Positions 1 to 59,568 of a stretch of DNA of 59,568 nt are shown here, piece by piece (positions within the stretch are counted from its first letter, which is position 1; every line of letters begins with the position of its first letter). The DNA comes from Bacteroidales bacterium (GTDB lineage: Bacteria; Bacteroidota; Bacteroidia; Bacteroidales; UBA932). The DNA is taken from contig JAFTFV010000042.1 of the NCBI GenBank assembly GCA_017458265.1, positions 1 to 59,568 on the forward strand, written 5' to 3'. A model generated the notes under the pieces. The model was not told the DNA's origin. It did not search any database and saw only the letters and a program-made list of their open reading frames with translations. Both the position numbers and the translations under genes were made by a program.

Positions 1-108
1 AGATGAGTTTTCCCTAGAGGGTCGTGGGAGACTACCACGTTGATAGGCAGGATGTGTAAGTTCAGTGATGGGCTCAGCAGACCTGTACTAATTGCCCGAA
101 AGACTTTC
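1..108 (+). rRNA. 23S ribosomal RNA, 3' end (partial)
   Basis: The window opens inside the last helices of a 23S rRNA gene. The stretch with CCCTAGAGGGTCGTGG, GACTACCACGTTGATAGGC and GTACTAATTGCCCGAAAG matches the conserved 3' end of Bacteroidota 23S rRNA from memory. The 3' boundary near 108 is an estimate, set where the terminal GAAAG...CTTTC helix would close. Confidence 0.9.
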
Positions 109-191
109 GTTGAGAAAGGAAGAATACGCCGAAGGACTATCTTATGTTTGAGCCGGAAGGCGCCTTGAAGTTACTTTTTCTCAAGTACTAT

Positions 192-304
<113 letters not shown>

Positions 305-309
305 TTTCG

Positions 310-341
310 GAAGCCCCGATCGAGCAATCGACCGGGGCTTC
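310..341 (+). terminator. rRNA operon terminator
   Basis: GAAGCCCCG and CGGGGCTTC form a GC-rich stem around a short loop directly after 5S rRNA. The following bases are only loosely T-rich, so termination is inferred from position and stem strength. Confidence 0.75.
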
Positions 342-360
342 TTCGTATCTATATTTTTTG

Positions 361-368
361 TATCTTTG
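361..368 (+). promoter_or_regulatory. Promoter -7 box (TATCTTTG) for DUF4199 gene
   Basis: TATCTTTG fits the Bacteroidota -7 consensus TAnnTTTG. The ATG follows 6 bases later, so the transcript would have almost no leader. No good TTTG -33 box is visible at the expected spacing. Confidence 0.55.
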
Positions 369-374
369 CATGAT

Positions 375-938
375 ATGAAGAATATGCTTGACAATAAATC
401 TTTGTGGAATGAGGCGGCAGTGAGCGGGCTGCTGTTTGGGGCGGTGTCGGTTGGCTGTCTGGCGGGGAAGGAGGCGGCGGCGCTTACCGGGAACGCTTTC
501 CTGACGCAGGCGGCGGCCATCATCCTGTGGGCCGTGGAGTTCTTCGGCTGCATACTTCTCATGAAAAGCCGCATGATTCTCCTTCGGGACAAGTACGAAG
601 GCGTGAAGATGGTGGACTCATACCGCTTCGGCAGGAGAGCGGCGCTCCTTAGCGGCCTCCTCCTTGCATCGGCCCAGGCACTTATAATAATGAAAATGCC
701 GGAAGGGACGATGGACACGATGCTGGCGCAGGTGGGACAGAGTCTGTCAATGACATCGGCCGATATGGAACAGGCCGGCGCCATGCTGGACAAGCTGCCG
801 CTATATACCTTCATCTTCCAGTGGCTGTACTGCTTCCTTTACGGGACGGTGCTCAGCGCCATCATGTCAAGGTACATCTTTATCCAGAAGCTGTTCGACG
901 GCCCTTCTTCCAACGATAATGAACCTGACAATCAGTAG
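375..938 (+). CDS. DUF4199 family membrane protein
   Basis: Predicted inner-membrane protein of 187 residues, matching the Bacteroidota-specific DUF4199 family in length and layout. Hydrophobic segments lie near residues 14-35, 40-62, 90-108 and 145-165, with the family-like sequence RDKYEGVKMVDSYRFG between the second and third. The ATG at 375 is chosen because it sits just behind the -7 promoter box; ATG 384 is an alternative. The gene ends 3 bases before the GT2 gene, so the two are very likely co-transcribed. DUF4199 genes commonly sit beside DPM1-like glycosyltransferases in this phylum. Biochemical role unknown. Confidence 0.85.
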   Translation: MKNMLDNKSLWNEAAVSGLLFGAVSVGCLAGKEAAALTGNAFLTQAAAIILWAVEFFGCILLMKSRMILLRDKYEGVKMVDSYRFGRRAALLSGLLLASAQALIIMKMPEGTMDTMLAQVGQSLSMTSADMEQAGAMLDKLPLYTFIFQWLYCFLYGTVLSAIMSRYIFIQKLFDGPSSNDNEPDNQ

Positions 939-941
939 TTT

Positions 942-1940
942 ATGGACCTTTCCATCATAATACCCTTATACAACGAGGCCGAATCCCTCCCGGAACTCAA
1001 AGCCTGGATCGACACCGCCCTCAAAGACTTTACCTACGAAATCATCTTTGTCGATGACGGCTCTACCGACGGGTCTTGGGAGGAGATTTCTCGACTCGCT
1101 TCGCTCGCTCGAAATGACAGGGAGGGCGCTCGAAATGACAGGGAGGGCGCTCGAAATGACAGAAATAGCGTCAGGGGCATCCGGTTCCGCCGCAATTACG
1201 GAAAATCGGCCGCACTGTACGAAGGTTTCGCCGCCGCGGAAGGGGACATCGTCGTTACTATGGATGCCGATCTGCAAGACTCCCCGGAGGAGATTCCGGA
1301 GATGGTCCGGATGATCCGCGAAGAGGGCTATGACCTGGTTTCAGGCTGGAAGCAGCACCGAAAGGACAACGCCCTGACTAAAAACCTCCCCTCCAAGCTC
1401 TACAACGCCACCGCCCGCCGCGTCACCGGCATCAAGCTTCACGACATGAACTGCGGCCTCAAGGCTTACAGGGCCGATGTCGTCAAGAACATCGAAGTCT
1501 ACGGCGAAATGCACCGCTACATCCCGTACCTTGCCAAGAACGCCGGTTTCTCCAAGATAGGGGAGAAGCCCGTCCATCATCAGAAACGCAAGTACGGCAA
1601 GTCCAAGTTCGGCATGGACCGCTTCGTGAACGGCCTCCTGGACCTCATGAGCCTCTGGTTCCTCTCCCGTTTCGGGGGCAAGCCGATGCACTTTTTCGGC
1701 ACCAGCGGCATCCTAATGTTCCTGGTGGGCTTCGTCATGACGATATGGATCATCGTGGAGAAGCTGGTCCTCCAGGGCCAGGGTCTCCGTTACCGCGCAG
1801 TGACAGACCAGCCCCTCTTCTATCTGGCGCTGGTCGCACTGGTCCTTGGTGTGATGCTGTTCCTTGCCGGATTTATCGGCGAAATGGTATCCCGCACCGC
1901 TCAGGGCAGGAATTCTTACCAAATCAAGGAAAGACTCTAG
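942..1940 (+). CDS. GT2 glycosyltransferase, DPM1/GtrB-like, with in-frame repeat insertion
   Basis: Membrane-anchored family 2 glycosyltransferase of 332 residues, expected to move a sugar from a nucleotide donor to a polyprenyl-phosphate carrier on the cytoplasmic face. It shows the GT-A start SIIIPLYNE, VDDGSTDGS, the DxD-type MDADLQDSPEEIP, and two C-terminal membrane helices (about residues 250-275 and 290-315). Residues about 48-74 are unusual: an Arg/Asn/Asp-rich run with ARNDREG repeated, encoded by a genomic stem-loop repeat (1084-1162). It sits in a surface loop between the VDDGSTDG strand and the RGIRFRRNYGKSAA motif, and the frame stays open. Probably functional. Starts 3 bases after the DUF4199 gene. 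Confidence 0.92.
   Translation: MDLSIIIPLYNEAESLPELKAWIDTALKDFTYEIIFVDDGSTDGSWEEISRLASLARNDREGARNDREGARNDRNSVRGIRFRRNYGKSAALYEGFAAAEGDIVVTMDADLQDSPEEIPEMVRMIREEGYDLVSGWKQHRKDNALTKNLPSKLYNATARRVTGIKLHDMNCGLKAYRADVVKNIEVYGEMHRYIPYLAKNAGFSKIGEKPVHHQKRKYGKSKFGMDRFVNGLLDLMSLWFLSRFGGKPMHFFGTSGILMFLVGFVMTIWIIVEKLVLQGQGLRYRAVTDQPLFYLALVALVLGVMLFLAGFIGEMVSRTAQGRNSYQIKERL
1084..1162 (+). repeat. Stem-loop repeat (GTCATTTCGAGC family) inserted in GT2 coding region, with 21-bp tandem expansion
   Basis: Read on the minus strand, it contains CTGTCATTTCGAGC then GCGAAGCG and GAGAAATC, the same pattern as copies at 8394, 27762, 39682, 42785 and 48292. The CTGTCATTTCGAGC end is followed by two further 21-bp tandem units (1121-1141 and 1142-1162). 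The total added length keeps the GT2 frame open. Confidence 0.85.
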
Positions 1941-1943
1941 AGG

Positions 1944-2771
1944 CTATTTGCCGATATTGATAAATGGGAGGGCGCCTCCGCCGTTATATTCGGGGAGCTT
2001 GCCGTCCCATTTTTCTATTGCGTCCTGCTGTACGAGGAGGGAGGTGATGGAGGCGGCGACAGTGCGGTTGTAGTAGGCTTCGCCGTCGGCCTTGATCTTG
2101 AGGGCGCGGGCTTCACCTTCGGCCTTGGCGATTTCGATCTTGGCGTTGGCCTCTGCTTCTTTCACCTGGTTTTCTGCACGGAGGGCGCTCTGGATGGCGG
2201 CGTTCTTCGCGTCAATCATCTGGCGGAGTGATTCCGGAGGGGTGATCTGGGATGTAAACTCCTGGACGATAAAGCCTTCCGTTCCGAGTGAGTTGTCCAG
2301 CATGGCCCTTACCTCGCTCTCGAACTTGGCGCGGGAGGCCATGAGTTCGTCGGAGGAGTAGTTGTTGGCGGTGATGCGGTATGCGTCGTAGATGCAGGTG
2401 CGCATGTAGCCGGCCTCGATGTCCTTGAGCGATTTACGGTACTTGGTGAATATGTCTGCTGCCTTGTCCCTGTTGAGCATGTAGGCCAGGGCGGGGTCCA
2501 TGGAGAAGGTGGCTGCGTCCTTCGTGGTCACTGTGAAGGGCGCGTAATCTACACGCTGTACATATACGGGATATGTGAAGATGGCTGTAGTGAGGGGATT
2601 GTATATGACAAGACCGTTCACAGGCTGCGTCTCAAGCTTTCCCTGCTCCGTGAGCGAGAACTTCTTGAACTTTATTCCGACTTCCGAGTTGTCGATGAGT
2701 CTTGTGCAGCTGACGCCGCAGATAATGAGCACAGCCAGTACGGAAATGATGATTGTTATAGCACGTTTCAT
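1944..2771 (-). CDS. SPFH/prohibitin-like membrane protein
   Basis: Protein of 275 residues with one N-terminal hydrophobic anchor (residues 3-22) and an SPFH/band-7 domain (about 25-200). A charged Ala/Glu/Lys helix follows (AENQVKEAEANAKIEIAKAEG), typical of the coiled-coil tail of prohibitins and stomatins. Such proteins form large ring-like assemblies on membranes and often modulate membrane proteases. The substrate is unknown here. A VSC sequence at residues 20-22 resembles a weak lipobox, but a single-pass anchor is more likely. It is encoded convergently with the GT2 gene, with a 3-base gap between stop codons. Confidence 0.88.
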   Translation of the reverse strand: MKRAITIIISVLAVLIICGVSCTRLIDNSEVGIKFKKFSLTEQGKLETQPVNGLVIYNPLTTAIFTYPVYVQRVDYAPFTVTTKDAATFSMDPALAYMLNRDKAADIFTKYRKSLKDIEAGYMRTCIYDAYRITANNYSSDELMASRAKFESEVRAMLDNSLGTEGFIVQEFTSQITPPESLRQMIDAKNAAIQSALRAENQVKEAEANAKIEIAKAEGEARALKIKADGEAYYNRTVAASITSLLVQQDAIEKWDGKLPEYNGGGALPFINIGK

Positions 2772-2791
2772 AGCTTGATGGTTTGATTATA

Positions 2792-2799
2792 CAAATATA
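2792..2799 (-). promoter_or_regulatory. Promoter -7 box for SPFH gene
   Basis: TATATTTG on the minus strand, 20 bases before the ATG, fits TAnnTTTG. Confidence 0.5.
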
Positions 2800-2852
2800 A
2801 GTATATTTTGGGAAACTGTTGCCGGGTTGGCCGCCGGAGCATGTCCTCGCGT

Positions 2853-2991
2853 TGCCGCGTTGGCAGCCGAAGCCACCCACAGCGCACCTTTCCGTGCCGA
2901 CGCGGCAGACAAAACCGCCAAAACCGGCAAAATCGCTGCCGCGTTGGCAGCTAGAGCCACGTCCAGCACGTACTTTCGTGCCGACGCGGCA
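2853..2991 (+). repeat. Dimer of 55-bp palindromic elements (55-29-55), forward orientation
   Basis: Two 55-bp elements, 2853-2907 and 2937-2991, each bounded by TGCCGCGTTGGCA and TGCCGACGCGGCA (imperfect inverted repeats of each other). A 29-bp spacer rich in AAAACCG separates them. The same dimer occurs inverted at 5506-5644 with a nearly identical 29-bp spacer. This resembles a REP/BIME arrangement, and a RAYT gene lies nearby. It is also in the 3' flank of the fucosidase gene and may act as a terminator or mRNA-end structure there. Confidence 0.85.
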
Positions 2992-3014
2992 AGCAAAACC
3001 GCACGCGGCCGGGG

Positions 3015-4331
3015 CTATTGCACGCTAAACCGCAGGGCGACTGGTTCCGCCTTCATGCCGCGCGGGAGCTTTACGGTGACACGCCCGTCCTTGACAGATG
3101 CGCGCACCTTCTTGCCGGTATTCAGGACAGTAACTTTTCCGGCCGGCAGGTTGCCGCTCCACGACAGGCTGGAGGGAAGCGCTTCGCCGTCCTTCAGGGC
3201 GTATACGGCATACATGGTCTTTCCGTCCTTGGAGGCGGTGAACCAGAGCTCTCCGTCGTTGTAAACCCTGGTGATTCTGGTGCTGTAGATGGCGTCTCCG
3301 CATCGGCCCAGCCAGTCTCCGATTTCCTCCAGGATAGCCACTGCAGGTGCTTCTATGAGGCCTTGAGGAGTGGGGCCGACGCCAAGGACCAGGCAGCCGC
3401 CCTTTGCTGTAATCTCTGCCAGCGTGCCGATGATGCGCCTCGAACTCTTGTAGTGCGGGTCCGGCGTCCAGCCCCAGTCGTTCCCAAGGGTGATGCAGGA
3501 CTCCCACGGATGGTCTATCTGGTCTTTCGGAACGTTCTGCTCGGGCGTCTCGTAGTTCTCGTTAGGGCCTTCGATGGTGCGGTCCACGCATATGAGGCCG
3601 GGGCTCACGCGGCGCGCTTCCGGGAGGACCTCGTTCAGGCCAACTTCGTCTCCGGTTATCCAGCCGCCGTCCAGCCAAAGGATGTCAAGAGGGCCGAACC
3701 GGCCGTCCGTGATCTCCCGCATCTGCCCCTTGGTGTAGTCAAGGTAGCTCTGCCACCAGTCCGGGTGCATTTCTTTCTTGTAGTTGGGGTGGCGGTTAGG
3801 GGTGGCGTAGTAAGGATTCCAGAAGCCGTGGTGGTGCCAGTCCGGCTTGGAGAAGTATGCTCCGGTCATGAAGCCCTTCTGCCTGAAGGCTTTGAAGACG
3901 TCCTCGGCAACGCTCTTCCCGTACGGCCCGTGGGCTATGGAGAAGTCCGTGAGGGCCGAATCGTACATGCAGAAGCCGTCATGGTGCTTGGTGGTGAATA
4001 TCATGTACTTCATGCCGGCGCGTGCGAACACATCGGCCCACTGCACGGGATTGAAGTCCACGGGGTTGAACTCCTTCGCGAGGCCCCAGTACCACTGTTT
4101 GTAGCCCTCGTAGGTGGAGCCTTCCGGGCGCACTATCCAGTCCTCGTTGCAGATGTTCCAGGATTCCACGATTCCGGGGACGGAATACAGTCCCCAGTGC
4201 ATCAGAACGCCGAATTTGAGGTCCTGCCACCGATCCAGCTTTTCAAGGACGGCGGGGTCCTTCGGCCACTCGTACTGCGCACGTGCCGATACCGGCAGCA
4301 GCAGAAGCAATGCTATTACTATACGTTTCAT
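3015..4331 (-). CDS. GH29 alpha-L-fucosidase, secreted
   Basis: Protein of 438 residues with a signal peptide (MKRIVIALLLLLPVSARAQ) and a GH29 barrel. Visible family sequences are LKFGVLMHWGLYSVPG, FTTKHHDGFCMYDS, and ILWLDGGW, whose Asp is the expected nucleophile. A small C-terminal beta domain (about residues 350-438) follows. It would release terminal L-fucose from glycans in the periplasm or at the surface. The ATG at 4331 is chosen because the signal peptide begins there and a TATATTTG box lies 4 bases upstream. No SusC/D partner is adjacent. The gene and the RAYT gene are enclosed by inverted repeat dimers. Confidence 0.93.
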   Translation of the reverse strand: MKRIVIALLLLLPVSARAQYEWPKDPAVLEKLDRWQDLKFGVLMHWGLYSVPGIVESWNICNEDWIVRPEGSTYEGYKQWYWGLAKEFNPVDFNPVQWADVFARAGMKYMIFTTKHHDGFCMYDSALTDFSIAHGPYGKSVAEDVFKAFRQKGFMTGAYFSKPDWHHHGFWNPYYATPNRHPNYKKEMHPDWWQSYLDYTKGQMREITDGRFGPLDILWLDGGWITGDEVGLNEVLPEARRVSPGLICVDRTIEGPNENYETPEQNVPKDQIDHPWESCITLGNDWGWTPDPHYKSSRRIIGTLAEITAKGGCLVLGVGPTPQGLIEAPAVAILEEIGDWLGRCGDAIYSTRITRVYNDGELWFTASKDGKTMYAVYALKDGEALPSSLSWSGNLPAGKVTVLNTGKKVRASVKDGRVTVKLPRGMKAEPVALRFSVQ

Positions 4332-4335
4332 GCTG

Positions 4336-4343
4336 CAAATATA
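4336..4343 (-). promoter_or_regulatory. Promoter -7 box for fucosidase gene
   Basis: TATATTTG on the minus strand, 4 bases before the ATG. The transcript would be nearly leaderless. Confidence 0.55.
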
Positions 4344-4393
4344 TATAAAAAATGTCTGGGTTGGGCGGCGCCCTGTGTCGATATCGGTCCCTT

Positions 4394-4448
4394 TGCCGCG
4401 TCGGCACGGAAGCACATGCTGGGCGTGGCTCTGGCCGCCAACGCGGCA
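4394..4448 (-). repeat. Single 55-bp palindromic element, reverse orientation
   Basis: It has the same 55-bp length and the same ends (TGCCGCGTCGGCA ... GCCAACGCGGCA) as the dimer units. It ends 1 base from the RAYT stop codon at 4450, an association typical of REP elements and their transposase genes. Confidence 0.85.
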
Positions 4449-4449
4449 G

Positions 4450-5364
4450 TCAGTAGACAAGGCATCGGCAGATTTGGCTTTCGGGAAGGCGGAAATCGTA
4501 TTTCAAGGTGCGGGCGATGCGCTGTTTCTGGCTGGGCGTGAGCTGGTAGACGGAGGTGGCGCCGAAGGATGGCAGCATGTCCTTGTCGATAAGGCGGCAG
4601 ACGTCGATGTCCTGCAACTTGTCGGGCCTGAAATTGCGACCATATTCGTTCGAGAGCATGGTGGCGACGGATTTTTCGTCGGCACGCTCTATATCATTGA
4701 GGGTGAGTGGCTTCCCGGTATTATCTTTGGCTTGTTCCCGGACCCAGCTCTCGTCCGTGAGGCGGTTCATCTGGTAAAGGAAATTCCTGGGAGTGGCATA
4801 TAGCTGTTCCACCCGGCGGAACTCCATGAAGGAGCGTCTTTCAAAGAATCCGTGCCGATTCATTCGGAATTCGTCCGGAAACTTCGCATACCGGGGAAGG
4901 AATCCGGCAATCTCGTTTCTGGACATGTCGGCAAAGGGTTCCGCAGCGAAGCCTAAATCCCGTGGGAACAGCTCGCGGACAGAGCAGAACTCATAACCCC
5001 ATGGCGTTGCAGCGGCGCAGTGGTGAAGCCCGTTACGCAGGATGTAGTTGTCCAATACCATCCTGTGATTGAAACCGCTCACTTTCTGGATGTAAGTGTA
5101 TTTTTCACCCATGCGCCCCCTGCGCCCCCACCGGTGGTTGAAATACTTGGTGTACGACATCCTCAGAAGGGATGCGTTTTTCATCGGGCAGTCCGTAAAA
5201 GCATCCAGGTGAACATGGTTGGACATTTCGGCATCTGCCATATATTCGGTGCCGTCGGCATAACTCCTCAAGGCGAGAAGGTTCAAGAACATACCATGAT
5301 CTTCCCCATCCCTGAACATGACCTCTGAATGAGAGGTAAAGCACAAATGGTAATTCTCTTTCAT
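4450..5364 (-). CDS. REP-associated tyrosine transposase (RAYT, Y1_Tnp-like)
   Basis: Protein of 304 residues from the Y1 single-strand transposase superfamily. It contains the HUH metal-binding motif in AEMSNHVHLDAF, the family-like YFNHRWGRRGR, and NYILRNGLHH, in the position of the RAYT catalytic Tyr motif (usually YIHxNP). The C-terminal part (LTPSQKQRIARTL) looks like a helix-turn-helix. RAYTs bind and cut palindromic REP elements in single-stranded form and are usually single-copy domesticated genes. The start at 5364 is chosen because upstream codons run into repeats. The stop abuts a 55-bp element, and a dimer lies 142 bases upstream of the start. This makes these palindromes its likely substrates. 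Confidence 0.85.
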   Translation of the reverse strand: MKENYHLCFTSHSEVMFRDGEDHGMFLNLLALRSYADGTEYMADAEMSNHVHLDAFTDCPMKNASLLRMSYTKYFNHRWGRRGRMGEKYTYIQKVSGFNHRMVLDNYILRNGLHHCAAATPWGYEFCSVRELFPRDLGFAAEPFADMSRNEIAGFLPRYAKFPDEFRMNRHGFFERRSFMEFRRVEQLYATPRNFLYQMNRLTDESWVREQAKDNTGKPLTLNDIERADEKSVATMLSNEYGRNFRPDKLQDIDVCRLIDKDMLPSFGATSVYQLTPSQKQRIARTLKYDFRLPESQICRCLVY

Positions 5365-5505
5365 GTCCGGCAAGTTAGATTTCTTTGGATAGATTTCCAA
5401 CAGCCTCTTCTTTAGGCGAAGGTACTTTTCTGAAAAAACGTGCAGATTTATACGTTTCCAACGATTTTTCCGTTTCGATAATATTTCTGAATTCTTTGAC
5501 TTGCT

Positions 5506-5644
5506 TGCCGCGTCGGCACGGAAATATGTGCTGGACGTGGCTCTGACTGCCAACGCGGCAACGATTTTGCCGGTTTGGGCGGTTTTGCTTGCCGCGTCGG
5601 CACGGAATTGGGCACTGAGGGTGGCTCTGGCCGCCAACGCGGCA
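5506..5644 (-). repeat. Dimer of 55-bp palindromic elements (55-29-55), reverse orientation
   Basis: Elements 5506-5560 and 5590-5644 with a 29-bp spacer 5561-5589. The spacer's reverse complement matches the spacer at 2908-2936 at nearly all positions. The dimer is inverted relative to 2853-2991, so the two frame the fucosidase and RAYT genes. The 454-base gap 5365-5818 otherwise holds only the thrS promoter and a short AT-rich inverted repeat at about 5730-5750. Confidence 0.85.
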
Positions 5645-5752
5645 GAGTCAACCGGAGCGCTGCTGGGGCGCACAATGTGCCGCCGGGCCGCCCTCGGGGC
5701 GGCGGGGATGCGGTTTAGCGGCAAAGCGGAATAATATTCCGGGAATTATTAC

Positions 5753-5760
5753 TATATTTG
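5753..5760 (+). promoter_or_regulatory. Promoter -7 box for thrS operon
   Basis: TATATTTG on the plus strand, 58 bases before the chosen thrS start. An imperfect inverted repeat (AATAATATTCC / GGGAATTATT) sits just upstream at 5730-5750 and could be an operator. Confidence 0.55.
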
Positions 5761-5818
5761 TAGGCTATTGCGAAAATAGCGAGTGAAAGACATTGTAAGT
5801 AATAAACTCAAAAAGATT

Positions 5819-7780
5819 ATGATTGACATCAAGTTCCCGGATGGGAGTGTGAGACAGTATGAGTCCGGCGTTACCGGATACGATGTGGCAATGAGCATCA
5901 GCCCCAGGCTTGCAGAGCAGATCCTGGCTGTTAACATCAAGAGGCCCGGCGAGCCCGAAACCTCAAAGGGTACCACCATCGACGTAACCCGCCCCATAAC
6001 GGAAAACGTTGAGATCCGCCTTCTCAAGTGGGAGGACGACGAGGCCAAGAAGGTTTTCTGGCACTCCTCCTCACACCTTATGGCAGAAGCGCTCGAGGCT
6101 CTGTTCCCCGGCGTGAAGTTCGGTATCGGCCCGGCTATTGAAAACGGCTTCTACTATGACGTGGACATGGGCGGCCGCACCCTCACCGACGCAGACTTCA
6201 AGGCCATCGAGAACAAGATGCTGGAACTTGCCCGCGGCAAGGAGGATTTCAAGCGCATCGAGGTCTCCAAGGCCGACGCCATGAAATACTTCACCGAAAA
6301 AGGCGACCAGTACAAGCAGGAACTCATCTCCGAACTTGAAGACGGTACCATAACCTATTACACCAACGGTCATTTCACTGACCTCTGCCGCGGCCCGCAC
6401 CTGAGGAACACCGAGGTCATCAAGGCCGTTAAGGTCCTCTCCCTTGCCGGTGCATACTGGAGGGGTGACGAAAAGCGCCAGCAGCTCACCCGTATCTACG
6501 GTATCACCTTCCCCAAGGCCAGCATGCTCACCGAGTATCTCCAGGTCCTGGAAGAGGCCAAGAAGAGGGATCACAGGAAAATCGGCAAGGAAATGGAGCT
6601 CTTCACCTTCTCCCAGAGGGTTGGAGCAGGTCTTCCCCTGTGGCTGCCCCGCGGCGCCGCCCTGCGCAACACCCTCCAGGCTTTCCTCGCAAAGAAGCAG
6701 GCCGAATACGGCTATCTGCCCGTAGTGACGCCCCACATCGGCGGAAAGGAACTCTACGTGACTTCAGGCCACTATGCCAAGTACGGCAAGGACTCCTTCC
6801 AGCCCATCCACACCCCTCAGGAAGGCGAGGAATACCTCCTCAAGCCCATGAACTGCCCCCACCACTGCGAAATCTTCCGCAGCGCCCCCAGGAGCTACCG
6901 TGACCTCCCTCTGAGGTTTGCCGAGTTCGGCACCGTCTACCGCTATGAGCAGAGCGGCGAACTCCACGGCCTCACCCGCGTCCGCAGCTTCACCCAGGAC
7001 GATGCCCACCTTTTCTGCCGCCAGGACCAGCTCCAGGAGGAATTCGAGAAGGTCATCGACCTCATCCTCTACGTCTTCAAGACCCTGCACTTCGACAAGT
7101 TCACCGCACAGGTATCCCTGAGGGATCCCAAGAACCCGTCCAAGTACATAGGCTCTGACGAGAACTGGAACAAGGCCGAACAGGGCATCATCGACGCCGC
7201 CAAGAAGAAGGGCCTTCCTTATGTAGTGGAGACCGGCGAGGCCGCATTCTACGGTCCCAAGCTGGACTTCATGGTAAAGGACGCCATCGGCAGGAGCTGG
7301 CAGCTGGGGACCATCCAGGTCGATTACAACCTTCCCGAACGATTTGAACTCGAATACGTAGACACCGACGGCACCAAGAAGCGCCCCGTCATGATTCACC
7401 GTGCACCCTTCGGCTCACTGGAAAGATTCGTGGCTGTTCTCCTTGAGCACACCGCCGGCCATCTCCCTCTCTGGCTGCATCCTGACCAGGTTAAAGTACT
7501 GCCAGTGAGCGAAAAATATGCAGATTATGCGAAAAAAGTTGCAAATCTGCTGAATATTTCCGAAATTCGCGCCTCCGTAGATGACCGTAACGAAACTCTT
7601 GGAAAGAGAATCCGCGAGACATCCCTCAAGAGAGTACCGCTGCTGGTTATCGTCGGAGAAAAAGAACAGGCGGAAGAAACCGTTTCTGTGCGCCGTGGAG
7701 CTGATGACCAGGGTTCCATGAGCGTGCCTCAGTTTGTGGAGTATGTCCGCAAGGCTGTGGCAGAAGAACTGGCAGAATAA
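5819..7780 (+). CDS. thrS: Threonine--tRNA ligase
   Basis: Class II aminoacyl-tRNA synthetase of 653 residues that charges tRNA-Thr. It shows an N-terminal TGS domain ([16 protein letters not shown]), the editing/SAD domain with [17 protein letters not shown] and GPHLRNTE, and the catalytic core with [13 protein letters not shown] (zinc-binding Cys), [18 protein letters not shown] and [11 protein letters not shown]-like motif 3 ([14 protein letters not shown]). A C-terminal anticodon-binding domain covers about 550-650. ATG 5819 is preferred over an upstream GTG because TGS domains start at this point. It is first in a translation-related run with infC, rpmI and rplT. Confidence 0.97.
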
Positions 7781-7804
7781 ATTAACCTTTAAAGGATTAG
7801 AGCT

Positions 7805-8392
7805 ATCGCAACTCCTTTCAGACCCAAGCCTTCAGGCGTGAAGCGCAAGCCTCAGCCGCAGCAAGGCCAGAAGCAGGACGAAAACGCCCTGCGCATCAAC
7901 CGTGAAATCACTGCAACGGAAGTCCGTCTCGTCGGAGACAACATTCCCGAGCAGGGAATCTATCCTGTAGCCAAGGCTTTGCAGATGGCTCAGGAACTGG
8001 AGCTCGACCTGGTGGAAATCAGCGCCAAGGCAGAGCCTCCTGTGTGCAAGATCCTGGACTACCAGAAGTATCTGTACCAGCAGCGCAAGAGGGCTAAGGA
8101 GATGAAAGCGAATGCTGCCAAGATTGTGATCAAGGAAATCCGCTTCGGCCCCAACACGGACGAACACGACTTCCAGTTCAAGCTCAAGCATGCAAGGGAG
8201 TTCCTTGAAGAAGGCTCCAAGGTGAAAGCCTCAATCTTCTTCCGCGGACGCTCCATCATGTTCGCCCAGCAGGGAGAAAAGCAGCTCCTGCGCTTTGCAG
8301 TAGAACTCGAGGAAGTCGGCCGCGCAGAAAACATGCCGGTCCTTGAAGGCAAGCGAATGAGCATCATGATAGCTCCTGTAAAAAAGAAATAA
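7805..8392 (+). CDS. infC: Translation initiation factor IF-3, with non-standard ATC start
   Basis: IF-3 binds the 30S subunit and rejects non-standard start codons. The N-terminal domain begins around [16 protein letters not shown], the C-terminal domain contains [22 protein letters not shown], and the protein ends [17 protein letters not shown]. The first in-frame ATG/GTG-type codon is GTG 7838, but an ATC at 7805 is preceded 8 bases upstream by AAAGGA (7791-7796), a rare Shine-Dalgarno match. That gives a 195-residue protein beginning [11 protein letters not shown], like relatives. Rare starts in infC are known to allow autoregulation by IF-3. ATT 7796 is a second possibility. Confidence 0.9.
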
Positions 8393-8393
8393 G

Positions 8394-8422
8394 CTGTCAT
8401 TCTGAGCGAAGCGAAGAATCTG
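8394..8422 (+). repeat. Stem-loop repeat (GTCATTCTGAGCGAAGCGAAGAATC)-type, intergenic copy
   Basis: CTGTCATTCTGAGCGAAGCG then AAGAATC, one base after the infC stop codon. It belongs to the same family as copies in three coding regions here. It may fold in the infC-rpmI mRNA. Confidence 0.85.
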
Positions 8423-8456
8423 GCTTATATGTATAATTAAATAATTGTTTAACACA

Positions 8457-8651
8457 ATGGCAAAGCTTAAAACCAACTCCGGTGCCAAAAAGCGCTTCAC
8501 GCTTACCGGATCGGGAAAAATCAAGAGGAAGCACGCTTATCACAGCCACATCCTCACCAAGAAGACCAAGAAGCAGAAACGCAACCTTGACCACTTCGCC
8601 ATCCTCGCAGGTGACGACGTCAAGAGGGTAAAGGAACTTCTTGTAATGTAA
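8457..8651 (+). CDS. rpmI: 50S ribosomal protein L35
   Basis: Basic protein of 64 residues with the L35 signature [14 protein letters not shown] and [12 protein letters not shown]. The start is set at the ATG beginning MAKLKT rather than a frame-extending codon 12 bases upstream. It sits in the conserved infC-rpmI-rplT order. A stem-loop repeat lies between infC and this gene. Confidence 0.97.
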
Positions 8652-8730
8652 TTAATGTTTAACTGGATTTTACGTACAGAAAGAGCTTACACCAAGAGAT
8701 AAGCCACGTAGTCCAAAAAGAGTAAAAACA

Positions 8731-9075
8731 ATGCCTAGATCAGTTAATTCTGTTGCCTCAAGGGCACGCCGCAAGAAGATTCTTTCCAGAACCCGCGGTA
8801 ATTTCCTCTCCCGCAAGAACGTCTGGACGGTTGCAAAGAACACCTACGAGAAAGGTCTCACCTATGCATACCGTGACAGAAGGGCCAAGAAGCGCGAATT
8901 CCGCTCCCTGTGGATTCAGCGTATCAACGCCGCTGCCCGCCAGTACGGCCTCACTTACTCCCAGCTTATGGGACGTCTTGCAAAGCAGAACATCGGCCTC
9001 AACCGTAAAGTTCTGGCAGACCTCGCGATGAACAATCCGGAAGCTTTCCGCGCAATTGTTGAATCCGTAAAATAG
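8731..9075 (+). CDS. rplT: 50S ribosomal protein L20
   Basis: L20, 114 residues, a primary 23S rRNA-binding protein needed early in 50S assembly. It begins [18 protein letters not shown] and carries [24 protein letters not shown], the family core. It lies 79 bases after rpmI. In other phyla L20 represses this operon by binding its mRNA; no such leader could be confirmed by eye here. Confidence 0.97.
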
Positions 9076-9093
9076 TTCTTTGAAATTTTTGTC

Positions 9094-10434
9094 GTGAGCT
9101 GGAAGGATATCACCTCAAACAAATGGGTCAGACTGGGTTTCTGGTCTGTGCTCTACATTGCCTGGGTGATATGGCTCGGAAACTTCTGGTGGCTCCTCGG
9201 CCTTGGGATCATCTTCGACCTCATCGTCACAAAGAAAGTCAAATGGCTTTTCTGGAAAAAGGAGTACAAGGAAGGGGAGAAGCACAATGTGTGGCTTGAC
9301 TGGCTGGATGCAATCATCTTCGCCGTGGTAGTGGTCACATTCATCAACATCTTCTTCTTCCAGGCCTTCAAGATACCTTCCTCCTCCATGGAGAGCACTC
9401 TCTATACCGGAGACCACCTGTTCGTGTCCAAACTCACCTACGGCCCCCGGCTTCCTGAGACCCCGCTCACCATACCTTTCACGCACAACCGTGCATTCGG
9501 TAAAGAGTCCTACTCAGAGGCCATAAAGAGACCTTACAAGCGTCTCAAGGGCTTCAGGAGCGTTGAAAGGGGAGACGTCGTGGTGTTTGGTTTCCCCAAC
9601 GGGGACACCGTCCTTGTCCGCCGCCCGGCAGACGATTACTATGCCTGGGTACGCACATACGGCAGGGAACAGACCATCAGGCAGTTCGGCCCCGTCATCG
9701 TCCGCCCCATGGACAAGAAAGACCATTATGTAAAGAGGTGCGTGGCCATTGCCGGAGACACCCTCGAGGTGCGTGACGGCAAGGTATGGGTAAACGGAGC
9801 GCAGGAACCGGAATACCCCGGAAGGCAGTTCACCTACAAAGTGGTTACCAGCGGCTCCAAGATCAATAACCTGAAGCTGCAGGATCTGGGACTGAACCTC
9901 AGTGAGCTCTACTTCGACCCCCGCCTCCCCGGTTATCCGGCCATGCCCCTTACCGACGCCATGGTGGAAAAGGTTGAAGCCCTCAAAAGCGTGGTTTCAG
10001 TGTCCAGGAACATAGAGACCTTCCCCTCCGCAGGCCAGGACGCCACAATCTTTCCCTTCACCGGTAAGACCCGCTGGACTGCCGATAACTTCGGCCCCCT
10101 CTGGATCCCGGAAAAAGGCGTTACAGTGCCCCTCAGTGCCGATACGCTCCCCTTCTACGAGCGCATCATCCGTGACTACGAGCATAACGCTCTCGAGGTC
10201 CGCGGCGGAGAGATTCTCATCGGCGGAGAACCCGCTCACGAATACACTTTCAAGCAGGACTATTACTTTATGATGGGTGACAACCGGCACAACTCACTTG
10301 ATTCCCGCTACTGGGGATTCGTACCGGAAGACCACATAGTTGGAACGCCTTCAATCATCTGGCTTTCAACCGATGCGTCCCGCAGTTTCCCGTCAAGCAT
10401 CCGGTGGAAGAGATTCCTCCGTACAAAGTTTTAG
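9094..10434 (+). CDS. lepB: Signal peptidase I
   Basis: Inner-membrane serine protease of 446 residues that removes signal peptides. Hydrophobic segments occupy about residues 13-45 and 70-92. The catalytic Ser98 lies in PSSSMEST, and the Lys214 general base in YVKRCVAIAGD. The later MGDNRHNSLDSRYWGFVP motif is also present. The long region between the Lys motif and MGDNR (about 220-385) is enlarged, as is usual in Bacteroidota. The start is GTG 9094, directly before the first membrane segment. It lies 18 bases after rplT. Confidence 0.96.
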   Translation: MSWKDITSNKWVRLGFWSVLYIAWVIWLGNFWWLLGLGIIFDLIVTKKVKWLFWKKEYKEGEKHNVWLDWLDAIIFAVVVVTFINIFFFQAFKIPSSSMESTLYTGDHLFVSKLTYGPRLPETPLTIPFTHNRAFGKESYSEAIKRPYKRLKGFRSVERGDVVVFGFPNGDTVLVRRPADDYYAWVRTYGREQTIRQFGPVIVRPMDKKDHYVKRCVAIAGDTLEVRDGKVWVNGAQEPEYPGRQFTYKVVTSGSKINNLKLQDLGLNLSELYFDPRLPGYPAMPLTDAMVEKVEALKSVVSVSRNIETFPSAGQDATIFPFTGKTRWTADNFGPLWIPEKGVTVPLSADTLPFYERIIRDYEHNALEVRGGEILIGGEPAHEYTFKQDYYFMMGDNRHNSLDSRYWGFVPEDHIVGTPSIIWLSTDASRSFPSSIRWKRFLRTKF

Positions 10435-10457
10435 AAACAATTAAAAAGTAAAATATT

Positions 10458-10700
10458 ATGTCAAAGGTTTGTCAGATAACCGGCCGCAAGAGAATGATCG
10501 GCAACAACGTTGCCCATTCCAAGCTTCGCACAAAGCGTGACTTCGCCCTCAACCTCAAGACCAAGAAGTTCTGGTCTGAGACCGAGCAGCGTTTCATCAC
10601 CCTTAAAGTTACCACCAAGGGCATGCGCATCATCGAAAAGAACGGTCTCGATGCCACCCTCAAGAAGGCCCAGGATAAGGGCTATGTATCACTTGTTTAA
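10458..10700 (+). CDS. rpmB: 50S ribosomal protein L28
   Basis: L28, 80 residues: MSKVCQITGRKRMIGNNVAHS and the typical TKKFWSE and TTKGMRIIEKNG segments. First of a tight rpmB-rpmG-DUF4295-(ftsY) cluster that is widespread in Bacteroidota. Confidence 0.97.
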   Translation: MSKVCQITGRKRMIGNNVAHSKLRTKRDFALNLKTKKFWSETEQRFITLKVTTKGMRIIEKNGLDATLKKAQDKGYVSLV

Positions 10701-10712
10701 ACCCTTACGACT

Positions 10713-10901
10713 ATGGCAAAGAAAGCTAAAGGTAACAGGGTGCAGGTCATCCTGGAGTGCACAGAACAGAAAGCCAGCGGTGTTCCCGGTATGTCCCGTT
10801 ACATCACCACCAAGAACAAGAAGAACACCCCCGAGCGTCTTGAGCGCAAGAAGTACAACCCCTTCCTGAAGAAGGTCACTGTCCACAGAGAAATTAAATA
10901 A
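10713..10901 (+). CDS. rpmG: 50S ribosomal protein L33
   Basis: L33, 62 residues: [20 protein letters not shown] and [20 protein letters not shown]. It lacks the paired Cys knuckles of zinc-type L33 (only one Cys is present), so it is the zinc-independent form. 12 bases after rpmB. Confidence 0.96.
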
Positions 10902-10910
10902 GTTTAGACT

Positions 10911-11069
10911 ATGGCAAAGAAAGCAGTTGCAACCTTCGATGCAAAAGCCGGTGCAAAGCACATGGTGAAGGTTATCCGCATGGAAAAGAGCCCCAAGACC
11001 GGTGCTTACGTTTTCGTAGAGCAGCTCGTCGAAGAGGGTAAGGAAAAGGAATTCTTCGCAAAGAAGTAA
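10911..11069 (+). CDS. DUF4295 small basic protein
   Basis: A 52-residue gene: MAKKAVATFDAKAGAKHMVK, then VIRMEKSPKTGAYVFVEQLV, ending EFFAKK. This is the short Bacteroidota family DUF4295, which always follows rpmB-rpmG. Its small size, charge and operon position suggest a ribosome-associated role; this is inference. The ATG is 9 bases after the rpmG stop, and a strong terminator follows. Confidence 0.9.
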   Translation: MAKKAVATFDAKAGAKHMVKVIRMEKSPKTGAYVFVEQLVEEGKEKEFFAKK

Positions 11070-11089
11070 TTTCCCGCAATATTGAAAGG

Positions 11090-11121
11090 CCGCGCGAGGT
11101 TCAAACCTTGCGCGGTTTTTT
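11090..11121 (+). terminator. Rho-independent terminator after the rpmB-rpmG-DUF4295 cluster
   Basis: CCGCGCGAGGTT and AACCTTGCGCGG pair almost fully around a 2-base loop and are followed by a run of six T. Confidence 0.92.
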
Positions 11122-11143
11122 ATATATTTTCAAGCAAAATTCG

Positions 11144-11151
11144 TATCTTTG
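11144..11151 (+). promoter_or_regulatory. Promoter -7 box for ftsY operon
   Basis: TATCTTTG, with the ftsY ATG 6 bases downstream, the same near-leaderless layout as at 361-375. Confidence 0.6.
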
Positions 11152-11157
11152 CATGAT

Positions 11158-12078
11158 ATGGGAATTTTTGCAAGCGGTGTGAAGAAGACCAACCTTAACT
11201 TCTTCCAGAAGATAGGCAGGGCCATAAGCGGCAAGTCCCGCGTGGACGACAACGTCCTGGATGCCCTCGAGGAGGCCCTTCTGGCCTCTGACATGGGCGT
11301 TGACACCACCCTGAGGCTCATCGAGAACATAGAAGACAGGGTAGAGAAGGACAAGTACGTAGACCTTGACGAACTCACCGCCATCATCCGTGACGAAATA
11401 TCGGACCTCATGGGTGCCGATGAGCCCGTCCGCCCCTTCGATTTCTCCAAAAAGCCGTACGTAATGCTCGTCGTGGGCGTGAACGGGGTAGGGAAGACCA
11501 CCACCATCGGCAAACTGGCCGCCATGCTCAAAAAGCAGGGGAAGAAGGTGGTGATAGGTGCTGCCGATACCTTCCGCGCCGCCGCCGTAGACCAGCTCGT
11601 CGTCTGGGCCGAAAGGGCCGGCGTCGACATCGTCAAGCAGCCCATGGGCGCAGACCCCGCCGCCGTAGCCTTCGACACCGTCAAGGCCGCCGTAGCCCGC
11701 GGGGCCGATGTTGTCCTCATCGACACCGCCGGCCGCCTGCACAACCGCACGGACCTCATGAACGAGCTCACCAAGATCAGGAACGTCATCGGCAAGGTGA
11801 TTCCCGACGCCCCTCACGACGTCCTCCTGGTCCTTGATTCCACCACCGGCCAGAACGCCTTCCAGCAGGCCAAGGAGTTCACCCGCGCAACCAAGGTGAC
11901 CTCCCTTGCCGTCACAAAGCTTGACGGCAGCGCCAAGGGCGGCGTTGTAGTGGGAATAGTGGACGGCTTCAAGATTCCCATCAAGTTCCTTGGCATAGGC
12001 GAAGGCGTCGAAGACCTCAAGGTCTTTGACAAAAAAGCATTTGTAGAAGATTTGTTCAAAAAAGAAGATATACAATGA
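11158..12078 (+). CDS. ftsY: Signal recognition particle receptor FtsY
   Basis: SRP receptor GTPase of 306 residues that docks SRP-ribosome complexes at the inner membrane. It shows GVNGVGKTTTIGKLA (P-loop), AADTFRAAAVDQL, DTAGR and TKLDGSAKGG. It consists of the N and G domains only; the acidic A domain seen in E. coli is absent, as is normal for Bacteroidota. ATG 11158 is chosen by the -7 box and the first hydrophobic helix. Its TGA overlaps the pheT ATG (ATGA), so the two are translationally coupled. Confidence 0.96.
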   Translation: MGIFASGVKKTNLNFFQKIGRAISGKSRVDDNVLDALEEALLASDMGVDTTLRLIENIEDRVEKDKYVDLDELTAIIRDEISDLMGADEPVRPFDFSKKPYVMLVVGVNGVGKTTTIGKLAAMLKKQGKKVVIGAADTFRAAAVDQLVVWAERAGVDIVKQPMGADPAAVAFDTVKAAVARGADVVLIDTAGRLHNRTDLMNELTKIRNVIGKVIPDAPHDVLLVLDSTTGQNAFQQAKEFTRATKVTSLAVTKLDGSAKGGVVVGIVDGFKIPIKFLGIGEGVEDLKVFDKKAFVEDLFKKEDIQ

Positions 12079-14519
12079 AAGTTTCTTACAGTTGGTTAAA
12101 GGAGTATCTGGATTGCAGCCTGAACCCTCAGGAGGTTGCAGATGCAATGACTTCTATTGGTATTGAGGTGGATTCCGTGGAAATGGCAGAGGCCGTTCCC
12201 GGCGGCCTGAAGGGCGTAGTAGTGGCAAAAGTCCTCACTTGCGAGGCTCACCCCGACTCTGACCATCTCCATATCACAACGGTAGACGACGGCTCTCCGG
12301 AGCCCGTGCAGGTGGTCTGCGGCGCACCCAACGTGGCCGCAGGGCAGAAGGTGCTCTTCGCACGCATCGGCACGTGCCTTCCGGGAGATTTCAAGATAAA
12401 GAAGTCCAAGATCCGCGGCGTGGAAAGCTTCGGCATGATCTGCGCTGAGGACGAACTTGGAATCGGCTCAAGCCATGACGGTATCATGGTCCTGCCGGAG
12501 GATGCCGTAATCGGCACGCCTGCCTATGAATATCTTGGCCTTGAGGACGAGGCTGTCATCGAGTATGAGATCACCGCAAACAGGCCGGACGCTGCATCCC
12601 ACTGGGGTGTTGCCCGTGACCTTGCCGGCTATCTTGGCGCCCGCGACCTTCCCTTCAAATTGAACCGCCCTTCAGTTGAGGCGTTCAAGGAAGGGGCAGG
12701 GGAGTCCATCCCCGTTGAGGTACAGGCCCCGGACGGCGCACCCCGCTACGTGGGCATCACCATGGAAGGCGTGAAGGTGGCCCCGTCACCCGAATGGCTG
12801 CAGAAGAGGCTCATGTCGATAGGCCTCAAGCCCATCAACAATGTCGTGGATATCAGTAACTTCGTCCTCTTCGAGACCGGCCAGCCGCTGCACACCTTCG
12901 ACGCGGGCAAGATCCGCGGAGGCAAGGTGATCGTCCGCCGCGCCGCAGAAGGAGAGGTTCTCAGGACCCTTGACGGCATCGAAAGGAAGCTCTGCAGCAA
13001 GGATATGGTAATTGCCGATGCCGAAGGCCCCATGTGCATTGCCGGCGTCTTCGGCGGTGAGGAGTCCGGCGTTTCGGACGCCACCACCAGCGTTTTCATC
13101 GAAGGCGCATACTTCGACCCTGTATCCATCCGCCGCACTGCAAAGAAGGAGCAGCTCTCCACCGACGCAAGCTTCCGCTTTGAAAGGGGCGCAGACCCCG
13201 AGGCTGCCATGTACGGCGCCCTCCGCGCAGCCCTTCTCATTGAGGAGGTTGCCGGCGGCCACGTGGTAGGAAAGCTCCGCGAGGTCTACGAAAAGCCCAT
13301 TCCCAAGGCTCAGATCGAACTGGACTATGACAGGATCGAGCACTTCATCGGCAAGAAAATCGGCCATGACACAATAGAGAAGATCCTGAAGGCCATGGCA
13401 TACGAGTTCGTTGAAAAGCGCCCTGGAGGCGCCCTGGTTGCCGCTCCCAGCTACATGGTTGACGTCACCCGCGAATGCGACGTGGTTGAGGAAATCCTCC
13501 GAATCTACGGCTACAACAACATCGAGCTGCCCCAGACGCTCCGCATGAGCGTGAACGCCAGCCCTTCACCGGAACCGGAGGCTATCCGCAACTCCATCTC
13601 CAACTTCCTGGCGTCCAACGGCTTCGTTGAGACAATGAACAACTCCCTTACCAAGGAAGACTATTACACCAAGCTCGCGACCTTCCCCGCAGAGCGCTGC
13701 GTCCACATCGTGAATCCTCTTTCACAGGATCTCAATGTAATGCGCCAGACGCTTCTCCTTAGCGGTCTTGAGGTTGTGGCATATAATATCAACAGGCAGA
13801 TCACTTCCCTGAAGTTCTTCGAATACGGCTCTGTGTACCAGAGGCTTCCGGAGACCGACGGCACAACCCTCGCAGGCTACGAGGAGCACCGCGCATTCTC
13901 GCTGTTCCTGTCCGGCACTCCGGAGAAGTCCTGGAGGAACCCTGCCGGCAAGTCCAGCTTCTTCACCCTCAAGGGCTATGTAGAGGCGCTTCTTGCACGC
14001 TACAGGGTAGACATCGGCACTCTTATCCAGGGCGCAGCTCCTGCCGATATCTTTGCCGAGGGCATCACCTGGAGCCTTCCCGGCCGCGAGCCTCAGCTTC
14101 TTGCGACGATGGGTACGGTAAGTCCCGCCCTGGCAAAGCGCTTCGGCATCAAGCAGCCCGTTTTTGCCGCAGAAATCAACTGGGAGGTGCTCTTCACCCT
14201 GGTGAAGCGCGACAAGTTCTCCTTCAAGGAACTGCCACGCTTCCCTGAGGTGCGCCGTGACCTTGCCCTCCTCCTTGACGAGAAGGTGCAGTATGCAGAC
14301 CTTCGCAAGTCTGCCATCAAGGCCGGAAAGAAGCTCATAAAGAGCGTGACCCTCTTTGACGTGTACCGCGGAGAGAAGATCCTCTTCGGAAAGAAGCAGT
14401 ATGCCCTTGGATTCGTCCTTCAGGACCCTGAACGCACCCTTACCGATGCCGAGGTTGAAAAGACCATGCAGCGCATCCTGGACACCCTCAAGGCCGAATT
14501 CGGAGCAATCCTCAGATAA
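12075..14519 (+). CDS. pheT: Phenylalanine--tRNA ligase beta subunit
   Basis: Beta subunit of heterotetrameric PheRS, 814 residues. In order: tRNA-binding EMAP-like domain (about 40-150, with VVCGAPNVAAGQKV), B3/4 editing domain (about 210-390), B5 (about 400-475), the catalytic-like core, and the FDX-ACB anticodon domain (about 720-814, FPEVRRDLALLL). pheS is not in this window. Coupled to ftsY by a 4-base overlap and to the next gene by TAATG. Confidence 0.97.
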   Translation: MKVSYSWLKEYLDCSLNPQEVADAMTSIGIEVDSVEMAEAVPGGLKGVVVAKVLTCEAHPDSDHLHITTVDDGSPEPVQVVCGAPNVAAGQKVLFARIGTCLPGDFKIKKSKIRGVESFGMICAEDELGIGSSHDGIMVLPEDAVIGTPAYEYLGLEDEAVIEYEITANRPDAASHWGVARDLAGYLGARDLPFKLNRPSVEAFKEGAGESIPVEVQAPDGAPRYVGITMEGVKVAPSPEWLQKRLMSIGLKPINNVVDISNFVLFETGQPLHTFDAGKIRGGKVIVRRAAEGEVLRTLDGIERKLCSKDMVIADAEGPMCIAGVFGGEESGVSDATTSVFIEGAYFDPVSIRRTAKKEQLSTDASFRFERGADPEAAMYGALRAALLIEEVAGGHVVGKLREVYEKPIPKAQIELDYDRIEHFIGKKIGHDTIEKILKAMAYEFVEKRPGGALVAAPSYMVDVTRECDVVEEILRIYGYNNIELPQTLRMSVNASPSPEPEAIRNSISNFLASNGFVETMNNSLTKEDYYTKLATFPAERCVHIVNPLSQDLNVMRQTLLLSGLEVVAYNINRQITSLKFFEYGSVYQRLPETDGTTLAGYEEHRAFSLFLSGTPEKSWRNPAGKSSFFTLKGYVEALLARYRVDIGTLIQGAAPADIFAEGITWSLPGREPQLLATMGTVSPALAKRFGIKQPVFAAEINWEVLFTLVKRDKFSFKELPRFPEVRRDLALLLDEKVQYADLRKSAIKAGKKLIKSVTLFDVYRGEKILFGKKQYALGFVLQDPERTLTDAEVEKTMQRILDTLKAEFGAILR

Positions 14520-15070
14520 TGAAGCGTTCCTGGTACATAGTTCTCCTGTTTTTTCTTGCGCTCTCCTGCAACGGACCGCGCAGGATTTCCCGTTCTGACA
14601 TGGAGAACATCTACCATGACATGTTCATCCTGGACCAGCAGATAAGGTACGATTTCACGCTTCGCCGCTCGGCCGACACATCCCTTGTCTACGAGAACAT
14701 CTTCCGTACCTACGGTTACGAAAGGGATGACTACATCTACAGCGTGAACGAGTACATAAAGGAGCCTGAGAAGTTCTCCAAGGTGTTTGCAAACGTTGCA
14801 GACCGCCTCACACGCGAGGCCGATGACATCAAGAAGCGGGAAGAGTTCGAGCAGTGGAAGAACTCCCTCATGGCAATCTACGGGCGCAGCGTTGACACCA
14901 CCAAGGGCCCCAGGGTGCCCAAGGACATCATAGATTCGCTGCATTTCCGCCTTGTGGGACCTTCGGTGGAGTTTTTCCCGCCGGAAGACACGCTGGCCTG
15001 GGATCTTGACACGCTTGTGTTTACACGTGACACCGTGGCGCTTGCGCCCGCAGACAGTTTGGGCATATGA
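14519..15070 (+). CDS. DUF4296 lipoprotein
   Basis: Protein of 183 residues with a lipoprotein signal (MKRSWYIVLLFFLALSCNG, Cys17). It has the DUF4296 pattern: MENIYHDMFILDQQIRYD, then an Ile-Phe-x-x-Tyr-Gly segment (IFRTYGYERDDY) and VADRLTREADDIKKR. The family is Bacteroidota-specific and of unknown function, predicted periplasmic. Its ATG overlaps the pheT stop by one base and its stop overlaps the radical SAM start, so it is part of the ftsY-pheT transcript. Confidence 0.82.
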   Translation: MKRSWYIVLLFFLALSCNGPRRISRSDMENIYHDMFILDQQIRYDFTLRRSADTSLVYENIFRTYGYERDDYIYSVNEYIKEPEKFSKVFANVADRLTREADDIKKREEFEQWKNSLMAIYGRSVDTTKGPRVPKDIIDSLHFRLVGPSVEFFPPEDTLAWDLDTLVFTRDTVALAPADSLGI

Positions 15071-15816
15071 TGAGAGAAAAGACGGTTTTCGGCCCCATTT
15101 TCAGCCGCAGGCTGGGGAGTTCTCTGGGCATCAACCTTCTGCCCCAGGAGGGGAAGGTGTGCAACTTCGACTGCATCTACTGCGAGTGCGGCTGGAATAA
15201 GGACGGGCTGGCAGACAGGACAATACCATCGGCAAAGGACGTGAGGGAGGCCCTTGAAACGAAGCTCCTGGAGTGCTCCGGGAACGGGACGCCAATCGAC
15301 TCCATCACCTTCTCCGGCGACGGCGAACCCACCCTGAACCCGGAATTCCCGCAGATAGTTGCCGATACGCTCGCCCTCCGGGACAGATATTTCCCGTCGG
15401 CAAAGGTCTCCGTGCTCTCAAACGCCACAATGGCTTTCAAGGCCGATGTTTTCGAGGCCCTCACGCGCGTAGACAATCCCATAATGAAGATAGACGCGCC
15501 CACCAGTGAAAAGGCCGCTCTCATCAACAGGCCCGTGGGCCGATATTCGGTAGAGGAGGTAATCGCCTCCCTGGAGCGTTTCAAGGGCGATTTTGTCCTG
15601 CAGACCATGTTCCTGAAGGCCCCTTCCTTCTGCACGGGAGACTGGGTGTCAGAGTGGATGTCGATAGTGCGCAGGCTGCGCCCGCGGGAGGTCATGGTCT
15701 ACACCATAGACAGGGAAACGCCCATGAAAGGCCTTTCCAAGTACACTGTAGAGGAGATGCGCTCACTGGTGCAGCCTCTCATAGATGAAGGATATAAAAT
15801 ACAAATTAAAGGATAA
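15067..15816 (+). CDS. Radical SAM protein (COG0731-like)
   Basis: Protein of 249 residues with the radical SAM cluster motif CNFDCIYC at about 34-41. A SAM-binding segment ITFSGDGEPTLNPEF and the opening FGPIFSRRLGSSLGINLLP are typical of the COG0731 group, related to wyosine-synthesis and other Fe-S oxidoreductases. The substrate is unknown. It starts ATGATG, overlapping the previous stop, and ends 4 bases before deoC, placing it mid-operon. Confidence 0.85.
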   Translation: MMREKTVFGPIFSRRLGSSLGINLLPQEGKVCNFDCIYCECGWNKDGLADRTIPSAKDVREALETKLLECSGNGTPIDSITFSGDGEPTLNPEFPQIVADTLALRDRYFPSAKVSVLSNATMAFKADVFEALTRVDNPIMKIDAPTSEKAALINRPVGRYSVEEVIASLERFKGDFVLQTMFLKAPSFCTGDWVSEWMSIVRRLRPREVMVYTIDRETPMKGLSKYTVEEMRSLVQPLIDEGYKIQIKG

Positions 15817-15820
15817 ATAT

Positions 15821-16711
15821 ATGTCACTTTCAAGTAAATACGGCTACACGCCGGACAAAGAGGCCATTGCCCGCCATCTGGAGCTTATTGCCAGCAACCT
15901 GGACAAGGTGGCGTCGGAAAAGGTGTACAAGGAGTGCTTTGCCATCATGGACCTTACCACCCTTGCAAACGAGGATACGCCCGCAAGCGTCGCAGCCCTC
16001 ACCGCTAAGGTAAACTCCTTCGAGAAGGACTATCCTTCCTATCCGCTCCCAGCATCCATCTGCGTATATCCCAACCTGGGTCACGTGGTGGCTTCTACAC
16101 GCAGCAATCCGGCAGTCCATGTGACCACCGTTGCAGGCTGCTTCCCCACGTCACAGAGCTTCCTGGAGGTCAAACTGCATGAGATTGAACTTGCCGTACG
16201 CGGCGGTGCCGACGAGATAGACATCGTCCTGGCCCTCAACAGCTTCCTCGCCGGCGACATTGAAACCGCAGGTGCAGAGATACTTGCCTCCCGTGGGTGC
16301 ATCGACAAGGTGGCCGCCGAGCTTGGCCGTCCCGTTGTGCTCAAGGTCATCCTTGAGACCGGCCTCCTGGTAACCCCCGAACTCATTGCCGAAGCCTCCT
16401 TCCTCGCAATGGAAAACGGTGCCGATTTCATCAAGACCTCTACCGGCAAGGTGAAAGTGAACGCTACGCCCCAGGCCGCATATGTCATGTGCCAGTGCAT
16501 CAAGAAGTACTATGAGTCCACCGGCAAGAAGGTTGGCTTCAAGGCCGCCGGCGGCATCTCCTCTGCCCTTGACGCAGTGTGCTACTACTCCATCGTGAGC
16601 ACCGTCCTCGGCAGCGAATGGCTCAATAAGAACCTGTTCCGCTTCGGAGTCTCCCGCCTCGCAAACCAGATCCTCTCTGCCGTGGAGCAGAAGACCGTGG
16701 CCTATTTCTAA
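15821..16711 (+). CDS. deoC: Deoxyribose-phosphate aldolase
   Basis: Class I aldolase that splits 2-deoxyribose-5-phosphate into acetaldehyde and glyceraldehyde-3-phosphate. 296 residues, the long Bacteroidota form. Catalytic lysines are visible in VVLKVILETG and FIKTSTG, and KAAGGISS marks the phosphate site. ATG 15821 is preferred because AAAGGA (15808-15813) lies 7 bases upstream and homologs start near MSLSSKYGY. The TAA stop is also the first three bases of the left inverted-repeat arm around GH3, so the repeat boundary coincides with the gene's end. Confidence 0.96.
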   Translation: MSLSSKYGYTPDKEAIARHLELIASNLDKVASEKVYKECFAIMDLTTLANEDTPASVAALTAKVNSFEKDYPSYPLPASICVYPNLGHVVASTRSNPAVHVTTVAGCFPTSQSFLEVKLHEIELAVRGGADEIDIVLALNSFLAGDIETAGAEILASRGCIDKVAAELGRPVVLKVILETGLLVTPELIAEASFLAMENGADFIKTSTGKVKVNATPQAAYVMCQCIKKYYESTGKKVGFKAAGGISSALDAVCYYSIVSTVLGSEWLNKNLFRFGVSRLANQILSAVEQKTVAYF

Positions 16712-16976
16712 TACAGGGGGCTCTGCCCCCTCATACACCCCCGCCGCTCCGGGCTAGTATGTCTTTGCTCGTAAACGGACGCCCAATTTGCAAAGACACG
16801 CCCTCCACGGGGCGCCTGATGGCGCCTGGATACTAGTTAGCAGGCTGTTAGCTTGATACATTCAAACCACCGTTTGGGGCTCTGGAAGGGCGCTTTTGGT
16901 GGTTTGGCAGGGTTTAAACTACGGCAAACCACCGTTTTCGGCCTTTGACGCACGAAAACGGTGGTTTGAATGTATC
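16709..16976 (+). repeat. Left arm (268 bp) of long inverted repeat flanking GH3
   Basis: It matches the reverse complement of 19116-19382 end to end by eye, with one substitution (GGGG against GGAG after ACCGTTT) and a one-base indel (GGATACTAG against GGAACTAG). The outer part holds AGGGGGCTCTGCCCCCT and TGTCTTTGC/GCAAAGACA palindromes. The inner 122 bp (16855-16976) has 21-bp perfect terminal inverted repeats beginning GATACATTCAAACC. The stretch 16712-16987 has no gene. Confidence 0.92.
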
Positions 16977-16987
16977 GGCACGGTCAC

Positions 16988-19090
16988 TTACATTTCACGC
17001 ACGACGGTCTTCACGGAGGCGGAACTGCCGCCAACCTGGAATTCCCAGGTGCCGTGGGTGGGAACCATGTCGCGGGCATCGGCAGACCAGCTCAGGAGGA
17101 CGTCGTCGGTGAGTTTGAAACGCACTTTGACGGTTTCGCCGGCCTTGACGGGAACGCGCTGAAAACCGCGGAGGCTCTTGACGGGGCCTTCGGTGTCTTC
17201 GGCAAGACGGGTGTAGAGTTGGACAACTTCCACGCCGTCTACAGAGCCGGTGTTGGTGAGTGAAACCTCAAGCGTACGGCCCTTTATGCGGGGTTCTCCG
17301 TACTCGAAGGTGGTATAGCTCAGACCATAGCCGAAGGGGAAGAGAGGCTCGCCGCGGAAGTAGCGGTAGGTATGGCCTTCCATCGTGTAGTCTTCGAAAT
17401 CCGGAAGCTGGTCTGCGTTCTTGTAGAAGGTGACCGGAAGCTTGCCGGAGGGGTTCACGTCGCCGTAGAGGACCTCGGCAATGGCGGCTGCACCTTCCTC
17501 GCCGGGATACCATGCCTGGAGGATGGCGTCGCAGTTGGAGGTCTCAGGAACAAGGCCCATTGCAGAGCCGGAGAAGTTCACCAGAACCACTTTCTTTCCT
17601 GCCTCGTGGAGCGCTGCAATGAGTTCGCGCTGCACCTGAGGGAGTTCTATGGAGGTGCGGTCTCCGCCCTTGAAGCCTGGGAAGGAAACCTTCATTTCCT
17701 CGCCTTCCAGATGGGGTGAGATACCTCCGGCGAAGATTACCGTGTCATATCCCGAAAGGCTGTCAAGGACTGCCAGTACGTCGGTGGTGCCAAGGACCAG
17801 GCGGCATCCTTTCACGTAGGGAGCATCGGCACTGCGTTCACGGATGGCCTCAAGAAGGGTGAGGGTATGCTCGGGAATGGGGTTGTAGTTGCCCCAGAGC
17901 ATTTCTTTTTCATCGGCATTGGGGCCTACTACGGCTATGCGGGTATCGGGAGCAAGGGGCAGGATGCCGTCATTCCGGAGGAGAACCAGGCTCTCGCGGG
18001 CCATGCAGCGGGCAAGGGCAAGATGTTCGGGACCTTCAACTATGTCTTCTGAAAGGCCGTCCCACTGGGTAGGAAGGTTCTCCATCTCTCCAAGGCGGAA
18101 CCGCTGGGTGAGAAGGCGGAGGAGGCTGCGGTCTACGTCGGCCTCGTCAAGAAGACCGTTGGCTACGGCCTCGGGAATCTGTTCGTAGGATTCGCCGCAG
18201 TTAAGGTCTGTTCCGGCATGGATGGCGGCAGCGGCGGCGTGGGCCTTGTCCGGAGAGTAGTTGTGATATCCGGGAGTGAAGTCCTTGATGGCCCAGCAGT
18301 CGGAGGTGATAAGGCCCTTGTAGCCCCATTCTCCGCGGAGGATTGTGTTTATGAGGTAGTCAGATGCACCGCAGGGAACGCCCCTGAAGCGGTTGTATGC
18401 TATCATGACCTCCTGGACATGGGCTTTTACCACCAGGTCCTTGAAAGCGGGAAGATAGGTTTCGCGAAGGTCGCGTTCCGATACTTCTGCATTATATGTA
18501 TGCCTGTTCCATTCCGGGCCGGAGTGCACTGCAAAGTGCTTTGCGCATGCGTGGGCCTTGAGGACGGGTGCGTTCACGTCTCCCTGCAGGCCGTTCACTA
18601 CGGCAACGCCCATGCGGCCGGTAAGGTACGGATCTTCACCGTATGTCTCCATTCCGCGTCCCCAGCGGGGGTCACGGAAAATGTTTATGTTTGGAGTCCA
18701 GAACGTAAGTCCCTCATAATGACCAACGTGTCCCTTTTCCTTGGCCAGGCGGTTCTTGACGCGGGCTTCGTCGCTCACGGCGGTGAAGACGTCCAGAAGA
18801 AGGGCGTCGTCAAAGGATGCGGCCATGCCGATAGGCTGCGGGAAAGTAGTGGCCTTTCCGTTACGGGCCACACCGTGCAGGGCTTCGTTCCACCAGTTGT
18901 ACGCGGGAATCTCCTTCACCGGAGCATCCTCTGCGGTAACGGTGACCGGTGCCGACGGATGCATCATCAGCGACGCCTTCTCCTCAATAGTGAGTCCCTC
19001 GATGAGCTTTGCGGCCTTTTCCTCTGCCGATGGCTTAACATTACACGACATTACAGTCAAAATCGTTAAAAATACTATACGCTTTTTCAT
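16988..19090 (-). CDS. GH3 beta-glycosidase lipoprotein (beta-xylosidase/beta-glucosidase type)
   Basis: Family GH3 enzyme of 700 residues with a lipoprotein signal ending TVMSC. The barrel domain shows YNWWNEALHGVAR, PNINIFRDPRWGRGMETYGEDP, KHFAVHSGPEWNRH and LITSDCWAI (Asp nucleophile). The alpha/beta sandwich has IAVVGPNADE and LVNFSGSAM, and a C-terminal FnIII-like domain runs about 590-700. NWWNEALHG and SDC are more common in beta-xylosidase-like members; exact specificity is uncertain. The start at 19090 fits the signal peptide and a good promoter. The gene fills the space between two inverted repeat arms, stopping 11 bases from one and starting 25 bases from the other. Confidence 0.94.
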   Translation of the reverse strand: MKKRIVFLTILTVMSCNVKPSAEEKAAKLIEGLTIEEKASLMMHPSAPVTVTAEDAPVKEIPAYNWWNEALHGVARNGKATTFPQPIGMAASFDDALLLDVFTAVSDEARVKNRLAKEKGHVGHYEGLTFWTPNINIFRDPRWGRGMETYGEDPYLTGRMGVAVVNGLQGDVNAPVLKAHACAKHFAVHSGPEWNRHTYNAEVSERDLRETYLPAFKDLVVKAHVQEVMIAYNRFRGVPCGASDYLINTILRGEWGYKGLITSDCWAIKDFTPGYHNYSPDKAHAAAAAIHAGTDLNCGESYEQIPEAVANGLLDEADVDRSLLRLLTQRFRLGEMENLPTQWDGLSEDIVEGPEHLALARCMARESLVLLRNDGILPLAPDTRIAVVGPNADEKEMLWGNYNPIPEHTLTLLEAIRERSADAPYVKGCRLVLGTTDVLAVLDSLSGYDTVIFAGGISPHLEGEEMKVSFPGFKGGDRTSIELPQVQRELIAALHEAGKKVVLVNFSGSAMGLVPETSNCDAILQAWYPGEEGAAAIAEVLYGDVNPSGKLPVTFYKNADQLPDFEDYTMEGHTYRYFRGEPLFPFGYGLSYTTFEYGEPRIKGRTLEVSLTNTGSVDGVEVVQLYTRLAEDTEGPVKSLRGFQRVPVKAGETVKVRFKLTDDVLLSWSADARDMVPTHGTWEFQVGGSSASVKTVVREM

Positions 19091-19095
19091 AAACA

Positions 19096-19127
19096 CAAAT
19101 ATAACCAATTACTTTGATACATTCAAA
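19096..19127 (-). promoter_or_regulatory. Promoter for GH3 (-33 TTTG inside the repeat arm, -7 TATATTTG)
   Basis: On the minus strand TTTG (19124-19127) is followed by a 20-base spacer and TATATTTG (19096-19103), then the ATG 5 bases on. This matches the Bacteroidota consensus with correct spacing. The -33 box lies in the last 12 bases of the right repeat arm. Confidence 0.72.
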
Positions 19128-19382
19128 CCACCGTTTTCGTGCGTCAAAGGCCGAAAACGGTGGTTTGCCGTAGTTTAAACCCTGCCAAACCACCAAAAGC
19201 GCCCTTCCAGAGCTCCAAACGGTGGTTTGAATGTATCAAGCTAACAGCCTGCTAACTAGTTCCAGGCGCCATCAGGCGCCCCGTGGAGGGCGTGTCTTTG
19301 CAAATTGGGCGTCCGTTTACGAGCAAAGACATACTAGCCCGGAGCGGCGGGGGTGTATGAGGGGGCAGAGCCCCCTGTATTA
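19116..19382 (-). repeat. Right arm (267 bp) of long inverted repeat flanking GH3
   Basis: Reverse complement of 16709-16976 with about two differences. The outer end stops 9 bases from the GH92 stop codon. With the left arm it bounds a 2,674-bp cassette holding only the GH3 gene. Confidence 0.92.
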
Positions 19383-19391
19383 ATAGCAACA

Positions 19392-21968
19392 CTACCGGGC
19401 CCAGAGTTCGTCTACGAAGATGAAGCCGGGGGAGCCGGCGCCGGGGTGCCAGGAGGGGATGGTGCCGATGTTCCTGGCGAAGACCTTTACGTAGCGGGCG
19501 GTGCAGGAGACGGGGAGCTCTGCGTCCCAGACCTGAATGGTGTAGTCGCGCTGGTCCACGGTGGTGTCAAGACGGCCGGCGGGGGTGAAGTTCACTCCGT
19601 CCGAAGAGACGGAGAACTCCACGTAGCGCGGCATCCAGATCCAGGAGCGTGCGTCCTGGCAGAATCCTGCTCCTACGACACTCAGAGGGCGTTCTTCCAA
19701 GAGATCCAGTATGGCTGTGAAGTCTGTGTCCTGATAGCCCTGCCAGCCGCCGGTGCGCCAGTTAAGGCCGCCGCGGGTGCTGTCGATGAGGCCCTCGTCG
19801 CCGCCTGCGGTGTACTGCGAGCTGTAGCGGGAGAGTATCTTCACCGCCCTGTCTTTCTGCACTTGGCGTACGTGGCAGCGCGTTACGAAGCTCTTGCGGT
19901 AGTTCTTCTCAGACCAGGCGGTGAGCTCGCATGCTTCGTGAACCGTGAACGGTCCTTCGTAAACCATGGGCTCAGAACCCGCCACTGTATAATAGGTGGT
20001 GCCGTCTCCGCCTTTTATCTCCACGGCAAGGGAGTCAGTGAAGATATCGCTGTCCATCACGAAGTACGGATTGCGGATGAGGTTGTCCTGCATGGAGGTG
20101 AGATTGGTCCCCACCGGAGCGCCCGGGCATAGGGGATACCTGCCGATTGATGACAGCACGTACCATGCGCTCATCTGGCCGCAGTCGTCATTGCCGCAAA
20201 GCCCGTCCGGGGCCGATGTGTACAGCTTTTCCAGTATCTCACGCACGCGGGCGGCCCTTTTGTCGGCCCTGCCGATGGCGTCGTAGAGGTACACGATATG
20301 GTGGCTGGGCTCGTTCCCGTGGGCATACTGGCCGATGCAGCCGGTGATGTCGGCCTGCTTGCGTCCCGTGGTGCCCTCCGGCGTTTCGAAGAGAGCGTCA
20401 AGGCGGGCTTCAAAGGCCTCGGGGCCGCCAAGGGCCTTTATGAGGCCTGCGATGTCCTGCGGCACGAAGAAGCTGTACTGCCAGGAGTTGGCCTCTGTGT
20501 AGTTGTTGTTCACTTCGCGCGGGTCGAAGGGGCTGAACCACCTTCCGTTGAGCCTTGCCCTCATGAAGAGGGTTTCAGGGTCCAGCACGTTCTTCCAGTA
20601 CTGGGCGCTTTTCATGAACTCGCGGTAGTCGTCCTTGTGGCCCAGTTTCAGGGCCACCTGGGCGGTGCACCAGTCATCGTAGGCGTACTCCAGCGTCTTG
20701 GAGACGCTTTCGTGCTCGTCATCGGCAAGGACAAGCCCGTTTCGACGGAAACTGTCAAGGCCGAACTCCGTGGTAAGGGCCGATGCCTTCATGGCCTCGT
20801 AGGCCTTTTCGTAGTCGAAGCCCTTGATGCCGCGGGCAATGGCATCGGCAATGACGGGTGCGCTGTTGTAGCCTATCATGCAGTTGGTTTCGTAGCCGGA
20901 GAGCTCCCAGACGGGGAGTTTTCCCTGCTCTTCGTAGATGGAGATCATGGTGTTGATGAAGTCTCCGGTGCGCTCAGGCTCTATTTCGGAGAGGAGGGGA
21001 TGCAGGCCGCGGAAGGTGTCCCATGTGGAGAAGACGGTGTAGCGGTCCCAGCCGCCAGTGTTGTGCACCTTGCCGTCCATGCCGCGGTACTCACCGTTCA
21101 CGTCGGAATAGAGGGAAGGGTGGATGGCGGTATGGTAGAGGGCCGTGTAGAAGCGGATGCGGTGGTCCTTGTCGTTGTAGGGGCAGTTGACTTTCTTCAG
21201 GTATGCCTGCCAGGCCTTCTTGGCAGCCTTTTCCTGGGCGTCCACGCTCTTTGGGTATTCGGAGAGGAGGTTTTCGCGCGCGTTCTCCCATGAGACGGAG
21301 GAGATGCCGGCGCGGACGGTGAGCTTGCTGGAGGAGAAGCGGATATCGGCCTTGGGGCCGTTTACAGTGCTCTTTTTGGGCTTGTCGGAGAACTCCAGGT
21401 AGAAGTATATTTTCTGGCCGCGGGCCCAGCTGGAGGAGACGCGGTAGCCATAGCAGGCCTTGCCGTCCACGGTGATGCTGAAGTCGTCCAGGGGATCCCT
21501 GTGGGCAAGGTCTACGGTGATGTTAGCCCTGCCCTTGGAGAAGCTGTATTCGTGGATGGCGCTGCGGCGTCCTGCGGCAAGGCGCGCGGTGACGCCCGTG
21601 TCGCTGAGCTTCACCTCATAGTAGCCGGGAGTGGCGGTCTCGTTCACGTGATAGAAGGCCGACGGCTTGCCGCCCGGGGTGATGAGGATGTCGCACCAGT
21701 CGTCACATCCGGTGCCGCTCAGGTGGGTGTGCGAGAAGCCGTAGATTACCTTGTCTGAGTAGTGATAACCGCTACAGCCGTCCCAGTCACCCGCGTTGGG
21801 GCGGGTGTCAGGGGACAGCTGTATCATGCCAAAGGGATAGACTGCACCGGGGAATGTATGCCCGTGTGCGTCAGTTCCGATGAATGGATTTACGTACTGT
21901 GTAAGGTCCTGTGCGCTTGCCTGTGCAAGCATGAGGATTGCTGTGAGTAGAGCTGTCAACCGTTTCAT
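19392..21968 (-). CDS. GH92 alpha-mannosidase, secreted
   Basis: Exo-acting, calcium-dependent family GH92 enzyme of 858 residues with a signal peptide (MKRLTALLTAILMLAQASAQ). The N-terminal beta-sandwich starts YVNPFIGTDAHGHTFPGAVYPFG. The (alpha/alpha)6 domain carries WDTFRGLHPL and the family hallmark GLCGNDDCGQMSAWYVLSS. A C-terminal F5/8-type or CBM32-like sandwich covers about 715-858 (YVEFSVSSDGVNF ... VKVFARNIGTIPSWH). It would trim mannose from host or yeast glycans. The linkage is probably alpha-1,2 or 1,3 and is not readable from sequence. Monocistronic behind its own -7 box. Confidence 0.95.
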   Translation of the reverse strand: MKRLTALLTAILMLAQASAQDLTQYVNPFIGTDAHGHTFPGAVYPFGMIQLSPDTRPNAGDWDGCSGYHYSDKVIYGFSHTHLSGTGCDDWCDILITPGGKPSAFYHVNETATPGYYEVKLSDTGVTARLAAGRRSAIHEYSFSKGRANITVDLAHRDPLDDFSITVDGKACYGYRVSSSWARGQKIYFYLEFSDKPKKSTVNGPKADIRFSSSKLTVRAGISSVSWENARENLLSEYPKSVDAQEKAAKKAWQAYLKKVNCPYNDKDHRIRFYTALYHTAIHPSLYSDVNGEYRGMDGKVHNTGGWDRYTVFSTWDTFRGLHPLLSEIEPERTGDFINTMISIYEEQGKLPVWELSGYETNCMIGYNSAPVIADAIARGIKGFDYEKAYEAMKASALTTEFGLDSFRRNGLVLADDEHESVSKTLEYAYDDWCTAQVALKLGHKDDYREFMKSAQYWKNVLDPETLFMRARLNGRWFSPFDPREVNNNYTEANSWQYSFFVPQDIAGLIKALGGPEAFEARLDALFETPEGTTGRKQADITGCIGQYAHGNEPSHHIVYLYDAIGRADKRAARVREILEKLYTSAPDGLCGNDDCGQMSAWYVLSSIGRYPLCPGAPVGTNLTSMQDNLIRNPYFVMDSDIFTDSLAVEIKGGDGTTYYTVAGSEPMVYEGPFTVHEACELTAWSEKNYRKSFVTRCHVRQVQKDRAVKILSRYSSQYTAGGDEGLIDSTRGGLNWRTGGWQGYQDTDFTAILDLLEERPLSVVGAGFCQDARSWIWMPRYVEFSVSSDGVNFTPAGRLDTTVDQRDYTIQVWDAELPVSCTARYVKVFARNIGTIPSWHPGAGSPGFIFVDELWAR

Positions 21969-21973
21969 AATCC

Positions 21974-21981
21974 CAAATATA
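21974..21981 (-). promoter_or_regulatory. Promoter -7 box for GH92
   Basis: TATATTTG on the minus strand, 5 bases before the ATG, in the gap between the GH92 and ACP genes. Confidence 0.55.
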
Positions 21982-22007
21982 GGAATTATTCCGGTAAAAC
22001 AGGCTAT

Positions 22008-22247
22008 TTATCGTGCAGCAATTACAGTTTCGCAAATTTCTCCCACTGTCTTGGGGGCGGGAGTATCGGCAGGGAAGCGGATGCCAAACTTCTCCTCCAC
22101 GGCAAGCGACATGAGCATCATGGTAAGGGAATCAATCCCGAGCCCTGTCACAAGGGGAGTGTCGAAGTTTACGTTCGTGAGGTCTGTATTGGGTCTTACG
22201 ACGGCGATCACTTCCTTGAGTCCGTCAAATACGTCCTGTTTTGTCAT
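22008..22247 (-). CDS. Acyl carrier protein-like protein
   Basis: Acyl carrier protein of 79 residues. GLGIDSLTMM contains the Ser that would carry phosphopantetheine, and the helix pattern and acidic character fit an ACP. It is not the housekeeping AcpP type (no DSLD). It overlaps the upstream AMP-ligase gene by 4 bases (ATGA), so the ligase probably loads an acyl group on this carrier. Product of the pathway unknown. Confidence 0.88.
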   Translation of the reverse strand: MTKQDVFDGLKEVIAVVRPNTDLTNVNFDTPLVTGLGIDSLTMMLMSLAVEEKFGIRFPADTPAPKTVGEICETVIAAR

Positions 22248-23740
22248 ACTCGTGCTACTTTCATGCTGCCGGTGCGCTTGAAGTCTTCAGTGCGCACGGT
22301 CATCTTACGAATCTGGTGGGTTGTGGGCAGGGTGGCGTTCACCTTGTCTACGAGGGCCTGCATGTAGGCGTGGATGTCCTCGGGAGTCTTGCCGTCAAAG
22401 GCGGGCATGAAGGGGAGAATCTCGATGGAAATCACCTGGGCGCCGTTGAGGTCGTCTTCCTTTACCATGGCGTCGCGGACGCAAGGGTCGGCATAGAAGG
22501 GCTCTTCGAGGCTTTCGGGGCTCACATTCTCGCCGTTGGGGAGGATGATGAGGTTCTTGATTCGGCCCGTGATGTAGAGGAAGCCTTCCTCGTCGAAGCG
22601 GCAAAGGTCACCGGTGCGGAACCAGCCGTCCTCGGTGAAGGCCTCTGCGGTGCGCACAGGGTCCTTGTAATAGCCGGAGAAGACGTTGTCTCCCTTGATG
22701 AGGAGCTCTCCGTCCACGATTTTCGCCTCCTGGCCGGGATAAATCCTGCCGATGGAAGTGGGCTTCTGAACTGCATTTGCATTTGCCGATGTGAGGTTTG
22801 CGGTCTCAGTGAGGCCGTAGCCGAAGCAGAACTCGACGCCAAGCTTGGTGAAGATGTCAACAAGGCGCGGAGGAACGTTTGCAGCGCCGGAGATGATCAT
22901 GCGGAGCTCTCCGCCCAGGAACTGGGGACCGTACATCTTGACAAGGCCGGAGAGGATGTCGCAGATGCCGGGAACGATCACCAGGAGGGTGGGCTTTATC
23001 ATGGGCAGCTTGCCGATGGTGGCCTTCATGTCCTCTGCCGTGAAGAGGAGGTTTCCGGTGTAGAAGCAGCCGCAGGTGCCTGCGATGACTCCGAACACGT
23101 GGCTGAGGGGGAGAAGGGCGATATAGCGGTGTACGCCGATAACCTTGCCGGGCTTGAAGATGGCGTTGTAGTTGCCTCTCATGAGTGCCCTGTGGCTCAG
23201 GACTGCACCCTTGGGAGCGCCTGTGGTGCCGCCGGTGAAGAAGATGGCTGCGGGGCTTTCGGGGTCTACGTCAACTGAAGGGGCCTCTGTGTCTGCGATG
23301 GAGCCGGAAGGAAGCACCTTGGTGCCCTTGATGCCCTCTGTGAGGGGCATGAACTCTTCGCGGACGAAGATGGCGGCGATGTCGAATTTCATGCAGCATC
23401 CTGCCACTGCGGGAGCGGGCAGCTGTGCCGGGAAGTTCATCACAACATATCCTGCCGATGTTATGGCAAGGAAAAGCTCTATTGCGTTCTGGCTGTTGCG
23501 CTCGAAGACTGCGATGTGCGAGCCCTTGGGAAGGCCCAGGCCTTCAATGAAGGCGCGGCGGCGTGCCACGCGGTGGCCAAGCTCTTCGTAAGTGATGGTG
23601 TTTGTCTGGTCGCTCAGGGCCGGATTGCTTGCATACTGCTTTGTAAACCAGTCAACAAACTGTCCCATTGTTGGAAGATAGGGGATACTCTCGAACTCTT
23701 CCTTGGGGAGCATGTTGTGAAAATACTCTGTGTTTGTCAT
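22244..23740 (-). CDS. AMP-dependent acyl-CoA/acyl-ACP synthetase
   Basis: ANL-superfamily ligase of 498 residues that activates a carboxylic acid with ATP and transfers it to a thiol. Core motifs in order: FFTGGTTGAPKGA, GYGLTETANLTS, GWFRTGDLCRFDEEGF, GRIKNLIILPNGENVSPE, and the C-terminal RTGSMKVAR with its catalytic Lys. An ACP gene follows with a 4-base overlap, pointing to an acyl-ACP rather than an acyl-CoA product. It is divergent from a GNAT gene across a short shared promoter. The acid substrate cannot be read from sequence; a fatty acid for lipid or secondary-metabolite synthesis is a fair guess. Confidence 0.9.
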   Translation of the reverse strand: MTNTEYFHNMLPKEEFESIPYLPTMGQFVDWFTKQYASNPALSDQTNTITYEELGHRVARRRAFIEGLGLPKGSHIAVFERNSQNAIELFLAITSAGYVVMNFPAQLPAPAVAGCCMKFDIAAIFVREEFMPLTEGIKGTKVLPSGSIADTEAPSVDVDPESPAAIFFTGGTTGAPKGAVLSHRALMRGNYNAIFKPGKVIGVHRYIALLPLSHVFGVIAGTCGCFYTGNLLFTAEDMKATIGKLPMIKPTLLVIVPGICDILSGLVKMYGPQFLGGELRMIISGAANVPPRLVDIFTKLGVEFCFGYGLTETANLTSANANAVQKPTSIGRIYPGQEAKIVDGELLIKGDNVFSGYYKDPVRTAEAFTEDGWFRTGDLCRFDEEGFLYITGRIKNLIILPNGENVSPESLEEPFYADPCVRDAMVKEDDLNGAQVISIEILPFMPAFDGKTPEDIHAYMQALVDKVNATLPTTHQIRKMTVRTEDFKRTGSMKVARV

Positions 23741-23772
23741 TATTTATAGGTTTTAGGTTTCGTAAAAACGTG

Positions 23773-23801
23773 CAAAGATAGCAATTTTTTAACTATCTTT
23801 G
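23773..23801. promoter_or_regulatory. Divergent promoter with mirrored -7 boxes
   Basis: GCAAAGATAG and CTATCTTTGC form an inverted repeat around a T-rich centre. Read in both directions this gives TATCTTTG: 23794-23801 for the GNAT gene (ATG 8 bases on) and 23773-23780 on the minus strand for the AMP-ligase gene. Confidence 0.6.
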
Positions 23802-23809
23802 CGCTAATT

Positions 23810-24940
23810 ATGACTAAAACCGATATTGCCGCAGTTCCCGTACAGGGAAAGAAAATGCTCAGGGAGTTCATAGAATTCCCCTTGAAGCTCTACAAAGGTT
23901 CAGACAAGTGGGTGCCAGCATTCGAGGATGACGAGTTCAAGTCCCTCGGCCCAAAAAACGCGTCCCTGGAGTTCTGTGAACGCGAACTTTACCTGGTCTA
24001 CAAGGGCGGTGAAGTGGCCGGGCGCGTTGCCGCAATCATCAACCGTCACGCCAATGAGAAGTGGAAGGAGAACACCGTCCGATTCGGCTGGATAGACTTC
24101 ATCGAAGACTTCGATGTAGCAAAGAGCCTAATCGACGCAGTGGTGAGCTGGGGCAAGGAGCGCGGCGCCACCAAGATAAAGGGCCCGCTGGGCTTCACGG
24201 ACATGGACCGCGAAGGTCTTCTTGTAGAGGGTTTCGAGAACGAGAGCCCCTTCACCGTAATCTATAATTATCCGTATTACGGAGAGTATCTGGAGCGCAT
24301 GGGCTTCACCAAGGATGTAGACTGGACCCAGAGGGTCATGGACATCCCTTCGGAGCTTCCTCCCATGTTCCAGTATGCAGACAAGGTTTCGGAGCGTTTC
24401 GGCATCCGTATATATACCGCAAGTTCTCTCAAGAAGATGGCAAAACGCGGCCGTGAGATGTTCCACGTCCTGAATGAGGCCTTTGCCGGGCTGTATGAGT
24501 ACACAAAGCTCTCCCAGGAGCAGATAGACGGTTATGTGAAGCAGTACGTGCCCATCCTGAACAAGGACCTTGTGGCGTTTGTCGTGAACGAAAAGGACGA
24601 ACTGGTTGGCTTCACGGTGACGATGCCGCACATATCGGCAGCTGTGAGGAAGGCGAAGGGACGCATCTTCCCCTTCGGCTGGATTCACCTTCTGCCGGCG
24701 CTGTCTCCTAAGCGCAATGACACCACCGAGGCCCTTCTAATCGGCATTCTTCCCGAATACCAGGCAAAGGGTGCGGCGTTCCTGATGTTCAAGTACCTGA
24801 TGGAAAACTATCAGCGCCTTGGTATCAAGCACATGCTCATGAACCCCCAGCTGGAAGAGAACCACAAGGTCCAGACCCTCTGGGACAACTTCGACACCCG
24901 CCCCTACCAGCGCCGCCGCTCTTATGTGAAAGAGATCTGA
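23810..24940 (+). CDS. GNAT-like N-acetyltransferase
   Basis: Protein of 376 residues common in Bacteroidota. The N-terminal half has SDKWVPAFEDDEFKSLGPKNAS and GPLGFTDMDREGLLVEGFE. The C-terminal half has the acetyl-CoA-binding-like segment LLIGILPEYQAKGAAFLMFKYL and then NPQLEENHKVQTLWDNF. It may acylate a small molecule or lipid head group; the acceptor is unknown. It faces the AMP-ligase/ACP pair across a shared promoter, so a joint pathway is plausible but unproven. The DUF1963 gene follows after one base. Confidence 0.8.
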   Translation: MTKTDIAAVPVQGKKMLREFIEFPLKLYKGSDKWVPAFEDDEFKSLGPKNASLEFCERELYLVYKGGEVAGRVAAIINRHANEKWKENTVRFGWIDFIEDFDVAKSLIDAVVSWGKERGATKIKGPLGFTDMDREGLLVEGFENESPFTVIYNYPYYGEYLERMGFTKDVDWTQRVMDIPSELPPMFQYADKVSERFGIRIYTASSLKKMAKRGREMFHVLNEAFAGLYEYTKLSQEQIDGYVKQYVPILNKDLVAFVVNEKDELVGFTVTMPHISAAVRKAKGRIFPFGWIHLLPALSPKRNDTTEALLIGILPEYQAKGAAFLMFKYLMENYQRLGIKHMLMNPQLEENHKVQTLWDNFDTRPYQRRRSYVKEI

Positions 24941-24941
24941 T

Positions 24942-25550
24942 ATGGCAATAGGGATAAAACTGGAAAGGACCGAGACCGAACTCTTCTGCTCCTCCAAGTG
25001 GTGGGGAGACCCTGACATGCCCGCAGACATGGAGTATCCCTTCACGGAGGATTATCCGCTCACTTTCATATGCCAGATAGCGTGCGAGGACATCGCCCCC
25101 TTCGACCCTGAAGGCCGCCTGCCCCATGAGGGCATGCTCTACGTCTTTGCCGCAGTGGACGAATATGCAGGGTACGAGAGCCCGGTTCATAACGGCATCG
25201 GCCTGTGGCCCCGCAAGCAGGTGGTGGTGAAATACACCAAGGCCGTCAATTTCGAGACCTTCCGCAGCGCCATCTTCGAAGACGAGGACGGCAATCCCGT
25301 CACGGAACCCGCCCTCAAGATGACCTTCTGCTCCTGTGCCGATGACGCCGACTGCACCAAACTCCTCGGAAGGCCCTTTTTTGCCGATGTCCTCCAGCAG
25401 CTTCCCGGTCACGTGAATTTCCTGCAGATAGACTCCGGCACCGCCGGCCTCCAGTTCTACGACGAAGGCCAGCTGAACCTCCTCTACTCCGAGCCAGACT
25501 TCGCCAAGGCCAAGTGGCACCTTGTAAAGGGTTATCTGTCTTCGTTATAG
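24942..25550 (+). CDS. DUF1963 (YwqG-like) protein
   Basis: Cytosolic protein of 202 residues without signal or membrane segments. The pattern CSSKWWGDPDMPADMEYP, then LTFICQIACEDIAPFDPEGRLPHEGMLYVF, and the late FLQIDSGTAGLQFYDEGQLNLL match the DUF1963/YwqG family of unknown function. It begins one base after the GNAT stop, so they form an operon. Its last 19 bases overlap the 3' end of the convergent GH43 gene. Confidence 0.78.
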   Translation: MAIGIKLERTETELFCSSKWWGDPDMPADMEYPFTEDYPLTFICQIACEDIAPFDPEGRLPHEGMLYVFAAVDEYAGYESPVHNGIGLWPRKQVVVKYTKAVNFETFRSAIFEDEDGNPVTEPALKMTFCSCADDADCTKLLGRPFFADVLQQLPGHVNFLQIDSGTAGLQFYDEGQLNLLYSEPDFAKAKWHLVKGYLSSL

Positions 25551-27010
25551 TTTCCGGGCACGGAAGTGTTGAACTGCCAGGTGTCCAGGCGGGCATCGGC
25601 AGAAAGGGTGATGTATAGGGTGTGGACACCGGGGGCGGGGGTGCAGGAGACGGTTTCGGTGTACCAGGAGGCGCCGCTGCAACTGAGGGTGGCGAAGGCG
25701 GGGGCGTTGGGGCTGTCAAGGCTGAAGGAGATGCGGCCTTTTCCGGCGGCGCGGCAGGTAAGGCTGTGGCCGCCTTCAATAAATTCCACGTTACGGAGCT
25801 CCAGGATGCCCTTTTCGGGCTTTGCGGCCTCTTTTGAGGGCGTTCCAACGGCGGCGGTCATGTGGCCGGGTTCATCGGCCTGGAGGAAACTGATGCCGAT
25901 GGTGGCGGCGGCGGTTGCGGCACTCTGGACCTTGTACGGATCAAGGTTCCGGATGGGGCTCACGCCTTTGTGGGTAGGGATGCATTCGCGGATGTCGCCG
26001 GTGGTTTCGTCCACCTCAATTTCGTCGATATATATGCTCCTGAAGCCGCCGTGTGCGCCAAGGTGCGGCTCCAGAAGGCCGGTCAGGTGGTAAAGTAAAT
26101 ACCACTTGCCCTGATACTTGTGAATGTGGGTGTGGTTGTTCCCGTAGCCCATGCCGTTAAGGCCGGGGTTCTTGAAATACATCCCGCCGTATTTCCATGA
26201 GGACGCATCAAGGGGCGTGCGGCTCTTCAGGGAGACTATGCTGCAGATGCCGGGGACATCGGCACTGAGCGTCCAGGGCTTGTGCTCCGTCCAGTCCAGA
26301 TTATAAGTATAGACATAGGTATTGCCGATGTAATTGAGCTCGTTGGCCTCGAAATGGAAAGGTGTAGGGAGCTTCATGGGCGTGGTTTCAAGGGAGTGGA
26401 GGTCCGGGCCGAGTTTTGCAAGCCACCCTTGCGTAGCGCCAAAGGAGAGCCACGCATCGCCGTTTTCGTCAACTGCAGCGCCGGGGTCAAAGATGGCGCC
26501 GCTGCCCTTCACACTCTCCGTGCCCTGGTCTATGAGGCTGGTCTCAAGCGGTGAAGTCCATGGCCCTACGGGGGATTTTGCCTGCAGTACGCCAACGCCC
26601 CAGCCGCTGTTGGAGAAATACAGTGAGAAGAGCGTGCTGCCATCGGCCTTGGGAACGCTTATTATGCTGGGGGCCCAGGAGGCTATGATCCAGGGCGCAA
26701 TCTCGCCCGTGGGGATGAGGCCGTGATAGGTCCAGTTTGCCATGTCGTCGGTGGACATCATGGCAAGGGTCTTTATCTTCTCGTAGGTGTTGGTGTCGGC
26801 CTTCTGGTACTGCTCATGGTCGTTTGTGCCGTACACGTAGAGGCGGCCGTCATGCTCGATGGCGGTGGGATCGGCACAGAAGAGGTGGTCCAGGACGGGG
26901 TTCGCAAGGCCGGTGCCAAACTTCGGGGAGGAGAGGGGACAGTCGACTTTTTTTTCTCCGCAGGAGAAGCACAGCGTCAATGTCGCAATGATTACCGTAA
27001 TCCGTTTCAT
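25532..27010 (-). CDS. GH43 glycosidase lipoprotein with C-terminal beta-sandwich
   Basis: Family GH43 enzyme of 492 residues, expected to act as arabinofuranosidase or xylosidase. The lipoprotein signal ends LCFSCG. The five-blade propeller (about 30-350) shows FCADPTAIEHDGRLYVYG (base Asp), SGAIFDPGAAVDENGDAWLSFG, and FHFEANELNYIG (likely acid Glu). A CBM6-like sandwich covers about 385-485. The start at 27010 is chosen for the signal peptide and the -7 box just upstream. It has no SusC/D neighbour. Its stop lies inside the convergent DUF1963 gene (19-bp tail overlap). Confidence 0.92.
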   Translation of the reverse strand: MKRITVIIATLTLCFSCGEKKVDCPLSSPKFGTGLANPVLDHLFCADPTAIEHDGRLYVYGTNDHEQYQKADTNTYEKIKTLAMMSTDDMANWTYHGLIPTGEIAPWIIASWAPSIISVPKADGSTLFSLYFSNSGWGVGVLQAKSPVGPWTSPLETSLIDQGTESVKGSGAIFDPGAAVDENGDAWLSFGATQGWLAKLGPDLHSLETTPMKLPTPFHFEANELNYIGNTYVYTYNLDWTEHKPWTLSADVPGICSIVSLKSRTPLDASSWKYGGMYFKNPGLNGMGYGNNHTHIHKYQGKWYLLYHLTGLLEPHLGAHGGFRSIYIDEIEVDETTGDIRECIPTHKGVSPIRNLDPYKVQSAATAAATIGISFLQADEPGHMTAAVGTPSKEAAKPEKGILELRNVEFIEGGHSLTCRAAGKGRISFSLDSPNAPAFATLSCSGASWYTETVSCTPAPGVHTLYITLSADARLDTWQFNTSVPGNYNEDR

Positions 27011-27014
27011 TTCG

Positions 27015-27022
27015 CAAAGATA
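27015..27022 (-). promoter_or_regulatory. Promoter -7 box for GH43
   Basis: TATCTTTG on the minus strand, 4 bases before the ATG. Confidence 0.55.
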
Positions 27023-27082
27023 CAAATAATATAGGAAGGTGCTCTTGCAGTTAAGGCCTGTCACCTTCATTCCGTTAACCAC

Positions 27083-27330
27083 TTTGGGGACAAATCAAAT
27101 CTGATTATTCAATTTTAGATTATTAAGAGCCCCACACCTTCACCATTGCGAGAGCCTATTGGCATTGGGGCTATTGTCTTTATTCTATAATCAAAAACTA
27201 TGAAAAAGTCAGATAGATTTTGATTTTTTTCTAGTTTTTGATGTGTTGTCTGGAACATCACCAGCAATGCATCAATTCTGTTTTGAAACGGGACTCCTCG
27301 GGTCATGTGCAAAACCCTGTGTTTGGATTT
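27083..27330. other. AT-richer intergenic DNA without a recognisable gene
   Basis: Part of a 667-base gap between GH43 and tRNA-Arg. It is more AT-rich than its surroundings. AGCCCC near 27129 and GGGGCT near 27166 could pair over a long loop. No coding or RNA family is recognised. A possible decayed insertion. Confidence 0.5.
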
Positions 27331-27469
27331 GACCGCGTTGTCGGCCATATACGCACAGGATGCATCATTTCTCGCCAACGCGGCGCGGTTTTCTGCCAAT
27401 ATGCCGTGTTTCGTCGCCGCGTTGTCAGCAGAACGCCACTGCGTGGCAACCTTTTCCGCCGACGCGGCA
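27331..27469 (+). repeat. Divergent third copy of the 55-29-55 palindrome dimer
   Basis: Units 27331-27385 and 27415-27469 are each exactly 55 bp with a 29-bp spacer, the same geometry as the two RAYT-linked dimers. The ends have drifted: GACCGCGTTGTCG ... GCCAACGCGGCG and CGCCGCGTTGTCA ... CGCCGACGCGGCA. It is about 22 kb from the RAYT gene. Confidence 0.75.
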
Positions 27470-27472
27470 AAA

Positions 27473-27510
27473 TTGCACAAGGTGGAACTTTATGCCAGGG
27501 ACCTTGTGCA
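27473..27510 (+). repeat. 38-bp palindromic repeat, copy 1
   Basis: TTGCACAAGGTGG ... GGGACCTTGTGCA, an imperfect palindrome of 38 bp that starts 4 bases after the 55-29-55 dimer. Other copies are at 27536, 35954 and 38526. Confidence 0.8.
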
Positions 27511-27535
27511 CCGTGCGGCCTGGAAGCAGGATTCA

Positions 27536-27573
27536 TGGACAAGGTCCCCGGCTTGTTTTGCCACCTTGTACAA
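27536..27573 (-). repeat. 38-bp palindromic repeat, copy 2 (inverted)
   Basis: TGGACAAGGTCC ... GCCACCTTGTACAA, the reverse orientation of copy 1 with the same 38-bp length. Confidence 0.75.
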
Positions 27574-27640
27574 CCGATACAAAGACCTTGCGCAATGCCG
27601 TGGCAGAAACCGGCCTTATCATCGGAGTACGCACGGGAGT

Positions 27641-27678
27641 ACAAGAAAAGGATTGGCGACTGCCAATCCTTTTCTTGT
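27641..27678 (-). terminator. Terminator of tRNA-Arg
   Basis: ACAAGAAAAGGATTGGC and GCCAATCCTTTTCTTGT form a perfect 17-bp stem with a 4-base loop. On the minus strand the stem begins at the tRNA discriminator base and ends in a T-rich arm. Confidence 0.85.
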
Positions 27679-27749
27679 AGCCCCACGAGGAATCGAACCT
27701 CGATTTAAAGTTTAGGAAACTTCCGTTCTATCCGTTGAACTATGAGGCC
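27678..27749 (-). tRNA. tRNA-Arg (anticodon CCT)
   Basis: On the minus strand GGCCTCA pairs with TGGGGCT as the acceptor stem. The anticodon arm GAAGT-TTCCTAA-ACTTT has CCT in the loop, and GGTTCGATTCC is the T arm. CCA is not encoded. It reads AGG codons. Confidence 0.93.
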
Positions 27750-27761
27750 GGATTGCCGATG

Positions 27762-27788
27762 AGATTCTTCGCTTCGCTCAGAATGACA
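27762..27788 (-). repeat. Stem-loop repeat, intergenic copy
   Basis: AGATTCTTCGCTTCGCTC then AGAATGACA: the reverse complement of the GTCATTCTGAGCGAAGCG family, lying between tRNA-Arg and rpmF. Confidence 0.85.
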
Positions 27789-27806
27789 ATCGGTACCTTA
27801 AAAGAG

Positions 27807-27989
27807 CTATTCGGCGCTCTTTTCGATGATCTGCCTGCCACGGTAGTAGCCGCATTCAGGGCATACGCGGTGATACATCACCGTTGCGCCACAGTTGGGG
27901 CAAACGCTCAGGGTAGGTACGGGAGCGAAGTCGTGGGTACGGCGCTTGTCTCTTCTCTGCTTGGAGAGTTTGTGTTTCGGATGTGCCAT
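27807..27989 (-). CDS. rpmF: 50S ribosomal protein L32
   Basis: L32, 60 residues: MAHPKHKLSKQRRDKRRTH and paired zinc knuckles CPNCG and CPECG, so the zinc-binding form. It follows yceD (minus strand), the conserved yceD-rpmF pair. Confidence 0.97.
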   Translation of the reverse strand: MAHPKHKLSKQRRDKRRTHDFAPVPTLSVCPNCGATVMYHRVCPECGYYRGRQIIEKSAE

Positions 27990-28010
27990 TTCTTTATACT
28001 TTTTTAATTG

Positions 28011-28478
28011 TTATTTGCTTTCAAAAAGTCCTTTCAGGGCAGAGAACGGGCTGCTCGGAGCAGCCTCCTCGTCCTTTTGCCCATCATGACTCAGGAACTT
28101 CACGGTGTCCGGATTGCAGCCGCCCTCCGGGTGGACTTTGTGTATGGGAACTGACAGGCAGGCGTAGTCATAGACTGCCTGGCTGAAGTCCCAGTCCGAT
28201 TCCGTGGACGGTGCCTCGAACTCCTCTTCGGGGCGGGTGTCGACTTGAATCTCCAGCGGCTCAAGGCAGCGGTCGCAAAGCACCGTGAGGGTGCCGCTAA
28301 GGTGAAGATCCGCCTTCACTTTCCGCGTGCCTTCCTTTACCGCCTTGATCTCAACGTCGATTCCGGCTTCCAGGATTTCCTTGTTGTCAAACGCTTGAAA
28401 GAACTCTGTATCAGCATGAAAGCGGAACGTCCGCTCTCCTGCTGCCCAACCGTCCAGGGAAATGATCATGCTTTTCAT
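28011..28478 (-). CDS. DUF177/YceD family protein
   Basis: Acidic protein of 155 residues of the YceD/DUF177 family. VLCDRCLEPLEIQV holds the conserved CxxC pair, followed by an acidic stretch and VPIHKVHPEGGCNPDTVKFL. In bacteria and plastids this family is linked to 23S rRNA accumulation and is nearly always upstream of rpmF, as here (21-base gap). No membrane segments. Confidence 0.9.
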   Translation of the reverse strand: MKSMIISLDGWAAGERTFRFHADTEFFQAFDNKEILEAGIDVEIKAVKEGTRKVKADLHLSGTLTVLCDRCLEPLEIQVDTRPEEEFEAPSTESDWDFSQAVYDYACLSVPIHKVHPEGGCNPDTVKFLSHDGQKDEEAAPSSPFSALKGLFESK

Positions 28479-28503
28479 TGCCTCAAAAACAGATTAAGGG
28501 GTG

Positions 28504-28511
28504 CAAAGATA
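28504..28511 (-). promoter_or_regulatory. Promoter -7 box for yceD-rpmF
   Basis: TATCTTTG on the minus strand, 25 bases before the ATG. Confidence 0.55.
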
Positions 28512-28529
28512 CAAATAATTTTCCAAATA

Positions 28530-30335
28530 TCAATCCTCTGTGCCGGAATTTCTTTTACGGTCCAGGGGGTCAAGGGCGATTTTGCGCATACGCATGTGGT
28601 TCGGGGTGATTTCCACGAGCTCATCGGCCTGGATATATTCGAGGGCTTCTTCGAGGGAGAACTTGATTGCAGGGGGGAGGACCACCTTCTCGTCTGAACC
28701 GGAGGCGCGGACGTTGGTGAGCTTCTTGGTTTTGCAGATGTTGATGTTGAGGTCCCTTTCGCGGGTGTGCTCGCCCACCACCTGGCCGCCGTAGATTTCC
28801 TCGCCGGGTTCGACGAAGAACCGGCCCCTGTCAAGGAGCTTGTTCATGGAGTAGGCAACTGCTTCGCCGGTCTCGAGGGAGACGAGGGAACCGTTGGTGC
28901 GCATCTCGATTTCGCCTTTGTAGGGCTGGTATTCCTTGTAGCGGTGGGCTACGACGGCTTCGCCCTGGGTGGCGGTGAGGAGGTTGGAACGAAGGCCCAT
29001 GAGGCCGCGGGTGGGGATTTCGAACTCGAGGAGGGTGCGGTCTCCGCGGGGTTCCATGCGGATGAGGGCGCCCTTGCGGCGGGTTGAAAGCTCGATGGCG
29101 GCGCCGACGAACTGCTCCGGAACTTCGATGGAGAGCTCCTCGATGGGTTCGCAGCGCTGTCCGCCGATGGTCTTGTCCAGCACCTTGGGCTGGCCCACCT
29201 GGAGTTCGAAGCCTTCGCGGCGCATGGTCTCGATGAGGACGGAGAGGTGGAGGACGCCTCGGCCGTAGACGACGAAGGAATCGGCATTGACGCCGGGCTT
29301 GACGCGGAGGGCGAGGTTCTTCTCAAGTTCCCTGTCCAGGCGGTCCTTCAGGTGGCGGGAGGTGACGAATTTACCGTCACGTCCGAAGAAGGGGCTGTTG
29401 TTGATCATGAAGAGCATGGACATGGTGGGTTCGTCCACGGCGATGGGCGGGAGGGCTTCGGGGGTGTCGGCATCGGCAATGGTGTCGCCGATTTCAAAGC
29501 CTTCTATGCCGACGACGGCGCAGATGTCTCCGCACTGGACTTCGTCGACGTTGGCTTTGCCCAGGCCTTCGAACACCATGAGCTGCTTGATTTTGGACTT
29601 TTCGATGACGTCGTAGCGCTTGCAGAGGCTGACGGGCATGCCGGTCTTGAGGGTGCCGCGGGTGATTCGGCCCACTGCGATACGACCTACGTAGGGAGAG
29701 TATTCCAGGGACGACACCAGCATCTGGGGGGTGCCTTCAACAACGGCCGGGGCGGGAATTTCCTCGAGGATGGTGTCCAGGAGGGCCGATATGTCCTGGG
29801 TGGGCTTTTTCCAGTCGTGGGACATCCAGCCCTGCTTTGCGCTGCCGTAGATGGTCTTGAATTCCAGCTGGTCCTCAGTTGCGCCAAGGTTGAACATGAG
29901 CTCGAAAACCTCTTCCTGGACTTCGTCCGGGCGGCAGTTGGGCTTGTCTACCTTGTTGATTACCACGATGGGCTTCTTTCCCATGTCTATTGCCTTGGAG
30001 AGCACGAAACGGGTCTGGGGCATGCAGCCTTCGAAGGCGTCCACGAGGAGGAGGACACCGTCGGCCATGTTGAGGACGCGTTCCACCTCGCCGCCGAAGT
30101 CGCTGTGGCCGGGAGTGTCGATGATGTTGATCTTCACGCCCTTGTAGGTGACGGAGACGTTCTTTGCGAGGATGGTGATGCCTCTTTCGCGTTCGAGGTC
30201 GTTGTTGTCAAGGATGAGGTTGCCAAGGTCTTCCGGCTTGCGGACCAGATTGGCCTGATAGATCATCCTGTCCACGAGGGTGGTTTTGCCGTGGTCTACG
30301 TGGGCGATGATTGCGATATTGCGTATTTCCTGCAT
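28530..30335 (-). CDS. typA: Ribosome-associated GTPase TypA/BipA
   Basis: Translational GTPase of 601 residues related to EF-G, involved in 50S assembly and stress adaptation. G motifs: [33 protein letters not shown] and [10 protein letters not shown]. Domain III/V sequences and the BipA-specific C-terminal part are intact ([20 protein letters not shown] ... [16 protein letters not shown]). Single gene with its own -7 box. Confidence 0.97.
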
Positions 30336-30375
30336 AATCTTATAGTTACGGAAGTTAGGCCCGTTTTACGGGCCG

Positions 30376-30383
30376 CAAAGATA
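30376..30383 (-). promoter_or_regulatory. Promoter -7 box for typA
   Basis: TATCTTTG on the minus strand, about 40 bases before the ATG. Confidence 0.5.
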
Positions 30384-30458
30384 CAAAAAATCCTGCAAAA
30401 AGTGAAACGGATAATGTGGCTTGCAGGGGGCTGGGCTGCGGTTTTTCCCGCTCTTGTC

Positions 30459-30496
30459 AACGTTTTTGATGCAAATAAACGTTTCTGAAACGTTTC
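30459..30496. promoter_or_regulatory. Cluster of AACGTTT half-sites (possible operator)
   Basis: AACGTTT occurs three times in 38 bases; two copies sit in the palindromes AAACGTTT (30477-30484) and GAAACGTTTC (30487-30496). It is between typA and a divergent lipoprotein gene. It resembles a LacI-type site but differs from the CAAACGTTTG motif of the pectin locus. Confidence 0.4.
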
Positions 30497-30603
30497 AAAA
30501 ATGCCCTGGAGGGGCCTCCAGTGCCTTTTATCCGTTTTATTCGTTTACCATTTTTTTAAACGGATAAGTGTTGTGAGATTTGCAGCAAGAAAAGTTGTGA
30601 GCT

Positions 30604-32193
30604 ATGAAAAGAGTATTGTTAATGCTGGCACTTGTCATTGTCTCCTGCGCCAAGGAGGCGGTTGAGGTCACGCCTTCGCGCGAGATTCATCACGGCATGA
30701 TAGAGCTGGGAGAAAAACTGGAAGACCCTTACACGGTGGAGAATGTGGAAAGGGCCGTAAGGAGCCTGTACCCCACCAAGGCCGACAGGGTAGACATCCA
30801 TCCTACAGACCTCTACGTGAGGTTTCTGCCCGCAACGGATGCAGATCTTGCCGTACTCGAGGAGCTGGGTCTGTACCTCATGGACCATCCCATGGACTAC
30901 AGGATAGCGCGTGAAGGGGACTATTACCATGACCCCACCGTTGCCGATGAGTCCATCACCTGGCAGTATGCGGTGGTGCCGCGGGACTTCGACTTCCCCT
31001 CCGGGTTGAAGTACGAGATCCTGGACCGGTGCTACATCTCCGAGCATGACCTGACTACGAGGGCATCGGCCCCGGATATTGACTGGAGGCTTGTGGAGAG
31101 GGAGGCTTTCAGGCTCACGGGGAACGAGGCCATGCTTGAGCCGGCGGTGAAGGCCGATGCAGGGACGCCCCAGGGGCGGATTACGCTCCTGGACCCGCTC
31201 CATGCCGGAGGAAAGCCGGTGGGCGTTTCCGGAGTGATGGTAGCCTGCAACGTCTTCGTGAAGATAGCAACGGCATATACAGAAAGGGACGGGTACTACA
31301 AGATGTCCAAGAGTTTTTCCTCCAACCCGCGCTACAGGCTGGTGTTCAAGAATGATGCGGGCTTTTCCATCGGCTTTAATTTCATACTGATACCGGCGTC
31401 GGTCTCAACCCTTGGTTCAGGGACGCCCTCCGGGGTGGACTATACGGTGACGGAAGACGACGACGCCTGGCTGTTCCGGCGCACGGCCGTGAACAATGCG
31501 GCCTGGGACTACATTTCCCGCTGCACGGAAGACCTGGACATCAGCACCCCTCCGCAGGACCTCCGGATATGGATTCTGCCGTTCCTGAAGGAGTCCTCCA
31601 CCCCGATGCTGCATCACGGGACCGTGGTGGATGCCGATATCGTCAAGGAGTACGTGGGCTCGTATGCTCCGGTGGTGTCGATGTTCCTGCCGGACATGAC
31701 AATCGGCACGTCAGAGGGCGCAACCTTTGCCGATATTTATGCGCGGACTGTGCATGAGATGGCGCACGCAAGCCATTTTTCGAAGACCGGAAGCAGCCTC
31801 TGGACGCCGTACGTTGCGTATATACTGAAATCCTTCGTGCTGGACGGGGGTACGCCGTACGGGAACGGGCCGGATTCCGGATTCGCCTCCGGTGTGGAAT
31901 TGTTCAGGAAAGGTGCGGGCATGTGCGAGATAGGGGAGATGTGGGCCTATTTCCTTGGCGATTCGATGAACAAGGAGCGCTACGGCGGTGCCATGCCCTC
32001 CTATTCCGCATCGCTCTGGTTCCGCCCGGAAATACTTGGCTACCTGTATGAAAGGGGCTTTCTGAGGAGCGAGATATTCAAGGCGCTTGGTGCCGATGTG
32101 TATGATTTGTCCACTTTCAAGACAAGGCTTTGCAGCCTCTATCCTGAAAGACAGTGGCTTGTGAACCAGACATTCAGCGCCTATGGCAAGTAG
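30604..32193 (+). CDS. Predicted zinc metallopeptidase-like lipoprotein
   Basis: Protein of 529 residues with a lipoprotein signal (MKRVLLMLALVIVSCAK). ARTVHEMAHASHFS at about residue 385 gives an HExxH zinc-protease motif, with a possible third ligand Glu further on (for example EIGEMWAYF). The middle (about 205-265) looks like a carboxypeptidase-regulatory-like beta domain (GVSGVMVACNVFVKIATAYTERDGYYKM). No named family is recognised with confidence. It overlaps the Mfa2-like gene by 11 bases, so the two are made together and may act at the surface. The substrate is unknown. Confidence 0.65.
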   Translation: MKRVLLMLALVIVSCAKEAVEVTPSREIHHGMIELGEKLEDPYTVENVERAVRSLYPTKADRVDIHPTDLYVRFLPATDADLAVLEELGLYLMDHPMDYRIAREGDYYHDPTVADESITWQYAVVPRDFDFPSGLKYEILDRCYISEHDLTTRASAPDIDWRLVEREAFRLTGNEAMLEPAVKADAGTPQGRITLLDPLHAGGKPVGVSGVMVACNVFVKIATAYTERDGYYKMSKSFSSNPRYRLVFKNDAGFSIGFNFILIPASVSTLGSGTPSGVDYTVTEDDDAWLFRRTAVNNAAWDYISRCTEDLDISTPPQDLRIWILPFLKESSTPMLHHGTVVDADIVKEYVGSYAPVVSMFLPDMTIGTSEGATFADIYARTVHEMAHASHFSKTGSSLWTPYVAYILKSFVLDGGTPYGNGPDSGFASGVELFRKGAGMCEIGEMWAYFLGDSMNKERYGGAMPSYSASLWFRPEILGYLYERGFLRSEIFKALGADVYDLSTFKTRLCSLYPERQWLVNQTFSAYGK

Positions 32194-32947
32194 GGCTTGG
32201 TGGTGTGCGGCGCTTGGCGTAATGGCTTCGTGTTCGCTTGTGCTGGAGGACAGGAGCGCCTGCCCCTGTGAGATGGAGATTTCCGTGAGCGGGGTGAAGG
32301 GGGAGACGTCGGTTGTGGTTGGAGGCGAACTCGTGTGCAGGGTTTGGAGTGACAGCACGCTTAGCTGCCGCGTACCAAGGGGGAAAGTGGCCGTCATGGC
32401 CGTTTCCGGGGTTTCAGCGGGGGAGTTTACGGACTTTTTGGGGGCCGGGCAGGCTTTCCGGATTCCGGAGGGGCTGGATTCTCCACCGCTGCGCCTCGGT
32501 TACGCCATTGCCGATGCCTCCGGCGACAGCGTTTCCGTTGATGTTGTGATGCGAAAAGAGCACTGTACGCTGTCGCTGGAGGTGGACGGCCCGCCCGGCT
32601 GGGGAGAACCGTACCTTATAAAGGTGCGGTCCGACGTGTGCGGCTATTCCTTGGACGGCGGGCTGCTGGAAGGGCCGTTTTCGTACATGATGACGCTCTC
32701 GGAAGAAGGCCGATGCTCTGTCTTCCTGCCGCGCCAGGGCCCTTTCAGTCCGCTTGTCCTTGACATCCTCATGCCGGACAGGATCCTCCGCACCTTCTCC
32801 CTGAGCGCATACATGCAGAAGGCCGGCTACGACTGGTCCGCCCCCGACCTTCCCGACCTCTCCCTCCGCCTCAGCCTCTCCGTCACCGCCTTCACCATCC
32901 ACATCGGCCCCTGGTCTGAAACCTTTCCCATGGATGTTGTCATATAG
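32183..32947 (+). CDS. Mfa2/FimB-like fimbrial anchor lipoprotein
   Basis: Protein of 254 residues with a short lipoprotein signal ending MASCS. Directly after it LEDRSACPCEMEISV matches the ED(R/L)SxCPC start typical of Mfa2/FimB minor-fimbrium anchoring proteins of Bacteroidales. The rest is predicted beta-rich with few recognisable motifs. The start overlaps the peptidase-like gene by 11 bases. No fimbrillin gene is adjacent, so it could anchor something else or be an orphan pair. The family call is tentative. Confidence 0.6.
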   Translation: MASRAWWCAALGVMASCSLVLEDRSACPCEMEISVSGVKGETSVVVGGELVCRVWSDSTLSCRVPRGKVAVMAVSGVSAGEFTDFLGAGQAFRIPEGLDSPPLRLGYAIADASGDSVSVDVVMRKEHCTLSLEVDGPPGWGEPYLIKVRSDVCGYSLDGGLLEGPFSYMMTLSEEGRCSVFLPRQGPFSPLVLDILMPDRILRTFSLSAYMQKAGYDWSAPDLPDLSLRLSLSVTAFTIHIGPWSETFPMDVVI

Positions 32948-32949
32948 TT

Positions 32950-32980
32950 TTTGGATATTCAAAAAAAGTGACTATATTTG
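32950..32980 (+). promoter_or_regulatory. Promoter of tRNA-Leu (TTTG-19-TATATTTG)
   Basis: TTTG at 32950-32953, a 19-base spacer, then TATATTTG at 32973-32980, 20 bases before the tRNA. A full Bacteroidota consensus. Confidence 0.75.
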
Positions 32981-33000
32981 CAGTCCCATTTCGGGAAACT

Positions 33001-33084
33001 GCGCGGATGGCGGAATTGGTAGACGCGCTACTCTCAGGAGGTAGTGTCCGAAAGGACGTGTCAGTTCGACTCTGATTTCGCGCA
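33001..33084 (+). tRNA. tRNA-Leu (anticodon CAG)
   Basis: GCGCGGA pairs with TTTCGCGC as acceptor. The anticodon arm CTACT-CTCAGGA-GGTAG gives CAG. A long variable arm (GTGTCCGAAAGGACGT) and GTTCGACTC T arm are typical of tRNA-Leu. No encoded CCA. Confidence 0.95.
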
Positions 33085-33085
33085 C

Positions 33086-33116
33086 AAAGGATGGCTTTTG
33101 AAGTCATCCTTTTTTC
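33086..33116 (+). terminator. Terminator of tRNA-Leu
   Basis: AAAGGATG...CATCCTTTTTT stem directly after the tRNA with a T run. Confidence 0.8.
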
Positions 33117-33213
33117 TTTTCAAAAAGTGCCATAGAACGCACCCTGTGGCCGTTTCTTCTCTCGGGAGGAGACATTTTAAGAGCAAGAAAAAGCCACTTA
33201 TTTTTCCCTTATT

Positions 33214-33333
33214 TTACACCTAACGCCTCTTACAATCGGTGCTGCTGCAGGTACTGCCATTGGTGGCGGTGCAGGTGCTGTAATCGGCAACCAGATGGAC
33301 AAGAAGGCTGCCGAGGAAGGCAAGCTTCAGTAA
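33214..33333 (+). pseudogene. Remnant of a glycine-zipper envelope protein
   Basis: The frame ending in TAA at 33331 reads IGAAAGTAIGGGAGAVIGNQ followed by MDKKAAEEGKLQ. This is the glycine-zipper plus MDK(A)AE pattern seen at the front of OmpA-like lipoproteins in Bacteroidota. Nothing upstream provides a signal peptide or an in-frame start, and the OmpA domain that should follow is missing. It looks like an internal scrap of a gene lost by deletion. The remaining gap (33117-33213 and 33334-33440) shows no other gene. Confidence 0.5.
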
Positions 33334-33440
33334 GTATTACACCAATCAAGGTGAGACACTCGCCTGGTCATTCAGTACGGTAACTACACAATCTCATATA
33401 CCGCAGTACCGTAAACCCAGCTGTACTGTTCAAAACCAAC

Positions 33441-33471
33441 AAAGCACCCCGGTGATTCATCGGGGTGCTTT
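33441..33471 (+). terminator. Strong hairpin terminator
   Basis: AAAGCACCCCG and CGGGGTGCTTT pair perfectly around a 9-base loop. It may be the surviving terminator of the deleted glycine-zipper gene. Confidence 0.82.
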
Positions 33472-33489
33472 AAAGTCTCAAAAAAATTC

Positions 33490-33497
33490 TATATTTG
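33490..33497 (+). promoter_or_regulatory. Promoter -7 box for cytidylate-kinase-like gene
   Basis: TATATTTG, 20 bases before the ATG. Confidence 0.55.
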
Positions 33498-33517
33498 CAG
33501 AATAAACTGCACTATAT

Positions 33518-34159
33518 ATGAATAAGCAAGAGCCTTTTATCATCACAGTAAGCCGGGAGGTCGGATCCGGCGGACATACGGTCGGCAGTATATTGGCAGA
33601 GAAACTTGCCGTGCGCTATTGCGACAAGCAGTTGCTCGAATCTCTTGAGAAGCAGTTCAAGTTGAGCTCCAGCGGCATAGAAAAGCTCAAAGGAGAGAAG
33701 AAAAGCTGGCTGGCAGATATTCTGAAATACGTTTCGCCCATACCCTCGGCAAAAGTCCTGGGCGTGGATCCGATGTATACACAGGAATTCGCGAACGATA
33801 TAACCACCGACGACATCTACAAGGCTGAAGTAGAGATACTTCGGGGGTTTGCGGAGATGGGCTCCTGTGTCATAGCCGGCCGAAGCGGATTCTTCGTTTT
33901 CAAGGACCATCCGAATAAGCTGAATGTGTTCATCACCGCGTCCAAGCCGTATCGGATAGCCCGGATTATGAAAAAGCAAGGCCTGAGCGAAGATTCCGCC
34001 AGGGCCCTGATCGAGGGCATAGACCGGCAGCGCGACAACTATATCCGGCGATATGCCGGCGTAAGCCGCTTCGATGCCCGCAACTATGACATGGTCTTAA
34101 GCGCCGACGGCCATACGGAAGAGCAACTCGCCGACATCATACTGTCATATATCGGCTAA
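33518..34159 (+). CDS. Cytidylate kinase-like family protein
   Basis: Protein of 213 residues matching the AAA_26/Cytidylate_kin2 type. The P-loop-like ITVSREVGSGGHTVG is at the N-terminus, and CVIAGRSGFFVFKDHPN and a lid-like RIARIMKKQGLSEDSARALIEGIDRQRDNYIRRY come later. It probably phosphorylates a nucleotide or related small molecule; the family substrate is not settled. It is separate from the standard cmk. Single gene ending in a good terminator. Confidence 0.85.
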   Translation: MNKQEPFIITVSREVGSGGHTVGSILAEKLAVRYCDKQLLESLEKQFKLSSSGIEKLKGEKKSWLADILKYVSPIPSAKVLGVDPMYTQEFANDITTDDIYKAEVEILRGFAEMGSCVIAGRSGFFVFKDHPNKLNVFITASKPYRIARIMKKQGLSEDSARALIEGIDRQRDNYIRRYAGVSRFDARNYDMVLSADGHTEEQLADIILSYIG

Positions 34160-34166
34160 AAACACA

Positions 34167-34195
34167 GCGCCCCGCATCAAATGCGAGGCGCTTTT
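34167..34195. terminator. Bidirectional terminator between convergent genes
   Basis: GCGCCCCGCAT and ATGCGAGGCGC form a stem with A-rich and T-rich flanks. It would serve the kinase-like gene and possibly upp on the other strand. Confidence 0.8.
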
Positions 34196-34236
34196 GTTTG
34201 AGGCTGTCTTTTTTCGTCTGTATTATCGGCAGGATG

Positions 34237-34866
34237 CTACTTCGTGCCGAAAATGCGGTCTCCGGCGTCTCCGAGGCCGGGGACGATGTAGGCGTTTTCG
34301 TTCAGGCACTTGTCGATGGCGGCGACGTAGATGTCGACGTCGGGATGTTCGGCCTGGACTTTTTCAATGCCGACGGGGGCGGCCACGAGGCACATGAGGC
34401 GGATGTTGCTGCAGCCGCGCTCCTTGAGCATCGCAATTGCGTCGCAGGCGCTGCCGCCGGTTGCCAGCATGGGGTCCGTGACTATGACGAGGCGGTTTTC
34501 AATATCGGCAGGGAGCTTGCAATAATAGACCACGGGCTTGTGGGTTTCCTCATTGCGGTAAAGGCCGATGTGGCCCACCTTGGCGACGGGGACGAGGGTC
34601 CTGAGGCCGTCTACCATTCCGAGGCCGGCCCTGAGGATGGGGACGATGGCGAGCTTGCGGCCGCTCACTTCCTTTGCGGTCATCTTGCAGATTGGAGTCT
34701 CGATCTGGATGTCTTCCAGGGGGAGGTCACGTGTGACTTCGTATCCCATGAGGAGCGAAATCTCTTCCAGAAGCTGCCTGAAATCCTTGGAACCGGTGTT
34801 TTTGTCTCGCATGATGGTCAGCTTGTGCTGAATCATGGGGTGGTCTATTAAATGAACTTGACTCAT
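34237..34866 (-). CDS. upp: Uracil phosphoribosyltransferase
   Basis: Salvage enzyme making UMP from uracil and PRPP, 209 residues. It shows [22 protein letters not shown], the PRPP loop [18 protein letters not shown], and the C-terminal uracil-binding segment [17 protein letters not shown]. Length and motifs are standard. Own -7 box at 34887-34894. Confidence 0.97.
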
Positions 34867-34886
34867 AGTTTTATGTGTTGATTGTA

Positions 34887-34894
34887 CAAATATA
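34887..34894 (-). promoter_or_regulatory. Promoter -7 box for upp
   Basis: TATATTTG on the minus strand, 20 bases before the ATG. Confidence 0.55.
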
Positions 34895-34914
34895 CCTTTT
34901 TTTCTTTGAAACCG

Positions 34915-35697
34915 CTACAGGAGGTAGTGCAGAAGCAGCGGCTCGTTTGTAGTAATGCAGTCCACCCCAAGGCCGATGAGATACTTCATCTCCTCCTGGG
35001 TGTCCACGGTCCAGACGTTGACGCTCATGCCAAGGTCATGGGCGCGCTTGACCCAGTCCGGGTGCTTGTGGAACGCAATGAAGTGGTAGTCGATGCCGTT
35101 GATGCCGTCTTCGTGTACTTTCTCCGGCTCGATGTCGCCTTCAAGGTACTGGTTGGTGAAGCCGGGGGCGTATTTGGCTATCCACTTGCAGGCTTCGTAG
35201 TCGAAGGAGATGAACATGACCTTCTGCGGATCCCATAGATTGTGCTTTTTGAGGAGTTCTACGGCCAGTTCCGACATCTTGGTTGCGGCCTTGCGGTTGT
35301 CCTGGGGCTTGAGTTCCAGGACCAGTATGGTGCCGCCCTTAGCGCCCTGCTCCAGGTACTCGTCCAGGGTGGGGATGCGTTCCCCGTTCGGAAGTTTTGC
35401 TTTCAGTAACTCCTGGTAAGTGCTTGTGTGGATTGGCATTCCGCCGATGGTGGGGTCGTGGTTCACTACCACTACGCTGTCTGCCGTGAGGTGGACGTCG
35501 AATTCTGAGCCCCAGAAGCCGAACTCCTGTGCAAGCCTCAGCGAGGCGATGGAGTTCTGGGCGTGGCCGGCATCGGCACAGTTCCAGAAGCCGCGGTGGG
35601 CGCAGATGACGGGACCTTTCTTCGCCGGCTGTGCACTACAAGAAACAATGGCAGCCATGATACCCACAGCTGCCATTATATTAGCAAGTTTACACAT
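34915..35697 (-). CDS. Glycerophosphodiester phosphodiesterase, exported
   Basis: GDPD-family enzyme of 260 residues that hydrolyses glycerophosphodiesters. It begins with a lipoprotein-type signal (VGIMAAIVSCSAQ). Active-site elements: ICAHRGFWNCADAGHAQNS, the metal-binding EFDVHLTADSVVVVNHDPT, and VLELKPQ. The start at 35697 is chosen for the signal peptide. The PLDc_N-like gene lies immediately upstream with its stop 1 base before this ATG, so they are co-transcribed. Confidence 0.93.
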   Translation of the reverse strand: MCKLANIMAAVGIMAAIVSCSAQPAKKGPVICAHRGFWNCADAGHAQNSIASLRLAQEFGFWGSEFDVHLTADSVVVVNHDPTIGGMPIHTSTYQELLKAKLPNGERIPTLDEYLEQGAKGGTILVLELKPQDNRKAATKMSELAVELLKKHNLWDPQKVMFISFDYEACKWIAKYAPGFTNQYLEGDIEPEKVHEDGINGIDYHFIAFHKHPDWVKRAHDLGMSVNVWTVDTQEEMKYLIGLGVDCITTNEPLLLHYLL

Positions 35698-35698
35698 G

Positions 35699-35887
35699 CT
35701 ACTTAAACCACTTGACGAGCCTGTCCTTTGCGTAGAGATAGTAAACCAGGAGGCCGATCCAACTGGTTGCAAGCACGAGAACTGCGCAGATGATTTTGCC
35801 CACCAGGGAAATGGGCTTCTTGAGGATGTCAAGAACGGCAAGTACGGAAAGCACTATACCGGCAATGTAAATGATAGTTCCAATCAT
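35699..35887 (-). CDS. Small two-helix membrane protein (PLDc_N-like)
   Basis: Protein of 62 residues with two hydrophobic helices (about 3-20 and 30-50). The pattern ...LVGKIICAVLVLATSWIGLLVYYLYAK is typical of the stand-alone phospholipase-D N-terminal-like domain (PLDc_N). Function unknown. First gene of a pair with the glycerophosphodiesterase, hinting at phospholipid turnover. Confidence 0.75.
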   Translation of the reverse strand: MIGTIIYIAGIVLSVLAVLDILKKPISLVGKIICAVLVLATSWIGLLVYYLYAKDRLVKWFK

Positions 35888-35953
35888 GATTCGTTATTTT
35901 TGTTGTGCTAATATACGTATTTTTTGTGAATTATTGTGTCGTTATCCCATATT

Positions 35954-35991
35954 TTGCACAAGGTGGTATTTCATGGTCGGGACCTTGTACA
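35954..35991 (+). repeat. 38-bp palindromic repeat, copy 3
   Basis: TTGCACAAGGTGGTATTTC ... GGGACCTTGTACA, in the gap between two minus-strand genes, 17 bases after the stop of the 36009 lipoprotein gene. It may act as that gene's 3' hairpin. Confidence 0.8.
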
Positions 35992-36008
35992 CCGCAGGAG
36001 CTGGGGCG

Positions 36009-36500
36009 TCAGAGACCGGGTTCCCAGCGGGCGTCAACGCCGCCGGGATGGGTGGCCCAGAACTCCACTTCGTCATAGACATAGGCGTTCAGGAAGAAAC
36101 GCTTGCCGTTTGCATCCTTGCCGTCAATGCGCACGATGAGGTTGTTGCCGTCGCGGCGCACGCTCTGCGTTCCTGAAACCAGAGCCATGTCATAGTACGC
36201 TCCGGAAAGGAAATTGAAACTCATGAGGAGGATCTTGTCGGCATCAGAGGCGTTGTCGGCATTGATAGTCCTGCCGATGGCCGCGGCCGAAAAGCCGCCA
36301 TGGCCGTGGATGTCGTCTCCGCCGGCGGGGTGGTTGATATCGATATTTACATAACCTTCCTGAATAGTATAGAGGGGCAGCACATCATAATATGTATTAC
36401 CTCCCACTATCATGGTGTTGTCAACGGTGTCGTTAATTGAAGTAACCGTACAACTGAGGGCAAGAAGGCATGCCGCAAATGCGAAAAGGATACGTTTCAT
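36009..36500 (-). CDS. Hypothetical lipoprotein
   Basis: Protein of 163 residues with a clear lipoprotein signal (MKRILFAFAACLLALSCTV). The mature part is beta-rich and polar, with ILLMSFNFLSGAYYDMALVSGTQ and FFLNAYVYDEVEFWATHPGG. No family is recognised. Upstream at 36517-36524 is a TATATTTG box on the minus strand. The gene diverges from GH97. Confidence 0.7.
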   Translation of the reverse strand: MKRILFAFAACLLALSCTVTSINDTVDNTMIVGGNTYYDVLPLYTIQEGYVNIDINHPAGGDDIHGHGGFSAAAIGRTINADNASDADKILLMSFNFLSGAYYDMALVSGTQSVRRDGNNLIVRIDGKDANGKRFFLNAYVYDEVEFWATHPGGVDARWEPGL

Positions 36501-36516
36501 ATTTTTATAGTTTCCA

Positions 36517-36524
36517 CAAATATA
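36517..36524 (-). promoter_or_regulatory. Promoter -7 box for hypothetical lipoprotein
   Basis: TATATTTG on the minus strand, 16 bases before the ATG at 36500. Confidence 0.5.
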
Positions 36525-36556
36525 ATGCTTTTAGGAATATTTCGTATATTTATGGC

Positions 36557-38521
36557 ATGAAAAAGATATTCACCCTCACGCTGGCTTTTGCATGCATAAT
36601 TGCAGCCGCCAAGCCCAAAGATTACACGGTCACTTCGCCAGGCGGCGGTACCAAAGTTGTTGTTACTGTTAACAATAGTGTTTCATGGTCTCTGTACCAA
36701 GGAGAAGACCTTCTGCTTGGACCTTCTCTGATAGACATCGAAACCAGCGCGGGAAACACCCTTGGAACAAAGGGTGCAAAGGTTTTGAATACGAAACGAA
36801 GCAAGTCCCTCCAGATGATTGAAGCCCCGGTGTACAAATCCGCATCCGTCCTGGAGAACTATTCGGCAATAACTCTCTCCTTCAAGCACTTTAATCTTGA
36901 AATAAGGGCATTTGAAGACGGTGCAGCCTATAGGATTGTTCCAAAATCGAAAGGTGCTTTCCGGGTAAAGAGCGAGACCGCTAACTTCACTTTTCCTGAA
37001 AACGCCAAGGCATGGATTCCGTACGTGAACAACCCCGATGTTTCAAATCAGTTCTCATCTTCCTTCGAAAGCCAGTACAGCGTTCATAACCTCAGTGCCT
37101 GGCAGAAGGGCCATCTGGCATTCCTCCCGGTCCTTGCAGAATCGGCAGGAAGGAAGATTCTCATCACCGAATCCGGCCTCACCAACTATCCGGGAATGTA
37201 CCTGAAGGGTAACGGGACATCGCTGGAAGGCGTTTTCGCCCCGTATCCCAAGACGCGCGTCCAGGGCGGCCATAACATGCTGGAAATGCTGGTAACCGAA
37301 AGGGAAGACTACATTGCAGCATTCGACAAGGCCGAACCTCTCCCGTGGAGAATCGTCGTCGTTGCCGATGATGATGCAAAGCTGCTGGAGACTAACCTTC
37401 CATGGCTCCTTGCAGAACCCTCCACCGGCGATTACTCCTGGGTAAAGCCCGGCAAGGTTGCATGGGACTGGTGGAACGACTGGAATATCTGGAATGTCCC
37501 GTTCAAGGCGGGTATCAATAATGATACATACAAGTATTATATCGACTTTGCATCGGCAAAGGGAATAGAGTACGTGATCCTGGACGAGGGCTGGGCTGTG
37601 AATCTGAAGGCAGACCTTTTCCAGGTTGTGCCGGAAATAAACCTGAAGGAACTGGTGGAATACGCTTCTAAGCGGGGCGTCGGTCTCATCCTCTGGGCCG
37701 GATACCATGCCTTCGACAGGGACATGGAGAAAGCCTGCAAGGTCTACTCCGAAATGGGCATCAAAGGCTTCAAGGTAGACTTCATGAATGCCGATGACCA
37801 GATGATGGTAGACTTCTACACCCGCGCAGCCGCAACTTGCGCCAAATATGGCCTCCTTGTCGATTTTCACGGCGCATTTAAGCCCGCAGGCCTTCAGAGG
37901 ACCTATCCTAACGTCATCAACTACGAAGGCGTCTACGGCCTTGAAAACATGAAATGGGCCCCTAACGATGTAGACCAGGTTACATATGATGTTACAATTC
38001 CGTACATCAGGAACGTCGCCGGGCCGATGGACTACACCCAGGGTGCCATGCGCAACTCTACCAAGGCGCAGTACCGTCCGGACTACAGCTCACCCATGAG
38101 CCAGGGTACACGCTGCCACCAGCTTGCAGAGTACGCCGTGTTCTTCGCCCCGCTCACCATGCTGTGCGACTCTCCTTCAGCATACCTTGCAGAGCCCGAA
38201 TGCACCGCATTCATCGCCGGTTTCCCCACAGTATGGGATGAGACCGTGGCTCTTGCCGGCAAGGTTGGTGAATACGTAGCCGTAGCACGCCGCAGCGGTG
38301 ATGTATGGTACGTGGGTGCACTCACCAACTGGGATGCCCGCACCCTGGATCTGGACCTCTCCTTCCTTGGAGAAGGCAACTGGAAGATGGAAATCTTCGA
38401 GGACGGCCCCAATGCTGCCAAGGCAGCCCAGGACTTCGTGCACCGTACAGCACCCGTGAAGGGTACGGTAACAGCCCGTCTCGCCCCCGGTGGCGGCTGG
38501 GTTGCCCGCATCACTCGATAG
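36557..38521 (+). CDS. GH97 glycoside hydrolase, retaining alpha-galactosidase type
   Basis: Family GH97 enzyme of 654 residues with a signal peptide (MKKIFTLTLAFACIIAAA). The N-terminal beta-sandwich (about 20-270) contains WSLYQGEDLLLGPS. The barrel begins at WDWWNDWNIW and has YVILDEGWA, GIKGFKVDFMNADDQ and INYEGVYGLENMKW. The Asp in VDFM is where retaining GH97 members (alpha-galactosidases) keep their nucleophile, whereas SusB-like inverting members use Glu residues instead. So alpha-galactosidase or a related activity is more likely than alpha-glucosidase. The ATG 36557 follows TATATTTA, a near-consensus -7 box. Confidence 0.92.
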   Translation: MKKIFTLTLAFACIIAAAKPKDYTVTSPGGGTKVVVTVNNSVSWSLYQGEDLLLGPSLIDIETSAGNTLGTKGAKVLNTKRSKSLQMIEAPVYKSASVLENYSAITLSFKHFNLEIRAFEDGAAYRIVPKSKGAFRVKSETANFTFPENAKAWIPYVNNPDVSNQFSSSFESQYSVHNLSAWQKGHLAFLPVLAESAGRKILITESGLTNYPGMYLKGNGTSLEGVFAPYPKTRVQGGHNMLEMLVTEREDYIAAFDKAEPLPWRIVVVADDDAKLLETNLPWLLAEPSTGDYSWVKPGKVAWDWWNDWNIWNVPFKAGINNDTYKYYIDFASAKGIEYVILDEGWAVNLKADLFQVVPEINLKELVEYASKRGVGLILWAGYHAFDRDMEKACKVYSEMGIKGFKVDFMNADDQMMVDFYTRAAATCAKYGLLVDFHGAFKPAGLQRTYPNVINYEGVYGLENMKWAPNDVDQVTYDVTIPYIRNVAGPMDYTQGAMRNSTKAQYRPDYSSPMSQGTRCHQLAEYAVFFAPLTMLCDSPSAYLAEPECTAFIAGFPTVWDETVALAGKVGEYVAVARRSGDVWYVGALTNWDARTLDLDLSFLGEGNWKMEIFEDGPNAAKAAQDFVHRTAPVKGTVTARLAPGGGWVARITR

Positions 38522-38525
38522 CCGC

Positions 38526-38563
38526 TTGCACAAGGTCCCGGCCATGAAATGCCACCTTGGGCA
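38526..38563 (-). repeat. 38-bp palindromic repeat, copy 4
   Basis: TTGCACAAGGTCCC ... TGCCACCTTGGGCA, the reverse orientation, 5 bases after the GH97 stop and 9 bases before the convergent FMN-binding gene's stop. Terminator-like placement. Confidence 0.78.
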
Positions 38564-38571
38564 AACCGCCC

Positions 38572-38964
38572 CTATTCCAGCTCCGACAGTGCCGCACGGA
38601 TGTTGCCGATAACGGCCTCGGAGGAGTATGTGGCACCGGAAACGGCGTCCAGCTCCGTTGCAAGGGCTTCGTCTACAGTGAGGCCGTTAAGCTTCTCAAA
38701 CAGGCCGCTTTCCTTTACGAGATTGAAGTATGCAGGCGTTTCAGTATTCTGGAGCGCCTTTACATATACTATGCGGCCGTTCACCAGCGCAATTTCCACA
38801 GGCGTGCGCCCGTTGAAGCCGATGAACTTTTTCCCGCTTTCCAAAGAATTCACTTTCAGTGTGTCTGCGGGTTTATATGATGAACCATTCCTGCCGATAC
38901 TTACCCTTGAAGTGCCGAAAGTCAATGCAATAACGGCAATAGCTATTACCAGGATTTTCTTCAT
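38572..38964 (-). CDS. Exported FMN-binding domain protein
   Basis: Protein of 130 residues with an N-terminal signal/anchor (MKKILVIAIAVIALTFG) and an FMN-binding domain (PF04205 type). VSGATYSS near the C-terminus is the flavinylation motif whose Thr receives FMN from ApbE. It probably carries electrons in the periplasm. The start at 38964 is chosen for the signal; upstream codons run into the eda terminator. It ends 9 bases from a 38-bp repeat shared with the convergent GH97 gene. Confidence 0.83.
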   Translation of the reverse strand: MKKILVIAIAVIALTFGTSRVSIGRNGSSYKPADTLKVNSLESGKKFIGFNGRTPVEIALVNGRIVYVKALQNTETPAYFNLVKESGLFEKLNGLTVDEALATELDAVSGATYSSEAVIGNIRAALSELE

Positions 38965-38970
38965 AAAAAA

Positions 38971-38995
38971 GCGCTCCCCGTTTAGTGGGGAGCGC
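38971..38995 (-). terminator. Terminator of the lacI-kdgK-eda operon
   Basis: GCGCTCCCC and GGGGAGCGC pair perfectly around a 7-base loop; on the minus strand a T run follows (AAAAAA on the plus strand at 38965-38970). It separates eda from the FMN-binding gene. Confidence 0.88.
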
Positions 38996-39013
38996 AAAGT
39001 TAGTAAAAATCTT

Positions 39014-39676
39014 TTACTTTTTGAACCATTCCAGGCTGCGGCGGCAGAGGTCTGATACTGCTGCCCAGTTGCCTGCTGCGAGCACGTCCTTGGGGAAGAG
39101 CTTGGAGCCCATGCCCACGGCGGTGACACCGCTCTTTGCCCAAGCCTTGAGGTTCTCCTCTGTGGGTTCCACAGCGCCGGTGCACATGACCATGGCCCAG
39201 GGAAGGGGAGCGAGGATGTTCTTCACGAAAGCAGGACCGCCTACTGTTCCGGCAGGGAATACCTTGACCAGGTCGCATCCGCGCTCCTGTGCGTGAACGA
39301 TTTCAGTTACGGTACCGCAACCGGGGCTGTAGGGCACTCCGCGGCGGTTTGCAAGGGTGATGACCTCATCCACGCAGCAGGGGGAGACGAGGAAATCGGC
39401 ACCCATCTGGAGGTAGAGGGCGGCGGTGGGGGCGTCCAGGATGGTACCTGCGCCGAGGGCCATCTCAGGGCATTCTGCGCGCACGAAGGCGATAAGCTCC
39501 TCGAACACTTTGTGGGCGCCGTCGCCACGGTTTGTGAATTCGAAGGCGCGGATGCCGCCGTCGTAGCAGGCCTTCACTACCTTCTTGGTAAGTTCCACAT
39601 CCTTGTTGTAGAACACCGGGACTATGCCGGTATTCCTGATGATACTGATGGTATCGATTTTATTGAATTTTGCCAT
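39014..39676 (-). CDS. eda: 2-dehydro-3-deoxyphosphogluconate (KDPG/KHG) aldolase
   Basis: Class I aldolase of 220 residues that cleaves KDPG to pyruvate and glyceraldehyde-3-phosphate. IVPVFYNKDVE, EFTNRGDGAHKVFEEL (Glu active-site region), GAGTILDAPTA and VKVFPAGTVGG with the Schiff-base Lys are visible. Last of the lacI-kdgK-eda operon, in the final step of galacturonate breakdown. A stem-loop repeat separates it from kdgK. Confidence 0.95.
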   Translation of the reverse strand: MAKFNKIDTISIIRNTGIVPVFYNKDVELTKKVVKACYDGGIRAFEFTNRGDGAHKVFEELIAFVRAECPEMALGAGTILDAPTAALYLQMGADFLVSPCCVDEVITLANRRGVPYSPGCGTVTEIVHAQERGCDLVKVFPAGTVGGPAFVKNILAPLPWAMVMCTGAVEPTEENLKAWAKSGVTAVGMGSKLFPKDVLAAGNWAAVSDLCRRSLEWFKK

Positions 39677-39681
39677 AATTG

Positions 39682-39708
39682 AGATTCTTCACTTCGTTCA
39701 GAATGACA
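39682..39708 (-). repeat. Stem-loop repeat, intergenic copy between kdgK and eda
   Basis: AGATTCTTCACTTCGTTC then AGAATGACA. It fills the whole kdgK-eda gap, ending 1 base from the kdgK stop. Confidence 0.85.
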
Positions 39709-39709
39709 T

Positions 39710-40747
39710 TTAGCGGGAAACACGTCCGGAGCCGCCGCCCTTGATGAGGCCTTCCACTTCTGATACGGTTACGCGGTTGTAATCGCCCAGAATGGTGTGC
39801 TTGAGGCAGGATGCGGCTGCAGCAAACTCGATGGCTTCCTGGTCGGTGTCGTATGCAAGGAGACCGTAGAGGAGGCCGCCCATGAAGGAGTCTCCGCCGC
39901 CTACGCGGTCTACGATGTGGGTGATGTCATATCGCCTGGACTGCCAGAGTGTCTTGCCGTCATAGAGAACGCCGCCCCAGGTGTTGTGGTTGGCGTTGAT
40001 GGAGCCGCGGAGGGTGATAGCCACCTTCTTGCAGCGGGGGAAGCGTGCCATGAGCTGCTCGGCAACGCTTACAAATATGCTCTGGTCGATTTCGCCGCCG
40101 GTTTTCTCTGCGTCGAAGCCTTCGGGCTTGATGCCGAATTCCTTCTCTGCATCTTCCTCGTTGCCAAGGATGAGGTCGCAGCCTTCAACAAGTGCGGGCA
40201 TGACCTCGGCAGCGGTTTTGCCGTATTTCCAGAGTTTCTTGCGGTAGTTGAGGTCGCAGGAGACCTTCACACCCATCTCGTTTGCAACCTTGATGGCCTC
40301 GAGGCAGGCATCGGCAGCGCCCTGTGAGAGGGCGGGGGTGATACCGGTCCAGTGGAACCAGTCGGCACCTTCGAGTACCTTGTGCCAGTCTACCATGCCG
40401 GGTTTGATTTCTGATACAGAGGAGTGTGCCCTGTCATAGACAACCTTGCTTCCACGTGCCACGGCACCGGTTTCAAGGTAATAGATGCCGATGCGGTCTC
40501 CGCCGTAGACGATGCTGTCCGTATTCACGCCGAAGCCCTTGAGCTCTGCGGTGCACATGTCGGCAATGTCGTTCTTGGGGAGCCGGGTTACGAAGTGTGC
40601 GTCCACGCCGTAATTTGCGAGCGAGACGGCCACGTTGGCCTCACCGCCGCCAAATGTTGCGTCAAACTGATGAGCCTGCGAAAAACGCTGGTACCCGGGG
40701 GTGGAAAGGCGAAGCATTACTTCACCGAAGGTTACTACTTTAGCCAT
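39710..40747 (-). CDS. kdgK: 2-keto-3-deoxygluconate kinase (PfkB family)
   Basis: Sugar kinase of 345 residues that phosphorylates KDG to KDPG. PfkB features: VVTFGEVMLRLSTPG, ATFGGGEANVAVSLANYG, and the active-site VDRVGGGDSFMGGLLYGLL with its catalytic Asp. The neighbours, eda downstream and a LacI regulator upstream, support KDG as substrate. It starts 3 bases after the lacI stop. Confidence 0.94.
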   Translation of the reverse strand: MAKVVTFGEVMLRLSTPGYQRFSQAHQFDATFGGGEANVAVSLANYGVDAHFVTRLPKNDIADMCTAELKGFGVNTDSIVYGGDRIGIYYLETGAVARGSKVVYDRAHSSVSEIKPGMVDWHKVLEGADWFHWTGITPALSQGAADACLEAIKVANEMGVKVSCDLNYRKKLWKYGKTAAEVMPALVEGCDLILGNEEDAEKEFGIKPEGFDAEKTGGEIDQSIFVSVAEQLMARFPRCKKVAITLRGSINANHNTWGGVLYDGKTLWQSRRYDITHIVDRVGGGDSFMGGLLYGLLAYDTDQEAIEFAAAASCLKHTILGDYNRVTVSEVEGLIKGGGSGRVSR

Positions 40748-40750
40748 ATT

Positions 40751-41728
40751 TTACTGTTTGTTTGATGATTGTCTTACGTGAAGTTCCATCGGAATGATTT
40801 CAGTGCCCGTGCGGCCGTCCAGGAATGCGTGTGCGGCGGCCTGGCCCATGTCGAAGGGGTGCTGCCCCAGGGAGCTCAGGGAGGGGGTCATGATGTCGGC
40901 CCAGAATTCGTTGGCGGTGCCCACTATGCCGATATCTTCCGGAATCCGTAGGCCGGCTTCCCGTGCAGCATCCATTGCCCCCAGGGCGGCATAGTCGCCG
41001 CAGCAGTAGAGGGCGTCGCAGCCGTCGGCAATGGCCTTCCTGGCCGATTCCTTGCCTGTTTCGTAGAGGATGGAATCCGGGTAGACGTATTTCTTGTTGA
41101 ACCCGAGGCCGGCGTCTTCCAGCGCCATCCTGTACCCCGCCAGACGCTCCACAAAGGCCATGCAGCTCATATATCCCGCAATTGTGCCGATGCGCTTGTA
41201 CCCCTTCTTGATGAGGTGCATTGTGGCCTGGTAGGCTCCGTCGCAGTTGGCACCGACTACCTTTGCGCCGGGAAGGTCGGGGAAGACGCGGTCGAACTGG
41301 ACTATGGGGAGGTCTCCCATGATCTCGCGGATGTGGTTCCCGTCCTTGGACTCGATGGAGTGGGAGATTATGACTCCTGCTGCGCGGTAGTTCTTGAGGG
41401 CCTTGAGTGCCTTGATTTCCGAATCCAGGCTCTCCTGGCTCTGGCAGATGATGACATTGTAACCGGCACTTGAAAGGACATCTTCTGCACCACCGATGAA
41501 GTTTGCGAAGAATTCCCTTCGCACCCTTGGAACCACAATTCCAACGATGTTGGAGCGGCCTTTCCTGAGGTTGGATGCCACGAAGTTGCGCTCGTAGCCC
41601 ATCTCCGCGGCCTTTTTCTCCACGGCGAGTCGAGTCTTCTCTTTTACGCGGGGGTTCCCGGCGAGTGCCCGGGAAACTGTTGACGGCGTAATGCCCAGTG
41701 CAAGTGCGATATCGGTTATAGTTGTCAT
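40751..41728 (-). CDS. LacI-family transcriptional regulator of the pectin/KDG locus
   Basis: Repressor of 325 residues. The N-terminal helix-turn-helix (TITDIALALGITPSTVSRAL) and hinge ERNFVASNLRKGRSNIVGI lead into a periplasmic-binding-like effector domain (GIVVPRVRREFFANFIGGAED ... DIGIVGTANEFWADIMTPSLS). The start at 41728 is chosen because the HTH begins there and the promoter lies just upstream. A CAAACGTTTG palindrome inside its own promoter and a second at the GH28 operon suggest it controls both. The effector is likely KDG, KDPG or galacturonate; this is inference. Confidence 0.93.
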   Translation of the reverse strand: MTTITDIALALGITPSTVSRALAGNPRVKEKTRLAVEKKAAEMGYERNFVASNLRKGRSNIVGIVVPRVRREFFANFIGGAEDVLSSAGYNVIICQSQESLDSEIKALKALKNYRAAGVIISHSIESKDGNHIREIMGDLPIVQFDRVFPDLPGAKVVGANCDGAYQATMHLIKKGYKRIGTIAGYMSCMAFVERLAGYRMALEDAGLGFNKKYVYPDSILYETGKESARKAIADGCDALYCCGDYAALGAMDAAREAGLRIPEDIGIVGTANEFWADIMTPSLSSLGQHPFDMGQAAAHAFLDGRTGTEIIPMELHVRQSSNKQ

Positions 41729-41738
41729 AGTACAACCA

Positions 41739-41770
41739 CAAATATACAAACGTTTGTAAAAAACTCCAAA
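41739..41770 (-). promoter_or_regulatory. Promoter of lacI-kdgK-eda (TTTG-20-TATATTTG)
   Basis: On the minus strand TTTG (41767-41770), a 20-base spacer and TATATTTG (41739-41746) match the consensus. The CAAACGTTTG operator lies in the spacer, touching the -7 box. Confidence 0.75.
41745..41758. promoter_or_regulatory. LacI-type operator TACAAACGTTTGTA
   Basis: A perfect 14-bp palindrome inside the lacI promoter spacer. The 10-bp core CAAACGTTTG recurs at 44921 and 45050. Occupancy would block the promoter, so autorepression is expected. Confidence 0.78.
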
Positions 41771-41811
41771 AAAAGTTACGCATCATGCATTCTGTTTTAT
41801 CATTTTATTGC

Positions 41812-41819
41812 TAATTTTG
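41812..41819 (+). promoter_or_regulatory. Promoter -7 box for GH43-CE15 gene
   Basis: TAATTTTG, 4 bases before the ATG. No TTTG -33 box seen. The lacI operator is about 54 bases upstream of this box, so control from it is possible but not certain. Confidence 0.5.
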
Positions 41820-41823
41820 TGTC

Positions 41824-44793
41824 ATGCGCAAGAGCCACATAATCACAATCGTCGCCGCAGTCATATTCTGCGGCTGTTCAACTGCGGAAAACCAGACCGC
41901 CGAGTTCCGATACACAAACCCCGTACTCCACCTCGACTATTCGGACCCCGACGTCTGCAGGGTAGGGGACGACTACTGGATGACGGCATCGTCCTTCAAC
42001 TGCATGCCCGGCCTTCCCATACTCCACTCCCGCGACCTCGTCCACTGGCAGCTGGTGGGTGCCGCGCTTGAGGACTACGAAGGCGCCCACATGCCCGTCC
42101 AGCACGGCAAAGCCGTATGGGCCCCCGCCATCCGCTACCACGACGGCTGGTACTACATCTTCGTTGGCGACCCGGACCGCGGTATCTTCATGGTGCGCAC
42201 CCAGGACCCCCTGGGCCGATGGGAAAAACCCGTTTGGCTGGTCCGTGAGAAGGGTTTCATAGACCCGTGCCCCCTCTGGGACGATGACGGCCGCGCCTGG
42301 CTCTCCCACGGCGAAGCCGGCTCCCGCGCCGGACTCAAGAGCGTCCTCTTCGTCGCCCCCATGAGTGCCGACGGAACCACCCTCCTGGGCCCTTCCCGCA
42401 TAGTCTACGACGGCCATTCCACCCAGCCTACCATAGAGGGAACCAAGTTCTACAAGAAAGACGGCTACTACTATATATTCTCCCCGGCCGGCGGGGTCGC
42501 AACCGGCTGGCAGACAGTTCTCAGGAGCACCTCACCTTATGGACCCTTTGAGGAGAAGATAGTGATGGCCTGGGCTCCCGGAACCGTCAACGGCCCCCAC
42601 CAGGGCGCCTGGGTAGACACCCCCTCCGGCGAAAACTGGTTCCTTCACTTCCAGGACAAGGGCGCCTACGGCCGCATCGTCCACCTCCAGCCCATGCAGT
42701 GGAATGCCGACGGCTGGCCCCTCATCGGCGAAGACCCCGACGGCGACGGCGTCGGCCAGCCGGTACGCTCCTGGAAGATGCCTTCTGTCATTTCGAGCGA
42801 AGTCGAGAAATCTCTGCCCGGCCCTTACGGCCTGTCCCTGGACTGGCAGTATGCGGCAGTGCCGTCTCCGTACTGGCACATGGCGCTGCAGGATGGCGAC
42901 ATAAGACTCTACAGCGTAGAGCAAAAATGGCCCTGGAGTAGCCTCTGGGACACCCCGAACACACTTTTGCAGAAGTTCCCCGCAGAGCGTTTCACCGTTA
43001 CGGCGCGTATGGTTTTCAAACCAAACCCGCAGCTCAAGGAGAAAGGTGAGAATGCCGGTTTTGCCGTCATGGGCAACGACTACGCAGCCCTTAAGCTCAC
43101 AGATACTGCCGATGGCGCCGTGCTTGAATACGTGGTATGCGAAGGCGCATCAGAAGGCGCTCAGGAAAAGGCGCAGAGGCTGGCTGTCCTTCCTTATGAA
43201 ATGGTACCTCTTCCGCATGAATATGAGTCCAAAAACGTACCGCTGGTGCCTTATCCTGACATGCCCCAGGCCGAATTGTGGGTAAAGCTGGAAGTGCGTC
43301 CAAGGGCTGTGGAAGGAAACGTCCCAGATGCCTTGTGCAGGTTCTATTGGAGCACGGACGGCAAGCAGTATAATAAAATCGTTTCTCCGTTTACGGCAAA
43401 GCCTGAACTGTGGATTGGAGCCAAGTTCGGATTCTGGTGCAACCGCTTTGCTCCCAAGAATGATTCCGGTTGCGTTGATGTAACAAATTTGGAAGTAAAA
43501 CCCGAATTCGCACCGCTGGAAGGCTTTAATTATGATGAGGATGCCGCCTCGGACTACGCGCTTCCAATTGTTCTTAAGTTTCAAAATCAAAAGCACGTCG
43601 GAAACCTTAAGGCATGGGAAAAGAGGCGCTCGGAACTGCTTGGCATACTTGAGTCAGAAATGTACGGCACTTCGCCCGGACGTCCTGCAGAAGAGAGCTT
43701 CGATCTGCTCTCGGAAGAGCGCAACGCTCTTGACGGTCTTGCAACCAGAAAGGAAGTCAGGGTGAATCTTGGTGGAGGGGAGTATCTTACCCTCCTTTCT
43801 TATATCCCGAATGCGGTCAAGGACGCACCCGTCTTCCTTGGTGTCAACTTCTTCGGCAACCATACAGTGTCCGATGACCCCGGCATATCTCTTCCGGACA
43901 TATCCCGCTGGCGCAGTAACTTCGTGCTGGAACCACGCGGCTCCCAGAGCCAGCGCTGGCCACTTAAAGCGATACTTGAGATGGGATATGCTATCTCCAC
44001 TTTTTGCTGTGAGGACGTAGCACCCGATTCAAATTCCGATAATTCCAAGCGTGTCAAGTCTTTGTACAAGGATTTCACATGGGGAAACATAGCCGCCTGG
44101 GCATGGGGCCTTTCCCGCGCCCTGGACTATCTGGAGACAGATCCTGACGTGGATGCGTCCAAGGTTGCCGTCTTCGGCCATTCCAGGATGGGAAAAGCTG
44201 CCCTCTGGGCTGCTGCAAGTGACAGGCGCTTTGCCATGCTGGTTTCGAATGCCTCAGGCTGCGGCGGTGCTGCGGTGTCCCGCCGCCGCTACGGCGAAAC
44301 CGTCCGCCGCATCACAACCCACTATCCGTACTGGTTCGCTCCGGGCTTTGCAAAATACGGGGACAACGAGTCGGCCCTTCCCTTTGACCAGCATGAGGTC
44401 CTGGCGCTTGTAGCACCCCGTCCGGTTTACGTCGCAAGCGGTTCAATGGACCGCTGGAGCGACCCCCGCGGCGAATTCATCGGCCTTGCTGAAACCGCCC
44501 CGGTATATGCTCTGTACGGCGTTGAATCCATCGGCCCGGGGGAGGAGCCCGGCTTTTTCCGTGACAGCGCCGCCCTCCGTGCCCTTGCAGAGCAGCGGGA
44601 TTATGTCCCCGCAGGAACGCCTGTCACGGCATCGGCCCTTGCCCGTTCATCCGGCACCTGGCCAGCCCCCGGCATCATCGCCGCCGTCTCCAAAGGCCCC
44701 ACCGCCTACCACATCCGCCGCGGCCGCCACGAAATCCTCCTCCCCGACTGGCAGCAGTACCTCATCTTTGCCGATTCCCAGTTCCGCCGCTAA
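41824..44793 (+). CDS. GH43 glycosidase fused to a CE15-like esterase, lipoprotein
   Basis: Two-enzyme lipoprotein of 989 residues (signal ending IFCGCS). Residues about 30-310 are a GH43 propeller (YTNPVLHLDYSDPDVCRVGDDYWM, KGFIDPCPLWDDDGRAWLSHG, STQPTIEGTKFYKKDGYYY). About 330-555 is a beta-sandwich like that on GH43 xylosidases. About 565-985 resembles CE15 glucuronoyl/uronate esterases: GHSRMGKAALWAAASDRRFA (Ser787 nucleophile), SNASGCGGAA, and HIRRGRHEILLPDWQQYLIFAD (late His). It would remove a neutral sugar and an ester from the same pectic or xylan-like side chain. A genomic stem-loop repeat encodes residues about 321-330 in frame, between the GH43 and sandwich domains. Confidence 0.88.
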   Translation: MRKSHIITIVAAVIFCGCSTAENQTAEFRYTNPVLHLDYSDPDVCRVGDDYWMTASSFNCMPGLPILHSRDLVHWQLVGAALEDYEGAHMPVQHGKAVWAPAIRYHDGWYYIFVGDPDRGIFMVRTQDPLGRWEKPVWLVREKGFIDPCPLWDDDGRAWLSHGEAGSRAGLKSVLFVAPMSADGTTLLGPSRIVYDGHSTQPTIEGTKFYKKDGYYYIFSPAGGVATGWQTVLRSTSPYGPFEEKIVMAWAPGTVNGPHQGAWVDTPSGENWFLHFQDKGAYGRIVHLQPMQWNADGWPLIGEDPDGDGVGQPVRSWKMPSVISSEVEKSLPGPYGLSLDWQYAAVPSPYWHMALQDGDIRLYSVEQKWPWSSLWDTPNTLLQKFPAERFTVTARMVFKPNPQLKEKGENAGFAVMGNDYAALKLTDTADGAVLEYVVCEGASEGAQEKAQRLAVLPYEMVPLPHEYESKNVPLVPYPDMPQAELWVKLEVRPRAVEGNVPDALCRFYWSTDGKQYNKIVSPFTAKPELWIGAKFGFWCNRFAPKNDSGCVDVTNLEVKPEFAPLEGFNYDEDAASDYALPIVLKFQNQKHVGNLKAWEKRRSELLGILESEMYGTSPGRPAEESFDLLSEERNALDGLATRKEVRVNLGGGEYLTLLSYIPNAVKDAPVFLGVNFFGNHTVSDDPGISLPDISRWRSNFVLEPRGSQSQRWPLKAILEMGYAISTFCCEDVAPDSNSDNSKRVKSLYKDFTWGNIAAWAWGLSRALDYLETDPDVDASKVAVFGHSRMGKAALWAAASDRRFAMLVSNASGCGGAAVSRRRYGETVRRITTHYPYWFAPGFAKYGDNESALPFDQHEVLALVAPRPVYVASGSMDRWSDPRGEFIGLAETAPVYALYGVESIGPGEEPGFFRDSAALRALAEQRDYVPAGTPVTASALARSSGTWPAPGIIAAVSKGPTAYHIRRGRHEILLPDWQQYLIFADSQFRR
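42785..42814 (+). repeat. Stem-loop repeat inserted in GH43-CE15 coding region
   Basis: CTGTCATTTCGAGCGAAG then TCGAGAAATCTC, the family also seen at 1084 and 48292. It codes for about ten residues (SVISSEVEKS) at a domain junction and keeps the frame. Confidence 0.88.
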
Positions 44794-44798
44794 GTGTT

Positions 44799-44881
44799 GC
44801 TACCGGTCCAATAAGTGGGACGGTAGGAGCAAAAACGCCTCAAAACGTCGCTACCGGTCCAAATTCTGGGACGGTAGGAGC
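44799..44881. repeat. Twin 32-bp palindromic repeats
   Basis: Two copies (44799-44830 and 44850-44881) of GCTACCGGTCC ... GGGACGGTAGGAGC with 19 bases between. Each can fold into a hairpin. They lie between the GH43-CE15 stop and the GH28 promoter. Possible terminator or processing site. Confidence 0.78.
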
Positions 44882-44918
44882 ACCGCTGCTAATAAAAAAC
44901 AAAGTTTTTTGCAAAAAA

Positions 44919-44932
44919 TACAAACGTTTGCA
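44919..44932. promoter_or_regulatory. LacI-type operator TACAAACGTTTGCA
   Basis: Same CAAACGTTTG core as the lacI promoter. It lies 10 bases upstream of the GH28 -7 box, in the space where the -33 to -7 spacer would be, so binding should block initiation. Confidence 0.78.
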
Positions 44933-44942
44933 AAATTTTTCC

Positions 44943-44950
44943 TATATTTG
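44943..44950 (+). promoter_or_regulatory. Promoter -7 box of the pectin operon
   Basis: TATATTTG, 28 bases before the GH28 ATG. No TTTG at -33; the operator takes that place. Confidence 0.65.
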
Positions 44951-44978
44951 CAACGTTATAACACTACAACTAATCGCG

Positions 44979-46448
44979 ATGAGTTTTCGTAACCCACTCA
45001 CTCTCATGGCTTTAAGCCTTTTGACCGTCCTTTCCTGCGGCCAAAAAAACAAACGTTTGGACAACCTCTACGAAGGTCTTCCCTTCGAAATGTCCCGCAT
45101 AAACGCCCCCAAAATTCCCCTCAACACGGTTACTCTCACTGACTTCGGTGCAGTAGGAGACGGCGTCACTCTCAACACTGATGCTTTCTCCAAGGCCTTT
45201 GACAAACTCGAAGCCATGGGCGGCGGCAGGCTCATCGTCCCGGACGGCATCTGGTTCACCGGCCCCATCGGCCTCAGGAGCCACACAGAGCTGCATCTGG
45301 AAGACAATGCCATCATCATTTTCTCCACGGACCAGGATCTTTATCCCATAATCGACACCAACTTCGAAGGCCTTGACGTAAGGCGCTGCCTCTCTCCCGT
45401 CCATGCCGACGGCAAAACAGACATCGCCATCACCGGCAAGGGCATCATCGACGGCAACGGCGCCGCCTGGCGCGAACTCAAGCGCCGCAAGGTAGGCGAG
45501 GACACCTGGAAAGCCATGACCAATGGCCACGGAGTTCTCTCCGATGATGAAAAAGTCTGGTACCCTGACGAAGGCTACAAGAAGGCCCGCCTCACCGCCG
45601 GCACCCTGAACAAGCCCAGCGACGATCTCAACGAAGAAGAAATCAAGACCTTCCTCCGCCCCGTCATGGTCTCGCTCAAGAACTGCGAAAGAGTGCTCCT
45701 GGAGGGCGTAACCTTCCAGAACTCCCCGGCATGGAACGTACATCCGCTCTGGTGCAAGGACATGATAATAACGGACATAACCGTCCGCAACCCCCACTTC
45801 TCCACCAACGGAGACGGCATCGACATTGAGTCTTGCGAAAACGTCATTCTCACTGGCTCCAGCTTCGACGTGGGTGACGACGCCATCTGCATCAAGTCCG
45901 GCAAGGACGAGGACGGCCGCCGCCACGCCAGGAAGTGCCGCAACCTCATCATCGAGGACTGCACCGTCTACCACGGCCACGGCGGCTTCGTCGTGGGCAG
46001 CGAAATGAGCGGCGGCGTTGAGAACATCCTCGTCAAGGGCTGCCGTTTCATGGGCACCGACGTAGGCCTCCGCTTCAAGAGCACCCGCGGCCGCGGCGGC
46101 CTTGTGAAGGACATCTGGTGTGAAGACATCTACATGACCGACATCGTCACCTACGGCGTCATCTTCAACCTCTACTACGCAGGAGTGGCAGCAACAGACC
46201 TCTCCAAAGACGCCACTGAAGACATACAGCCCGTGGACGAAACCACCCCCGAATTCCGTGACATGCACTTTGACAACATAGTCTGCTCCGGAGCGAAGCA
46301 GGCCATCTACATCAACGGCCTCCCCGAACTCCCCGTGAGCGGCCTTCACTTCTCCAACAGCACTTTCCGCAGCCAGAAGGGCCTGGAAATGCATTTCGAG
46401 AAGGACATCACCTTCGACAACGTCATAATAAACGGCGAAAAGATATGA
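44979..46448 (+). CDS. GH28 polygalacturonase lipoprotein
   Basis: Right-handed beta-helix hydrolase of 489 residues that cuts galacturonic-acid linkages. Lipoprotein signal ends LTVLSCGQ. GH28 catalytic sets in order: STNGDGIDIESC (NxD), VGDDAICIKSG (DD), GHGGFVVGSE (GHG), and RFKSTRGRGG (RxK). The fold start DFGAVGDGVTLNTDAF is typical, and the length and lack of extra domains suggest an exo-type enzyme. ATG 44979 is chosen; ATG 45006 is an alternative. First gene of an operon with overlapping start/stop codons. A LacI-type CAAACGTTTG site lies inside its 5' coding region. Confidence 0.95.
   Translation: MSFRNPLTLMALSLLTVLSCGQKNKRLDNLYEGLPFEMSRINAPKIPLNTVTLTDFGAVGDGVTLNTDAFSKAFDKLEAMGGGRLIVPDGIWFTGPIGLRSHTELHLEDNAIIIFSTDQDLYPIIDTNFEGLDVRRCLSPVHADGKTDIAITGKGIIDGNGAAWRELKRRKVGEDTWKAMTNGHGVLSDDEKVWYPDEGYKKARLTAGTLNKPSDDLNEEEIKTFLRPVMVSLKNCERVLLEGVTFQNSPAWNVHPLWCKDMIITDITVRNPHFSTNGDGIDIESCENVILTGSSFDVGDDAICIKSGKDEDGRRHARKCRNLIIEDCTVYHGHGGFVVGSEMSGGVENILVKGCRFMGTDVGLRFKSTRGRGGLVKDIWCEDIYMTDIVTYGVIFNLYYAGVAATDLSKDATEDIQPVDETTPEFRDMHFDNIVCSGAKQAIYINGLPELPVSGLHFSNSTFRSQKGLEMHFEKDITFDNVIINGEKI
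45050..45059. promoter_or_regulatory. Intragenic CAAACGTTTG site in GH28
   Basis: Identical 10-bp core to the two promoter operators, 129 bases downstream of the one at 44921. It may be an auxiliary operator for repression loop or roadblock. It could be coincidence in coding sequence (QKNKRLDN). Confidence 0.5.
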
Positions 46449-48094
46449 AAAGAATCCTGACGGCAGCCATCGCCATTATCGTCCTCACATCTTCCACCAC
46501 CATCCACCTGATGGGAGACAGCACCATGGCCGAAAAGGACCTCCCCAAGGCCGGTGCCGAAAGGGGCTGGGGCATGATGTTCCAGAACTTCCTGGACAGC
46601 GAATTCCATGTCATCAACTACGCCCAGAACGGCCGCAGCACCAAGAGTTTCATTGACCTGGGCCTCTGGGAAAGCGTTTACGGCGCAATCAAGCCCGGCG
46701 ACTACGTCTTCATCCAGTTCGGCCACAATGACGCCAAGGCCGATGATCCCGCCCGCTACGCCCCCGCCTTCGGTGCCTACCAGGACAATCTGAGAAAATT
46801 CATCGACGGCACCCGCGAAAAGGGCGGCATCCCCGTCCTCCTCACCCCCGTCGCAAGGCGCTGGTTCAAGGACGGCAAGCTTGACAGGAACTGCCACACT
46901 GACTATCCCGCCGCCATGAAGGCCGTGGCCGATGAGAAGGGAGTCACCCTCCTCGACATCACCACCCCAACCCTTGACTGGCTTGAATCCATCGGCGACG
47001 AAGCCTCCAAGGCCTTCTTCATGATTTCCACCGGCAAGAACGACAACACCCACACCGTAGCCGCCGGCGCCCGCAAGGTCACTGAAATCGTCTGCGAAAA
47101 GATCAAGGAGCAGATTCCCGCCATCGCAGAGCACCTCTGCCGATACGACATCGTCGTCTCAGCGGACGGCCACGGAGACTACCAGAGCGTCCAGGAGGCC
47201 ATCAACGCCTGCCCCGACTACTCCCACGGCGTCATCACCACCATCCTCATCCGCAGCGGCGTCTACAAGGAGATGGTAACCATCCCCCACAACAAATTCC
47301 GCCTCCACATCAAGGGTGAAAGTGCCGATGACACCATCATCACCTTCGACAAATACGCCAAGGCCACCTGGCCCGGCACGGAGAACGCCGTCGGCACCAG
47401 CGGCAGCGCCTCCGTCTACATCCACTCCAGCTACCTCACCTTCGAGGACCTCACCTTCGAGAACACCTCCGGCGAGGGCAAGGAAATCGGCCAGGCCGTC
47501 GCCGTCTTCACCGACGGAGACTTCCTCTTTTTCAACCGCTGCCGCTTCATCGGCAACCAGGACACCCTCTACACTTATGGCCGATACGGAAAAGACGGCG
47601 GCATCAAGCGTAACTACTACAAGGACTGTTACATCGAAGGCACCACGGACTTCATCTTCGGCCCCAGCATCTGCTACTTCGAGAACTGCCACATCCATTC
47701 CAAGAAGAACTCCTACGTAACGGCTGCCTCCACCCTCCCGGGCCAGAAATACGGCTACGTCTTCGTAGGCTGCACCCTCACTGCCGATGAAGGCATCGAC
47801 AAGTGCTACCTTGGCCGTCCCTGGGGCGCCTACGCCAAGACCGTCTTCATCGACTGCAAACTCGGCAGCCACATAGTTGCCGACGGCTGGCACGACTGGG
47901 AAAAGCCCGGCAAGCCCAATACCAAGAAGAACTCCTTCTATGCCGAATACGGCTCCAAAGGCCCCGGCGCTGAGGGTCCCCGCGTGAAGTGGGCCCACAC
48001 CCTCAAGGCCAAGGACCTCAAGAACTACACCTTCGAGAAGGTCATGTACCAGAAAGAGGATGGAATCATCTGGAACCCCTACGACAACAAATGA
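46445..48094 (+). CDS. CE12 acetylesterase fused to CE8 pectin methylesterase
   Basis: Two-esterase protein of 549 residues with an N-terminal signal. The CE12 SGNH half (about 20-230) has LMGDSTMAEK (Ser26), QFGHNDAK and NTHTVAAGA (catalytic Asp-x-x-His region), as in rhamnogalacturonan acetylesterases. The CE8 half (about 235-545) has GNQDTLYTYG, GTTDFIFGPS (nucleophile Asp) and YLGRPWGAYAKTVF. It would deacetylate and demethylate pectin before PL1/GH28 attack. Its ATG overlaps the GH28 stop by 4 bases, and its stop overlaps the GH105 ATG. Confidence 0.95.
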   Translation: MKRILTAAIAIIVLTSSTTIHLMGDSTMAEKDLPKAGAERGWGMMFQNFLDSEFHVINYAQNGRSTKSFIDLGLWESVYGAIKPGDYVFIQFGHNDAKADDPARYAPAFGAYQDNLRKFIDGTREKGGIPVLLTPVARRWFKDGKLDRNCHTDYPAAMKAVADEKGVTLLDITTPTLDWLESIGDEASKAFFMISTGKNDNTHTVAAGARKVTEIVCEKIKEQIPAIAEHLCRYDIVVSADGHGDYQSVQEAINACPDYSHGVITTILIRSGVYKEMVTIPHNKFRLHIKGESADDTIITFDKYAKATWPGTENAVGTSGSASVYIHSSYLTFEDLTFENTSGEGKEIGQAVAVFTDGDFLFFNRCRFIGNQDTLYTYGRYGKDGGIKRNYYKDCYIEGTTDFIFGPSICYFENCHIHSKKNSYVTAASTLPGQKYGYVFVGCTLTADEGIDKCYLGRPWGAYAKTVFIDCKLGSHIVADGWHDWEKPGKPNTKKNSFYAEYGSKGPGAEGPRVKWAHTLKAKDLKNYTFEKVMYQKEDGIIWNPYDNK

Positions 48095-49290
48095 TGAAAC
48101 GGATAACCCTCATACTTGCCATCGCCTTGACAGCCTGCACTGCCAAGGCTCCGCTGTCTTTACAGGTAGTCCGCTCAGAGATTGCCCGTAACCCCGAAGC
48201 CTCCTACATCGACGGCCTCGAAGGCAAACTCAAATGGAACTACACCACCGGCCTCGAGCTCAAGGCCATGCTTGACGTCTATGAGAGTCCCCTGTCATTT
48301 CGACCGGAGCGAAGCGGAGCGGAGAAATCTCTTCTTGAATATGTAGACAATTGGTACGACGCCATCATCGACAGCACCGGTACCATATATAAGTATAAGA
48401 AATCCAACTACTCGCAGGACCATGTCTGCCCCGGCCGCACGCTCTTCCAGCTGTATGACATAACCGGAAAGGAGAAGTACCGCGCAGCCATGGATACCCT
48501 CTACAGTCAGCTCCAGAGCCAGCCCCGCACCCCGGAAGGCGGCTTCTGGCACAAGCAGATATACCCTGAGCAGATGTGGCTCGACGGCCTCTACATGGCT
48601 GAACCCTTCTATGCCGAATACACCGTGCGCTACGTCACGGACAGCCTCTCCCGCGAGGAGAACTTCCAGGACATAGTCCATCAGTTCAGCCTTATCTTCG
48701 ACAAGACCCTGGACCCGGAGACCGGCCTTCTGCGCCACGCCTGGGATTCATCGGCACAGATGTTCTGGTCCGATGAAGAGACAGGCCAGAGCGCCCACGC
48801 CTGGGGCCGCGCAATGGGCTGGTACGCCATGGCCCTCGTGGATGTCATCGACATCCTCCCTGCAGGCGAGTACAAGGACGAACTCGTAATCCTCCTTAAC
48901 CGCGTCTTCGACTCCGTACTCCTCTTTGCCGACCAGACCACCCTCATGTGGTACCAGGTCCTGGACCGCCCCTATGCAGAAGGCAACTACCTTGAGGCCA
49001 CTTGCAGCGCCATGTTCGTCTACGCAATGCTCAAGGGCTCCCGTCTGGGAATCCTCGAGAACGTCACATCGGAAGACGCCCTCCTCCGCTATGAAGACCT
49101 CCTGAAGACCTTCGTCACCGTTGAGGACGGCCTTGTGAACCTTAACAGCTGCTGCGAAGTCGCCGGCCTTGGCGGCAAGCAGAACAGGGCAGGGGACTAT
49201 ACCTATTATATCAGCGAGCCCGTACGCTCCAACGACCCCAAAGGCATCGGCCCCCTCATCTGGGCCTCACTTGAAGCAGAAAGACTATGA
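48091..49290 (+). CDS. GH105 unsaturated glucuronyl/galacturonyl hydrolase, lipoprotein
   Basis: (alpha/alpha)6 enzyme of 399 residues that removes the 4,5-unsaturated uronate left by pectate lyase. The short lipoprotein signal ends LTACTA. Family sequences: GFWHKQIYPEQMWLDGLYMAEPF, LRHAWDSSAQMFW, and SAHAWGRAMGWYAMALVDV. Starts ATGATG overlapping the previous stop. A genomic stem-loop repeat adds about 14 residues (PLSFRPERSGAEKS) in frame near residue 70, next to WYDAIIDSTG. The product would feed KdgK/Eda after isomerisation by genes not in this window. Confidence 0.94.
   Translation: MMKRITLILAIALTACTAKAPLSLQVVRSEIARNPEASYIDGLEGKLKWNYTTGLELKAMLDVYESPLSFRPERSGAEKSLLEYVDNWYDAIIDSTGTIYKYKKSNYSQDHVCPGRTLFQLYDITGKEKYRAAMDTLYSQLQSQPRTPEGGFWHKQIYPEQMWLDGLYMAEPFYAEYTVRYVTDSLSREENFQDIVHQFSLIFDKTLDPETGLLRHAWDSSAQMFWSDEETGQSAHAWGRAMGWYAMALVDVIDILPAGEYKDELVILLNRVFDSVLLFADQTTLMWYQVLDRPYAEGNYLEATCSAMFVYAMLKGSRLGILENVTSEDALLRYEDLLKTFVTVEDGLVNLNSCCEVAGLGGKQNRAGDYTYYISEPVRSNDPKGIGPLIWASLEAERL
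48292..48331 (+). repeat. Stem-loop repeat inserted in GH105 coding region
   Basis: CTGTCATTTCGACC, then GGAGCGAAGCGGAGC and GGAGAAATCTC. The longer-stem version of the family, in frame. Confidence 0.88.
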
Positions 49291-51197
49291 AAAGATACCT
49301 ATATATATTAGCGGCACTTGCAGTTGCCGCCTGCGGCGAAAGCGGCGTGGAGAAGGGGGGCACAGACGTGTCCGTTACCCTGTCGGCACCGCAGAATGTG
49401 AGCTTGAACCGTCAGACAGACCATTCCCTGATTTTTAAATGGGATGCTGTAAACGGCGCCAAAAACTATGAGTGGCAGTTATTTACGGGAACGGCTCAAG
49501 TGAAGTCGTCAACCACCGTCAATACCAATGCCATTGTCGATGGCCTAACCAAAGGCGTGAGTTATTCATTCCAGGTAAGGGCCGTTGCGGGTGAAAGTGT
49601 ATCTTCATGGTCATCTCCCGTCACTGCGGTTCCCGGAGGAAACAACAGTGGAGACGATAACGGCGATGACAATGGCGATGGCAATGGCGATGACAATGGC
49701 GACGATACGCCAGTATCACAGGCCGTATATGACCAGTTCCTGATTCCTTCTGTGGAAGAAGACGGGGAGGCACGGGCCTTCCCCGGCGCTGAAGGCGGCG
49801 GGATGTACACCACCGGCGGCCGCGGAGGCGCAGTTCTGCATGTAACCAACCTGAATGACAGCGGTGAAGGTTCACTCCGCTGGGCCGTGAACCAGAGTGG
49901 CCCCCGCACCATCGTTTTTGACGTAGCCGGCGTCATTGAACTCCAAAGTCAGCTTCAGATCAAAAACGGAGATGTAACCATTGCCGGACAGACCGCTCCT
50001 GGTGACGGAATATGCATCAAGAACTACACTTTCCGCATCAGTGCCAGCAATGTCATCGTGCGCTTCATCCACTGTCGTATGGGCGATGAAAAGAAGACCG
50101 AGGACGATGCCATCCAGGTAATGGACCATACCGATGACAAGTATTCCAACATTATCATTGACCACTGCTCTGTATCCTGGTCAACTGACGAATGTGCTTC
50201 CTTCTACGGCATGAAGGACTTCACATTCTCGTGGAACATTGTTTCAGAAAGCCTCCGTGTCTCTATTCACGAGAAGGGCACCCATGGCTACGGCGGGATT
50301 TGGGGCGGAAACAATGCGAGCTATCATCATAACCTCCTTGCACATCACGACAGCCGCAATCCCCGTATCGACCACGATTACGTTTCCACCCAGAAGGGTC
50401 CTGTAAGCCTTGTCAACAATGTAATATACAACTGGAGGGGAAACACATGCTACGGCGGAGAAAGTATCAACAATACAAATACTTACCGCAAGTACAACGT
50501 TATCAACAACTACTATAAGCCCGGTCCCGCCACCGGTTCTAACATCTGGTTCATAGATCCCACCACAAGTTGCGACAACTGTTCTGATCCTAGCAAGACT
50601 TCCTTCCCTGCGGGCTCTGTGATAGTCCCCGGCCATTTCTATATGAACGGCAACTATATGAATGGGAATGCCGCCATGACTGCGGACAATTGGACAGGTA
50701 CACGCCGCGCTACCGGCATCGTATCCACCATCAAAGCCCCCGCTCCTTTCACTACCGGAAATAATTCCATAAGCGTTCAGACAGCTCAGGAAGGTTTCGA
50801 TGCCGTTGTTGCCTATGCCGGTGCAAGTTCAAACCGGGAGGGCTTCAAGCGCGATGCCGTGGATGTGCGCGTAACCACTGAGGCCAAGAGCGGCACAGCC
50901 CAATACAAAGGCTCGAAGAGCGGTATTTCCGGCCTTATCGACACCCAGGGTGACGTTGGCGGCTGGCCATCGTATGAATATGACGGCACAGACACCCGCC
51001 TTATCGATTCCGATAATGACGGAATACCCGATTGGTTTGAAGACCAGTTTGGTCTGGATAAGACAAAGGGGTCTGATGCTTCAAAAATCTGGCTTGACAA
51101 AAACGGCCGTTACACAAACCTTGAAATGTATCTGCATTATATTGTGAAGGATATCGTCAAGGCTCAAAACGGAAACGGAACATATACAAAACTCTAA
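49287..51197 (+). CDS. PL1 pectate lyase with FnIII domain and Asp/Gly/Asn linker, lipoprotein
   Basis: Surface lipoprotein of 636 residues (signal ending AVAACGE). An FnIII-like domain (about 30-115, LSAPQNVSLNRQTDHSLIFKW) is followed by a repeated D/N/G linker (about 118-142). A PL1 beta-helix then starts at AFPGAEGGGMYTTGGRGGAV and shows DHCSVSWSTDE and HHNLLAHHDSRNPRID. A calcium-binding DSDNDGIPDWFEDQFGLD lies near the C-terminus. It cleaves polygalacturonate by elimination. Its ATG overlaps the GH105 stop; SusC follows after 23 bases. Confidence 0.94.
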   Translation: MKRYLYILAALAVAACGESGVEKGGTDVSVTLSAPQNVSLNRQTDHSLIFKWDAVNGAKNYEWQLFTGTAQVKSSTTVNTNAIVDGLTKGVSYSFQVRAVAGESVSSWSSPVTAVPGGNNSGDDNGDDNGDGNGDDNGDDTPVSQAVYDQFLIPSVEEDGEARAFPGAEGGGMYTTGGRGGAVLHVTNLNDSGEGSLRWAVNQSGPRTIVFDVAGVIELQSQLQIKNGDVTIAGQTAPGDGICIKNYTFRISASNVIVRFIHCRMGDEKKTEDDAIQVMDHTDDKYSNIIIDHCSVSWSTDECASFYGMKDFTFSWNIVSESLRVSIHEKGTHGYGGIWGGNNASYHHNLLAHHDSRNPRIDHDYVSTQKGPVSLVNNVIYNWRGNTCYGGESINNTNTYRKYNVINNYYKPGPATGSNIWFIDPTTSCDNCSDPSKTSFPAGSVIVPGHFYMNGNYMNGNAAMTADNWTGTRRATGIVSTIKAPAPFTTGNNSISVQTAQEGFDAVVAYAGASSNREGFKRDAVDVRVTTEAKSGTAQYKGSKSGISGLIDTQGDVGGWPSYEYDGTDTRLIDSDNDGIPDWFEDQFGLDKTKGSDASKIWLDKNGRYTNLEMYLHYIVKDIVKAQNGNGTYTKL

Positions 51198-51220
51198 TTT
51201 TATAACCAAAACTAACTTTT

Positions 51221-54200
51221 ATGCACAATTTAGCAAAGAAACTAATGCTTTTGCTGCTTTCCATGGGCATGGCATGGTCTCTATCGGCACAGACAACCGT
51301 TTCAGGTGTTGTTACAGACGAAGAGGGTGAACCTCTTATCGGTGCCGGCGTGGTGGTTGAGGGGACAACTCTTGGTACCATCACTGGGATTGACGGAGAT
51401 TATGTTATCACTGTCCCGAAAGATGCAAAAAGCCTTGTATTCTCCTTCATCGGCCTTGCTGATCAGGTGATTCCTATCGAAGGACGTACAAGGATTGATG
51501 TTGTTCTGAAAGCAGACCAAACCTTCCTTGACGAGGTGGTTGTAGTCGGTTATGCAACCGTGAGCCGCCGTGACGTCGTTGGTTCCGTGGCATCCGTCAA
51601 TTCGGAAGCCCTGAATCAGGTTCCGGTTGCGTCTGTAACTGAGGCAATGGCCGGTAAGATGGCCGGTGTTCAGGTCACCACAACCGAAGGTGACCCTGAT
51701 GCCGACATCAAAATCCGCGTCCGTGGTTCCGGTTCCATCACCCAGGACAGTTCGCCTCTTTACATTGTGGACGGTTTCCCCATGGAATCCATCTCCGACA
51801 TTCCCGCTTCTGACATCCAGTCAATCGACGTCCTCAAGGACGCTTTCTCCACCGCTATCTACGGTTCCCGCGGTGCAAACGGCGTTGTGATTGTCACCAC
51901 AAAGAGCGGTAAGGAAGGCAAGATTTCCGTGAACTTCAACGCTTATACGGGCGTGAAGAACATGGCAAACAAGGATGCATTTATCTCACAGAGTCCTTAC
52001 GACTTCGTGCGTACCCAGTATGAGTATGCTCTGTTCCGCGACCAGCTTTCCAATTATGAGTCCCGTTACGGAGCTTTCTCCGATATCGACCTTTACAAAA
52101 ATGTCAAGGGCAATGACTGGGTGGCTCAGGTATTCGGCAGGACTGGCACAACCAATTCCGCAAACCTCTCCGTTTCAGGAGGTTCCGACAAGTTCAAATG
52201 GACCCTTGGTTATGCCCATTTCGATGAGACCGCAATTATGGTCGGTTCCGATTTCTCCCGTAACAACCTCAACTTCAAGGGACAGTTCACCCCCAGCAAG
52301 AGTATCCTCTTCGATGTGAATGTCCGTTATGCAAATACCAAGGTTTCCGGAGCAGGCGCCAATGCAATCAACGACAGGGGTTCAACCTCCCAGTCGCGTT
52401 TGAAGAATTCAATCGTCTACTCTCCCATCCCCGCAGAGTCTGTCATGAGTGACACTGACGTTGAGGAAGATTACAACTCTTCAGTGAATCCTTTGACGGC
52501 AATTGCCGATAATGATTCCCGTCAGAACCGTACCCAGTGGACGGCCAACGGTGCTTTCCAGTGGACCATCGTGGACAACCTTAAGTTGCGTCTTGAAGGT
52601 GGTCTTGACGAGTATCGCCGCATTGACGACCGCTTCTACGGCCTCACCTCCTACTATGTGCGCAACAACACGCTTGCCGGTTACAATGTGAACCCTGCAA
52701 CAGAGTACAAGGACCAGACACGCCGCAAACTCCGCAGCACCAACACTCTCAGCTACAATTTCAAGGACATTCTGCCCAAGGAGCATGCACTTGACGCCCT
52801 TGTCGGTATCGAGTACATTCTCACCAAGTCCAATACCTTTGATGCAGTGCTGGACGGTCTGCCAGACTTCTTTAACTCTGACATGGCCTGGCGCTTCATG
52901 GCATCCGGTGAGGCTCCGCACAGCATCGGGAACGGATACGCCAACGATGACAAAATCCTGTCTTTCTTCGCCCGCGTAGGCTATACTTACATGGGCCGTT
53001 ACCAGCTCTCCGCCACAATGCGTGCCGATGGTTCCTCCAAGTTCGCAGCCGGCAACCGCTGGGGCTATTTCCCTTCATTTGCGGCATCATGGCGCATTTC
53101 CGATGAAGAATATATGGAGAATGCCAAGAACTGGCTGGACAACCTCAAGCTCCGTTACAGCTTCGGTACTGCGGGTAACAACAATATCCCTGCAGGCAAG
53201 ATTCTCATGGAATATGGCGCACACTCCACTTCCTGGATAAGCCAGGGCAGTGTATGGTGGGGCGGCAGTACCGACATGCCCAACAAGGACCTCAAGTGGG
53301 AGACAACGTATTCCCATAACCTGGGTCTTGACTGGAGCATGTACCGCAGCCGTATCTACGGCAGCGCGGAACTTTATCGTTCCAACACCAAGGACCTCCT
53401 CATCCGTTTCCCCGTAAATGGTTCGGGTTATGAGTACCAGTACCGCAACCTGGGTGAAATCAGCAACCGCGGTTTTGAACTCACCCTTGGAGGTGCTCCT
53501 GTCCAGCATCGCAATTACGGTTTGAATCTGGATGCCAACATTTCTTTCAACAAGAACAGGGTTGAGAGCCTCGGCGGTCTTGACGAGATTACTGCAAATG
53601 CAGGAATGTTCTCATCGGAAATCGGATATGACTTCAAGGTTACTGAGGGCAGGCCCCTTGGTGATGTCTACGGCTTCATGAATGATGGTATGTATACTGT
53701 GGAAGACTTTACCTACGATGCCGCAACCGGAACCTGGACGCTTCTCCCCGGTATTCCTGACGCATCAGGCGTAACCGGTTATGCTGCAAGGCCCGGTTCC
53801 ATGAAGCTTAAGGATGTGGCCGGCTCTGAAGACGGATCTCCAGACGGCCAGATTACCAATGACGATATTTCCCTCCTTGGCAACGTGCAGCCACTGTTTA
53901 TCGGCGGTTTCTCCGCATCGGCATACCTTGGAAGCTTTGACCTGTCGGCAAACTTTACCTACAGCGTGGGCAACAAGGTCTACAACGCCAACAAGGTTGA
54001 CTTTTCAACAATCCGCGGCGTATATGGCCAGAATGTGGTAAACACATCTTCTCCTGACAACCGTTGGACCAATGTTGACTGGAATACCGGCGAATTCATC
54101 ACCGATCCTTCAGCCTTGGCCGCACTCAATGCAGGCAAGACCATGTGGGCTCCTTACAACACAAGGCGAATCTGCCAGTCGTATGCCCTGGAAGATGCAT

Positions 54201-54442
54201 CTTATCTGCGCCTTGCCACTCTCACACTGGGATACACTATTCCCGAGAATACAACGCGCAAGCTGCATCTTCAGAAAGTGCGTCTCTATGTTACAGGCGG
54301 CAACCTGTTCGTTCTTACCAACTATACCGGCTATGACCCGGAGGTTGACACCCGTACAGCTACACCTCTTACCCCCAATGTGGACTACTCTGCTTATCCC
54401 AAGAGCCGCAGCTGGGTCTTTGGCGTAAATGTATCATTCTAA
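51221..54442 (+). CDS. SusC-like TonB-dependent oligosaccharide transporter
   Basis: Outer-membrane barrel of 1,073 residues that imports oligosaccharides with SusD. Signal peptide (about 1-24), carboxypeptidase-regulatory-like domain (25-105, TVSGVVTDEEGEPLIGAGVVVEG), TonB-box-like EVVVVGYA (about 107-114), plug with IRVRGSGSITQDSSPLYIVDG, then the barrel ending in WVFGVNVSF. Within the pectin operon the substrate is most likely galacturonate oligosaccharides; this is inference from context. Confidence 0.95.
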   Translation: MHNLAKKLMLLLLSMGMAWSLSAQTTVSGVVTDEEGEPLIGAGVVVEGTTLGTITGIDGDYVITVPKDAKSLVFSFIGLADQVIPIEGRTRIDVVLKADQTFLDEVVVVGYATVSRRDVVGSVASVNSEALNQVPVASVTEAMAGKMAGVQVTTTEGDPDADIKIRVRGSGSITQDSSPLYIVDGFPMESISDIPASDIQSIDVLKDAFSTAIYGSRGANGVVIVTTKSGKEGKISVNFNAYTGVKNMANKDAFISQSPYDFVRTQYEYALFRDQLSNYESRYGAFSDIDLYKNVKGNDWVAQVFGRTGTTNSANLSVSGGSDKFKWTLGYAHFDETAIMVGSDFSRNNLNFKGQFTPSKSILFDVNVRYANTKVSGAGANAINDRGSTSQSRLKNSIVYSPIPAESVMSDTDVEEDYNSSVNPLTAIADNDSRQNRTQWTANGAFQWTIVDNLKLRLEGGLDEYRRIDDRFYGLTSYYVRNNTLAGYNVNPATEYKDQTRRKLRSTNTLSYNFKDILPKEHALDALVGIEYILTKSNTFDAVLDGLPDFFNSDMAWRFMASGEAPHSIGNGYANDDKILSFFARVGYTYMGRYQLSATMRADGSSKFAAGNRWGYFPSFAASWRISDEEYMENAKNWLDNLKLRYSFGTAGNNNIPAGKILMEYGAHSTSWISQGSVWWGGSTDMPNKDLKWETTYSHNLGLDWSMYRSRIYGSAELYRSNTKDLLIRFPVNGSGYEYQYRNLGEISNRGFELTLGGAPVQHRNYGLNLDANISFNKNRVESLGGLDEITANAGMFSSEIGYDFKVTEGRPLGDVYGFMNDGMYTVEDFTYDAATGTWTLLPGIPDASGVTGYAARPGSMKLKDVAGSEDGSPDGQITNDDISLLGNVQPLFIGGFSASAYLGSFDLSANFTYSVGNKVYNANKVDFSTIRGVYGQNVVNTSSPDNRWTNVDWNTGEFITDPSALAALNAGKTMWAPYNTRRICQSYALEDASYLRLATLTLGYTIPENTTRKLHLQKVRLYVTGGNLFVLTNYTGYDPEVDTRTATPLTPNVDYSAYPKSRSWVFGVNVSF

Positions 54443-54459
54443 TTCAGGAGGAAAAGACT

Positions 54460-56433
54460 ATGAAAAAATATATTTCCATCCTCGTCGGAATTCTCGCAGC
54501 CATGTCCTGCTCCATGCTCGATTCCGCTATTGATTCTCCTTCCCAGTCTTCGTATGCAGATGATGTCGTCTTCTCCAATTATACACTGGCAGAATACAAT
54601 ATCTTCGGCATAGGGGAAATCTGCGGGCACACCAATTCATACCGTGGCCGTATTCATGCATTTTATGGGACCAATACCGATATAGAGACCTACAGCTCCA
54701 ATTCTTCAGGTATTGAAGACAGCGGTCTGGATGCAGCTGATGACCGCATCAGGATGGCAGAATACAATGCTACGATAAACGATACCCAGAACAATACTGC
54801 CACCAACGCATACAATGAAATTGTAGCCGGTATTGAGAGGGCCAACCTCTGTATCCGCGGTCTCCGCACGTACGGAAACGTGGAGAATGACAAGGACATG
54901 GCTTATCTGCTGGGTGAAGCTCTCACCTACAGGGCTTTCTTCTATTTCGAACTCATAAAGATGTGGGGAGAAGTCCCGCTCCGCACAGAACCTGTATCCT
55001 CTGAAACCATATATCTCAACAAGACCGAGCGCGATGAAATCTACAAGGTCATCCTTGCCGATCTTGATGAAGCCGCCAACTACCTGTACTGGCCGGGCGA
55101 GGCCCGTCAGACCCAGCGGGCAGACCGCATGAACAAGGCGTTTGCCAAAGGTCTTTATGCCCGCATAGCCCTTTCGGCAGCAGGTTGGGCATGGCGCCCC
55201 GATGAGGTTGGTACCGGTGACCTTGGCTCACTCCGCCTTACGACAGACCCTGAACTCAGTGCTTCTGTACTGTATCCAAAGGCTCTCCAGCATCTTAAGG
55301 ATGTGCATGAGTCGGGTACAGCATCTCTTGCCACTGATTATACCGATCTGTGGAAGAAGTTCAACAATTCCGAGCATCTTTCCGGTGTCCCTGAGGTCCT
55401 CTGGGTCATACCCTTCAGCGATGGACGCGGCCGTTGGAACTACACCCACGCCTATCCTCATACCAACGGCGGCCCCTGGATTACGAACAACAGCTCCCGT
55501 GGCGGCAGCACTCTTCCTACAGCCAACCTCTGGTTCAAGTATGACAAGAATGATACCCGTCGTGACCTTACAGTTGTGAACATGCGCTGGAACGGTGAAA
55601 CCCAGGGATGGGAACTCCGTGGAGCCGTGAATTACTGGTTCTGGGGTAAATATCGCTATGAATGGATGATAAACAATCCTTACAATGGCGGTAATGACGA
55701 CGGCATCAAGCCCATCGTCATGCGTTACTCCGATATTCTTCTCATGGGTGCCGAACTCGCCGCCTACGAGCAGGATCTCACAACCGCCCAGGCATGGCTC
55801 GGTGAAGTTCGTGACCGTGCAATGGCCGGCAAAACTGCCACCAAGTATACTGCAGCCGACGCACTTACCCTTGGCAGTGCAGCCAAGGATGGTTCCGGCA
55901 TGATTGCAGACCACAAGGACAAGACAACCATCCTTGGCGCCATATTCAATGAGCGTGCCCTTGAATTCGCTGGTGAATTCCTCCGCAAGCAGGACCTTAT
56001 CCGCTGGGGACTCCTCAAGGATGCCCTTGACGAGGAATGCGCAGACCTGAAGGCTCTTGCCAATATGACAGGAGATTATGCTGCATACGCTGCATATGCC
56101 ACAGACCGCAACACCGACGGGCGTGATTTCAAGACATATCCGCTTTATTGGAAAGAAGACAAGGCCAACCAGCGCATAGTTTTCTTCGGCCTTGACGATA
56201 ATGAAATTGGCAAGACTCCTTCCGATTACACCGCAATTGAGCCCAACGGCTGGAATGTACAGGAACGTTACATCTCTTCAGAGGCTTTCCGTAATTCTAC
56301 TACCGGCAAGTATTCATACGACTGGCTGTACCGCAACAGCTTCGATGATCCCTGGCCGCGTTCCGTATGGCCCATGTATAACCTCACCATGAGCGCTATG
56401 CAGGGTGCCCTCAAGAACGACTATGGATATTGA
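54460..56433 (+). CDS. SusD-like glycan-binding lipoprotein
   Basis: Surface lipoprotein of 657 residues (signal ending LAAMSCSM) that caps the SusC barrel. SusD-type TPR/RagB features: AYNEIVAGIERANLCIRGL, YLLGEALTYRAFFYFELIKMWGEVPL, ADRMNKAFAKGLYARIALSAAGWAW, and the C-terminal FNERALEFAGEFLRKQDLIRWG. Longer than many SusD proteins. AGGAGG sits 9 bases before the ATG, an unusually strong Shine-Dalgarno sequence for this phylum, perhaps ensuring high synthesis relative to SusC. Confidence 0.95.
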   Translation: MKKYISILVGILAAMSCSMLDSAIDSPSQSSYADDVVFSNYTLAEYNIFGIGEICGHTNSYRGRIHAFYGTNTDIETYSSNSSGIEDSGLDAADDRIRMAEYNATINDTQNNTATNAYNEIVAGIERANLCIRGLRTYGNVENDKDMAYLLGEALTYRAFFYFELIKMWGEVPLRTEPVSSETIYLNKTERDEIYKVILADLDEAANYLYWPGEARQTQRADRMNKAFAKGLYARIALSAAGWAWRPDEVGTGDLGSLRLTTDPELSASVLYPKALQHLKDVHESGTASLATDYTDLWKKFNNSEHLSGVPEVLWVIPFSDGRGRWNYTHAYPHTNGGPWITNNSSRGGSTLPTANLWFKYDKNDTRRDLTVVNMRWNGETQGWELRGAVNYWFWGKYRYEWMINNPYNGGNDDGIKPIVMRYSDILLMGAELAAYEQDLTTAQAWLGEVRDRAMAGKTATKYTAADALTLGSAAKDGSGMIADHKDKTTILGAIFNERALEFAGEFLRKQDLIRWGLLKDALDEECADLKALANMTGDYAAYAAYATDRNTDGRDFKTYPLYWKEDKANQRIVFFGLDDNEIGKTPSDYTAIEPNGWNVQERYISSEAFRNSTTGKYSYDWLYRNSFDDPWPRSVWPMYNLTMSAMQGALKNDYGY

Positions 56434-56460
56434 TAGTTTCCTATATAACAGAAAAGGACT

Positions 56461-59400
56461 ATGAAAAAATTATACAAATCCTTATTATTCATCCTGGGCG
56501 CAGGCGCTCTTCTGGCATCCTGTGCCAGGCCTGAGGAGCTCATCGAGGACATCGAGTATGCCAGGGTTCTCACTCCTTTGAAATTCGACGCCGAAGTGGT
56601 GGCATCCACTGGTACCGATGTCACCTTCTCATGGCAGAAAATCAAAAATGCCGATGGTTATGAACTCGAGGTTTACCAACTGCCTGACGACTCTGACGAA
56701 GTTTCTACAGCCAACACCGGAATCCAAGTAGGTGACACCTATATTCTTGGAGCCGATGAGGTCCCTTATACAGTATATGCCCTTACAGTGGACAAGAGTT
56801 TCTATGCCCGTGTCCGTGGTACCAGTACCACGCTTGAGCCGTCCAACTGGACATATCTCGAGAAGACCTTCTCCACAAAGGCAGTGCGTAACTCCCTTAA
56901 TCCTACGGTTACAGCAAGAACCACCAACAGCGTCACAATTGCCTGGGACAACGCTGCCAACAAGGCAGACCTCACCTCCGTGCGTGTGGAACTTGTCGTT
57001 GGAGGCGCTGAAGCCACCAGGGTTGACATCACTGCCGATGATATCGCGGCCTGCTCCAAGACCATCACCGGTCTTGAAACGGCCCGCGAATACCGCTTCA
57101 CTCTCCTCTATGGAAAGGCCGGGGAGCGCGGCAGCGTGACGGCATTCACCCGTCCCAATCTGGAAGGAGTGAACACAGTTGCCTCAGCGGCAGAGCTTTA
57201 TGCCGCCATCCACAACCAGGCCGGAGAAATCAAGGTAAAGGTTGAGTATTCGGACACCGAACTGGATTTTGCAGATGCATATCCGGACCCCGCACAAAAA
57301 CTTGTCACCGTTGTTGGCGACGTTTACCTTTATGGCGTTCCCACTGAAGATGGCAAAAAGCCGGTTCTGAAGACCGTGGACTTCAATCTGGCCGCCGGCG
57401 CTACAGTATTCCATGTGGAAGACCTGGTGCTTGACGGAAACGGCGTTGGAGCAGTCGTGGAGAACCTCTCAGCAGGTATGACCAAGGTGGAATTCGTGAA
57501 CAGCGAAATCACCGGTTACACCAAAGCTATATATTCAGTTGCAGGCGGCGCATCAGCGGCCAATGTGGAATCTTTCCTCGTTGATGGCTGCTATGTCCAT
57601 GACATAAATGCCGATGGAACCCAGGGCGGTGACTTCATTGATGTCCGTAACGGTGTCAATGGGGATTTTGTGGTCAGAAATTCCACTTTCTACGCTTGTG
57701 CACGTACATTCTTCCGTATTTCAGACAGCGCAAAGGCCGAAAGCGTCCTTGCAGAGAACTGTACTTTCAACCTTGTTACCGCAACCAGAAGTTCCAGCAA
57801 CAATGCCGGTATCTTTGCCGTGCGTGTCGTGACCGGAGCAAAGAGTGTCAAAGCCGTCAAGAATGTGTTCCTGAATGAAATCAGCGACGGCGAAGACCAG
57901 TCGGATGCATCCAAGTGTTTTGTACGCCTGAACCGCAACTCCACTGACTCTTACCGTGTGGTTTCTGAAGGTAACCTCTATTATAATCTTGGTGCTGCTT
58001 TCTTCGTTTCAAATGCAGTGGCTGCTGAAACCGACACCCAGGGAGATGTCGCCTTCGAGACACTTTCCCTTACTGGGGGCGAAATCCTGGATACGGACCC
58101 TTGCGTGAACTCCATTGCCGGCAAGATGTATCTTGCAGGTACCAACGGAGAAAAGATCAAGACCCTCAAGGCCGGCGATCCCCGCTGGTGGGATGCCGTA
58201 ATGCCTGAGGTCATTCGTGAAACCGAGCTCACCGTCGCCCCCGACGAGTACACTTGGGATTTCACTGAAAAGACCATCTATGACACAGAGGAACTTACTG
58301 CAAACACTATCATCGGCAACGCCCGCATCTATGCAACGGCTTCCGTCCCTGCAAATGTGGTCATGTCAAAGGGTATCGACTTCAATGCCGGCGCTTCAGT
58401 GAGCCCGGACGGTGTCCCTACCTATTCCGCAGTTGAGGTCCTTACCTCCGGTTACGGCTCTGTGAAGGTGCTGGGCACCAGCGAGAGCGGAATCGGCACC
58501 CTTCAGGTCCTTGCCTGTGGAGACCGTTATGTTGTCCTTGCCGACGGTGAAGAGCACACCATCAACCTCGGAGACCTCGTCGGCGAGAACAGCATCTACG
58601 TCCTTGCAAACCAGGCCCTTACCCTCAAGAAAATCACCTGGACCAAGAGCCTTGTCCCCGATGAGACCGTTGAAACTCTTGCTACGCCCAAGATAACCAT
58701 TACTCCTACAAAACTTGACGAGGGTACCTCAGAAGACATTGTTGTTTCCTGGCCTTCCGTTGAGAATGCGGAGGATTATGTCCTTACATACCAGGGAGCT
58801 GAGACTATCCTTGCTGAGCCCGGTTTCACAATCCCTGCTGCAGATGTCGCCGTCCTCACGGCAGGAGAGTACACCATAACCGTAAAGGCTCGTCCGGTTG
58901 CCACTTCAACAAAGTATGTGGAATCCGCCGTGGCTGAAGCTACCTTTAAGATTAACAAGGTTGTTCCTCCTTCCGGCGGGGAAGTAACTCTCACATGGGA
59001 CTTCTCCAGTGCCGAATGGCAATCTGCGTTAAGTAGCCAGGCGTCTGCGGCCAATAACAGCGATCAGACAAACTGGAGTGTTACCCTTGACGATCTTACG
59101 TTCAATACTGTTCAGAAGAGTAAATGGAATGCAGCCGGTTATATCCAGACCGGTGGAGGGTCCAAGGTGGCGGATAATGACCGCGTCTTCAGTTTCACCG
59201 CACCAGCGGCAGGAACACTCAAGGTTTGGGCCTCCAACACCAAGAGTGAGGATCCCAGCAGCCGTATGGTTGCAGTGAAGGTCGGCGATGGCGACGAGCA
59301 GAAGGGTGTGGCCCTCACATCCACTACTCAGGTTGAATGTGAATTCGACATTGCTGCCGGAGATGTGAAGATATACGGCACATCCGGTATCCGTATCTAC

Positions 59401-59568
59401 AAGATAGAATTCACTTATGTTTCAGGAGGTGCTGTAGTTGACAAAGAACTGCTATGGGACTTCTCCAGTACGGAATGGCAGTCTGCGTTAGGTAGCCAGG
59501 CATCTGCGGCCAATAACAGCGATCAGACAAACTGGAGTGTTACCCTTGACGATCTTACGTTCAATACT
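56461..59568 (+). CDS. Large surface lipoprotein of the pectin locus (FnIII / beta-helix / repeated sandwich modules), 3' partial
   Basis: The frame is open from ATG 56461 to the window end (1,036 codons seen). The lipoprotein signal ends ALLASCARP. FnIII-like modules follow (about 25-120 and 125-220), then a beta-helix-like part (about 235-560; VEDLVLDGNGVGAVVENLS, VRNGVNGDFVVRNSTFYACARTFFR) resembling DUF4957/DUF5123 proteins of pectin loci. Further FnIII-like domains lead to a module beginning LTWDFSSAEWQSAL that is repeated 153 codons later as LLWDFSSTEWQSAL. It lies 27 bases after SusD. Likely a surface glycan-binding protein or a divergent lyase; no catalytic residues are recognised. 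Confidence 0.8.
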   Translation, partial: MKKLYKSLLFILGAGALLASCARPEELIEDIEYARVLTPLKFDAEVVASTGTDVTFSWQKIKNADGYELEVYQLPDDSDEVSTANTGIQVGDTYILGADEVPYTVYALTVDKSFYARVRGTSTTLEPSNWTYLEKTFSTKAVRNSLNPTVTARTTNSVTIAWDNAANKADLTSVRVELVVGGAEATRVDITADDIAACSKTITGLETAREYRFTLLYGKAGERGSVTAFTRPNLEGVNTVASAAELYAAIHNQAGEIKVKVEYSDTELDFADAYPDPAQKLVTVVGDVYLYGVPTEDGKKPVLKTVDFNLAAGATVFHVEDLVLDGNGVGAVVENLSAGMTKVEFVNSEITGYTKAIYSVAGGASAANVESFLVDGCYVHDINADGTQGGDFIDVRNGVNGDFVVRNSTFYACARTFFRISDSAKAESVLAENCTFNLVTATRSSSNNAGIFAVRVVTGAKSVKAVKNVFLNEISDGEDQSDASKCFVRLNRNSTDSYRVVSEGNLYYNLGAAFFVSNAVAAETDTQGDVAFETLSLTGGEILDTDPCVNSIAGKMYLAGTNGEKIKTLKAGDPRWWDAVMPEVIRETELTVAPDEYTWDFTEKTIYDTEELTANTIIGNARIYATASVPANVVMSKGIDFNAGASVSPDGVPTYSAVEVLTSGYGSVKVLGTSESGIGTLQVLACGDRYVVLADGEEHTINLGDLVGENSIYVLANQALTLKKITWTKSLVPDETVETLATPKITITPTKLDEGTSEDIVVSWPSVENAEDYVLTYQGAETILAEPGFTIPAADVAVLTAGEYTITVKARPVATSTKYVESAVAEATFKINKVVPPSGGEVTLTWDFSSAEWQSALSSQASAANNSDQTNWSVTLDDLTFNTVQKSKWNAAGYIQTGGGSKVADNDRVFSFTAPAAGTLKVWASNTKSEDPSSRMVAVKVGDGDEQKGVALTSTTQVECEFDIAAGDVKIYGTSGIRIYKIEFTYVSGGAVVDKELLWDFSSTEWQSALGSQASAANNSDQTNWSVTLDDLTFNT
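58996..59568 (+). repeat. Near-identical direct module repeat (period 459 bp) in the last gene
   Basis: The 114 bases from 58996 recur from 59455 to the window end with five differences; the last 66 are identical. The WDFSS(A/T)EWQSAL module is duplicated in frame. Confidence 0.9.

Follow-up and report, generated by a model that had tools for sequence, protein, structure and literature searches.

Inverted hairpin elements around a GH3 gene whose orientation differs between related bacterial genomes

Introduction

MITEs are short elements that have terminal inverted repeats but no gene of their own, and pairs of them are found bracketing other genes. In the phase-variable invertons of gut bacteria, a promoter lies between short inverted sites and occurs in both orientations. 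PMC5372343 describes inversions of more than 10,000 bp between pairs of inverted repeats in the chromosomes of P. aeruginosa and E. coli, with ends that are unchanged, and also reports that transposed segments have repeats at their ends.

Here, we analyse a GH3 family gene, encoding a sugar-cleaving enzyme, that is enclosed by near-identical inverted arms in a window (the whole stretch of DNA analysed, 59,568 nucleotides) from the genome of an uncultured member of the Bacteroidales, designated G000, and compare it with the nearest relative found, G057. As in the inversions described in PMC5372343, a segment bounded on each side by inverted repeats is reversed from one related genome to the other, although the segments seen here are mostly gene-sized. 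We conclude that the locus was probably shaped by inversion and homogenisation between inverted copies of an interspersed hairpin element, a compound of two elements, A and B. The general process is most likely of a known kind, namely inversion and homogenisation at interspersed palindromic repeats, and pairs of these repeats seem to mark sites at which single genes flip and sometimes move. Across the two related species, gene-sized pieces have repeatedly been flipped in place, four of eight flips ending at one class of hairpin element (as scored in G057), and these provide both matched and control loci for distinguishing homologous recombination, strand-switching and a dedicated enzyme as the cause of a change in orientation.

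The GH3 locus

Inverted arms of 268 bp (16709-16976) and 267 bp (19116-19382) flank the GH3 gene alone. Each arm consists of two dispersed intergenic elements joined together, A (~122 bp) and B (124 bp), the latter made up of two hairpins (h1 and h2) on either side of GTTTAAAC. The features of the locus are as follows, the GTTTAAAC cores having been read off the sequence.

15785-16711, plus strand: DeoC-family aldolase gene (deoC), left neighbour; orientation unchanged in G057
16709-16830, plus strand: element A, left arm, outer; GC-rich, nhmmer match to A 1-121
16831-16852, no strand: A-B linker, left arm; 1-nt indel relative to the right arm at the linker edge
16853-16976, plus strand: element B, left arm, inner; 124-bp imperfect palindrome, nhmmer match to B 1-124, h1 outside and h2 inside
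16912-16919, no strand: GTTTAAAC core of the left B
16988-19090, minus strand: GH3 family gene, enclosed; inverted relative to both neighbours in G057
19116-19239, minus strand: element B, right arm, inner; 99.2% identity to the left B
19173-19180, no strand: GTTTAAAC core of the right B
19261-19382, minus strand: element A, right arm, outer; identical to the left A over 122 nt
19392-21968, minus strand: GH92 gene, right neighbour; orientation unchanged in G057, adjoins deoC in the distant relative G051

Self-comparison of the arms returned a single inverted pair of 268 columns with 99.25% identity (E 2e-132), the differences being one substitution and one indel. The 1-nt indel divides an outer match of 122 nt at 100% (16709-16830 and 19261-19382) from an inner match of 145 nt at 99% (16832-16976 and 19116-19260). 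The left arm starts on the deoC stop codon (TAA, 16709-16711). The GH3 frame runs on the minus strand from an ATG at 19090 to a stop at 16988, with 25 bases separating it from the arm on the ATG side and 11 on the stop side, and its product has Pfam GH3 N, GH3 C and Fn3-like domains. A scan of seven proteins of the window (GH3, deoC, GH92 and four others close by) revealed no transposase domain. The original prediction, made from the sequence of the window, had described near-perfect inverted arms around the GH3 gene alone, a left boundary on the deoC stop and no transposase inside, and in each of these respects it was accurate.

Elements A and B

Whole-arm matches are found at four places in G000 (two on contig C4, one on C14 at 84% and one on C2 at 79%) among the 42 matches listed, many of which represent one palindrome counted on both strands. 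The arms, which the original prediction proposed searching for genome-wide, are therefore neither a product of chance nor unique. Judged from their flanks and from reading frames, A and B are dispersed, intergenic elements that occur both singly and in pairs. Folded as DNA, the left-arm B reaches -40.5 kcal/mol (z -9.0), its ends pairing with each other over 21 bases as terminal inverted repeats, and the left-arm A has a z of -3.8, with one of 200 shuffles folding equally well. Of 33 B copies, seven carry the inner loop of h2 in the reverse direction, so that flipping takes place at the scale of one hairpin also.

Element B resembles MITEs in being short, in having terminal inverted repeats but no gene of its own and in forming pairs around genes, but no cognate transposase was identified for it and inspection by eye of the flanks of 20 places revealed no constant target-site duplication. 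Like the REP and BIME sequences described in passages of PMC2817692, A and B are intergenic palindromes found singly and in opposed pairs and, like a BIME, B comprises two hairpins in opposed orientation. Unlike those sequences, B has no GT(A/G)G head outside the palindrome (none was seen by eye next to it in 33 aligned copies, GTGG occurring within the stem only), its hairpins are longer, its copies are few and, in contrast to the REP/RAYT arrangement of the same passages, no RAYT gene was found adjoining it.

The arms had no match to phage or plasmid sequences, and viral contigs contained no exact match to a 24-base stretch of B or a 35-base stretch of A; a phage or plasmid origin was dropped on these grounds. 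A known RNA family was likewise rejected, as Rfam at gathering thresholds identified only rRNA and tRNA within the window. A literature search by titles and abstract openings found no published description of the A/B elements.

Orientation of the GH3 gene in G057

At the amino acid level, deoC and GH3 are 97 and 94% identical, respectively, between G057 and G000. The gene order in G000 is deoC(+)-AB-GH3(-)-BA-GH92(-), whereas in G057 it is deoC(+)-B-GH3(+)-B-GH92(-): the aligned block 16855-19237, whose limits are the edges of the two B elements, is inverted and its flanks are colinear. GH3 is thus inverted between the two genomes with B at both ends and, as its neighbours are the same, the segment was inverted after G000 and G057 split. 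On an evolutionary scale, then, the original proposal that the gene could invert is supported, its orientation differing between these two deoC-GH92 loci. Like a phase-variable inverton, the GH3 segment lies between inverted repeats and occurs in both orientations (here between genomes), but it comprises a whole gene rather than a promoter, its arms measure 124-268 bp whereas inverton sites are short, and a Phage_integrase search found no recombinase adjoining it.

The two assemblies are drafts in many contigs (67 and about 30) and several G057 contigs terminate within B, as might be expected if a draft had been wrongly joined through a near-identical inverted repeat. Such an artefact is very improbable, however: with two differences between the arms, exact repeats do not exceed 122 nt, the G057 arms at the GH3 locus are only 84.6% alike and so readily distinguished, and inversions occur at repeat-free places too.

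The two arrangements are not related by a simple switch. The order of the B halves is swapped, with h1 outside and h2 inside in G000 and the opposite in G057, and there is no full A at the G057 locus. Both observations speak against a simple switch: one crossover between the arms cannot link the two states, so the arms themselves must have been flipped or replaced as well. Whereas the inversions in PMC5372343 have unchanged ends, the GH3 arms differ in the orientation of B and in A.

One way of producing such arms is a duplicative inversion, in which staggered breaks or a replication strand-switch copied a single A+B across GH3. The arm match covers A, linker and B and ends at the deoC and GH92 tails, G057 is without a full A here and, at the C14/C5 locus, the genomes differ in arm family, and do so at both arms at once, all of which would fit. 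Set against this, GH3 in G057 is already flanked by a B on either side, in nearly the same places relative to the gene, so that the B pair, at least, may predate the difference in orientation, and we consider a duplicative origin improbable.

On the reading that we prefer, inversion and homogenisation, recombination or replication strand-switching between inverted A+B copies would flip the DNA between them and make both arms alike. The arms would themselves cause the inversions, a dedicated enzyme would be unnecessary, and A would have reached both arms through copying from one of them. The GH3 promoter may be retained when the gene is flipped, since a TATATTTG box lies within the 25 bases 5' of the ATG and TTTG is present in the B stem; by comparison with the promoter consensus, we take these to be a candidate promoter box and a possible upstream box, respectively.

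Similarity between inverted arms

Six pairs of inverted B neighbours in which both members are nearly full length have identities of 0.992, 0.992, 0.976, 0.928, 0.895 and 0.839, and four of the six are mutual best matches. Other B pairs from the same genome (n=252) have a median of 0.782 (Mann-Whitney p 3.7e-5, though pairs are not independent), one of them reaching 0.952, above three of the six, while two same-orientation neighbour pairs have values of 0.782 and 0.798. As a group, therefore, the inverted neighbours are more alike than other pairs (84-99% against a median of 78%), which suggests exchange or copying between arms. Pairs with one truncated member stood outside this test (G057 C13, 91%; C14, 90%; C2 126334/133145, 98%). 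Together with the 99% similarity of the GH3 arms, compared with 84 and 79% for the next whole-arm copies, these values bear out the suggestion of recent formation or homogenisation.

Inverted segments elsewhere in the genome

Eight segments are inverted between G000 and G057 in the 446 kb of G000 compared, the stretches having been selected for carrying A/B and set against one close relative only. In G057, four of the eight have A/B no more than 200 bp from each end; random runs of one to three genes, scored by the same rule, gave a mean of 0.064 and none of 20,000 draws reached four. In G000, A/B is present at both ends of one of seven segments (null 0.041, reached by 799 of 20,000 draws) and at 4 of 14 segment ends (reached by 174 of 20,000). 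The C46 segment was excluded from the G000 count because the contig ends there, and its left end in G057 was set from the element, not from the end of the alignment.

Several of these loci speak against the preferred reading. Three of the eight segments (C50 62377-63672, C50 68340-69311 and C4 24941-25548) lack inverted arms in either genome, and a fourth, C8 24198-27602, is bounded by B on one side alone, and that in G000 but not in G057. At C14 56234-58088, the arms in G000 belong to a different palindrome family and those in G057 are B, the B pair of the G057 counterpart being nominally in the same orientation. A C50 arm pair is 98-99% alike, and the segment enclosed by it is not inverted relative to its right flank. 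C43 164-4459 was rejected as an inverted piece: both of its flanks are minus, and the inverted piece is therefore C43 4579-5681.

Segments at different places and the search for an enzyme

Other A/B-bounded segments are either inverted or located elsewhere. A B-bracketed piece at C57 15904-18329 (C57/C23) is found in G057 at a distance of 4.4 kb, its orientation unchanged. Its inner B halves agree between genomes at 0.90-0.97 and its outer halves at 0.65-0.68, the switch falling at the GTTTAAAC core on both sides, whereas in the right arm at C50, which has not moved, both halves are conserved (0.92 and 0.98). The place without the piece is occupied in G057 by a B of one hairpin and in G000 by a B end of 14 bases.

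A GH3 match at E <= 1e-300 was obtained for 32 of 400 genomes of the genus, none besides that of G057 exceeding 71% identity; G069 has a partial match (residues 23-435, 74%). In a draw of 399 genomes centred on G057, which overlaps largely with these 400, no deoC other than that of G057 was closer than 81% DNA identity. In G051, a distant relative (deoC 87%, GH92 77% amino acid identity), deoC adjoins GH92 without GH3 between them; G054 also has no GH3 there, and in both genomes GH3 adjoins GH94. GH3-GH94 was rejected as the older arrangement, GH94 being in the flank of 3 of 54 GH3 loci and directly adjacent in two (G000 and G057 are among the 54, and some contigs were entered twice).

The core switch, the partial B sequences and the G051 and G054 arrangements could all reflect a mobile cassette, in which a trans-acting enzyme recognises B half-sites and swaps DNA at the GTTTAAAC core, single genes being excised, inserted into another B or flipped. 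We think this unlikely: the core switch is seen in a single case, the GH3 arms break its rule, and Phage_integrase and Y1_Tnp searches found no recombinase next to the arms. More doubtful still is the idea that two hairpin half-sites flanking GTTTAAAC make B a recombination site, at which a putative genus enzyme flips and relocates single chromosomal genes. If true, the B-site system would resemble a cassette system carried on the chromosome but lacking an array, and the matched arms, the core-point chimeras and the reversal of hairpin loops would all be traces of it.

A domain search of G000 identified five Phage_integrase matches, none of them on the GH3 contig; the closest lies on C14, ~5.2 kb away from an A/B copy, and the remaining four are on contigs with no listed A/B match. 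The sole Y1_Tnp match (C57:37573) is ~19 kb from the nearest B. Its protein shares 25% identity over 187 columns (two-sequence E 0.001) with a RAYT-like frame at 4450-5364 of the window, a frame which shows that a diverged RAYT can escape a Y1_Tnp search. RAYT was dropped as the enzyme of B, as neither adjoins B.

For movement of the GH3 gene as a unit, another element of the original prediction, there is indirect support from the G051 arrangement and from the differently placed C57/C23 piece; excision found no direct support. To call the gene packaged was an overstatement, since the arms are dispersed repeats and the other B-bracketed segments inspected, by eye from their reading frames, contain ordinary-looking genes.

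Inversion of GH3 between the same neighbours

According to the original prediction, the GH3 gene is packaged between near-perfect inverted repeats and could invert. The inverted arms are real, with one substitution and one single-base indel between them, and GH3 is the sole gene that they enclose. The first base of the left arm falls on the deoC stop codon. Each arm is made up of two dispersed intergenic elements, A and B:

16709–16976 and 19116–19382: left and right arms
16709–16830: element A, outer part of the left arm, about 122 bp, several GC-rich hairpins (DNA fold z −3.8)
16853–16976: element B, inner part of the left arm, 124 bp, imperfect palindrome, end-to-end fold possible (z −9.0)
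16988–19090, minus strand: GH3

The ability to invert is borne out on an evolutionary scale. In the genome under study (G000, a 2.13-Mb draft in 67 contigs, of which the window is contig C4 entire), GH3 lies on the minus strand between deoC and GH92. In the nearest relative found (G057) the order is deoC plus (97% amino acid identity), B, GH3 plus (94%), B and GH92 minus. The inverted aligned block, 16855–19237 in G000 against 72165–69786 in G057, is bounded at either end by the outer edge of a B copy. Among 400 genomes of the genus, the GH3 matches at E ≤ 1e-300 exceed 71% identity in G057 alone; a partial match (74%) is present in G069. The closest named records by GH3, among the matches listed, are uncultured Bacteroidales, Prevotellaceae and Bacteroidia drafts (≤68% identity), several with a rumen source in their titles.

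The 'packaged cassette' reading is a possible one. A simple two-state switch would not by itself explain these arms, since their half types are exchanged and A has been gained or lost between the two genomes. Of the two hairpins of B, h1 lies outside and h2 inside in G000, the reverse of G057; this goes beyond one crossover between arms and implies that B itself flipped or that the arms were replaced. The G057 arms are 84.6% alike and lack a full A. On the left side of GH3 there, a short stretch rich in GGCGCC (seen by eye) may be a remnant of A.

Ahead of the GH3 ATG, a TATATTTG box lies within 25 bases, with TTTG 20 bases further upstream, inside the B stem. By their consensus these may be promoter elements, and the flipped gene might for this reason remain expressed.

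Anatomy and spread of the elements

Hairpins h1 and h2 have the stems CAAACCACC/GGTGGTTTG and lie on either side of GTTTAAAC, the core. The h2 inner loop is reverse-complemented with stems intact in 7 of 33 B copies (for example G000 C46 8428 and G057 C2 69786), so that flips seem to occur also between inverted stems of ~14 bases.

In G000, 42 arm matches are listed, many of them palindromes counted on both strands, and four span the whole arm. Profile searches of the 446 kb taken from G000 found 8 stretches of A and 21 of B, and those of the 648 kb taken from G057 found 43 A/B stretches. An A/B match occurs in at least 16 of 101 genomes of a genus sample (G000 included), and in eight of these the sole match, among those listed, is to about the first 40–48 bases of A. 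The first ~39 bases of A (TAATACAGGGGGCTCTGCCCCC...) show 84–97% identity in several genus members that have no other listed arm part. The arm gave no matches in phage and plasmid collections, two short probes had no exact match in viral contigs, and no description of A or B was found in the literature searched.

Other inverted segments

Eight segments are inverted relative to their flanks in the stretches compared between G000 and G057.

Segments inverted between the two genomes (G000 coordinates)
C4 16855–19237 (GH3)
C4 24941–25548
C8 24198–27602
C14 56234–58088
C43 4579–5681
C46 8499–12872
C50 62377–63672
C50 68340–69311

The stretches were picked for carrying A/B, so the counts show break placement inside them rather than a genome-wide rate: in G057, A/B lies within 200 bp of both ends of four of the eight, as against a mean of 0.064 when runs of one, two or three genes drawn at random are scored by the same rule (four reached in 0 of 20,000 draws). 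In G000, both ends carry A/B in one of seven segments (reached by 799 of 20,000 draws), and 4 of 14 ends do so (174 of 20,000). Arms are absent from both genomes in three of the eight, and one has B at a single end in one genome only. The gene of the C14 segment is surrounded in G000 by a different palindrome family (AACAGATATCCCCAAGGAG...; 56117–56229 and 58086–58198); its G057 counterpart is inverted with B as brackets, the same gene thus having different arm families.

Likeness of paired arms and a proposed mechanism

Inverted neighbouring B pairs of nearly full length have identities of 0.992 (GH3), 0.992 and 0.976 in G000 and of 0.928, 0.895 and 0.839 (GH3) in G057, and four of the six are mutual best matches. 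The 252 other same-genome B pairs have a median of 0.782 and a maximum of 0.952. Neighbours in the same orientation, of which there are two pairs, do not stand out (0.782, 0.798). We attribute the unusual likeness of inverted neighbours to exchange or copying between arms. In the matched C50 pair, the enclosed segment is not inverted relative to its right flank; the G057 contig begins in the left arm, leaving the left flank uninformative.

The likeliest mechanism is recombination between palindromic elements of this kind in inverted orientation, either RecA-dependent or by strand-switching at hairpins; this would flip the enclosed piece and would also make the two arms alike. Inversion of this general kind is already known (PMC5372343), with no description of single genes flipped between A/B elements found in the literature searched. 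The window contig has no Phage_integrase match; G000 has five, the nearest about 5.2 kb from a listed A/B copy.

The strongest pointer to a process specific to the core is a single case. The piece at C57 15904–18329, with arms 98–99% alike, has its G057 position 4.4 kb further on, in unchanged orientation. Between genomes its inner arm halves are alike at 0.90–0.97 and its outer halves at 0.65–0.68, the likeness switching at the core on both arms; the unmoved C50 right arm keeps both halves (0.92, 0.98). The site without the piece holds one B-like hairpin in G057 and a 14-base B end in G000.

Origin of GH3 at this locus

GH3 probably entered between deoC and GH92 on the lineage of G000 and G057, judging from two outgroups that have no GH3 there and carry it (70–71%) directly beside a GH94 gene. 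In one (G051) deoC adjoins GH92 across ~30 bases; in the other (G054) GH92 is in opposite orientation relative to G000, G057 and G051, and the interval (L283 2422–2770) is a run of other short repeats. GH94 lies inside the flank at 3 of 54 GH3 loci examined and immediately adjacent at two. The G057 GH94 gene is on a separate contig with no GH3 alongside, and that of G000 is truncated where contig C17 begins, its neighbour lying beyond the edge.

Other repeats and contig ends

Several further G057 contigs terminate inside B, as expected if B breaks assembly or if the population varies in orientation. The 3.4-kb G057 contig C13 (L246), counterpart of G000 C29 9823–13202, is one segment with partial B at both ends and a putative release-factor gene (by eye).

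In the window, a minus-strand reading frame at 4450–5364 has an NHVHL motif and 25% identity, over part of its length, to the genome's Y1_Tnp protein, with no significant match in Pfam or NCBIfam. It is flanked at 2853–2996, 4393–4449 and 5501–5644 by a different hairpin repeat (TGCCGCG..CGCGGCA) in inverted copies, and resembles a diverged RAYT accompanied by repeats of its own. A 115-bp direct repeat, 96% identical, lies at the contig end (58995–59109 and 59454–59568).
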